Shown here: positions 1-33,134 of the stretch, one piece after another
Position numbering within the stretch: the stretch's first letter is position 1
Layout: the number at the start of each line of letters is the position of its first letter
Assembly: GCA_002706085.1 (NCBI GenBank)
Contig: PAJO01000061.1
Coordinates: 1-33,134, forward strand
Direction: 5' to 3'
Length of the DNA stretch: 33,134 nucleotides
Source: Alcanivoracaceae bacterium
GTDB lineage: Bacteria; Pseudomonadota; Gammaproteobacteria; Pseudomonadales; Alcanivoracaceae
Translations under genes and position numbers: made by a program
Notes under the pieces: generated by a model
What the model was told of the DNA's origin: nothing
The model's database searches: none
Seen by the model: only the letters and a program-made list of their open reading frames with translations

Positions 1-584
1 ACAATCCCGGCCAACGGCGCATTAAAGGCCGCAGAGACCCCGGCAGCGCCCCCCGCCACAATCAGCGAGTTGTCCACGTACTTCTGGTGCAAGCGCCCCA
101 CCTGGCCCACCGAGTACATCATTGCCGCCCCCATATGCACACTGGGGCCTTCGCGACCAATGCTGGCGCCACACAACAACCCCAGGCAGGTCAGGACGAA
201 CTTGCCGAAAATCACCCGCAGGGACAAAAACGTGGGGCGCAACCAGTGATAACGCTGCTTGAGCACCACCAGCACTTGGGGAATACCACTGCCTTGGGAC
301 TCGGTACCGAGCTGGCGCATCAACCAGACGATCATCAGCATACCCAACGGCGTCACCAGGATAGGCAGCAGCGGAGACCGCTCATGAAGCTGTACAAAGG
401 TATGGGACGCCAGCTCAGCCACCCAGGCAAACGCCACCACCAGCAACCCAACCAGCACCGCGCCGGTCCAGAACACCATGCGCAGCTTCCAGTCCTGCCA
501 GGAACCCAGCTGCCGCCGACTCAAGCGCCGCGTGCGAAACAGGTAGTAACGCATCAGACGACGTTGACGGGAGCGCTTGTTCAC
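1..584 (-). CDS. ClC-family chloride channel/transporter, N-terminal part (cut by window edge)
   Basis: Integral inner-membrane ClC protein moving chloride, often in exchange for protons. Only the first 194 codons are inside the window. I take GTG at 584 as start because AGGAG lies just upstream (complement of 588-593) and the protein then opens with a basic stretch followed by a membrane helix (FWTGAVLVGLLVVAFAWVAE). The three ClC signature segments are visible in order: GSGIPQV (residues about 108-114), GREGPSVHMGAAM (about 150-162) and, at the cut end, AAFNAPLAG. These form the anion selectivity filter. It is divergent from hemJ with 93 bp between the start codons. The C-terminus, including any CBS domains, cannot be assessed. 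Channel versus antiporter cannot be decided from this part. Confidence 0.9.
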   Translation of the reverse strand, partial: MNKRSRQRRLMRYYLFRTRRLSRRQLGSWQDWKLRMVFWTGAVLVGLLVVAFAWVAELASHTFVQLHERSPLLPILVTPLGMLMIVWLMRQLGTESQGSGIPQVLVVLKQRYHWLRPTFLSLRVIFGKFVLTCLGLLCGASIGREGPSVHMGAAMMYSVGQVGRLHQKYVDNSLIVAGGAAGVSAAFNAPLAGI

Positions 585-677
585 AGGACTCCTTTCGGAT
601 TCGGTAACGACAAAGGGAAGGCTGTATAGTGTACGCCCAGCCAAGCGACACTCCAATGCCACCCACACAGGAAGCCC

Positions 678-1124
678 ATGATGCAGTTCGCGCTAGACCA
701 CTTTCTCTGGATTAAAGCCATCCATTTGATCGCCGTGATTTGCTGGTTTGCCGGCATCTTCTACCTGCCGCGGCTGTTCGTGTATCACGCCATGGCCGAA
801 GACCAGACCAGCAAGGACCGTTTCAAGATCATGGAACGCAAGCTGTATCGCGGCATCATGAATCCCAGCATGATCATCACTATCGTGTTGGGACTATGGA
901 TGTTCATGGCCAACATGGAAGCTTACAAAGGCAGCGGCTGGATGCACGCCAAGCTGACGCTGGTGTTTCTGCTGGTGGGTTACCACCACATGTGTCTGGC
1001 GTACATGAAGAAGTTTGCCGCCGACACCAACACCAAGAGCGACAAATTCTTCCGTATCTTCAATGAAGTCCCTGTTTTCCTGCTGGTCGCCATTGTTATT
1101 CTGGTGATCGTCAGACCCTTCTGA
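678..1124 (+). CDS. hemJ: HemJ-type protoporphyrinogen IX oxidase
   Basis: Small inner-membrane protein of 148 residues belonging to the HemJ (UPF0093) family, which oxidises protoporphyrinogen IX to protoporphyrin IX late in heme synthesis. Seen directly: several hydrophobic helices, an early His-containing segment (IKAIHLIAVICWFAGIFYLP), the family's YHAM and FKIMERKLYRGIMNPSM stretches, and a second His-rich segment (GYHHMCLAYMKKF). The conserved histidines are thought to bind heme. ATG 678 is followed at once by another ATG at 681; AGGAAG at 669-674 fits 681 slightly better, so the true protein may lack one Met. A terminator overlaps the stop codon, so the gene is probably its own unit, although hemL lies in the next operon. 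Confidence 0.9.
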   Translation: MMQFALDHFLWIKAIHLIAVICWFAGIFYLPRLFVYHAMAEDQTSKDRFKIMERKLYRGIMNPSMIITIVLGLWMFMANMEAYKGSGWMHAKLTLVFLLVGYHHMCLAYMKKFAADTNTKSDKFFRIFNEVPVFLLVAIVILVIVRPF

Positions 1125-1136
1125 CGATCGTTTTCC
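1106..1136 (+). terminator. Intrinsic terminator overlapping the hemJ stop codon
   Basis: A perfect 9-bp stem (GATCGTCAG at 1106-1114 with CTGACGATC at 1121-1129), a 6-nt loop, then GTTTTCCTT. The hemJ TGA (1122-1124) lies in the descending arm. It separates hemJ from thiD only 21 bp before the thiD start. The T-run is short, so termination may be partial. Confidence 0.7.
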
Positions 1137-1156
1137 TTCGCTCAGGTTCGCCGTTT

Positions 1157-1915
1157 ATGAAACCGAATATTCTTGTCATTGCCGGCCATGATCCCTCCGG
1201 GGGAGCCGGCATTCATGCCGACATCGAAGCGATTCGCGCTCTCGGCGGCTTTGCCTCCACGTTGATCACCGGGCTTACCGTCCAGAACAGCCAGAACGTG
1301 AAAGGCTTTCAACTCACCGATATCGACCTGCTGCAGCAGCAGGCCGACACCTTGCTGGAAGACTACGCCTATCAGGCCGTCAAAATTGGCATGACCGGGT
1401 CAGTGGCCATCATCGATTTTATTGCCCGCCTGCTTGAGCAGTTACCCGGTATCCCGGTGATACTCGATCCCGTTCTGGCCGCCGAGGCCGGCGGCAGTCT
1501 CACCCGGGAATCCCTGGCCGATGCCATGCTTGACCGCCTGGCGCCTCACTGCGAAGTGATGACGCCCAACCTACCAGAAGCCCAGCTGCTCACCGGCAAG
1601 GACAGCGTTGCCGACTGCGGCGAAACCCTGGTGCAACGCACCGGCCGCGCCGCCCTGATCACTGGCACCCACGACACCACCGAGCAGGTCACCAACCACC
1701 TGTTCACTGACAGCGGCGAGCAGGCCTGGCAATGGGAGCGTCTGCCACACAGCTACCATGGCTCCGGCTGCACCCTGGCATCCGCCATCGCCTGCCTGCG
1801 AGGGCACGGAGAGTCCCTGGCCAACGCCGTCGCCGATGGCCAGGCCCATGTGGACCGTTTTCTGCGCGGCGCCTTCCAGCCCGGCAACGGACAGCACGTC
1901 CCCGACCGCCGCTGA
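1157..1915 (+). CDS. thiD: Hydroxymethylpyrimidine/phosphomethylpyrimidine kinase
   Basis: ThiD phosphorylates HMP and then HMP-phosphate to HMP-PP, the pyrimidine half of thiamine. The 252-residue protein opens with the family motif AGHDPSGGAGIHADI (residues 9-23), has the LTVQNSQNV substrate-binding segment (about 41-49), MTPNLPEAQLLTG (about 135-147), and the C-terminal HGSGCTLASAIA segment that forms the anion hole and carries the active-site Cys. Length is usual for the family. Its TGA overlaps the thiE ATG by one base (TGATG), so the two are translationally coupled. I see no TPP riboswitch upstream; the gap from hemJ is only 32 bp and no strong Shine-Dalgarno is visible. Confidence 0.93.
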   Translation: MKPNILVIAGHDPSGGAGIHADIEAIRALGGFASTLITGLTVQNSQNVKGFQLTDIDLLQQQADTLLEDYAYQAVKIGMTGSVAIIDFIARLLEQLPGIPVILDPVLAAEAGGSLTRESLADAMLDRLAPHCEVMTPNLPEAQLLTGKDSVADCGETLVQRTGRAALITGTHDTTEQVTNHLFTDSGEQAWQWERLPHSYHGSGCTLASAIACLRGHGESLANAVADGQAHVDRFLRGAFQPGNGQHVPDRR

Positions 1916-2544
1916 TGACTTCACGCATTCAAGGCCTGTACGCCATCACCGACCCGGCGCTGACCCCGGACGCACTGCTGCTGCCCGCCGCAGAGGCGGC
2001 CTTGCATGGCGGCGCCCGCTTATTGCAATATCGCGACAAGACAGCCAGTGCCGACCAGCGACGCCGCCGGGCCAGCCAGTTACGGGCGCTGTGCCACCAG
2101 TATGACGCCGGCTTTATCGTTAACGATGATCCCGCACTGGCCGCCGACGTGCAGGCAGACGGGGTGCACATTGGGCAGAGCGATGCGGATATTGCGCTGG
2201 CCCGTCAGCTGCTGGGGCCCGACCGCATTATCGGCGTCACCTGCCACAGCGATCTGGCGCTGGCCCGGAAAGCCATCGCCGCAGGCGCCGATTATGTAGC
2301 CCTTGGCCGCTTCTTTGCCTCACGAACCAAACCCCTGGCGCCGCCGGCCGAGGTGTCCACCCTGCAATCTGCCTGTCAGGCATTTCATGTACCTGTGGTA
2401 GCCATCGGTGGAGTGAATGCGGATAATGCGCCGCAGCTGATTGAGGCTGGCGCCGCTGCCGTCGCCGTCATTCATGCCCTGTTCGGCCATTCCGATCCGG
2501 CCGAAATCGAAGCTGCCGCCCGTCAACTCAGCGCCCTTTTCTGA
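1915..2544 (+). CDS. thiE: Thiamine-phosphate synthase
   Basis: ThiE joins HMP-PP to thiazole phosphate to give thiamine monophosphate. 209 residues starting at the ATG that shares a base with the thiD stop. A longer in-frame reading from 1732 would only run through thiD and is not used. TIM-barrel motifs are in order: GLYAITDP (about 6-13), LLQYRDK (phosphate and pyrimidine site, about 35-41), [43 protein letters not shown] (the loop that closes on the product) and [11 protein letters not shown]. Together with thiD upstream and hemL 32 bp downstream this makes the thiDE-hemL block also seen in pseudomonads. Confidence 0.93.
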
Positions 2545-2576
2545 TCCGTTCAGATCCCAGATTCAGGAGAACAACC

Positions 2577-3863
2577 ATGAGCCGCAAGCAATCCGAAAAG
2601 CTTTTCCGTCAGGCCCAAAAACACATTCCCGGTGGCGTCAATTCCCCGGTGCGGGCCTTCAAAGGCGTCGGCGGCACCCCGGTGTTCTTCCACGAGGCCC
2701 AAGGGCCTTACCTGTACGACGAAGACGACAATCGCTACATCGATTATGTGGGCTCCTGGGGTCCCATGATTCTCGGCCATAACCACCCACAAGTGATTGA
2801 GGCCGTGAATCAGGCGGTCAGCCACGGCCTGAGCTTCGGCGCCCCCACCGCCGCCGAAATCGCCATGGCCAACAAGGTCTGCGAGCTGGTGCCGTCCATG
2901 GATATGGTCCGCATGGTCAACTCCGGCACCGAAGCCACCATGAGCGCCATTCGCCTGGCCCGTGGCTACACCGGCCGCGACAAGATCATCAAGTTCGAAG
3001 GCTGCTACCACGGCCATGTGGACAGCCTGCTGGTGAAGGCCGGCTCTGGCGCCCTGACCCTGGGAAACCCCAGCTCCCCAGGCATCCCGGCATCGGTCAC
3101 GGCGGACACCCTGACCCTGAACTACAACGACGCCGCCGCCGTGGAAAATGCGTTCAACGACTATGGCGATCAGATTGCGGCCGTGATCGTGGAACCGGTA
3201 GCAGGCAACATGAACTGCGTACCGCCCACACCCGCTTTCCTGCAGGCCTTGCGCAAGCACTGTGATGACCACGGCAGCGTACTGATCTTCGACGAAGTCA
3301 TGACCGGTTTCCGGGTTGCCCTGGGCGGTGCCCAGGCCCTGTACGGGATCACTCCGGACATGACCACCCTAGGCAAGATCATCGGTGGCGGCATGCCGGT
3401 GGGGGCCTTTGGCGGCAAGAAAGACATCATGGAGCACCTGGCCCCGCTGGGCCCGGTCTATCAGGCAGGCACCCTGTCCGGCAACCCCGTGGCCATGGCG
3501 GCCGGCCTGGCCACCCTGAACCTGATCAGCGAACCCGGTTTCCACGAGGCTCTCACCGAAAAAACCACCCGCCTGCTGGCGGGACTCACGGAAGCGGCCC
3601 ACGCCGAAGGCGTCGCATTCACCACTGCCCAGGCAGGCGCCATGTTCGGGCTGTTCTTTACCGACCAGAGCCGGGTGAGCAGCTTTGCCGAAGTCATGGC
3701 CTGCGACAGCGAGCGCTTCAACCGCTTCTTCCACGCCATGCTGGATCAAGGCATCTACCTTGCCCCCAGCGCTTTTGAAGCCGGCTTCGTATCCGCCGCC
3801 CACAGCGACGAAGACATCGACGCCACCCTCACCGCCGCGCGCAAGGCCTTCGGCAAGCTCTAA
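2577..3863 (+). CDS. hemL: Glutamate-1-semialdehyde 2,1-aminomutase
   Basis: PLP enzyme converting glutamate-1-semialdehyde to 5-aminolevulinate, the committed heme precursor in the C5 pathway. 428 residues, normal length. ATG 2577 has a good AGGAG at 2565-2569. Visible motifs: [13 protein letters not shown] near the N-terminus, [15 protein letters not shown] (phosphate binding, about 115-129), [20 protein letters not shown] with the cofactor-binding Asp, and [18 protein letters not shown] in which Lys267 should form the Schiff base with PLP. The GAMFGLFF segment near the C-terminus is also typical. It is probably read from the thiD promoter or its own, as the thiE-hemL gap is short. Confidence 0.95.
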
Positions 3864-3875
3864 CCAAACCTATCC

Positions 3876-4031
3876 GTAGGAGCGTCGCTGGCGGCGCGAT
3901 GAAAGCAGTTGCGAGTACCGAGTTACGAGAAGCGAAAACCTCCAATCAATGCGGGTTTCCGCTTTTGAATTCCGAAACTCGGTACTCGTGACTCGAAACT
4001 CGGGGGATCGCGCCACCAGCGACGCTCCTGC
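3876..4031. repeat. Nested element: REP-like inverted pair enclosing an inverted heptamer pair
   Basis: Fills the gap between the convergent hemL and ybaK. The outer arms are 25 bp: GTAGGAGCGTCGCTGGCGGC continuing to 3900, and its near-complement at 4007-4031 (ending GACGCTCCTGC). Inside are four degenerate 7-bp units of the form NCGAGTN (3911-3938) and four complementary CTCGNNN units (3978-4005), around a unique 39-bp core. The same REP arm occurs at 7738. The outer palindrome could act as a two-way transcription stop or RNA stabiliser, which is inference. Confidence 0.85.
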
Positions 4032-4046
4032 AAAGGGAGAGGCTGC

Positions 4047-4514
4047 TCAGTCGCGGACCAGGGCGGCCAGTTTGCCGCCGGTGAGGGTGAGCAGATCCTG
4101 AGGCGCCATGGCGATTTCCAGACCGCGGCGCCCCGCGCTCATATAGATGTCCTGCTGCGATTGTGCGCTGCTATCCAGAAACAGCGGCAACCGTTTTTTC
4201 TGTCCCAGCGGGCTGATCCCGCCAAGCACATAGCCCGTCAGGCGCTGCGCCTTGTCCGGCGGACACATCACCGCTTTTTTGCCTCCCTGCGCCCGGGCCA
4301 GACACTTCAGGTCGAGCTGATGGGCCACCGGCACCATGGCTACCACCGGCACCTCATCGACCAGGGCCACCAGCGTCTTGAAGACCTGTGCCGGCGGCAG
4401 CCCAAGTCGCTCGGCGGCCTCCAGCCCGTAGCTTTCCGCCTTGGTGTCGTGTTCGTAACTGTGCAACTGGAAAGCGACCTTGGCCTTTTTTGCTGCCTGC
4501 ACTGCGGGCGTCAT
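4047..4514 (-). CDS. ybaK: Cys-tRNA(Pro)/Cys-tRNA(Cys) deacylase, YbaK/EbsC family
   Basis: A free-standing editing enzyme that hydrolyses Cys mischarged onto tRNA-Pro. 155 residues, the usual length. The conserved active-site lysine is Lys46 in QVFKTLVAL. The family's VPVAHQLDLKCLA, AQRLTGYVLGGISPLGQKKRLP and GRRGLEIAMAPQDL segments are present; the GGISP turn and the RRGLEI strand are diagnostic. The start codon overlaps the stop of the upstream lipoprotein gene by ATGA, so the two are co-transcribed and coupled, although no functional link is obvious. It faces hemL across a REP/heptamer element. Confidence 0.92.
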   Translation of the reverse strand: MTPAVQAAKKAKVAFQLHSYEHDTKAESYGLEAAERLGLPPAQVFKTLVALVDEVPVVAMVPVAHQLDLKCLARAQGGKKAVMCPPDKAQRLTGYVLGGISPLGQKKRLPLFLDSSAQSQQDIYMSAGRRGLEIAMAPQDLLTLTGGKLAALVRD

Positions 4515-4969
4515 ACCGGTCGCGCCACCGGATTGCGTAACGCGGCGGCCCGGCTGCGTGCGTCGCGGGCACCGTCACGGTCCCCTTGTCGGTCACGAGC
4601 CGTCGCCACCATCTCCCACAGGCTCGCCTGATAATCATCATGGTCCGGTGCCAACCGCAGCGCCTTGAGCGCAAACCCCTCCGCGCCCCGGGCATCGCCC
4701 TCGGACAACCGCAGATCCGCCAACTCCCGGTACAACCAGGAGGAATCCGGGGCAATATTCAGGGCCCGCTCCAGATAGCGCTCTGCCGCCGCCCCCTGGC
4801 CTTGCTGCCGGGCACTTTCCGCCCGCTGCAGCAACGCCATTGCGGGCGAACCTTCCAGCTCGACACTGGCCGTCATGGGTTCAACCGGCGCTTCGGGAGG
4901 CCGCACGGCACAGCCTGACATCACTAACGCAACGACCAGTATCCGAATCCACCCTTGCCTGTTTTGCAT
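4511..4969 (-). CDS. TPR-containing lipoprotein of unknown function
   Basis: A 152-residue exported protein. I start at the ATG at 4969 because an AAAGGAA ribosome site precedes it and a lipoprotein signal then begins at once (ILVVALVMSGC, with the lipid-attachment Cys about residue 20). A longer frame reaching 5089 lacks a signal and is rejected. After a Pro-rich linker the protein has two to three tetratricopeptide-like helix pairs (ALLQRAESARQQGQGAAAERYLERAL, LYRELADLRLSEGDARGAEGFALKAL). TPR folds mediate protein contacts, so an envelope-assembly or scaffold role is plausible but unproven. It overlaps ybaK by 4 bp and lies downstream of mrcB on the same strand with about 200 bp between. 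Confidence 0.8.
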   Translation of the reverse strand: MQNRQGWIRILVVALVMSGCAVRPPEAPVEPMTASVELEGSPAMALLQRAESARQQGQGAAAERYLERALNIAPDSSWLYRELADLRLSEGDARGAEGFALKALRLAPDHDDYQASLWEMVATARDRQGDRDGARDARSRAAALRNPVARPV

Positions 4970-5170
4970 ACTTGTTCCTTTGTGTGTTCTTCGGGCCTGG
5001 CAGCCTTGGAGCCTGTTAGCACTACTGGTATAGCTCCTGCTGAATGCATTTTTCATCCAGTCGTGCCAGCTGGTGTGCAGTGTAGTCATTCTACATAAAC
5101 AGCGGATGGCGCTGCTGGGCGGAACAACGGATCAGCCCTCCAGGTTGAGCCCTGACACCGCTAACAGGCC

Positions 5171-7525
5171 CTAATCAAACAATCCCTTGAACCATTTCTT
5201 GATGCCCTTGCCGGACTGTTTCACGCTGCCGCAGCCATCCGTGTCTTCAGGAATGGACGCTTCCATCATCGGGAAGCGACGGGCGTCGCCACAACCTTCG
5301 GCACTGACACGCTGACCGTCCGGGTTCATCCATACCCACTCTACGCCGTTAGGTGGGGTCTGCGACAGGCTGCGCTGGGGCAGCTTGCCCATCAACCTCG
5401 CCCACACTGGCAAAGCGCCGCTGGATCCAGTGATACCCGCCCCGGCATTGTCATCACGACCCACCCACACGACCGCCAGGTGATTGGCCGAGAACCCGGC
5501 GAACCAGGCATCGCGGAAATCGTCGCTGGTGCCGGTCTTGCCTGCCACCTTCAAATCTTTCGGCAAGTAGGCACGTGCTGAACGGGCGGTGCCCTTTTCG
5601 ACGACCTGTTGCATGGCCCACTGGGTCAGGAAGGCTGGCCCCGCCTCTACCACTTCGTCGGTGCTGACCGGGTAACGGGCCAACGGCTTGCCCTCTTTGT
5701 CCAGCACATCGGTAATGGAGCGCAAACGGGTACTGAACCCGCCAGTGGCCAGCGGCTGGTACATCATGGCCACTTCAAACGGGGTCAGCGCCAGGCTGCC
5801 CAGCAGGATACTGGGGTACTGCGGAACCTTGCGGGTCACGCCCAGGGTTTCCATGGTCTTGGCCACCTTGTCGAGCCCCACATCCAGCCCAAGGCGAGCG
5901 GTGGCCTGGTTACGGGACTGGGCCAGCACATCCACCATGGGCATGGCCCCATGGGCCTGCTTGTCGAAGTTCTGGGGTGCCCAGACATCACCGTTTGGCA
6001 GTTTCACCTGAATCGGACCATCTTCGACCAGTGAGGCCAGAGACCACTGCTTCGGCTCCCGTACCGCTGCCAACACCACTGCCGGCTTGGCCAACGACCC
6101 CATGGGGCGCTGAGCATCCAGGGCACGGTTGAAACCCGCTTCCCGGGAATTACGATTGCTGACCAGTGCCAGCACATCCCCCTGGGCCGGCGCCACCACC
6201 ACCACGGCGCCGTTCAGTTTCTGCTTCTCACCCGGGTCGCGATTGTTGAGGTGCTCCTGTAGCGCCCCTTCAGACGCCAGCTGGGCCAGCACATCCAGGG
6301 TGGAATGAATATTGAGCCCCTCGTCACTCAGCACTTCCGGCGGGTAGTCGCGGGCCAGCTGGCGGCGCACCAGATCAATAAACGCCGGAAAGGCATAGAG
6401 AGCCGACGCCCCGCGTGGGACCACTTCCAGCGGGCGGGCGCTGTATTTGTCGAAGTCGGCTTTGGACAAAGCGCCTTCTTCCATGGCCACGCGTAACACG
6501 GTATTGCGGCGCTCCATCGCCCGCTCCGGACGGCGCCGGGGGTCATACCAGCTGGGCCCTTTGAGCAGCGCCACCAGAGTGGCCAACTGATGCGGCTCCA
6601 ACTCTTCGAGGGGGCGCCCGAACAGGAACTGTGCGCCCAGCCCCATGCCATGAATGGCGCGTGCGCCGTCCTGGCCGAGATAGACCTCATTGAGATAGGC
6701 CTCGAGAATTTCCTGCTTGCTGTAGTGCAGCTCCAGCAGGATGGCCATGGGCATTTCCAACAGTTTGCGCGACAGGGTTCGCTCGGAAGTCAGCCAGAAA
6801 TTCTTGACCAGCTGCTGGGTAAGCGTACTGCCCCCCTGCACCAGCCCCCCTGCTTTGACGTTGGCTACCATGGCTCGTGCCAGCCCGCGCAGGGAAATAC
6901 CATGATGCTCGTAGAAACTCTGATCTTCGGTGGCCACCAGCATATCCACCAGCAACGGGGGCACCTTTTCCAGCGGCACCAGCACCCTGTCCTCCGCATG
7001 CTGCGGATGGATGCTGCCGATCTGAAGCGGCTCCAGTCGCGCCAGACCGTCACCACCGGCGTCCAGATTGCGGATCTGACCGCCCGACAGACTGATTCGG
7101 ATACGCTTGGGCGTTTCCCCGCCGTCACTATCCTTAAATCCACGGGTATGAATCAGCAAACTGCTGCCCTGAACGGCAAAACTGCCCGGCGTCGAGGCTG
7201 CCGCATCGCGACGATAGCGCATCAGGTCCAGCAGCTTGAGCATGTCCTCCCGGGACAATACCCGCCCTTCATACAGCTCCACAGGGCGCGCATAGACCCG
7301 TGCCGGCAACTGCCAGACGTGGGAATCGAAACGCTCACGGACCATCGCATCCAGGTACGCCAGCCCGGCAGCGCCGATCACCAGCAGTACCAAGCTGAGC
7401 TTGGCAACAAAAGCCCAGCTGAACCAACGGCGCCGCGGGGCCGCAGATTTCTTGCGAGATGGAGATTTCTTGCGTTGTGCCTGCCCCCGCGATCGCGCCG
7501 GGGTCTTGTTCGTTTTCTTCGCCAT
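5171..7525 (-). CDS. mrcB: Bifunctional penicillin-binding protein 1B
   Basis: Class A PBP that polymerises lipid II and cross-links peptidoglycan in the periplasm. 784 residues. In order: a very basic cytoplasmic tail (1-33), one membrane helix (about 34-58), a UB2H-type regulatory region (about 70-160, the docking site for LpoB-like activators), the GT51 glycosyltransferase with catalytic Glu200 in TEDQSFYEHHG and GGSTLTQQLVKN, and the transpeptidase with SLAK (nucleophile Ser477, Lys480), SRN (537-539) and KTGT (663-666). All catalytic motifs are intact. The C-terminal tail has two Cys (GCGDARR, DGCGSV). No clear Shine-Dalgarno is seen. A TATACT hexamer about 10 bp upstream of the ATG suggests a very short leader, but I find no matching -35. 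Confidence 0.95.
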   Translation of the reverse strand: MAKKTNKTPARSRGQAQRKKSPSRKKSAAPRRRWFSWAFVAKLSLVLLVIGAAGLAYLDAMVRERFDSHVWQLPARVYARPVELYEGRVLSREDMLKLLDLMRYRRDAAASTPGSFAVQGSSLLIHTRGFKDSDGGETPKRIRISLSGGQIRNLDAGGDGLARLEPLQIGSIHPQHAEDRVLVPLEKVPPLLVDMLVATEDQSFYEHHGISLRGLARAMVANVKAGGLVQGGSTLTQQLVKNFWLTSERTLSRKLLEMPMAILLELHYSKQEILEAYLNEVYLGQDGARAIHGMGLGAQFLFGRPLEELEPHQLATLVALLKGPSWYDPRRRPERAMERRNTVLRVAMEEGALSKADFDKYSARPLEVVPRGASALYAFPAFIDLVRRQLARDYPPEVLSDEGLNIHSTLDVLAQLASEGALQEHLNNRDPGEKQKLNGAVVVVAPAQGDVLALVSNRNSREAGFNRALDAQRPMGSLAKPAVVLAAVREPKQWSLASLVEDGPIQVKLPNGDVWAPQNFDKQAHGAMPMVDVLAQSRNQATARLGLDVGLDKVAKTMETLGVTRKVPQYPSILLGSLALTPFEVAMMYQPLATGGFSTRLRSITDVLDKEGKPLARYPVSTDEVVEAGPAFLTQWAMQQVVEKGTARSARAYLPKDLKVAGKTGTSDDFRDAWFAGFSANHLAVVWVGRDDNAGAGITGSSGALPVWARLMGKLPQRSLSQTPPNGVEWVWMNPDGQRVSAEGCGDARRFPMMEASIPEDTDGCGSVKQSGKGIKKWFKGLFD

Positions 7526-7605
7526 GGGGACGCAGTATAGAGAAAAGTGTGGGTACTTTATGAGTACAAGGTGACGATTATGTTCCGCGGGCGAAAAAGA
7601 GAAGG

Positions 7606-7986
7606 GTCGGACGTCTGAGGTCGGACGTCAGACGCCAAAGTCAAAAGCCAACAGCAAAGGCCGGGGACGGAAGGCGGGCTGGCGTTAATTGGGTTCTTCG
7701 CGGATTTGAGGGAAGCTGCTGCAACCGAGGCCTTCCCGTAGGAGCGTCGCTCGCGGCGCGATTCCAGCGTTTTACGCCATCCTGAGTGAAGCCCTTGCAG
7801 AGATCACTGCGTTAAAAGAATGGGTTTCCTCAGCGGTCTCCGTGACCTCTGTGGTGAACATGTTTTTGATCCTGGTCTGGAATCGCGCCGCGAGCGACGC
7901 TCCTACGGCAAGGCCATGCTCCTAGCCATACACTCAAAACTGCGATGAACCTTTGATTTTGCAGCGTCCGACCTCCGACGTCCGAC
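7606..7986. repeat. Inverted heptamer arrays flanking a REP pair
   Basis: Left arm: GTCGGAC, GTCTGAG, GTCGGAC, GTCAGAC (7606-7633) decaying into GCCAAAG and GTCAAAA. Right arm: GTCCGAC, CTCCGAC, GTCCGAC (7966-7986). The last three right units are the reverse complement of the first three left units with one mismatch in 21. About 330 bp separate the arms and include the REP pair. This is the reverse nesting order of the element at 3876. Confidence 0.8.
7729..7915. repeat. REP-like inverted pair (REPIN-type element)
   Basis: A perfect 29-bp inverted repeat (7738-7766 and 7878-7906, beginning GTAGGAGCGTCGCTCGCGGC) extends outward to near-identity at 7729 and 7915. The arms enclose a 111-bp loop. 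Each arm is itself partly palindromic (GTCGCTCGCGGCGCGA). The same family as at 3876 and 4007. Its sequence resembles the GTAGGAGCG REPs that are abundant in Pseudomonas. Such doublets are normally spread by a RAYT transposase encoded elsewhere; none is in this window. Confidence 0.85.
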
Positions 7987-8056
7987 CGTATAATTTTGCA
8001 AGCCGCGCCCGGCAGCCCATAATAGCTCCCCCTGCATAATCCAGAACGGAGCCTCC

Positions 8057-9061
8057 ATGACCAAAAAATATGACGTTTATGCCCTCGGCAATGCCCTGGT
8101 GGATACCGAAATCGAGGTCAGCGACGCCTTTCTGGAACGCATGGAGGTCGGCAAGGGCCTGATGACCCTGGTGGATGAAGCCCGCCAGACAGAACTGCTC
8201 ACCGCCCTGAAAGACGAAGCCGAACCACGCAAACAGACCAGTGGCGGCTCTGCCTGTAACACCGTGATTGCCACCCGCTACTTTGGCGGCAGCGGCTACT
8301 ACGCCTGCAAGGTTGCCGACGATGCCACCGGCGACATTTTCGTCAACGACCTGACCGCAGCCGGCGTGGACACCAACATGAACGGCCACCGGGAAAACGG
8401 CATCTCCGGCAAGTGCCTGGTGATGCTAACCCCGGACGCCGAGCGCACCATGAATACGTTTCTGGGGATCTCCAGCCAGGTTTCCGAATTCGAGCTGGAC
8501 GAAGCCGCCATCGCCGACAGCCAGTATGTCTATCTGGAAGGGTATCTGGTCAGCGGTGACAGCTCACGGGCGGCCACCGTCAAGCTGCGCCAGTTGGCGG
8601 AGAAACACGGGGTAAAAACCTCGCTGACCTTCTCCGACCCAGCCATGGTGCAGTTCTTCAAGGATGGCCTGACCGAAATGCTCGGCGATGGCGTGGACCT
8701 GCTGTTCTGCAATGAAGCCGAAGCCACCAGCTACACCGATACCGACAACGTGGACGCCGCTCTGGCGTCACTGAAATCGGTGTGCCGCTCAGCGGTAATT
8801 ACGCTGGGCGCCAAGGGGGCTCTGGTATGGGATGGCACAACCACCCACACCATCGACCCGGTCGCGGTAAAGGCCGTGGACAGCAACGGGGCGGGCGACA
8901 TGTTTGCTGGCGCCTTCCTCTATGCCATCACCCACGGCCACGACTTCGCCACAGCAGGCAAACTGGCCTCTGCCGCCTCGGCACGACTGGTCAGCGAGTT
9001 CGGCCCGCGCCTGCCCGCCGAAGCGCACCCGGAAATCCGCAAGGCGGTTCTCGGCGAATAA
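8057..9061 (+). CDS. PfkB-family kinase, adenosine-kinase-like
   Basis: Cytoplasmic ribokinase-fold sugar/nucleoside kinase of 334 residues. ATG 8057 follows GGAG at 8048-8051. N-terminal YALGNALVDTEIEV is the first PfkB strand; SGGSACNTVIATRYFGG (about 62-78) is the first PfkB signature region; the second signature is AVDSNGAGDMFAGAF, where Asp281 is the expected catalytic base and the GAG forms the anion hole. Ser-Asn replaces the more usual Thr-x before GAGD, as in other adenosine-kinase-like members. Substrate cannot be fixed from sequence: adenosine, guanosine or a sugar are all possible. The stop codon is 3 bp before a REP-like palindrome, and the Rieske gene follows. Confidence 0.85.
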   Translation: MTKKYDVYALGNALVDTEIEVSDAFLERMEVGKGLMTLVDEARQTELLTALKDEAEPRKQTSGGSACNTVIATRYFGGSGYYACKVADDATGDIFVNDLTAAGVDTNMNGHRENGISGKCLVMLTPDAERTMNTFLGISSQVSEFELDEAAIADSQYVYLEGYLVSGDSSRAATVKLRQLAEKHGVKTSLTFSDPAMVQFFKDGLTEMLGDGVDLLFCNEAEATSYTDTDNVDAALASLKSVCRSAVITLGAKGALVWDGTTTHTIDPVAVKAVDSNGAGDMFAGAFLYAITHGHDFATAGKLASAASARLVSEFGPRLPAEAHPEIRKAVLGE

Positions 9062-9063
9062 TC

Positions 9064-9145
9064 GTAGGGCGGAAATCAGCGTCAGCCGATCTCCGCCACC
9101 CTGTTCAATAAGGTGGAGATGGGCTCGCGCCCATTTCCACCCTAC
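9064..9145. repeat. REP-like palindrome, second family (copy 1)
   Basis: Imperfect inverted repeat: left arm begins GTAGGGCGGAAATCAGCG, right arm ends CGCCCATTTCCACCCTAC, with a loop of about 10 bp. The same family recurs at 14833-14928. It sits between the PfkB kinase and the Rieske gene and could form a strong hairpin in the transcript. Confidence 0.8.
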
Positions 9146-9165
9146 CAAGCCACGCTGGAAGCACC

Positions 9166-9498
9166 ATGGAACACGTTTGCAACCTGGACGACATCGAACA
9201 CGAGAGCGCCCGGGAATTTCAGAAAGATGGCCAGCCCGTGGTGGTGGCCAAATTTGACGGCCAGGTCCACGCCTATATCAACTGGTGCCCGCACTTGGGG
9301 ATTGAACTGAACTTCATGCCCGACGAATTCATGGACAGCGATCGCCAGTTCATCATGTGCGCCAATCACGGCGCCCTGTTCGAGGTGGAATCCGGCCATT
9401 GTCTGTCGGGCCCGTGCATGGGCGACAAGCTGGTCCCGGTACCGGTGGAAGTGCGTGGTAACGAAATCTGGCTGGGAGAGGTTCCGCAACCCGCATGA
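9166..9498 (+). CDS. Rieske [2Fe-2S] ferredoxin-like protein
   Basis: A 110-residue soluble single-domain Rieske protein. The two cluster-binding boxes are intact: C41-P-H43 in INWCPHLGIELN and C65-A-N-H68 in IMCANHGALFEV, 21 residues apart. The second box is followed by SGHCLSGPCMGDKL, which matches the proline-loop region of Rieske ferredoxins. There is no signal or membrane helix, so it is cytoplasmic. It probably shuttles electrons, but the partner oxygenase or reductase is not visible here. The stop overlaps the srkA start by ATGA, so it is co-translated with that kinase. Confidence 0.9.
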   Translation: MEHVCNLDDIEHESAREFQKDGQPVVVAKFDGQVHAYINWCPHLGIELNFMPDEFMDSDRQFIMCANHGALFEVESGHCLSGPCMGDKLVPVPVEVRGNEIWLGEVPQPA

Positions 9499-10466
9499 GC
9501 GACATCACAGGGCACCCTTTCGATCTGCTGACCCCGGACTACATGCTTGATGCCGTAGACGCCGCCGGCTTTCTCAGTGACGGCCGGCTATTGCAGTTGA
9601 ACAGCTTCGAGAACCGGGTTTATCAGGTCGGCCAGGAAGACGGTGCCCCGGTGATTGTGAAGTTCTATCGCCCACAACGCTGGAGCGACGAACAGATCCT
9701 TGAGGAGCATGCCTTCAGCCTGTTCCTCGCGGAGCGCGACCTGCCGGTGGTCGCCCCCATCGCGAAGAACGGCACCAGCCTGTTTCACTGTGATCACTTC
9801 GCCTTTGCGGTGTTTCGGCGCGCCGGCGGCCATGCACCGGAACTGGCCAACGACAGCCATCTGGAGCAACTGGGGCGCACCCTCGCACGCTGGCATGCTT
9901 GCGGCAGCGACCGCCCCTACCAGCATCGCCCCACACTGGATGTGGTCGAGGATATCCGAACCGCCAGCACCTTCCTGATCGATGAAGTGGTGGATCTCAA
10001 CTACCGCGGCCAGTACCGGGATACGGTGGGGCAATTGCTGGAACGCATTGAGAAACGCCTGGCAGGCACCGCTTTTCCCTTGCTGAATGTTCACGGCGAT
10101 TGCCACACCGGCAACATCTTGTGGCGCGACGACAGTCCACATTTTGTGGATCTGGACGACAGCCTGCGCGCCCCGGCCATGCAGGACATCTGGATGCTGT
10201 TGTCCGGGGAAGAGGACGAGCAGCAACATCAGTTACGGGTACTTGCCCAAGGCTACGACACCTTCCTGCCCTTCCCCTGGGAACAAAAAGGGCTGATTGA
10301 ACCGCTGCGCATCCGTCGCATGATCGGCTATGACGCCTGGCTGGCCAAACGCTGGGACGACCCCGCCTTCCCGCCGGCCTTCCCGTGGTTTGAATCAATG
10401 CATTATTGGGGCAACCAGGTCACCCTGTTACAGCAGCAACTGCGTGAACTGGACCGGCAAGCGTAG
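9495..10466 (+). CDS. srkA: Stress-response Ser/Thr protein kinase, SrkA/YihE family
   Basis: Cytoplasmic APH-fold protein kinase of 323 residues. In E. coli the orthologue protects against envelope- and MazF-related death. Visible: the N-lobe segment LNSFENRVYQVG, VIVKFYRP with the ATP-binding Lys, the catalytic loop NVHGDCHTGNILW (catalytic Asp202, Mg-binding Asn207) and the DFG-equivalent HFVDLDDS (Asp219). Length matches the family. It overlaps the Rieske gene by 4 bp, an arrangement that hints at redox-linked control, though this is only inference. It converges on sfsA with about 20 bp between the stops and no hairpin I can see. Confidence 0.92.
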   Translation: MSDITGHPFDLLTPDYMLDAVDAAGFLSDGRLLQLNSFENRVYQVGQEDGAPVIVKFYRPQRWSDEQILEEHAFSLFLAERDLPVVAPIAKNGTSLFHCDHFAFAVFRRAGGHAPELANDSHLEQLGRTLARWHACGSDRPYQHRPTLDVVEDIRTASTFLIDEVVDLNYRGQYRDTVGQLLERIEKRLAGTAFPLLNVHGDCHTGNILWRDDSPHFVDLDDSLRAPAMQDIWMLLSGEEDEQQHQLRVLAQGYDTFLPFPWEQKGLIEPLRIRRMIGYDAWLAKRWDDPAFPPAFPWFESMHYWGNQVTLLQQQLRELDRQA

Positions 10467-10487
10467 ACAGATAGACGCACGCGGCGG

Positions 10488-11219
10488 TTACGTCCCCCGC
10501 GTCAACAGCACCGGTACCGGCGCCTCCAGAACAAACTCCGTTTGCGACAGGGCGACCCGCCAGGCCAGCACCTCTACCCCCGCCGCTACCGCCTCACGCA
10601 GCAGCTCACCATAACGCTGATCGATTTCATCCGCCGGTCGCGCCGCCGTGGCGCCACTGTGCTGCACACAGAAAAACAGCACCGCTCGGCGACCCGACGC
10701 CACTACCTCCATCAGGGTACGCAGATGCTTCTGGCCGCGCTCGGTGACCGAGTCAGGAAAGGCAATGACACCATCATCCGCATCCTCCGGCCCCGGCCCG
10801 AGCGTCACATTCTTCACCTCGATAAAGGTATGCGGGTCCGCCCGTTCACCCAGTGCCAGATCAAAACGGCTGTCCGTGTATTTGACCTCCCTCTCCACTC
10901 CGCTGCACGGATCCAGCTCCGCCACCCGTCCGCTGCGAACCGCCTCTTCCACCAGCGCGTTGGTGCGGCTGGTGTTCACCCCCGCCCAGTGACCATGGGC
11001 CACCTGCAATGCCTCCAGGGTGTGGCGGTACTTGCGTTTGGGGTTGCCGCTATCGGAAATCAACGCCTGCTGCGGCTCACCCAGCACACAGTTTTTCATG
11101 GACCCGGTATTGGGACAGTGCACCGTGATTTCGCTGCCATCGTCACGAACCACGTCGGCCATGAACCGTTTGTAGCGACGCAACAAGGTGACGCGCTCCA
11201 GCTGCGGGGAAAATTTCAC
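10488..11219 (-). CDS. sfsA: SfsA family protein (sugar fermentation stimulation protein A homologue)
   Basis: 243 residues. Named for an E. coli gene whose overexpression raised maltose gene expression; the fold combines an OB-like N-terminus with a nuclease-like domain, but the biochemical role is unsettled. Seen: LLRRYKRFMADV near the N-terminus, HCPNTGSMKNC (nucleic-acid-binding segment), DLALGERADPHTFIEVKNVTLG with the PD-(D/E)xK-like Glu and Lys, and FPDSVTERGQKHLRTL. The start is GTG at 11219, which overlaps the TGA of the upstream aminotransferase gene (GTGA), so the two are coupled. This pair next to dksA is conserved in pseudomonads. Confidence 0.92.
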   Translation of the reverse strand: MKFSPQLERVTLLRRYKRFMADVVRDDGSEITVHCPNTGSMKNCVLGEPQQALISDSGNPKRKYRHTLEALQVAHGHWAGVNTSRTNALVEEAVRSGRVAELDPCSGVEREVKYTDSRFDLALGERADPHTFIEVKNVTLGPGPEDADDGVIAFPDSVTERGQKHLRTLMEVVASGRRAVLFFCVQHSGATAARPADEIDQRYGELLREAVAAGVEVLAWRVALSQTEFVLEAPVPVLLTRGT

Positions 11220-12379
11220 AGGGACTCCAGATAGTGTTCCAGACGATGCAACGCCTCGGTCAGTCGTGATTCTGTGCAGGTATAGGCGAGCCGCACATAG
11301 CGCTTGTGGTCATGCCCCTCGCCAAAGTCCACGCCCGGCGTGATGGCCACCCCGGCGCGCTCAAGCAGATCGGCACAGAAGGCGTGGCTATCATGGGTAT
11401 AGCGACTCACATCCACATACACATAGAAGGCGCCGTCAGCCCGAGACACCACCGGTAATTTCAGGTGCGCCAAACCATTGAGCAAACACTGGCGGCGGCG
11501 AGCCAACAACTGGTGGCGCTGCTCCAGAATCGTCATAGAGGCTTCTTCCAGCGCGGCGAGCGCGCCGTACTGCGCTGGTGTCGATGGCGCCAGAAACAGA
11601 TTTTGCGCCAGCCGCTCGATGGCCGGCACCAGGGGTTCGGGGGCAACCAGCCAGCCAAGTCGCCAGCCCGTCATGCAGAAATATTTGCTGAAGCTGTTAA
11701 TGACCACCACATCGTCAGTCTGGCTCAGAACAGTGGAAGCTGGCTGGGTATAACACAGCCCCTGGTAGATCTCGTCCACCAGCAAGGTGCCGTGGTGCCT
11801 GCGCGCCACCGAGACCAGCTCGGCCAGGGTGTCAGGGCTGAGCATATTGCCCGTGGGATTATCCGGGCTGGCGACCATGGCCACGCGAGTCGAGGGCTGC
11901 CAGGCAGCCTCCAACGCCGCTGCCGAAAGGTCAAAATGGGAGGTCGCATCCAGCAATAATGGCTGCGGATCCCCGCCGACCAGATTCACGAACTGGCGAT
12001 TACAGGGGTAACCCGGGTCACATAACAGCACCCCCTCACCAGGATTGATCAACGCTGCCAGAGCCAACTGCAAGGCACCCGATGCCCCAGGGGTCACCAC
12101 AATGCGCGAAGCTGGCACCTCGGCGCCAAAACGTTCCCGGTAATCATCGGAGATGGCCTGACGCAACACCGGTAGTCCCGCCGCGGGCGTGTAGCCTGTT
12201 CGCCCTTGCTCCATGGCATGCTGGATCGCCTCGATTACCGGTGATGGTGTCCCAAAATCAGGCTCTCCTACCTCAAGATGCAGGATATCGTGTCCCTCAG
12301 CTTCCAACTGCTGGGCCCTTTCCAACAGCGCCATTACATGAAAAGGCGGGATCTGACTGGCATAGCGGGATAGCGTCAT
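11216..12379 (-). CDS. PLP-dependent aminotransferase, class I/II
   Basis: A 387-residue aspartate-aminotransferase-superfamily enzyme. PLP-binding features in order: VTPGASGALQLAL (phosphate-binding turn, about 96-108), SPDNPTGN (Asn/Asp contacting the cofactor), LVDEIYQGL (Asp202, Tyr205) and INSFSKYFCMTGWRLGW with Lys232 as the Schiff-base lysine. The C-terminal substrate-carboxylate Arg lies in KRYVRLAYT. Substrate is not determined; the neighbours do not point to a pathway. I start at ATG 12379; a GTG directly before it (12382) is an alternative that adds one residue, and GAGGAAA upstream fits both. Divergent from dksA, coupled to sfsA. Confidence 0.88.
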   Translation of the reverse strand: MTLSRYASQIPPFHVMALLERAQQLEAEGHDILHLEVGEPDFGTPSPVIEAIQHAMEQGRTGYTPAAGLPVLRQAISDDYRERFGAEVPASRIVVTPGASGALQLALAALINPGEGVLLCDPGYPCNRQFVNLVGGDPQPLLLDATSHFDLSAAALEAAWQPSTRVAMVASPDNPTGNMLSPDTLAELVSVARRHHGTLLVDEIYQGLCYTQPASTVLSQTDDVVVINSFSKYFCMTGWRLGWLVAPEPLVPAIERLAQNLFLAPSTPAQYGALAALEEASMTILEQRHQLLARRRQCLLNGLAHLKLPVVSRADGAFYVYVDVSRYTHDSHAFCADLLERAGVAITPGVDFGEGHDHKRYVRLAYTCTESRLTEALHRLEHYLESL

Positions 12380-12392
12380 CACAAGTTTCCTC

Positions 12393-12420
12393 TTCCAAGA
12401 CGGGCCGGCATGGCTATAAT
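12393..12420 (+). promoter_or_regulatory. Candidate sigma70 promoter of dksA
   Basis: A perfect TATAAT at 12415-12420 with a weak -35 (TTCCAA, 12393-12398) 16 bp upstream. Transcription would start near 12427 and leave a leader of about 155 nt before the chosen dksA start. The hexamer lies in the divergent gap after the aminotransferase start. Confidence 0.5.
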
Positions 12421-12581
12421 CGGCCAGATTTTCATCAATCAGGCTACCTGCTGGAGGCAGGCCCTGTAATTGGTGACAAGACTTGCCTATAAGGGGTAAG
12501 GTCGAAGATTACATTATGCCCATGAGGGAAGTGCGGGCACAGGATAGAGAGTCAAAGACCATGCTAAGGGAGTTACTGAAG

Positions 12582-13787
12582 ATGGCCACCGGCAAAAAGA
12601 AAGCCCCGAAAAAGGCGGCGACCAAAAAAGCCACCGGAACTGCTGCCAGCACCCGTAAAGCCTCTACCAAACCCGCCAGCAAATCTGCCAGCAAGACAGC
12701 CACCAGCAAACCCGCCGCCAAGAAAACGCCAGCCAAAAAAGCTGCCGTGAAAAAGCCTGCGGCCAAGAAGGCTACGGCAAAAAAAGCACCAGCGAAAAAA
12801 GCGGCTGCGAAAAAGGCTGTTGCCAAGAAGCCCGCGCCGAAGAAAGCTGCGGTCAAAAAGCCCGCCGCCAAGAAAGCGGCAGTAAAAAAAGCGCCGGCGA
12901 AAAAAGCCCCAGCCAAGAAAACCGCAGCAAAGCCCACCGCCAAAAAAGCCGTTACCAGCAAGCCGGCTGCCAAAAAGGCCACCGTGAAGAAAGCCGCTGT
13001 GTCCAAGCCCAAGGCCACCAGCAAAAGCCCCGCCAAAAAAGCGCCGGCCAAGGCTGCAAGCCAATCCGTCGCGGGCAAGAGCAAGACACCCGCTGCAAAA
13101 CAGACAACCAGGGCGACCTCTGCCAAACCGGCAAAGGCTACCCGGCCAGCAGCCCCCAAGGCTGCGGCCAAGAAAGCAGCACCTGCTGCACCAAGAACAA
13201 AACTGCCTGCCTCCGGCAAGGCAAAACCGGCGGGAACTCCTGCCGCGCAACGACCATCGAACTCCGGTACCGCAAGGACTGCGCTTGCCGGCAAAGGAAT
13301 GTCGCCGAGCCGATCCACCTCTTCTGCTCAGGTAAAAAAGACAGTGAAAAAGACCTCCTCCACTTCATCCCAGGCCCTGCTGCACGGTTTCAAACCTTAT
13401 CAGCCAGCCAAGGATGAGGAATACATGAACGAGAAACAGCGTGAACACTTCCGTCAGATTCTACTGGCCTGGCGCCAGGAGCTGATGGAAGAAGCCGATC
13501 GCACCATGCACCACCTGCAGGATGAACAAGCCAATCTGCCTGACCCTGCAGACCGCGCTACCCAGGAAGAAGAATTTGCCCTGGAACTGCGTACCCGTGA
13601 CCGCGAGCGCAAGCTGCTCAAGAAGATCGAAAAGACCCTGGACCTGGTCGACAAGGACGACTACGGCTACTGTGAAGCCTGTGGCATCGAAATCGGCATC
13701 CGCCGCCTCGAAGCCCGCCCCACCGCCGAGATGTGCATCGACTGCAAGGAACTGGCGGAGATCAAGGAAAAGCAGCTGGCAGGCTAA
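12582..13787 (+). CDS. dksA: DksA with a long N-terminal Lys/Ala/Pro-rich (histone H1/AlgP-like) extension
   Basis: The last 120 residues (from Met282) are a complete DksA: two coiled-coil helices with acidic tip residues ([19 protein letters not shown]) and a zinc finger CEACG...CIDC with all four Cys, ending EKQLAG. DksA enters the RNA polymerase secondary channel and, with ppGpp, retunes promoters. Residues about 264-281 ([16 protein letters not shown]) match the short lead-in of ordinary pseudomonad DksA. Ahead of this are about 263 residues made almost only of Lys, Ala, Pro, Ser and Thr, with a five-residue AxxKK rhythm. Usual DksA length is about 150. Start: ATG 12582 follows GGGAG at 12568-12572; in-frame ATGs at 12516, 12522 and 12561 and a TTG at 12483 are possible alternatives. 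The frame is uninterrupted across the join. Confidence 0.9.
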
Positions 13788-13791
13788 AAGC

Positions 13792-13956
13792 AGTTAATAA
13801 TTAATAATGAATAATGAATAGCTTGCGACAGCTGGCTGTTGATTCTGCCAACCCAGAGGCCGCGCCAATGCTTTGTGCGCGGCTTCCTGCGTTTCAGCAT
13901 CCAGCCACTCTAATTCGTGCAACTATTAATTATTAACTATTCACTATTAATTACCT
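13792..13956. repeat. AT-rich inverted heptamer arrays between dksA and gluQ
   Basis: Left arm AGTTAAT, AATTAAT, AATGAAT, AATGAAT (13792-13819) begins 5 bp after the dksA stop. Right arm ACTATTA, ATTATTA, ACTATTC, ACTATTA, ATTACC (13922-13955) ends two bases before the gluQ ATG. The arms are reverse complements in type. The spacer of about 100 bp holds a GC-rich hairpin (GCCGCGC 13859-13865 with GCGCGGC 13877-13883) that may act as a weak dksA terminator. Confidence 0.85.
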
Positions 13957-13957
13957 T

Positions 13958-14836
13958 ATGAGCTATCGAGGACGTTTCGCCCCCACGCCCTCCGGCCCGC
14001 TGCATTTCGGGTCGCTGGTGGCGGCGCTCGCCAGTTGGCTGGACGCACGAGCCAATGGTGGGGAATGGCTGGTGCGGATAGATGATCTGGATCCCCCCCG
14101 GGAAGTGCCCGGGGCGGCCGATGCCATTCTGCTGCAGCTGGAACAGTTCGGGCTGGTGTGGGATGGCTCGGTGCGTTATCAAAGCCAGCACCATGAGGCC
14201 TATCAGGGGGCGGTGGAGCAACTTCTGGCAGACCATCACGCCTTTTACTGCACTCTCACCCGCAAGCAGCTGGCGACCCTGAATCACAACCACCCGGGCA
14301 TCAGTGCTGCAGCCCCCACCAGTGACGATGCCTCGGTTCGCCTCGACGTGCCGGACAGTGAGCTTTGCTTCGACGATGGCATACAGGGGCGGGTCTGCAA
14401 CAACCTCCATCAGGACGGCGGCGCCTTTGTGATCCGTCGCCGTGACGGTCTGTTCGGCTACCAACTGGCCTGCGCCCTGGATGATGCCAACGACGTCATA
14501 ACCCATGTGCTACGCGGCGCCGACCTGATCGATTCCCCCCTGCGCCAGCGCTGGCTACTGGAATGCCTGGGGCGCCCCGCTCCGCTTTACGCCCATTTGC
14601 CCGTGGTCACTGACGGCCGCGATACCAAGCTATCCAAGTCCGGCGGCAGCGAAGCGCTCGCCCCCGCCCATGCCAGCCAACTCCTCTCAGCGGCCCTGCA
14701 CTGCATGGGTCTGCAACCGCCGAAAGATCTCCAGGGCGCACCACCTGCCACCCTGCTGGAATGGGGCAAACTCCATTACCCTGAACACCACTGGCCCCCC
14801 GGCCGCCAGCAACCTTTACCCACGTCACTCTCGTAG
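13958..14836 (+). CDS. gluQ: Glutamyl-Q tRNA(Asp) synthetase
   Basis: A truncated glutamyl-tRNA synthetase paralogue that attaches glutamate to queuosine in tRNA-Asp. 292 residues. Catalytic-core motifs: RGRFAPTPSGPLHFGS with the HIGH-equivalent (residues 16-19), RIDDLDPPRE, LRGADLIDSPLRQ and the KMSKS-equivalent KLSKS (224-228). The anticodon-binding domain is absent, as expected. In the zinc-ligand region the usual C-T-C is C98-T-L100 and the later Tyr and Cys ligands are not evident (NHNHPGIS), so the zinc site seems lost. The conserved N-terminus fixes the start at 13958, yet no Shine-Dalgarno is present because a heptamer array reaches to the ATG. The TAG stop is supplied by the REP-like repeat at 14833. 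Downstream of dksA as in pseudomonads. Confidence 0.92.
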   Translation: MSYRGRFAPTPSGPLHFGSLVAALASWLDARANGGEWLVRIDDLDPPREVPGAADAILLQLEQFGLVWDGSVRYQSQHHEAYQGAVEQLLADHHAFYCTLTRKQLATLNHNHPGISAAAPTSDDASVRLDVPDSELCFDDGIQGRVCNNLHQDGGAFVIRRRDGLFGYQLACALDDANDVITHVLRGADLIDSPLRQRWLLECLGRPAPLYAHLPVVTDGRDTKLSKSGGSEALAPAHASQLLSAALHCMGLQPPKDLQGAPPATLLEWGKLHYPEHHWPPGRQQPLPTSLS

Positions 14837-14928
14837 GGCAGAAATGGGCGTCAGCCCATCTCGGCCACCCTGACCCTGGATTTCAGCATCATTCGGTGGA
14901 GATCGGCTGACGCTCATTTCCACCCTAC
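14833..14928. repeat. REP-like palindrome, second family (copy 2)
   Basis: Left arm begins GTAGGGCAGAAATGGGCG, right arm ends CGCTCATTTCCACCCTAC. Same family as 9064-9145, with a longer loop. Its first bases provide the TAG stop codon of gluQ. Confidence 0.8.
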
Positions 14929-14949
14929 GCAACAACCCCATCTCGCGCG

Positions 14950-15036
14950 TTTCCACTTTCAACTTTCAACTCAGCCCCCCGAACCAGGCCACAGTTTTTG
15001 CTTTTCGCTGTCAACTCTCAACTGTCCACTGTCAAC
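14950..15036. repeat. Heptamer arrays in direct orientation
   Basis: Left units TTTCCAC, TTTCAAC, TTTCAAC (14950-14970); right units CTGTCAA, CTCTCAA, CTGTCCA, CTGTCAA (15008-15035). Both arms share the TCAAC core on the same strand, unlike the inverted pairs elsewhere. They lie between gluQ and cbrX. Confidence 0.7.
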
Positions 15037-15040
15037 TGAA

Positions 15041-15051
15041 CCCCCCCCCCC
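15041..15051. repeat. Run of 11 cytosines
   Basis: An uninterrupted C homopolymer 4 bp upstream of the candidate -35 of the cbrX promoter. Such tracts can change length by slippage; here a change would alter the upstream face of the promoter rather than its spacer. Confidence 0.9.
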
Positions 15052-15054
15052 GCT

Positions 15055-15084
15055 TTTACACGCCTCCCTAACCTGACGTATCCT
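15055..15084 (+). promoter_or_regulatory. Candidate sigma70 promoter of cbrX-cbrA
   Basis: TTTACA (15055-15060, 5 of 6) and TATCCT (15079-15084, 4 of 6) with an 18-bp spacer. The predicted start near 15091 gives a short leader containing AGAGGGA (15093-15099), a good ribosome site for cbrX. Confidence 0.5.
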
Positions 15085-15108
15085 CTTCGGCCAGAGGGAC
15101 CTAACAAC

Positions 15109-15285
15109 ATGTATACAGATCGCCTGCTTATCATTTTTATTCTGGGAACCTACCTGTTGTCCCCTGCCATTATTGATTGGTGGAGCGAAGGGGGGCGAGC
15201 GTGGTATCGCCCTTATCTGATCTGGCTGGGGTTGATTGCCCTGAGCTACTGGATTGCAAAGAGCAAAGATGTCGATGGTCTATAG
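15109..15285 (+). CDS. cbrX: CbrX-like small membrane protein upstream of cbrA
   Basis: A 58-residue protein. ATG 15109 has AGAGGGA nine bases upstream. Two hydrophobic segments (LLIIFILGTYLLSPAII, about 6-22, and YLIWLGLIALSYWIA, about 37-51) separated by a short Trp- and Arg-bearing loop predict a hairpin membrane protein. The TAG (15283-15285) lies inside cbrA, so the two frames overlap by 17 bp. Pseudomonas putida has a comparable small gene, cbrX, in front of cbrA and translationally coupled to it; I assign the name from position, size and overlap, not from alignment. Coupling probably sets the dose of CbrA, whose own ribosome site is poor. Confidence 0.75.
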   Translation: MYTDRLLIIFILGTYLLSPAIIDWWSEGGRAWYRPYLIWLGLIALSYWIAKSKDVDGL

Positions 15286-18214
15286 TGTCAGTGAGCTGAT
15301 TGCCATCGCCGGTGGCTACCTGCTGTTTCTTTTCTTTGTTGCCTGGATCACCGAGCGCGGCTGGCTGCCGGCACACTGGGTGCGCCACCCCGCCGTGTAT
15401 GTGTTTTCCCTCGGGGTCTATGCCAGCGCCTGGGCGGTGTATGGCTCGGTAGGCTACGCCTACCAGTACGGCTACAACTTCCTGTCCTACTTTCTGGGTA
15501 TCTCCGGCGTATTCCTGCTGGCCCCCATCCTGCTGGCCCCGATCCTGCGCCTGACGGCCACTTACCAGCTCAGCTCCCTCGCTGACCTGTTCGCCTTCCG
15601 TTACCGCAGCCGCATGGCCGGGGCCATGACCACCATCATCATGCTGATTGGTGTGCTGCCGCTGCTTGCCTTGCAGCTCAAGGCAGTGGCGGAATCAATC
15701 CAGATCCTCAGTGGCACTGATGATCCTCGCTCACTGGCCGCGGGCTTCTGCATGATGATGGTGATCTTCGCCATCCTGTTTGGCGCCCGCCACGCCACCG
15801 CCCGGGAAAAACACGAAGGGCTGGTGGTAGCCATTGCCACAGAATCGCTGATCAAGCTGGTGGCCTTCGGCGCGGTGGCACTGCTCGGTTTGTACGGTGT
15901 TTTCGACGGCCCGGAAAGTTTGGGTCAGTGGCTGGACGATCACCCTGAGATGCTGTCGCGACTGTATTACCCACTACAGGATGGCACCTGGCATTCCATG
16001 ATCATGGCGTTTTTTGTTTCCGCCGTGGTACTGCCACATATGTTCTACATGGCCTTCACTGAGAACCTGAATCCACGGGCACTGATTACTGCCAGCTGGG
16101 CGCTGCCACTGATGTTTCTGGTCATGGCCCTGTGTGTTCCCGTGATTCTGTGGGCTGCCGCCGCCAGCAACGCCCCCACTTCGCCCGATTACTATGCGCT
16201 GGGCATTGGCCTGGTGACCGGCGGGCACGGGGCTGTGCTGGGCTACCTGGCCGGCCTGGCTGGCGCCAGCGGCATGCTGATCGTAGCCACTCTGGCGCTG
16301 TCAGGCATGTGCCTCAATCATCTGGTGTTGCCGGCCAGCCCGCTGCATCAGGGTCAGAACCTGTATCGCAACCTGCTATGGACACGGCGCATTCTGATCG
16401 CCGCGATTCTGGCACTGGCCTATCTGTTCTACCGCTTTACGGGTGCCGGCCATACCCTGGTGGAGCTGGGCGTATTGTCATTCGTGGCAACCCTGCAGTT
16501 CGTCCCCGGACTGATTGGTGCGTTGTTCTGGCCCAGCGGCAACCGCAACGGCCTGTTTGCCGGTCTCACCGTCGGCTTTCTCTGCTGGCTGCTATTGCTA
16601 CTGCTGCCGATCACCTACCCGAGCTGGCAACTCCCCCAGCTGATGGAATTGCTGGGAATGCGTTTTCACACCGGGCCGGACCAGTGGCACCACGTGGCCA
16701 TAGCCTCGGTCTCGGCCAATGCCCTGGTGTTCGCCATTGTTTCTATCGTCACCCCCATGTCCCGGGCGGAAAAAAACGCAGCGGAAGCCTGCGCCGTGGA
16801 CAGCCTGCGCCGCCCCTATCGCTGGGAGCTGGAAGCGAAAAGTGTCGATGATTTCATTGATGCCCTGAGCCAACCGCTGGGACCAATCACCGCCACCCGC
16901 GAAGTGGAAATGGCCTTGCGCGACCTGCGCCTTCCCCGCACCGAAACACGCCCGTACGCCCTGCGCCGGCTTCGCGACCAGCTGGAGACCAATCTGTCAG
17001 GCCTGCTCGGCCCCTCTGTTTCACATCAGTTAATGGATGATCATCTCCCCTACCTGCCCGAAGAAGAACAAAGCTCCAGCGAGGACATCCAGTTCATCGA
17101 ATCCCGTCTGGAACAATATCGCGACCGGTTGTCCGGGCTGGCCGCCGAACTCGACGGCCTGCGCCGCTTCCACCGGCAAACCCTGCTCGAACTGCCCATG
17201 GGGGTGATCTCGCTGGGGGCCGATGATGAGATCATTGGCTGGAACCAGGCGATGGAAGCGCTCACCAACATCAGCGCCGCCGATACCATCGGGTCCCGGC
17301 TTTCGGATCTGGTCGACCCTTGGGGCGAGTTCTTTACCCGTTTCAGTCGTGACGACAACCCACACCAGCCACAATTATCTCTGGAAGTGCAGGGCCAGAC
17401 CCGCTGGCTAAGCCTGCACAAGTCGTCAGTGATGGGCATCGGCACCGCCGAACAAGCCGGTGGCCAGGTACTGGTCATTGAGGACATCACCGAACTGCGC
17501 CACATGGAAGCACACCTTGCCCACAATGAACGGCTGGCTTCCATCGGTCGTCTGGCCGCCGGGGTTGCCCATGAAATTGGCAACCCGGTCACCGCTATTG
17601 CCTGCCTGGCGCAAAACCTGGACAGCGAAAGCGATGCCGAAGAGCAACTGGAAACCAGCCAGCAAATTCTCGAACAGACCCGGCGCATTACCCGTATTGT
17701 GGAATCGCTGGTGACCTTCAGTCATTCCGGCGGCATCAAGCAAAGCGCCCATCATGTCCCGGTCAATGTTCGCGACACCGTGGATGAAGCGATTTCCTTA
17801 TTGCTTCTCGATCCGGACCATCGCCTGCAGCAATTCGAAAATCACTGCGCCAGCGACGGCTGGGCCCACGGCGACCCTCAACGCCTGCTCCAGGTATTCA
17901 TCAACTTGCTCGGCAATGCCGCCGATGCCTGTACAGCGGAACAGGCCATTCGCATTTATTGCGAAGAGACCGAAGCCTATCTGGAAGTGCGCGTGGAAGA
18001 TCAGGGGCACGGCATCCCTGAGGGGATGCACGACACGCTTTTCGAACCCTTCGCCACCAGTAAAGCACCAGGGCGAGGCACCGGGCTTGGGTTGGCGCTG
18101 GTTTACAGTATTATCGAAGAGCACTTTGGCAGCATCAGTGTGGAAAGCCCGATCTGTGATGCCGGTGGTACCCGCTTCATTATCCGGCTACCGATTCACG
18201 CCGCTTCCCTGTAG
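15269..18214 (+). CDS. cbrA: Sensor histidine kinase CbrA with SLC5-type transporter domain
   Basis: Membrane sensor of the CbrAB two-component system governing carbon/nitrogen balance and catabolite repression. 981 residues from ATG 15269 (15275 is equally possible; a TTG at 15254 is not needed). Residues 1 to about 510 form a sodium/solute-symporter-like module with about 13 helices. A connecting region (about 515-630) probably contains the STAC domain, followed by a PAS domain (LPMGVISLGADDEIIGWNQAME, about 640-740), a HisKA domain with phospho-acceptor His768 in GVAHEIGNP, and an HATPase domain with N-box INLLGNAADAC, VEDQGHGIP and GRGTGLGLALV. All kinase motifs are intact. Pseudomonas CbrA can move histidine, but its signal is less clear. 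The gap to cbrB is 55 bp, so they are one operon. Confidence 0.93.
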   Translation: MSMVYSVSELIAIAGGYLLFLFFVAWITERGWLPAHWVRHPAVYVFSLGVYASAWAVYGSVGYAYQYGYNFLSYFLGISGVFLLAPILLAPILRLTATYQLSSLADLFAFRYRSRMAGAMTTIIMLIGVLPLLALQLKAVAESIQILSGTDDPRSLAAGFCMMMVIFAILFGARHATAREKHEGLVVAIATESLIKLVAFGAVALLGLYGVFDGPESLGQWLDDHPEMLSRLYYPLQDGTWHSMIMAFFVSAVVLPHMFYMAFTENLNPRALITASWALPLMFLVMALCVPVILWAAAASNAPTSPDYYALGIGLVTGGHGAVLGYLAGLAGASGMLIVATLALSGMCLNHLVLPASPLHQGQNLYRNLLWTRRILIAAILALAYLFYRFTGAGHTLVELGVLSFVATLQFVPGLIGALFWPSGNRNGLFAGLTVGFLCWLLLLLLPITYPSWQLPQLMELLGMRFHTGPDQWHHVAIASVSANALVFAIVSIVTPMSRAEKNAAEACAVDSLRRPYRWELEAKSVDDFIDALSQPLGPITATREVEMALRDLRLPRTETRPYALRRLRDQLETNLSGLLGPSVSHQLMDDHLPYLPEEEQSSSEDIQFIESRLEQYRDRLSGLAAELDGLRRFHRQTLLELPMGVISLGADDEIIGWNQAMEALTNISAADTIGSRLSDLVDPWGEFFTRFSRDDNPHQPQLSLEVQGQTRWLSLHKSSVMGIGTAEQAGGQVLVIEDITELRHMEAHLAHNERLASIGRLAAGVAHEIGNPVTAIACLAQNLDSESDAEEQLETSQQILEQTRRITRIVESLVTFSHSGGIKQSAHHVPVNVRDTVDEAISLLLLDPDHRLQQFENHCASDGWAHGDPQRLLQVFINLLGNAADACTAEQAIRIYCEETEAYLEVRVEDQGHGIPEGMHDTLFEPFATSKAPGRGTGLGLALVYSIIEEHFGSISVESPICDAGGTRFIIRLPIHAASL

Positions 18215-18269
18215 GGTTGAGCTGCAACAGTTTTCCTGACGCCAGGTCAGTACAGGATACAGCGAGAAC

Positions 18270-19598
18270 ATGAGTCACATTCTTATTGTTGAAGACGAGC
18301 CAGTGATTCGCGGTGCATTGCGTAAACTGCTCGAACGCCACGACCATTCCGTCACTGAAGCCGACTCCGTCGAGCAAGCGCGCGACAATAATCTGAATCA
18401 GTTTGACCTCATTATCAGCGACCTGCGCCTGCCGGGCGAACCGGGCACAACCCTGATCGAGATCGCAGGCAGCACCCCGGTACTGATCATGACCAGCTAT
18501 GCCAGTCTGCGATCTGCTGTGGATGCCATGCGCCAGGGAGCGGTGGACTACATTCCCAAGCCCTTTGATCACGACGAAATGCTGATTGCCGTGGACAGGG
18601 TATTAAAAGAAGGCCGACTCAACCGCGGCAACCGTGCCCTGCGCCGGGATCTGGAGCGCAGCTACCCGGTCAACAACATGGTCGGCAGCAGTGAGGCCAT
18701 GGAAGAGCTGAAACACCGCATCAGCCGTGTCGGTCCCACCAACACACCTGTGCTGATCATGGGGGAAGCCGGCACCGGCAAGGAGCTGACCGCTCGAGCG
18801 CTGCATGAGCAGAGCGAGCGCGCCAACGGCCCCTTGGTGTCAGTGCAATGTGCCGCCCTGCCCAAGACCCTGCAACTCACCGAGCTGTTCGGCGATGAAG
18901 ACACCGCCGGGCGCATCGAAGAAGCAGATGGGGGCACCCTTTTTCTGGATGAAATCGGCGAACTCACCAGCGATGCACAAAGCCGCCTCCTAACCCTGCT
19001 AACTCATCACGAAATTCATCGTCAGGGCTCCCTCGCCCCACGCAAGGTCGATGTGCGTATCTTGGTCAGCAGCCAGCTGGACCTGCCAAGCCGGGTGGCC
19101 GATGGCCATTTCCGCCAGGATCTCTATTACCGCCTGAACGTCATGGAGCTTACCCTGCCCCCGCTGCGCGAACGCCAGGACGATATCGATACGCTTGCCG
19201 ATGCACTGCTCTCACGTGGATGCGAGAAACTGAACCGCCACGACCTCGTCTTTACCGACGCCGCACGCCAGGCCATGCACAGTTATAGCTGGCCGGGGAA
19301 TGTGCGCGAGCTAGAGAATGTCATCGAGCGGGCCATCATCCTCTGCGAAGAGGACGGTATCGGGCCGGCGCAACTGGGCCTGAACCCCAACCGCACCCCG
19401 CAACGGGTCAGCCGCGCCAGTCTGGACCCCAGTGAAGACCTGTCACTGGAGGATTATTTCACCCGCTTTGTCATGGAAAACCAGGACAGCATGACGGAAA
19501 CCGAGCTAGCCCAGAAACTCGGCATTAGCCGAAAAAGCCTGTGGGAACGTCGCCAACGTCTTGGAATTCCTAGAAAAAAGGCCGGCAGCCGCCGTTAA
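18270..19598 (+). CDS. cbrB: NtrC-type response regulator CbrB, lacking the GAFTGA loop
   Basis: 442 residues: receiver domain (acidic pocket Glu8-Asp9-Glu10, phospho-acceptor Asp51, Thr75, Lys97), AAA+ domain with Walker A GEAGTGKE (165-172) and Walker B GGTLFLDEIG (221-230), YYRLNVMELTLPPLRER with arginine-finger region, and a Fis-type HTH at the end (ETELAQKLGISRKSLWERRQ). Position after cbrA and before crcZ/pcnB identifies it. The oddity is between ELFGDE (205-210) and AGRIEEA (from 213): the about ten residues that normally hold GAFTGA, the loop that touches sigma54, are missing. ATPase residues otherwise look whole. Either this CbrB works through another contact or with sigma70. The ribosome site is weak. 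Confidence 0.92.
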   Translation: MSHILIVEDEPVIRGALRKLLERHDHSVTEADSVEQARDNNLNQFDLIISDLRLPGEPGTTLIEIAGSTPVLIMTSYASLRSAVDAMRQGAVDYIPKPFDHDEMLIAVDRVLKEGRLNRGNRALRRDLERSYPVNNMVGSSEAMEELKHRISRVGPTNTPVLIMGEAGTGKELTARALHEQSERANGPLVSVQCAALPKTLQLTELFGDEDTAGRIEEADGGTLFLDEIGELTSDAQSRLLTLLTHHEIHRQGSLAPRKVDVRILVSSQLDLPSRVADGHFRQDLYYRLNVMELTLPPLRERQDDIDTLADALLSRGCEKLNRHDLVFTDAARQAMHSYSWPGNVRELENVIERAIILCEEDGIGPAQLGLNPNRTPQRVSRASLDPSEDLSLEDYFTRFVMENQDSMTETELAQKLGISRKSLWERRQRLGIPRKKAGSRR

Positions 19599-19720
19599 GC
19601 CATCCTCTGGGACCGTCCACCCGGCAGTACGCCATTGACCGGAGATTCCACACCGCCGGTCTCTACTGCCAAACAGAATTTTTCTTGCTGGCCTGCGCTG
19701 AAACGGCGAAAACGTGACCT

Positions 19721-19781
19721 GTTACCTCATTTGAGTAGCAAGTGTTACCGCACTACTCAGGAAAGTAACAACTTCGTTACC
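19721..19781. promoter_or_regulatory. Candidate CbrB enhancer: four GTTAC/GTAAC half-sites
   Basis: TGTTACC occurs at 19720-19726 and 19743-19749, GTAAC at 19765-19769 and GTTACC at 19776-19781. The first and third, with TGAGTAG (19732-19738) and CTACTCA (19753-19759) between them, make an imperfect 49-bp dyad. The last two form their own GTAAC-N6-GTTAC palindrome. The cluster lies 100-150 bp before the first CA motif of the sRNA, where an upstream activating site would be expected. Confidence 0.6.
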
Positions 19782-19879
19782 TTGGTGAGGGGGTTTTTAA
19801 GGGGATTTCTGAGAAAGCATTGCAAGGCATTGTTTCTGTTATGGTTTTTGGTTTGTTGCATTGCCAGGGGTGTACGGGC

Positions 19880-20088
19880 ACTATGAATCCCACGCCAGCA
19901 AACAACAAAAACAACGGCGTAAACGGCTCAACAATAACAACAAGAAAGAAGAAGAATAATTTCACGAGCCAATGCAGTGCTGCTGCAACTGATGATTGCA
20001 GCGACAAGGCAGAAAACAACACAAACAATAATAACAACAGAATCAGCGCAAAATATGGGAGTCACAACTTCGGTTGTGGCTCCTTTTT
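19880..20088 (+). ncRNA. crcZ: CrcZ-like Hfq/Crc-sequestering small RNA
   Basis: In Pseudomonas, CrcZ lies between cbrB and pcnB, is activated by CbrB, and titrates Hfq-Crc through CA-rich motifs to relieve catabolite repression. Here the same gap carries three clusters that match AAYAAYAA: 19899-19915 (AACAACAA), 19929-19944 (AACAATAA, AATAACAA, AACAACAA overlapping) and 20013-20039 (AACAATAA, AATAATAA, AATAACAA overlapping). A perfect 7-bp hairpin (GCTGCAA 19982-19988, TTGCAGC 19996-20002) separates the last two, and the RNA ends in a strong terminator. The 5' end is not fixed; the first motif suggests about 19870-19895, giving about 200 nt, half the length of P. aeruginosa CrcZ. A weak sigma70-like pair (TTGCCA 19861-19866, TATGAA 19882-19887, spacer only 15) is the best promoter I see. 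Confidence 0.82.
20058..20088 (+). terminator. Rho-independent terminator of the CrcZ-like RNA
   Basis: An 11-bp stem (GGAGTCACAAC 20058-20068 with GTTGTGGCTCC 20073-20083, one G-T pair), UUCG tetraloop and five T. It is the strongest terminator in the window. Confidence 0.92.
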
Positions 20089-20197
20089 ACTTTGTGGCGC
20101 AGGGCCATTCCCGAGTATACGCCAGGAACGTCTCACTTGGCGATAAAAAGTGCTACCATCGCCGCTTCACAGCTTTTAACGAGTCACACGCCACCTA

Positions 20198-21634
20198 ATG
20201 CTCTCTCAGCTAACCAGCACGCCCGTTGTGGCGACTGTCATCGCGATCCTCGCTGTTGCCCTGATCGCTCTGTTCATTGTGACGCAACGACGACGGAGAA
20301 GTTCCTCGCCGCAAGAAGAATTTATGCCTTCTGTGCAGATCATTCCCCGCGACCAGCATCCTATCTCCCGGCAGCAGGTCTCACGCGCCGCACTCAACGT
20401 GCTGTACGGCCTGCACAAGGCCGGTTTCGAGGCATTTCTGGTCGGCGGCTGTCTGCGTGACATCCTTAGCGGCCGCGAGCCCAAGGATTTCGACGTGGCT
20501 ACCGATGCCACACCAGAGCAGGTCAATCGCCTGTTCAAGCGCAGCCGGATCATTGGCCGCCGCTTTCAGATTGTGCATGTCCGTTTTGGCCGAGAGGTCA
20601 TTGAGGTTTCTACCTTCCGGGCCATGAACACTGACGACAACCCGGACAAACAACAGCATCACGCCCATGAAGAAACCGGGCTGGTACTGCGTGACAATAC
20701 CTGGGGCAGCATTGAGGAAGATGCCCTACGCAGGGATTTCACCATCAACGCCCTGTACTACAACATTGCTGATTTCAGCCTGCACGACTTCACCGGCAGC
20801 ATGCAGGATATCAACGATCAGGTGATTCACCTGATCGGCGATGCCCAGACCCGTTACCGGGAGGACCCGGTCCGTATGCTGCGCGCCGCACGCTTTGCCG
20901 CCAAGTTGGACTTCCATATCGATCCGGCCACGGCCGATCCGATTCCCGAGCTCGCCGAGCTGTTGCTGCAGGTTCCGGCTGCCCGGCTGTTTGATGAAGT
21001 GCTCAAGCTATTCCTCAGCGGCCATGCCCGCGCCTCCTATGAGCAGCTGCAACAGCTCAACCTGTTCCGCTTCCTGTTCCCGGAAACCCAACAGGCCCTC
21101 GAAGGGGAGCAAGGCCAGATCTGGGAAACCATGCTGCTCGCAGCCATGGACAATACCGATCGCCGCCTGGAAGCGGACAAGCCCGTCACTCCGGCCTTTA
21201 TCTATGCCGTATTGCTGTGGCCCGTCATCCAGCAGCGCCTGGGAGGCTACCTGTCCAGCGGTCTGCCGCCGGCACAAGCCCTGCACAAGGCCGCTACCCG
21301 TGCGCTCAATCAGCAGATTCAGCACACCGCCATCCCGCGCCGTTTCTCCACCGTGATGCGGGAAATGTGGGAACTGCAATTCCGCCTGGACAAACGCGCA
21401 GGCCGCCGGGCCGACGCTTTGATGGAGCACCCCCGCTTCCGGGCCGCCTACGATTTCCTGCTGCTGCGTGAGCAGGCTGGGGAGATAAACCCGGGCCTGG
21501 GCGACTGGTGGACCCGTTACCAGGAAGAGGACGAAACCGGCCGTCGCGACATGATCACCCAGCTTGGCAACCAGGGAGGCACTGGCAAACGCCGTCGACG
21601 TCGCCGCCCTCGCAAGCCCAAGGCAGAAGGTTAA
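20198..21634 (+). CDS. pcnB: Poly(A) polymerase I with a predicted N-terminal membrane segment
   Basis: PAP I adds 3' poly(A) tails that promote RNA decay. 478 residues. The nucleotidyltransferase head has FLVGGCLRDIL (about 78-88) and KDFDVATDATPEQV with the DxD metal ligands; then RRFQIVHVRFGREVIEVSTFR, the RRDFTINALYYN motif, DPVRMLRAARFAAKLDF, and a basic tail (GKRRRRRRPRKPKAEG). These separate it from CCA-adding enzymes by synteny and tail. Residues about 10-28 (VVATVIAILAVALIALFIV) are a clear hydrophobic helix followed by RRRR, which predicts anchoring in the inner membrane with the enzyme in the cytoplasm. A start at ATG 20324 would remove this helix; neither start has a strong ribosome site. 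Follows crcZ as in pseudomonads. Confidence 0.92.
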   Translation: MLSQLTSTPVVATVIAILAVALIALFIVTQRRRRSSSPQEEFMPSVQIIPRDQHPISRQQVSRAALNVLYGLHKAGFEAFLVGGCLRDILSGREPKDFDVATDATPEQVNRLFKRSRIIGRRFQIVHVRFGREVIEVSTFRAMNTDDNPDKQQHHAHEETGLVLRDNTWGSIEEDALRRDFTINALYYNIADFSLHDFTGSMQDINDQVIHLIGDAQTRYREDPVRMLRAARFAAKLDFHIDPATADPIPELAELLLQVPAARLFDEVLKLFLSGHARASYEQLQQLNLFRFLFPETQQALEGEQGQIWETMLLAAMDNTDRRLEADKPVTPAFIYAVLLWPVIQQRLGGYLSSGLPPAQALHKAATRALNQQIQHTAIPRRFSTVMREMWELQFRLDKRAGRRADALMEHPRFRAAYDFLLLREQAGEINPGLGDWWTRYQEEDETGRRDMITQLGNQGGTGKRRRRRRPRKPKAEG

Positions 21635-21655
21635 ACCCCCTTTCAGGCAGGCTCC

Positions 21656-22159
21656 ATGCAGGCATTTATCGGACTTGGCAGCAATCTGGATCAGCCGGCA
21701 CAGCGGCTGATCAGCGCCCTGCATGCTCTGCAGCGGCTGCCCGGCATCGATCTGCTCAGTCACTCCCGGCTCTATCGCAGCGCCCCGATCGGCCCTCAGG
21801 ACCAACCTGATTACGTCAATGCCGTCGCCCGGTTACAGGTCAACGGCACGCCCCACCAGCTACTTCACACCCTCCAGGCCCTGGAGCTGGCCGCTGGCCG
21901 CCAACGGCTTCGGCACTGGGGCGAGCGCACGCTGGATCTGGATATCCTGTTATTGGACAGCCAGCACATCGACGCCCCTGACCTGCACGTTCCCCACCCA
22001 CAGATGACTTGTCGGGCCTTTGTACTGCAGCCACTACTGGAGATTGCCCCCGGCGCCCTCTTGCCGGACGGCACCGCACTGAGTAGTTTTCTGGAAGAGG
22101 TGGCCGAGCAGGCCGTGACCCCGATGTCAGAACTGGACAGAGATGCACTCATTGAATGA
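21656..22159 (+). CDS. folK: 2-amino-4-hydroxy-6-hydroxymethyldihydropteridine pyrophosphokinase
   Basis: HPPK transfers pyrophosphate from ATP to the pterin alcohol in folate synthesis. 167 residues. Seen: IGLGSNLDQPAQ (residues 5-16), SRLYRSAPIGPQDQPDYVNAVARL (pterin-binding), and WGERTLDLDILLLD with the metal-binding DLD, followed by VPHPQMTCRAFVLQPLLEIAP. All are family hallmarks. It starts 21 bp after pcnB and overlaps the next gene by 17 bp, so it is in the same transcript. Confidence 0.95.
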   Translation: MQAFIGLGSNLDQPAQRLISALHALQRLPGIDLLSHSRLYRSAPIGPQDQPDYVNAVARLQVNGTPHQLLHTLQALELAAGRQRLRHWGERTLDLDILLLDSQHIDAPDLHVPHPQMTCRAFVLQPLLEIAPGALLPDGTALSSFLEEVAEQAVTPMSELDRDALIE

Positions 22160-22844
22160 GACAACCCTGAACGAACGGATCGAACAGCGCCGCCGTGTGG
22201 GCAGCCTGCCACGCTTTATCGCCGTGGAAGGCCCCATTGGCGCGGGCAAGACCAGTCTGGCCAAACGGCTTGCCATGACCTTCGGTTATGACCTTCTTCT
22301 CGAGCAGGCGGAAGAAAACCCCTTCCTGACCCGCTTTTATCAGGATCCGGCCCGCTACGCCTTGCAGACGGAACTGTTCTTCCTGTTTCAGCGCGCCGAC
22401 CAGCTACGCCAGATCCAGCAGCAGGACCTGTTTGCCGGACCCCGCATCGCGGATTTCCTGATCGACAAAAACCGCCTGTTTGCCGAGGTCACCCTGGACG
22501 AGGACGAGTTCGAGTTATACCGGAACGTGGATGACCATCTCACCGTCGATGCCCCGCAACCGGATCTGGTGATCTACCTGCAGGCACCATCCCCGGTGCT
22601 ACGCCAACGCATCACCCGCCGTGGCAATGACTTCGAGCAGCGGATCCAGGGGGACTATCTGGACCGCCTGAGCAATGCCTACACCGAGTTTTTCCACTTC
22701 TATGACCGCGCGCCACTGCTGATTGTCAACGCCGCCGAGATTGATCTGGTCAGTCACGACCGGGATTATCAGCAACTGGTCAGCGAGCTGCTGGACATCC
22801 GTTCCGGGCGCCACTATTTTAACCCCCGGCCGCTGGTCGACTGA
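22143..22844 (+). CDS. Deoxynucleoside kinase family protein
   Basis: A 233-residue P-loop kinase of the deoxyadenosine/deoxyguanosine kinase group, which phosphorylates salvaged deoxynucleosides. Walker A is GPIGAGKTS (residues 30-38). Other family marks are NPFLTRFYQDPARYALQTELFFLFQRADQLRQI, a FLIDKNRLFAEVTL segment, DLVIYLQAPSPVLRQRITRRGNDFE (lid with arginines) and YTEFFHFYDRAPLLIVNA. The substrate is not resolved. It overlaps folK by 17 bp. ATG 22143 is preceded by weak GAG; a GTG at 22197 would still keep the P-loop. It lies between folK and panB, as an addition to the basic pseudomonad order. Confidence 0.82.
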   Translation: MHSLNETTLNERIEQRRRVGSLPRFIAVEGPIGAGKTSLAKRLAMTFGYDLLLEQAEENPFLTRFYQDPARYALQTELFFLFQRADQLRQIQQQDLFAGPRIADFLIDKNRLFAEVTLDEDEFELYRNVDDHLTVDAPQPDLVIYLQAPSPVLRQRITRRGNDFEQRIQGDYLDRLSNAYTEFFHFYDRAPLLIVNAAEIDLVSHDRDYQQLVSELLDIRSGRHYFNPRPLVD

Positions 22845-22850
22845 AAACGG

Positions 22851-23000
22851 GCTACACGCCACAAGCTGCAAGCTACAACGCGACAGGCTTCTGTTTGCTC
22901 TTAAGCCTAGGAAGCCGCGATCAAGTCTGTACGCGGGCCCCTGCGCCCCAAAACCTGACAGACTAGACCGTGTTGTAGCTTGCAGCTTGAAGCTTGCAGC
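22851..23000. repeat. Inverted heptamer arrays between the deoxynucleoside kinase gene and panB
   Basis: Left arm GCTACAC, GCCACAA, GCTGCAA, GCTACAA (22851-22878); right arm TTGTAGC, TTGCAGC, TTGAAGC, TTGCAGC (22973-23000). Arms are complementary; the spacer is 94 bp. The left arm starts 7 bp after the kinase stop, and the right ends 19 bp before the panB ribosome site. Confidence 0.88.
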
Positions 23001-23030
23001 TCGCCCCTGAATTTCCCTGGGAGGTTTCCC

Positions 23031-23819
23031 ATGTCCGTGACCATTCGTACCCTGCAGAAACGCAAGCAGGACGGCGAAAAATTCTCCGTTCTCACCGCTT
23101 ACGACGCCTGTTTCGCCCAGCTGGTTTCCGAAGCCGGTGTAGACGCCATTCTGGTGGGCGACTCCCTGGGCAATGTGATCCAGGGGCAAACCAGCACCGT
23201 GCCGGTGACACTGGAACAAATGGCCTACCACACCGAGTGCGTTGCCAGAGGCAATCGCGGCAGCCTGATTATTGCCGATGTTCCCTTTATGGGCGCCGCC
23301 ACCGTAGAACGGGCCCTGGAAGCCTCCACCGCCCTGATGCAGGCGGGCGCCAACATGGTCAAGCTGGAAGGCAGCGCCTGGCTGGCCGACAGCATTGACA
23401 TTCTCAACCGCAATGGCATCCCTGTTTGCGCCCACATGGGCCTGACACCGCAGGCAGTGAATGCTCTGGGCGGTTACCGGGTACAGGGCAAGGACGACGC
23501 CAGCGCGCTGGAAATGCTGGAGGCGGCGCGCACCCTGGAGCAAGCCGGCGCCGCCATGCTGCTGCTGGAATGCGTCCCCCGTGAGCTGAGCGCGCGCATC
23601 ACTGCGGAAGTGGCCATACCGGTGATTGGTATCGGCGCCGCGCCTGAATGCGACGGCCAAGTATTGGTCATGCACGATATGCTCGGCATCAGCCCCGGCA
23701 AACCCGCCCGCTTTGTGAAAAACTTCATGGTCGAGGCTGGCGATATCCGTGGCGCCTTTGCCGCCTATGACAAGGCCGTCAAGGACGTCAGCTTCCCGGC
23801 CGACGAGCACTGTTTTTAA
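23031..23819 (+). CDS. panB: 3-methyl-2-oxobutanoate hydroxymethyltransferase
   Basis: First committed step of pantothenate synthesis: adds a hydroxymethyl group from 5,10-methylene-THF to ketoisovalerate. 262 residues from ATG 23031, chosen because GGGAGG (23019-23024) precedes it and the family N-terminus ([22 protein letters not shown]) begins there; an upstream in-frame extension to 22980 only reads through the heptamer array. Metal- and substrate-binding segments are present: [52 protein letters not shown] and LECVP with PVIGIGA near the end. Flanked on both sides by heptamer arrays. Confidence 0.95.
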
Positions 23820-23824
23820 AACCA

Positions 23825-23986
23825 GCTACAAGCTTCAAGCTACAACGCGGTTCTGGGCATGACGAACCTTCAATGTCCGTAACCGCGCACAAACGCCCGG
23901 AGACCATTCCGGGCAAAGAACAGCGGGCAGAACGTCTATCAACTGGCACTGCCCTCACCCGCGCCTTGTAGCTTGAAGCTTGTCGC
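23825..23986. repeat. Inverted heptamer arrays between panB and panC
   Basis: Left arm GCTACAA, GCTTCAA, GCTACAA (23825-23845); right arm TTGTAGC, TTGAAGC, TTGTCGC (23966-23986). Same heptamer type as 22851-23000, but with an unrelated 120-bp spacer. Arms are bordered inside by CGCGG and GCGCC. The left arm starts 5 bp after the panB stop. Confidence 0.88.
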
Positions 23987-24005
23987 TAATTCACCGAGGT
24001 CCTCA

Positions 24006-24863
24006 ATGCAAACTGTTCATTCTGTCGCTCAGGTTCGTGAGTACGTTCGTGGCTGGCACCGCAAGGGACACACCGTCGGTTTCGTGCCCACCATGGGCAA
24101 CCTCCATGATGGCCACATCAGCCTGGTGCGCGAAGCACGGGCCCGCTGCGATGTGGTCGTGGTCTCGATCTTCGTCAATCCGACCCAGTTTGGCCCTAAC
24201 GAAGACTTCGACCGCTACCCGCGCACGCTGGATGCCGATGCAGCCGCACTGGTCGATGCCGGAGCCGATTTGCTGTTTGCCCCCTCTGTCGACGAAATGT
24301 ATCCGCTGGGCCAGAACCAGACCTGGGTAGACGTAGACGGCCTGGGTGACTACCTGTGTGGCGCCAGTCGTGAAGGGCATTTTCGCGGCGTAACGACAGT
24401 CGTGTCCCGGCTGTTCAATATCGTTCAGCCGGATGTCGCCGTCTTCGGGGAAAAGGATTTTCAGCAGCTGGCCATACTGCGCCGCATGACCGAAGAGCTG
24501 CTGTTTCCGGTCAAAATTGTGGGGGCGCCGACCAGCCGCGAAGAAGACGGCCTGGCGCGCAGCTCGCGCAACGGCTTTCTCAGCGAAAGTGAGCGCAAAC
24601 TTGCCCCGCAGCTCTACGCCAACCTGCAACAGATCCAGCAGGCCATCGAGGGCGGCGAGCGCGACTACCGGAGCCTGGAGGCGCGCTTTTCAGATGCCTT
24701 GAACGAGGCCGGATTTGCGGTGGATTACCTGACCATTTCCAACGCCCGGAGCCTCGCTCCCGCGGCCGAAAACGACACCGATCTGGTGATTGCCGTAGCC
24801 GCCAAACTGGGGCAAACGCGATTGATAGACAATGTCTCACTGGCCGTTGTAGACAACTGGTGA
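24006..24863 (+). CDS. panC: Pantothenate synthetase (pantoate-beta-alanine ligase)
   Basis: Joins pantoate to beta-alanine using ATP through a pantoyl-adenylate. 285 residues from ATG 24006 with GAGGT at 23996-24000; the 11-codon upstream extension (23973) lies in the heptamer array and is not used. Motifs: VPTMGNLHDGHISLV with the HIGH-like nucleotide site, IFVNPTQFGPNEDF, SREGHFRGVTTVV, FGEKDFQQLAILRRM and SSRNGFLSESER with the KMSK-like loop. The C-terminal dimerisation domain is complete. With panB and panD it covers the whole branch, in order of use. Confidence 0.95.
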   Translation: MQTVHSVAQVREYVRGWHRKGHTVGFVPTMGNLHDGHISLVREARARCDVVVVSIFVNPTQFGPNEDFDRYPRTLDADAAALVDAGADLLFAPSVDEMYPLGQNQTWVDVDGLGDYLCGASREGHFRGVTTVVSRLFNIVQPDVAVFGEKDFQQLAILRRMTEELLFPVKIVGAPTSREEDGLARSSRNGFLSESERKLAPQLYANLQQIQQAIEGGERDYRSLEARFSDALNEAGFAVDYLTISNARSLAPAAENDTDLVIAVAAKLGQTRLIDNVSLAVVDNW

Positions 24864-24950
24864 TTCGTGCATACTTCGGGCCCCTTGAAGCGCCTGCTTG
24901 GTAGAAACAACGTATACCGCAGGCTTCAGGTAGTGTGAGAGGTAACCAAC

Positions 24951-25331
24951 ATGCAGTGCACCATGCTGAAAGCAAAACTCCATCAGGCTCGTGTCACCCA
25001 CGCGGAACTCGAGTACGAAGGCTCCTGCGCCATCGATGGTGATCTGATGGACATGGCTGGTATCCTGGAGTACGAACAGATCCAGATTTATAACATCGAC
25101 AACGGCGAGCGTTTTGAAACTTACGCGATCCGTGGCGAAGCCGGTTCCAAGATCATTTCGGTAAATGGTGCTGCCGCCCACAAGGCCCAGCCCGGCGACC
25201 GTGTGATCATCTGCGCCTATGCCAGCTACTCCAGCGCCGAACTGGTCAACTTCAAGCCCAGCCTTATTTACATGGATGAAGGCAACGCAGTTAAGGGCAC
25301 CAGCAACGCGATCCCGGTACAGGTTGCCTGA
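24951..25331 (+). CDS. panD: Aspartate 1-decarboxylase proenzyme
   Basis: Makes beta-alanine from aspartate for panC. 126 residues. The self-cleavage site is Gly24-Ser25 in YEGSCAID: processing yields the alpha chain with an N-terminal pyruvoyl from Ser25. Other conserved parts are [16 protein letters not shown], Tyr22, [28 protein letters not shown] and YMDEGN. GAGAGG lies 8 to 13 bp before the ATG. It ends the pantothenate cluster and is followed by a strong terminator. Confidence 0.96.
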
Positions 25332-25360
25332 TACTCGATCCGTTACTGCAAGGATTCTGA

Positions 25361-25387
25361 AACGCCGGCTCATGCCGGCGTTTTTTT
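25361..25387 (+). terminator. Rho-independent terminator after panD
   Basis: A 9-bp stem (AACGCCGGC 25361-25369, GCCGGCGTT 25374-25382), TCAT loop and a run of T to 25387. It ends the panBCD transcript. Confidence 0.93.
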
Positions 25388-25484
25388 ATGCCTTTACGCG
25401 GCAACAGGCTCCCAAAGCGGCTTCCCCCAGCTCTGATTCGCGTCCACCAAAATCACAGCGCACTCCCCCTAATAAACCGCGCAG

Positions 25485-25512
25485 CTATTCACTGTTAACT
25501 AATCACTATTCG
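25485..25512. repeat. Single heptamer array (no inverted partner seen)
   Basis: Four units: CTATTCA, CTGTTAA, CTAATCA, CTATTCG. Related in base composition to the array before gluQ. It is bordered by CCGCG and CGCGG, which are mutually inverted. Confidence 0.65.
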
Positions 25513-25680
25513 CGGCTCTTCTACTTGGCCATTCCTCTACGCATTGTTTACTCTTGGGGCACGCCGATTCCCCCTACGACCATGGTGGAATACCCGTAGG
25601 CGGAACGAGCCACAATAATGAAGGAAAAACGGAGAGCGGCGTACGCGGCTCTCTACAGGCAGTATTCCAAGGAGGCCCTG

Positions 25681-27618
25681 ATGTCCAAGCCCATCGTTCA
25701 CCCTGTTCCAGACGATTTCAAAGCCCAGACCCTGATGACCCGCGAGCAATATGATGCCTGGTACCAACAGTCCATCAAAGACCCGGAGACCTTCTGGGCA
25801 GACCGGGCCAATCAGTTTCTGGACTGGAAAACCCCCTGGGACAAGGTCAGTGACTGGGACTTCACTGAGGGCCGCGCGGCCTGGTTTCAGGGCGCGACCC
25901 TGAATGTCTGCTATAACTGCGTCGACCGTCATTTGCCCGAGCGGGCCAACCAGACCGCGATCATCTGGGAGGGCGACGAGCCCGACCAAGACAAGCACAT
26001 CACCTATCAGCAGCTGTTCGAGGAAGTCAGCAAGTTCGGCAATATCCTCAAACAGCGTGGCGTCAAAAAAGGCGACCGGGTCGTAATCTACATGCCCATG
26101 ATCCCCGAAGCCGCCTATGCCATGCTGGCCTGCGCCCGTATCGGCGCCATCCACTCAGTTGTGTTTGGCGGCTTCTCTCCCGAAGCGCTGAAAGATCGCA
26201 TCATTGATGCAGGCGCCTGCGCCGTCATCACCGCCGATGAAGGCGTTCGCGGCGGCAAGATCGTGCCCCTCAAGGTCAATGCGGACAAGGCCATGGACGG
26301 TATCGACAGCGTCCACACCTGTGTGACCGTGAAACGCACTGGCGGCGATGTGGCCTGGCAAGAGACTCGCGATGTCTGGTACCACGATGCCATCGGCGAT
26401 GCTTCGGCAGAGTGCGAACCGGAATGGGTCGCTGCAGAAGATCCGCTGTTCACCCTGTACACCTCCGGCTCCACCGGCAAACCCAAAGGTGTGCTGCATA
26501 CCTCTGCCGGCTACCTGCTCAATGCGGCCCTGACTCACAAGTACGTCTTCGATTACAAGGAAGGTGACATCTACTGGTGCACCGCCGATGTGGGCTGGAT
26601 TACCGGCCACAGCTATATCGTCTATGGCCCGCTGGCCAACGGCGCCACCACCGTCATGTTCGAAGGGGTACCCACCTACCCGGATGCCTCACGTTGCTGG
26701 CAGGTGGTGGACAAGCACAAGGTCAACATCTTCTACACCGCCCCCACCGCCATTCGCGCCCTCATGGGGCTGGGCGATGCACCGGTAACACAAACCTCCC
26801 GCACCAGCCTGAAACTGCTCGGTACCGTAGGTGAACCCATCAACCCCGAGGCCTGGGAGTGGTACTACAAGGTCGTGGGGGAATCGCGCTGCCCGATCGT
26901 CGACACCTGGTGGCAAACCGAAACCGGTGCCATCATGATCGCCCCGTTGCCCGGCGCTGTGGACCTGAAAGCAGGCTCTGCCACCTTGCCCATGTTCGGC
27001 ATTGAACCGGTGCTGATGGATCCCGACGGCAACGAGCTGGAGGGAGCCACCTCCGGCAATCTGGCCATTCGCTCCAGCTGGCCAAGCCAGATCCGCACGG
27101 TTTACGGCGATCACCAGCGCATGATCGATACCTATTTCAGCGCCTACAAAGGCTATTACTTTACTGGCGACGGCGCCCGCCGTGACGAGGATGGTTACTA
27201 CTGGATTACCGGCCGGGTGGACGACGTCCTGAACGTCTCCGGCCACCGTCTGGGCACAGCGGAAATCGAGTCGGCACTGGTGCTACACCCGAGCATTTCT
27301 GAAGCCGCCGTGGTGGGCTACCAGCACGACGTGAAGGGCCAAGGCATCTATGCCTATGTCTCGCTGATGGCCGGCAAGGAAGGCAGTGATGAGCTGGTAC
27401 AGGCGCTGCGCGATCTGGTCACTCAGGAAATCGGCCCCATCGCCAAACCGGACCTGATCCACTTTGCACCGGGCCTGCCCAAAACCCGCTCAGGCAAAAT
27501 CATGCGACGCATTCTGCGTAAGATTGCCGCCGACGAACTGGACAGCCTGGGGGATACCTCCACCCTGGCAGACCCCGGCGTCGTTGATCAGCTGATTGAG
27601 ACCCGCCTGAATCAGTAA
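25681..27618 (+). CDS. acs: Acetyl-CoA synthetase
   Basis: AMP-forming enzyme that activates acetate to acetyl-CoA in the cytoplasm. 645 residues, normal size. ATG 25681 has an ideal AAGGAGG (25669-25675). An in-frame ATG at 25618 would add 21 basic residues and is less likely. Motifs: the ATP-binding [17 protein letters not shown] (P-loop), [56 protein letters not shown] (adenylation core/hinge) and [13 protein letters not shown], in which Lys606 is the lysine acetylated by Pat-type enzymes in relatives. Growth on acetate-yielding substrates (for example alkanes) would need it, and its nearness to cbrAB-crcZ fits a carbon-source theme. Confidence 0.96.
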
Positions 27619-27629
27619 CAGCTTGCGGC

Positions 27630-27662
27630 GGGCGCAAGAAGGCCCTCATCCTCCTTGCGCCC
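27630..27662 (+). other. Stem-loop after acs
   Basis: A perfect 9-bp stem (GGGCGCAAG 27630-27638, CTTGCGCCC 27654-27662) without a T-run. It may stabilise the acs mRNA end or aid the terminator 25 bp further on. Confidence 0.55.
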
Positions 27663-27686
27663 CTGCCGCTGTCGCCAAGACGCCTC

Positions 27687-27707
27687 CCCCTTCAGCAAGG
27701 GGCTTTT
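27687..27707 (+). terminator. Probable acs terminator
   Basis: Hairpin CCCCTT-CAGC-AAGGGG followed by CTTTT. The short T-run makes it moderate in strength. It lies in the gap where acs converges on the alpha/beta-hydrolase gene. Confidence 0.6.
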
Positions 27708-27717
27708 CAACAGCCTG

Positions 27718-28665
27718 TTAGAACCGATAAGCCCCGTTCCCGGTGTCCGGGGACGGCGGGGGCACGATTGGCCCCTGGATTGGCGGTGGGGCAGGCTTGT
27801 CGCTGACCGGTTCTGGCGCCTGGGTTGAACACCCAGAGGTTTCCATGAAATCCACCAGCCTGTCCTGCACGTCCGGATCCCGGGTACTCTGGGTGTGGCC
27901 ACCATGCAGAGGCTGGAAGGTCTTGGGCGCCTGAGCGGCGGCATACAACCGCTCTCCATGGCTATAGGGGACTACTTCATCCTCGTCACTATGCAGTATC
28001 AGCAACGGGGTTGGCGCGATGCCGGCAATCCGGTTCTCCGGATCCTGCTCACGCGCAGGCATACCGGGCACCACCATCCAGCGCAACGGCCATAACAGCC
28101 AGCTTTTCTTCATCACGTCATCAGTGATATCCCGGTAACTGGCAAACGCGGCCTCCAGCACCACACAGTCCGCCGCACCGGCATTTTCCTCTTCACCCAG
28201 CACCGTTGCCGCCATGGCGCCCCCCAGGCTTTGCCCGAAAACAATCAAGGGCCCCGCGTCGTCGTGCACGCTCCGCAACCAGTCCAGCCCCAGCTGCACG
28301 TCGTCGTAGACCTCTGGCAGGCTTGGTTTGCCTTCAGAGAGACCGTAGCCCCGGTAGTCAATCAGAAAGACGTTATAGCCCCGTGCCGGCAACCACTGCA
28401 CATTGGCCAGGTGAGTCGAAATGTTCTGGGCATTGCCGTGCAGAAAATAGACGGTCCCCTTCACACCGGCAGCCTCCTGGGCAGGCAACCACCAGCCATG
28501 AATACGCATGCCACGAGGGTGCAACAGCACAATATCCTCATAGGCCAGACCCTGATTTTCCGGGTTCTGCACCCAGGGCTTCATGGGGTAGAAATACAGT
28601 TTGGAGCAGCCTGCCATCAGGGTAAGCAGCCAGCCCAGCGCTATCAGTCGAAGTACCATCGCCAT
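27718..28665 (-). CDS. Alpha/beta-hydrolase lipoprotein (BEM46/YtmA-like)
   Basis: 315 residues. The N-terminus is a lipoprotein signal (LIALGWLLTLMAGC, lipidation at Cys20). The hydrolase core has oxyanion-loop FLHGNAQN, YRGYGLSEG, the nucleophile elbow GQSLGG (Ser146), the acid in HSDEDEVVP and the histidine in LHGGHTQS, so the catalytic triad is complete. The last 30 or so residues are an unusual Pro-rich tail (PPPIQGPIVPPPSP). Lipid anchoring in the envelope and an esterase role are inferred; the substrate is unknown. It overlaps the upstream DUF4105 gene by 22 bp, so the two are coupled. A Met two codons later (28659) is an equally good start. Confidence 0.85.
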   Translation of the reverse strand: MAMVLRLIALGWLLTLMAGCSKLYFYPMKPWVQNPENQGLAYEDIVLLHPRGMRIHGWWLPAQEAAGVKGTVYFLHGNAQNISTHLANVQWLPARGYNVFLIDYRGYGLSEGKPSLPEVYDDVQLGLDWLRSVHDDAGPLIVFGQSLGGAMAATVLGEEENAGAADCVVLEAAFASYRDITDDVMKKSWLLWPLRWMVVPGMPAREQDPENRIAGIAPTPLLILHSDEDEVVPYSHGERLYAAAQAPKTFQPLHGGHTQSTRDPDVQDRLVDFMETSGCSTQAPEPVSDKPAPPPIQGPIVPPPSPDTGNGAYRF

Positions 28666-30494
28666 TGCAGTTTAAACTCGTTATCGCCATCCCCTCGCCA
28701 GCCTTCACGTTCAAGAGAGGCACGCACACCGTGCTGACGGGTCACCGCCCATTGCACGGCCAGTTGCGAGGTATAGCGATAGAAATCGTTGGTGAAATAA
28801 TGCCCGACACTGCCCGCCTGCCATTGCCAGCGTCCCCGCCGATACAGGATGCCTGCATCCAGCCCGGCCCCCGGGGTCACAAAGGTGTCGAACTCGCTAT
28901 TATTCTCCATCCGCAGGCTGGTTAACAGATACGGCTGCCAATTCCCCCACTGCCAGCTTCCTCCTGCCCCCCCTTGCAGATAACGCACCAACCGCCTGCG
29001 TCCCGCCCAGGCGCGCTCCAGACCGCCGTCCACGTACCAGCTCAATGGCTGGATGAACCGATTCCGTGGGGCCAGCGAACGAATACTCACCACTTGCAGG
29101 TCTTCCAGCTTGGCATCCCCCGATTCCGTACTGCGTAATGTGAGATCCAACCCTTCGATTTCTGCTCCACGCAAAAACCCATAAGGATTATCCAGCAAGT
29201 CATGGTAGGTCAGGCGATAACTGAGCTCGCCAAAATCCTGATTCCCTTCACGCTGGCCGCCACTGATCGCCAGCATCTGGGTACCATGGCCCTTTTCTGG
29301 CGGCTCCGGATCGAGGGTCTCCGGCACGGCTACCGGCGGCAGCTGGTTCATGGCCGTGAGCAATGCGAAGGAGTCCTTGGCCACCGCATCGGTGCGCTCT
29401 TCCTTTCGGTATTTGAGTCGCAAATAGCGGTAAGCCACCGACGCCATGACAGCCCGGTCCGATGCCGACTCGGCCATAAAGGCGTCACTGGTCAGCAACG
29501 ACGGATCATCTGCGAGTCGTCGCGCCAGGGCCTGCTGATTACCATTGAGTTGCTCACGCAAATTATTGAGTTCTACCGCCTTGGACGGCCGGTAGTGGCG
29601 CTCACGGATGATGCCGCGGTCATCCAGTGCCCGCACTGTATTGACCGGCACTTCGGCAAAGCGCAGATCCGTAAGCAATTGCGAGCCAGGGCGGGCCACC
29701 TCAACCAACTCCAGCAACCGGAACGAACAATTCTCGTCGAAAAAGTAATAGTCGAAATTGATATCCTTGAGCTCCCAAAGGTGCTCAATCAACCAGTCGA
29801 GCTCCTGCTGGTCCAGGTCCAGGGTGTATTCCCACATATCGCGGTTTTCCATGTGAGAGTATTCCTGGATCTTCTGGACATAGGGCACCAGCGCAAAACG
29901 CCCGGGATACCCTCCGGCGAGCCCACGATAAATATAGAAGAATGAATTGTCCTGGGCCGTGGACACGGCACCAAAATTTACCGCCCAGGATAACCAGACG
30001 GCCGAGTCCTCGCCCTGGTCCAGCCTCAGCAGCGTATGACCAAACATGGAAGAGGGGCTATTCAGGTAAGCGGCAGGAAAGACCAATACCGCTCGGCTAG
30101 CGGTAACCGCTGCCCGCCATTCACGGTACTGCGCGCAATGATCAAACGCGCCAGCCTGCTCCCAACCCAGCGACTGCGCCAGAAAACGGTACCGGGCCGG
30201 AAAGCGGCAGCGAGCTTGCGCGCCGGGCGACTGCAATGCCTCATGGGTCGCCAGCAGCTCGGCAAGCGGATCCTCCTTGCCCGTTTCCGACAGGAAGAAG
30301 TTATCATCATCCACATAACTGCGGTGACGGTCGCGTAGCGTTGCCCCCGGATTGATATGTAACAGCGCTTGCCAGCGGTCACTGGCCGCCAGGGCATCCA
30401 TGGAAACATCAGGTCGGGGTGGCGTGACCGCCACAGAAACTGCTGCCCAGCACAGCAGCACACACAGCAATCCAGTGCGCATGGGAAAATCCAT
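28644..30494 (-). CDS. DUF4105 family exported protein
   Basis: About 616 residues with an N-terminal signal peptide (LLCVLLCWAAVSVAV) cleaved near residue 20. The middle (about 120-310) is the DUF4105 domain, recognisable by LNSPSSMFGHTLLRLD, SWAVNFGA, YIYRGLAGGYPGRF, EYTLDLDQQELDWLIEHLWEL and FDYYFFDENCSFRLLELVE, which hold conserved His and Cys and look enzyme-like. The last 200 residues alternate polar and hydrophobic positions and end in WRWYFD with a C-terminal aromatic, suggesting an outer-membrane beta-barrel. Function is unknown. The start is uncertain: ATG 30494, ATG 30482 and a TTG at 30506 are possible. Paired with an envelope hydrolase. Confidence 0.82.
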   Translation of the reverse strand: MDFPMRTGLLCVLLCWAAVSVAVTPPRPDVSMDALAASDRWQALLHINPGATLRDRHRSYVDDDNFFLSETGKEDPLAELLATHEALQSPGAQARCRFPARYRFLAQSLGWEQAGAFDHCAQYREWRAAVTASRAVLVFPAAYLNSPSSMFGHTLLRLDQGEDSAVWLSWAVNFGAVSTAQDNSFFYIYRGLAGGYPGRFALVPYVQKIQEYSHMENRDMWEYTLDLDQQELDWLIEHLWELKDINFDYYFFDENCSFRLLELVEVARPGSQLLTDLRFAEVPVNTVRALDDRGIIRERHYRPSKAVELNNLREQLNGNQQALARRLADDPSLLTSDAFMAESASDRAVMASVAYRYLRLKYRKEERTDAVAKDSFALLTAMNQLPPVAVPETLDPEPPEKGHGTQMLAISGGQREGNQDFGELSYRLTYHDLLDNPYGFLRGAEIEGLDLTLRSTESGDAKLEDLQVVSIRSLAPRNRFIQPLSWYVDGGLERAWAGRRRLVRYLQGGAGGSWQWGNWQPYLLTSLRMENNSEFDTFVTPGAGLDAGILYRRGRWQWQAGSVGHYFTNDFYRYTSQLAVQWAVTRQHGVRASLEREGWRGDGDNEFKLQWRWYFD

Positions 30495-30523
30495 CAGGCG
30501 GGTCAAACGAAATCACGTTCCCC

Positions 30524-30554
30524 AATAAAACAAAAGCCCCGCCATGGGCGGGGC
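30524..30554 (-). terminator. Terminator of the DUF3015 gene
   Basis: On the minus strand, an 8-bp GC stem (GCCCCGCC with GGCGGGGC, 30536-30554, 3-nt loop) followed by TTTTGTTTTATT. It separates the DUF3015 gene from the DUF4105 gene. Confidence 0.88.
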
Positions 30555-30576
30555 CTGTGATCACCCGTCCGGGTAC

Positions 30577-31059
30577 TTATACAGTGTACTTGGACAGATT
30601 CTGATCTTTCTTCATCACATCATTAATGCTGGCCATGACCTGCTTGGCGGTCACGTCCTGATGCGGGAAGATGGCAGCGAAGTTTTCGTGCATTACCGTG
30701 TTGAAATGCGCACGGTCGGACGCTTCAATGCCCATGGATACAGACAGTGCGGTCAGCGCTTCGCCTTCGCCAGTAGCCATATCCTGTGCAACTTCTTCCA
30801 TCACACCAGTCATGCCCAACAGGCTCTGGCCGCTGTAGGTCAGGGCGCCGCTAGTGTCACAACCGTTGGTTCCGGTGGTCATACCAAAGGTAGCGTTACC
30901 GGTGGTGCCGTTGACCAGAGTCGCCAGCAGGTGCATGGGCATACCAGACTGGCCTTCGAACAGCATGTTGCCCCAGCCACAACCCGGGCCACCCGGTGCA
31001 ACAGCCATGGCAGAAGTTGATGCGCCCAACATGGCGGCAGCAATCAGAGTCTTTTTCAT
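30577..31059 (-). CDS. DUF3015 family periplasmic protein
   Basis: 160 residues from ATG 31059, chosen because GGAGGAATTCAGG precedes it and a clean signal peptide follows (MKKTLIAAAMLGASTSAMA, cut after Ala19). The open frame extends to 31239 but without a signal. The mature part starts with GGPGCGWGNMLFEGQSG and contains FGMTTGTNGCDTSG; two Cys may form a disulfide. The region EASDRAHFNTVMHENFAAIFP is typical of the DUF3015 family, whose role is unknown. It is a single-gene unit with its own promoter and terminator. Confidence 0.85.
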   Translation of the reverse strand: MKKTLIAAAMLGASTSAMAVAPGGPGCGWGNMLFEGQSGMPMHLLATLVNGTTGNATFGMTTGTNGCDTSGALTYSGQSLLGMTGVMEEVAQDMATGEGEALTALSVSMGIEASDRAHFNTVMHENFAAIFPHQDVTAKQVMASINDVMKKDQNLSKYTV

Positions 31060-31188
31060 CCTGAATTCCTCCAAGTTTTTATCAATCATCCCTGGGGATG
31101 CAGCCAAGCAACCGCTGCAGTCCGCAAACAGCCAATGAGCCCTTCGCGGTGCTCTCCCCGTCACCCCTTTAACAAGGCAACTTAACTC

Positions 31189-31216
31189 ATCATAAACAAG
31201 GGCAACGGCTTTGCAA
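31189..31216 (-). promoter_or_regulatory. Candidate sigma70 promoter of the DUF3015 gene
   Basis: On the minus strand, TTGCAA (31211-31216) and TATGAT (31189-31194) with a 16-bp spacer. Transcription would start near 31182, giving a leader of about 120 nt. Confidence 0.55.
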
Positions 31217-31235
31217 TAAGCATATTCCGAATTCA

Positions 31236-31673
31236 TCACAACTCGAGCATAAAGGTCACTGGCCCATCATTGACCAGTGAAACCTGCATGTCGGCGGCAA
31301 AAACCCCGGTTTCCACCGGCACCCCGAGTTCTCGCAGACAGGTCACACAGTGCTCATAGAGCCTGCGTCCGTCATCCGGTGCAGCGGCACCACTAAAGCT
31401 GGGGCGCCGCCCCTTGCGGGTATCAGCGGCCAAGGTGAACTGTGATACCGCCAGCACGCTGCCCTGCACATCGCGCAGGTCCAGGTTCATTTTTCCGTCG
31501 TCATCGGAAAACACCCGATAGCCAACCACTCTCTGCGCCATTTTTGCCACCAGCGCTTCATCGTCATGCTTCTCAATCCCGACCAGCAACAGCAGGCCAT
31601 GGCCAATCGCCCCTACCGTCTGCCCGCCCACCTGCACGCTGGCGGACCGCACCCGCTGCATCAATACCTTCAC
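31236..31673 (-). CDS. dtd: D-aminoacyl-tRNA deacylase
   Basis: Cleaves D-amino acids (and glycine from tRNA-Ala) off tRNA. 145 residues, the standard size. The two active-site motifs are present: SQFTLAADTRKGRRPSF (about 77-93) and NDGPVTF near the C-terminus, with the cross-subunit Gly-Pro. The ATG overlaps the pip stop by 4 bp, so the two form an operon, an arrangement common in pseudomonads. Confidence 0.95.
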   Translation of the reverse strand: MKVLMQRVRSASVQVGGQTVGAIGHGLLLLVGIEKHDDEALVAKMAQRVVGYRVFSDDDGKMNLDLRDVQGSVLAVSQFTLAADTRKGRRPSFSGAAAPDDGRRLYEHCVTCLRELGVPVETGVFAADMQVSLVNDGPVTFMLEL

Positions 31674-32593
31674 ACGCTTATCCTTGTTTCCATCCGCCGT
31701 ACCGCCTGAACAAGCGCTTCGGCAATCGCGGGGTGCGACGACGAGTGAGAACCGCCCTCGACCCAGTGAAGCACGCTATTGGGGAGCACCTTGTGTAACG
31801 CCATGGCCTGATCTGCCGGGCACACAAAATCCCGATCCCCCTGAATGATTTCCGTGGGAACCTGGCTACCCGCACACCGCTCAAGCAGGGGAGACGGCAA
31901 GAACCCCTGATGCAGGAAATAGTGAATTTCCTGCGTTGCCATACATAGCTCATCATCACTGCCAACCCCGTCCGCCAGGGTGGGCATCAACGCCAGCGTC
32001 GCCTCCCAGTTACACCAGGCACGAGCATAGTGTCGCGCCTGGGGAGTCTCGAGCCCACGACGATATCGCTCAAGAAGGCCACCCTCTCCTTCCGGGGCCG
32101 CCGCCAACAATCGCTGCCAGGCCTGAGGAAAGAGCCGGGCGGCACCGTCCTCTGTGTACAGCCAGTCCCTGTCCTGTTGCCGGCAGAGAAACACACCACG
32201 CAACACCATGCCGGAGACACGCCGAGGATGTTCCGCCAGATACGCCAGCGCCAGCGTGGCGCCCCATGAACCACCAAAGACCATCCACTGATCCAGCCCC
32301 AGATGCGCCCGGATAGATTCCAGGTCTGTGACCAGATCTGCTGTGGTATTGTCTTGGGTGCTGGCAAGCGGTCGGCTTTGCCCTGCGCCACGCTGATCAA
32401 ACACAATGATGCGAAACCGCTGCGGATCGAAGAAGCGCCGCAGCACAGGAGAGCTGCCTCCACCGGGACCGCCATGTAGCACCACGACCGGTACGCCATC
32501 ACGATTACCGCTCTCTTCAAGGTACAACTGGTGACCTTGGCCAACGGACAAATGGCCTTGCCGATAACATTCAATAGGGGGGAACAACGCCAT
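31670..32593 (-). CDS. pip: Prolyl iminopeptidase
   Basis: Removes N-terminal proline from peptides. 307 residues of the S33 alpha/beta-hydrolase family. Motifs: VVVLHGGPGGGSSP (oxyanion HGGPG), VFDQRGAGQSRPLAS, MVFGGSWGATLALAYLAEHP (nucleophile Ser in GGSWGG-like box), IQGDRDFVCP (acid) and EGGSHSSS (His). I start at ATG 32593, which gives the family N-terminus (FPPIECYRQGHLSVG); an extension to 32695 would run deep into the divergent gene. No ribosome site is evident. The start codon overlaps the ATG of the opposite lipoprotein gene within a shared CATG. Confidence 0.94.
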   Translation of the reverse strand: MALFPPIECYRQGHLSVGQGHQLYLEESGNRDGVPVVVLHGGPGGGSSPVLRRFFDPQRFRIIVFDQRGAGQSRPLASTQDNTTADLVTDLESIRAHLGLDQWMVFGGSWGATLALAYLAEHPRRVSGMVLRGVFLCRQQDRDWLYTEDGAARLFPQAWQRLLAAAPEGEGGLLERYRRGLETPQARHYARAWCNWEATLALMPTLADGVGSDDELCMATQEIHYFLHQGFLPSPLLERCAGSQVPTEIIQGDRDFVCPADQAMALHKVLPNSVLHWVEGGSHSSSHPAIAEALVQAVRRMETRISV

Positions 32594-33050
32594 GGGCACA
32601 GGACTGCCAGTCAGAAAAATTCCAGCATACCTGCTGCTTTTGGTGCTGCAACTGATGATTGCCGGTTGTAGCCAGTCACCGCCGGAAGAGGCCATCCGTC
32701 ACGCACTCGAGGAATTGGAACAGGCCATTGAAGACGGCGACACCGGCACCATCATGGACCGCCTGACCGACAACGCCAACGTCAGCCGCGGCCACCCCAT
32801 GAATCGCAAGGAGCTGCAGCGAACCCTGATGGCGGCATTTTTCCGCTACCCCAAACGGCAGGTCACGCTGGCCGGCATCCGCATCGAAGTGGATCCAGTC
32901 TCCCGTAAAACCGCCCGGGTCCGCTTCACCGCCATCGTCTGGGGTGGGCGCAATCTCTTACCGGAAAATGGCGATAGCTATCAAGTCGACAGCCACTGGG
33001 TGTATGACGGCAACTGGAAAATAGACTCTCTGGATGCGAGCGGGCAGTGA
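32592..33050 (+). CDS. Small lipoprotein with NTF2-like fold (predicted)
   Basis: 152 residues. AGGGGGG at 32576-32582 supports ATG 32592. The N-terminus is a lipoprotein signal (YLLLLVLQLMIAGC, Cys26). The mature part has a long helix (EEAIRHALEELEQAIEDGDTGTIMDRLTDN) and then alternating strands ending WVYDGNWKIDSLDA, the pattern of NTF2/SnoaL-like domains with a closing W-x-I strand. No catalytic residues can be named, and function is unknown. The TGA stop lies in the first unit of the heptamer array downstream. It is divergent from pip with zero spacing. Confidence 0.8.
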   Translation: MGTGLPVRKIPAYLLLLVLQLMIAGCSQSPPEEAIRHALEELEQAIEDGDTGTIMDRLTDNANVSRGHPMNRKELQRTLMAAFFRYPKRQVTLAGIRIEVDPVSRKTARVRFTAIVWGGRNLLPENGDSYQVDSHWVYDGNWKIDSLDASGQ

Positions 33051-33134
33051 ACAGTGAACAGTGAACAGTGAACAGTGAACAGTGAACAGTGAACAGTGAA
33101 CAGTGAACAGTGAACAGTGAACAGTGAACAGTGA
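33045..33134. repeat. Perfect tandem heptamer array CAGTGAA, at least 12 copies (cut by window edge)
   Basis: Twelve exact copies of CAGTGAA plus six bases, with no mismatch through the last base of the window. The first unit supplies the stop codon of the lipoprotein gene. It is the most uniform and longest of the heptamer arrays and so probably the youngest. An inverted partner, if any, is beyond the edge. Confidence 0.97.

Follow-up and report, generated by a model that had tools for sequence, protein, structure and literature searches.

Does the gap between cbrB and pcnB in the Alcanivoracaceae encode a counterpart of the Pseudomonas small RNA CrcZ and, if so, with which polymerase and which RNA-binding partner would that RNA work? 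We examined a 33,134-nucleotide stretch of DNA (the window) from a 3.78 Mb Alcanivorax genome whose nearest named relative is A. profundi. The gene order is dksA, gluQRS, cbrA, cbrB, the gap, pcnB and folK, with panB and panC further on. Translation and Pfam matches describe cbrA (15254-18214, + strand) as encoding a sensor kinase with a long N-terminal part followed by PAS, HisKA and HATPase_c domains, and cbrB (18270-19598, +) as encoding a response regulator with receiver and AAA+ domains, from which the GAFTGA loop is absent; both names were assigned from domains and neighbourhood. The N-terminus of CbrA is transporter-like, and Pfam at 1e-5 recognised no transporter domain in the CbrA of the window. 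The poly(A) polymerase gene pcnB lies at 20198-21634 (+). A CbrA kinase and an NtrC-type CbrB are encoded side by side, and the gap between cbrB and pcnB, read on the same strand, is the position occupied by CrcZ. Elsewhere in the window, DksA forms the C-terminal ~145 residues of a 434-residue ORF (12483-13787, +) whose start codon is uncertain; the N-terminal side is a long lysine/alanine-rich stretch, and residues 34-177 match histone H1/Hc2-like models.

The predicted small RNA is about 200 nt long (about 19888-20087, +), as given by a covariance-model match of 202 bits, in a model that includes this sequence itself, and by the fold; its 5' end is the model boundary. Seven AAYAAYAA motifs fall into three clusters (19901; 19930/19933/19936; 20024/20027/20030), and all + strand matches in the 33-kb window are these seven, within 19901-20037, with two on the - strand elsewhere. 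None of 5000 dinucleotide shuffles of 19860-20090 reached seven (mean 0.22, maximum 4). The predicted fold of 19889-20088 (-48.4 kcal/mol, z -4.15) comprises three hairpins and a 12-bp intrinsic terminator with a UUCG loop (20057-20088). Hairpin 1 (19892-19920) carries the first CA cluster in its loop and hairpin 2 (19925-19970, stem GGCTC/GAGCC) the second; hairpin 3 (19973-20011) varies in length and sequence between genera, and the third cluster (20024-20037) is unpaired. Across the family alignment, the inner four pairs of hairpin 1 are paired in 91.7% of cells and its outer pair in 55%, hairpin 2 is nearly invariant with 99% of cells paired, and hairpin 3 aligns poorly (47-65%). Because hairpins 1 and 2 hardly vary, covariation neither backs nor contradicts them; in the terminator both sides have changed in 7 of the 12 pairs (alignment of 21 of 35 distinct family sequences). 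The first-pass annotation had described a short RNA outside Pseudomonas, placed in this gap, with seven motifs in three clusters and a UUCG-capped terminator, and gene calls, domains, the motif scan and the fold agree with it on each of these points. The perfect internal hairpin that it also reported is present (about 19981-20003) but is the least-kept stem across the family, paired in 47% of cells. An overlapping 108-residue ORF (19820-20146) was considered as a small protein and rejected as non-coding, since in 17 sequences of the genus the spacing of fixed anchors (131, 132, 144 and 145 nt) changes by indels that break the frame.

A family covariance model recovers the RNA from all but one of 36 Alcanivoracaceae genomes (family f1 of our genome collection), with one copy in 34, two, one of them partial, in G013, and none in G031, which is 64% complete. 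In G029, a single-contig genome, the match lies at 4261055-4261252 (+). The same search returned a single copy in the window's own genome, where a second, CrcY-like copy was sought and rejected. At least two AAYAAYAA motifs lie in every one of 35 family gaps, with 208 sense matches against one antisense. Outside the family, under the tighter filtering applied to sets of more than 40 genomes, the model had no match at E<=0.01 in any of 21 genomes. Applied to 38 of 69 outside loci (from the best 80 of 560 confirmed), it gave 26 weak matches at E<=1, 25 of them immediately after cbrB and on the expected strand; shared A-richness may contribute to these.

Adjoining the terminator, gap comparison identified a AGAATCAGCGCA block (20039-20050, +), around which all 17 columns of 20036-20052 are invariant in 17 sequences of the genus. 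Its core, ATCAGCGCA, is unpaired in the predicted fold and occurs in 37 of 37 Alcanivoracaceae gaps (one of which, L019, stops before the terminator), and it was found in none of 69 outside gaps among the best 80 of 560 loci and in none of 19 outside gaps of the genome set. The block is a possible base-pairing seed, and these observations are what one would cite for an RNA that regulates mainly by base-pairing, with the CA clusters as a grip for Hfq. Against that reading, three spaced CA clusters seem more than such a grip needs, and the AGAATCAGCGCA block could have a role in termination, in processing or in the binding of Hfq instead. We consider a mainly base-pairing RNA unlikely.

Upstream of the RNA lies a CbrB-type site (19741-19781, +), recognised by sequence match and conservation, in which TGTTAC (F1, 19743-19748) and GTAACA (R1, 19765-19770) are followed by a trailing GTTACC; the subsite sequences were taken from PMC6296734, and the spacing of 22 bp lies within the 20-25 bp or so looked for. 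In 17 genus sequences, 26 of the 41 columns of this TGTTAC-N16-GTAACA site are invariant, compared with 1 of the 136 columns before it and 6 of the 72 after it. A further F-type TGTTAC is found by sequence match at 19720-19725 (+). Two reverse subsites are described for P. putida, and only one of them has an exact match here. Genome-wide, TGTTAC-N13-18-GTAACA occurs at two places, one of them this locus, and a reversed control also gives two; the other pair (G000:C5:20506-20533, L269) is a near-perfect palindrome that could be a second CbrB target or chance.

The putative promoter between site and RNA is not of the sigma54 type, as a -24/-12 box was found in none of 35 family gaps. In its place are TTGCAT (19856-19861, +), a candidate -35 element, and, exactly 20 nt after it, TATGAA (19882-19887, +), a candidate -10 element; all 37 Alcanivoracaceae gaps have the general form TTGC(A/C)N and NAT with a spacing of exactly 20 nt. 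The distance from TGTTAC to TTGCA, measured in 35 family gaps, is 112-114 bp in 25, 101-102 bp in four and 81 bp in six, the last six having a second, nearer TGTTAC. For a sigma70 promoter a spacer of 20 nt is long, which counts against a housekeeping-promoter model, and a consensus scan found no sigma70 promoter on the RNA strand. That null result would suit a 3' untranslated remnant of the cbrB mRNA, made by read-through and lacking a promoter of its own, as would the report that Pseudomonas crcZ is partly transcribed by read-through from the cbrB promoter (PMC8871633). Such a remnant would not be expected to keep an element like TTGCAW-N20-TATGAA with its spacing unchanged in all 37 gaps, nor upstream sites that are conserved in the genus where the stretch after cbrB is not, and we regard this origin as very improbable.

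The change at the promoter is matched by one in CbrB, where the GAFTGA loop for sigma54 is lost in all 35 family proteins: in 22 genomes, from two genera, a 9-residue gap removes the stretch completely, and in the 13 others it is degenerate or has lost some of its residues. In the CbrB of the window the Sigma54_activat domain matches end to end apart from the missing loop, and the Walker motifs, read by eye, are kept. Genera g2 and g5 carry the loops GAFAAA, GAFAGA and GAFEGA (L093, L094 and L032). Such intermediates give the impression of a stepwise decay of the sigma54-contact loop, ending in its deletion in genera g1 and g3. Among 15 full-length outside CbrBs of 19 (G036, G045, G046 and G056, matched in part, being left out), the loop reads GAFTGA in 12, GSFTGA in two and GAFSGA in one, and a GAFTGA-type loop is present at 67 of 69 outside loci among the best 80 of 560; of the other two, L164 is truncated by its contig and L168 has an unresolved frame. 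The window's own genome encodes RpoN, as do 33 of the 36 family genomes. The nearest parallel is the GAFTGA-less NtrC of Rhodobacter capsulatus and Caulobacter described in a preprint (PMC10274813), likewise an NtrC-type AAA+ regulator with the sigma54-contact loop deleted and the Walker motifs kept; NtrC proteins of this kind are reported there to act at sigma70 promoters. The protein here is CbrB rather than NtrC, and the loop loss is graded within one family. Given that both the GAFTGA loop and the -24/-12 boxes are missing, we infer that CbrB activates through a non-sigma54 polymerase; a role for the loop-less protein at a sigma70 promoter would follow the NtrC precedent.

Over the whole genome set, 54 of 57 relatives, from 20 of 22 families, have a CbrB match at E<=1e-100, every family other than f1 being represented by one genome. 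This differs from the view of a 2022 review (PMC8871633), in which CbrAB is unique to the Pseudomonadaceae and orthologous systems are undescribed. We also collected 69 outside loci from the best 80 of 560 confirmed, a non-random choice made by likeness to the tail of the window CbrB; 24 are titled Pseudomonas, and others come from Marinobacter, Halomonas, Zhongshania, Halieaceae, Spongiibacter and Endozoicomonas. This set and the genome set overlap (L110 is G015, whose CbrB is 96% identical to that of the window), and most of the best 80 of 560 loci have a cbrA match that covers nearly the whole gene. At least two sense AAYAAYAA motifs are present in 63 of these 69 gaps from the best 80 of 560, with 346 sense matches in total against 17 antisense, and the sigma54 box TGGCAY-N6-TGCW in 66 (shuffle mean 0.12), at a median of 20 nt ahead of the first CA motif. 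Among the best 80 of 560, the outside CbrB site precedes the -24 box by 123-126 bp in 28 of 35 scorable loci and by 133-134 bp in seven, a distance similar to that from TGTTAC to TTGCA in the family, and rough RNA lengths, estimable in 19 of the 69, run from 281 to 594 nt. In the genome set the box is found in 12 of 19 outside gaps. Judged from these comparisons, CbrB accompanied by a CA-rich gap with a sigma54 box ahead of it is widespread across the order, for example in Marinobacter, Halomonas and Zhongshania, a breadth that the first-pass annotation had not noted. Not every member of the order has the RNA, since some outside gaps have fewer than two AAYAAYAA motifs (4 of 19 in the genome set, 6 of 69 from the best 80 of 560) or no strict sigma54 box (7 of 19 and 3 of 69, respectively). 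In open-licence papers we found neither a CrcZ-like RNA nor a function for CbrAB reported from any named organism that is not a member of the Pseudomonadaceae; cbrAB transcripts are reported from a marine community in PMC5073097, apparently with no organism named for them.

How close, then, is the family RNA to CrcZ itself (RF01675, with CrcY and CrcX)? Like Pseudomonas CrcZ, it is encoded downstream of cbrAB and before pcnB, with several CA clusters, a terminator, CbrB subsites of the same sequence at similar spacing, and Hfq as the likely ligand. Unlike CrcZ, it is about 200 nt long against a 398-position model, is present in single copy, has a 3' block of its own and accompanies a CbrB without GAFTGA, with neither a sigma54 promoter nor a detectable Crc. 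An Rfam scan at gathering level gave no match anywhere in the window. A 601-base search with RF01675, the covariance check proposed by the first-pass annotation, scored 26.2 bits against a cut-off of 95 (E 4.3e-5), on which membership of the Rfam CrcZ family was rejected; the alignment has an accuracy of 0.62 and overruns the terminator by 30 bases. Run on 20 of 54 loci, the model gave 306.8 bits in L075, a control locus from a genome with an 86% identical Crc, and 19.9-36.0 bits in seven others including this one. The weak match may rest largely on shared A-rich clusters.

Crc itself is missing from the family. Searches of the window's own genome and of 46 family genomes gave no Crc-grade match; of the 46, 25 gave weak matches only (none better than 4.9e-10; 24-30% identical) and 21 none. 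A hidden Crc in the own genome was also rejected: it has only three Exo_endo_phos genes, and the best candidate, the one of the three compared further, is exonuclease III. PMC9788540 states independently that Alcanivorax has no Crc homologue. Outside the family, 17 of 21 genomes have Crc matches at 38-86% identity and two more at 30-32%; a match is missing from the remaining two, one of them 75% complete. The Crc-like matches of G051 (32%) and G052 (30%) may not be true Crc. G052 (L083, family f18), with only that Crc-like match, combines a GAFSGA CbrB with a 258-base gap and no AAYAAYAA, and in G053 (family f19) there is no match to CbrB at E<=1e-100 or to Crc at E<=0.001; both genomes also seem to lack the RNA.

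A merely shortened CrcZ of the orthodox kind, driven by sigma54 and CbrB and antagonising an Hfq-Crc complex, would share the gene neighbourhood, the CA clusters and the CbrB subsites seen here, and would explain a sub-threshold Rfam match on the right strand. It also calls for a Crc, a sigma54 box and a GAFTGA loop, found in 0 of 46 genomes, 0 of 35 gaps and 0 of 35 CbrBs, and we give it very little chance. Because the Rfam score, the promoter and Crc all fall short, we name the RNA CrcZ-like, not CrcZ; what survives of the first-pass proposal is the position, the CA clusters, the CbrB-type sites, the terminator and hfq, which the genome does encode. The first-pass annotation had counted absence of Crc as grounds for refutation. 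In P. aeruginosa, CrcZ, whose expression is under RpoN and CbrAB, sequesters Hfq, and in reporter fusions without Crc repression falls by about half (PMC8266614). Since CrcZ acts on Hfq there, the loss of Crc alters the model without killing it, and since half of the repression survives, an Hfq-only decoy is workable. That the RNA is a functionless leader or decayed relic is barely credible, as 108 of 153 RNA columns are invariant among 17 congeners (against 1/136 and 6/72 in the upstream spacers and 27/103 in the spacer before pcnB) and the terminator covaries.

We therefore favour, at a probability of roughly three in four, a single-copy RNA of about 200 nt that serves as a Crc-independent Hfq decoy, is activated by CbrB through a non-sigma54 polymerase, and is the Alcanivoracaceae counterpart of CrcZ. 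Under poor carbon supply CbrA would activate CbrB, which would bind the TGTTAC/GTAACA sites, some 110 bp upstream, and turn on the RNA with a polymerase that is most likely the housekeeping form. The three A-rich (AAN)n clusters, of which the first two sit in hairpin loops and the third is single-stranded, would then bind the distal face of Hfq, and the RNA would titrate Hfq away from its target mRNAs; Crc plays no part in this model because it is absent. Residues 1-69 of Hfq are identical in the 29 family loci read. Position 25 is F rather than Y, as it is in 6 of 18 outside Hfqs read, and it does not track Crc, since F also occurs in genomes with Crc. CA motifs precede an ATG at 112 places in the own genome, against 57 for a reversed-pattern control; five of the first 30 lie directly before a possible start of an ORF of at least 190 residues, and by reading none of these five is an obvious alkane gene.

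RNAs that titrate a global RNA-binding regulator have already been proposed in the same family, namely CsrR1 and CsrR2 of Alcanivorax dieselolei (PMC9788540). These differ in carrying GGA motifs for CsrA and in lying at other loci, where the present RNA has CA clusters for Hfq. The same study catalogued 549 sRNAs in A. dieselolei B-5; in its main text, the named Rfam-annotated and broadly conserved intergenic sRNAs include none at this locus, and no sRNA name begins with sRNA426. A wider reading, which we put forward tentatively and consider less likely than not, is that the carbon-repression switch has been rebuilt in the Alcanivoracaceae, with CbrB turned into an activator of the housekeeping polymerase, Crc discarded, and a compact RNA both titrating Hfq and base-pairing through AGAATCAGCGCA. 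The RNA is a candidate regulator of alkane use in organisms in which PMC9788540 noted that Crc is missing. The Alcanivoracaceae, as marine alkane degraders, offer a natural experiment on whether an Hfq decoy RNA can run carbon-source choice without Crc, and on how an enhancer-binding protein changes polymerase.
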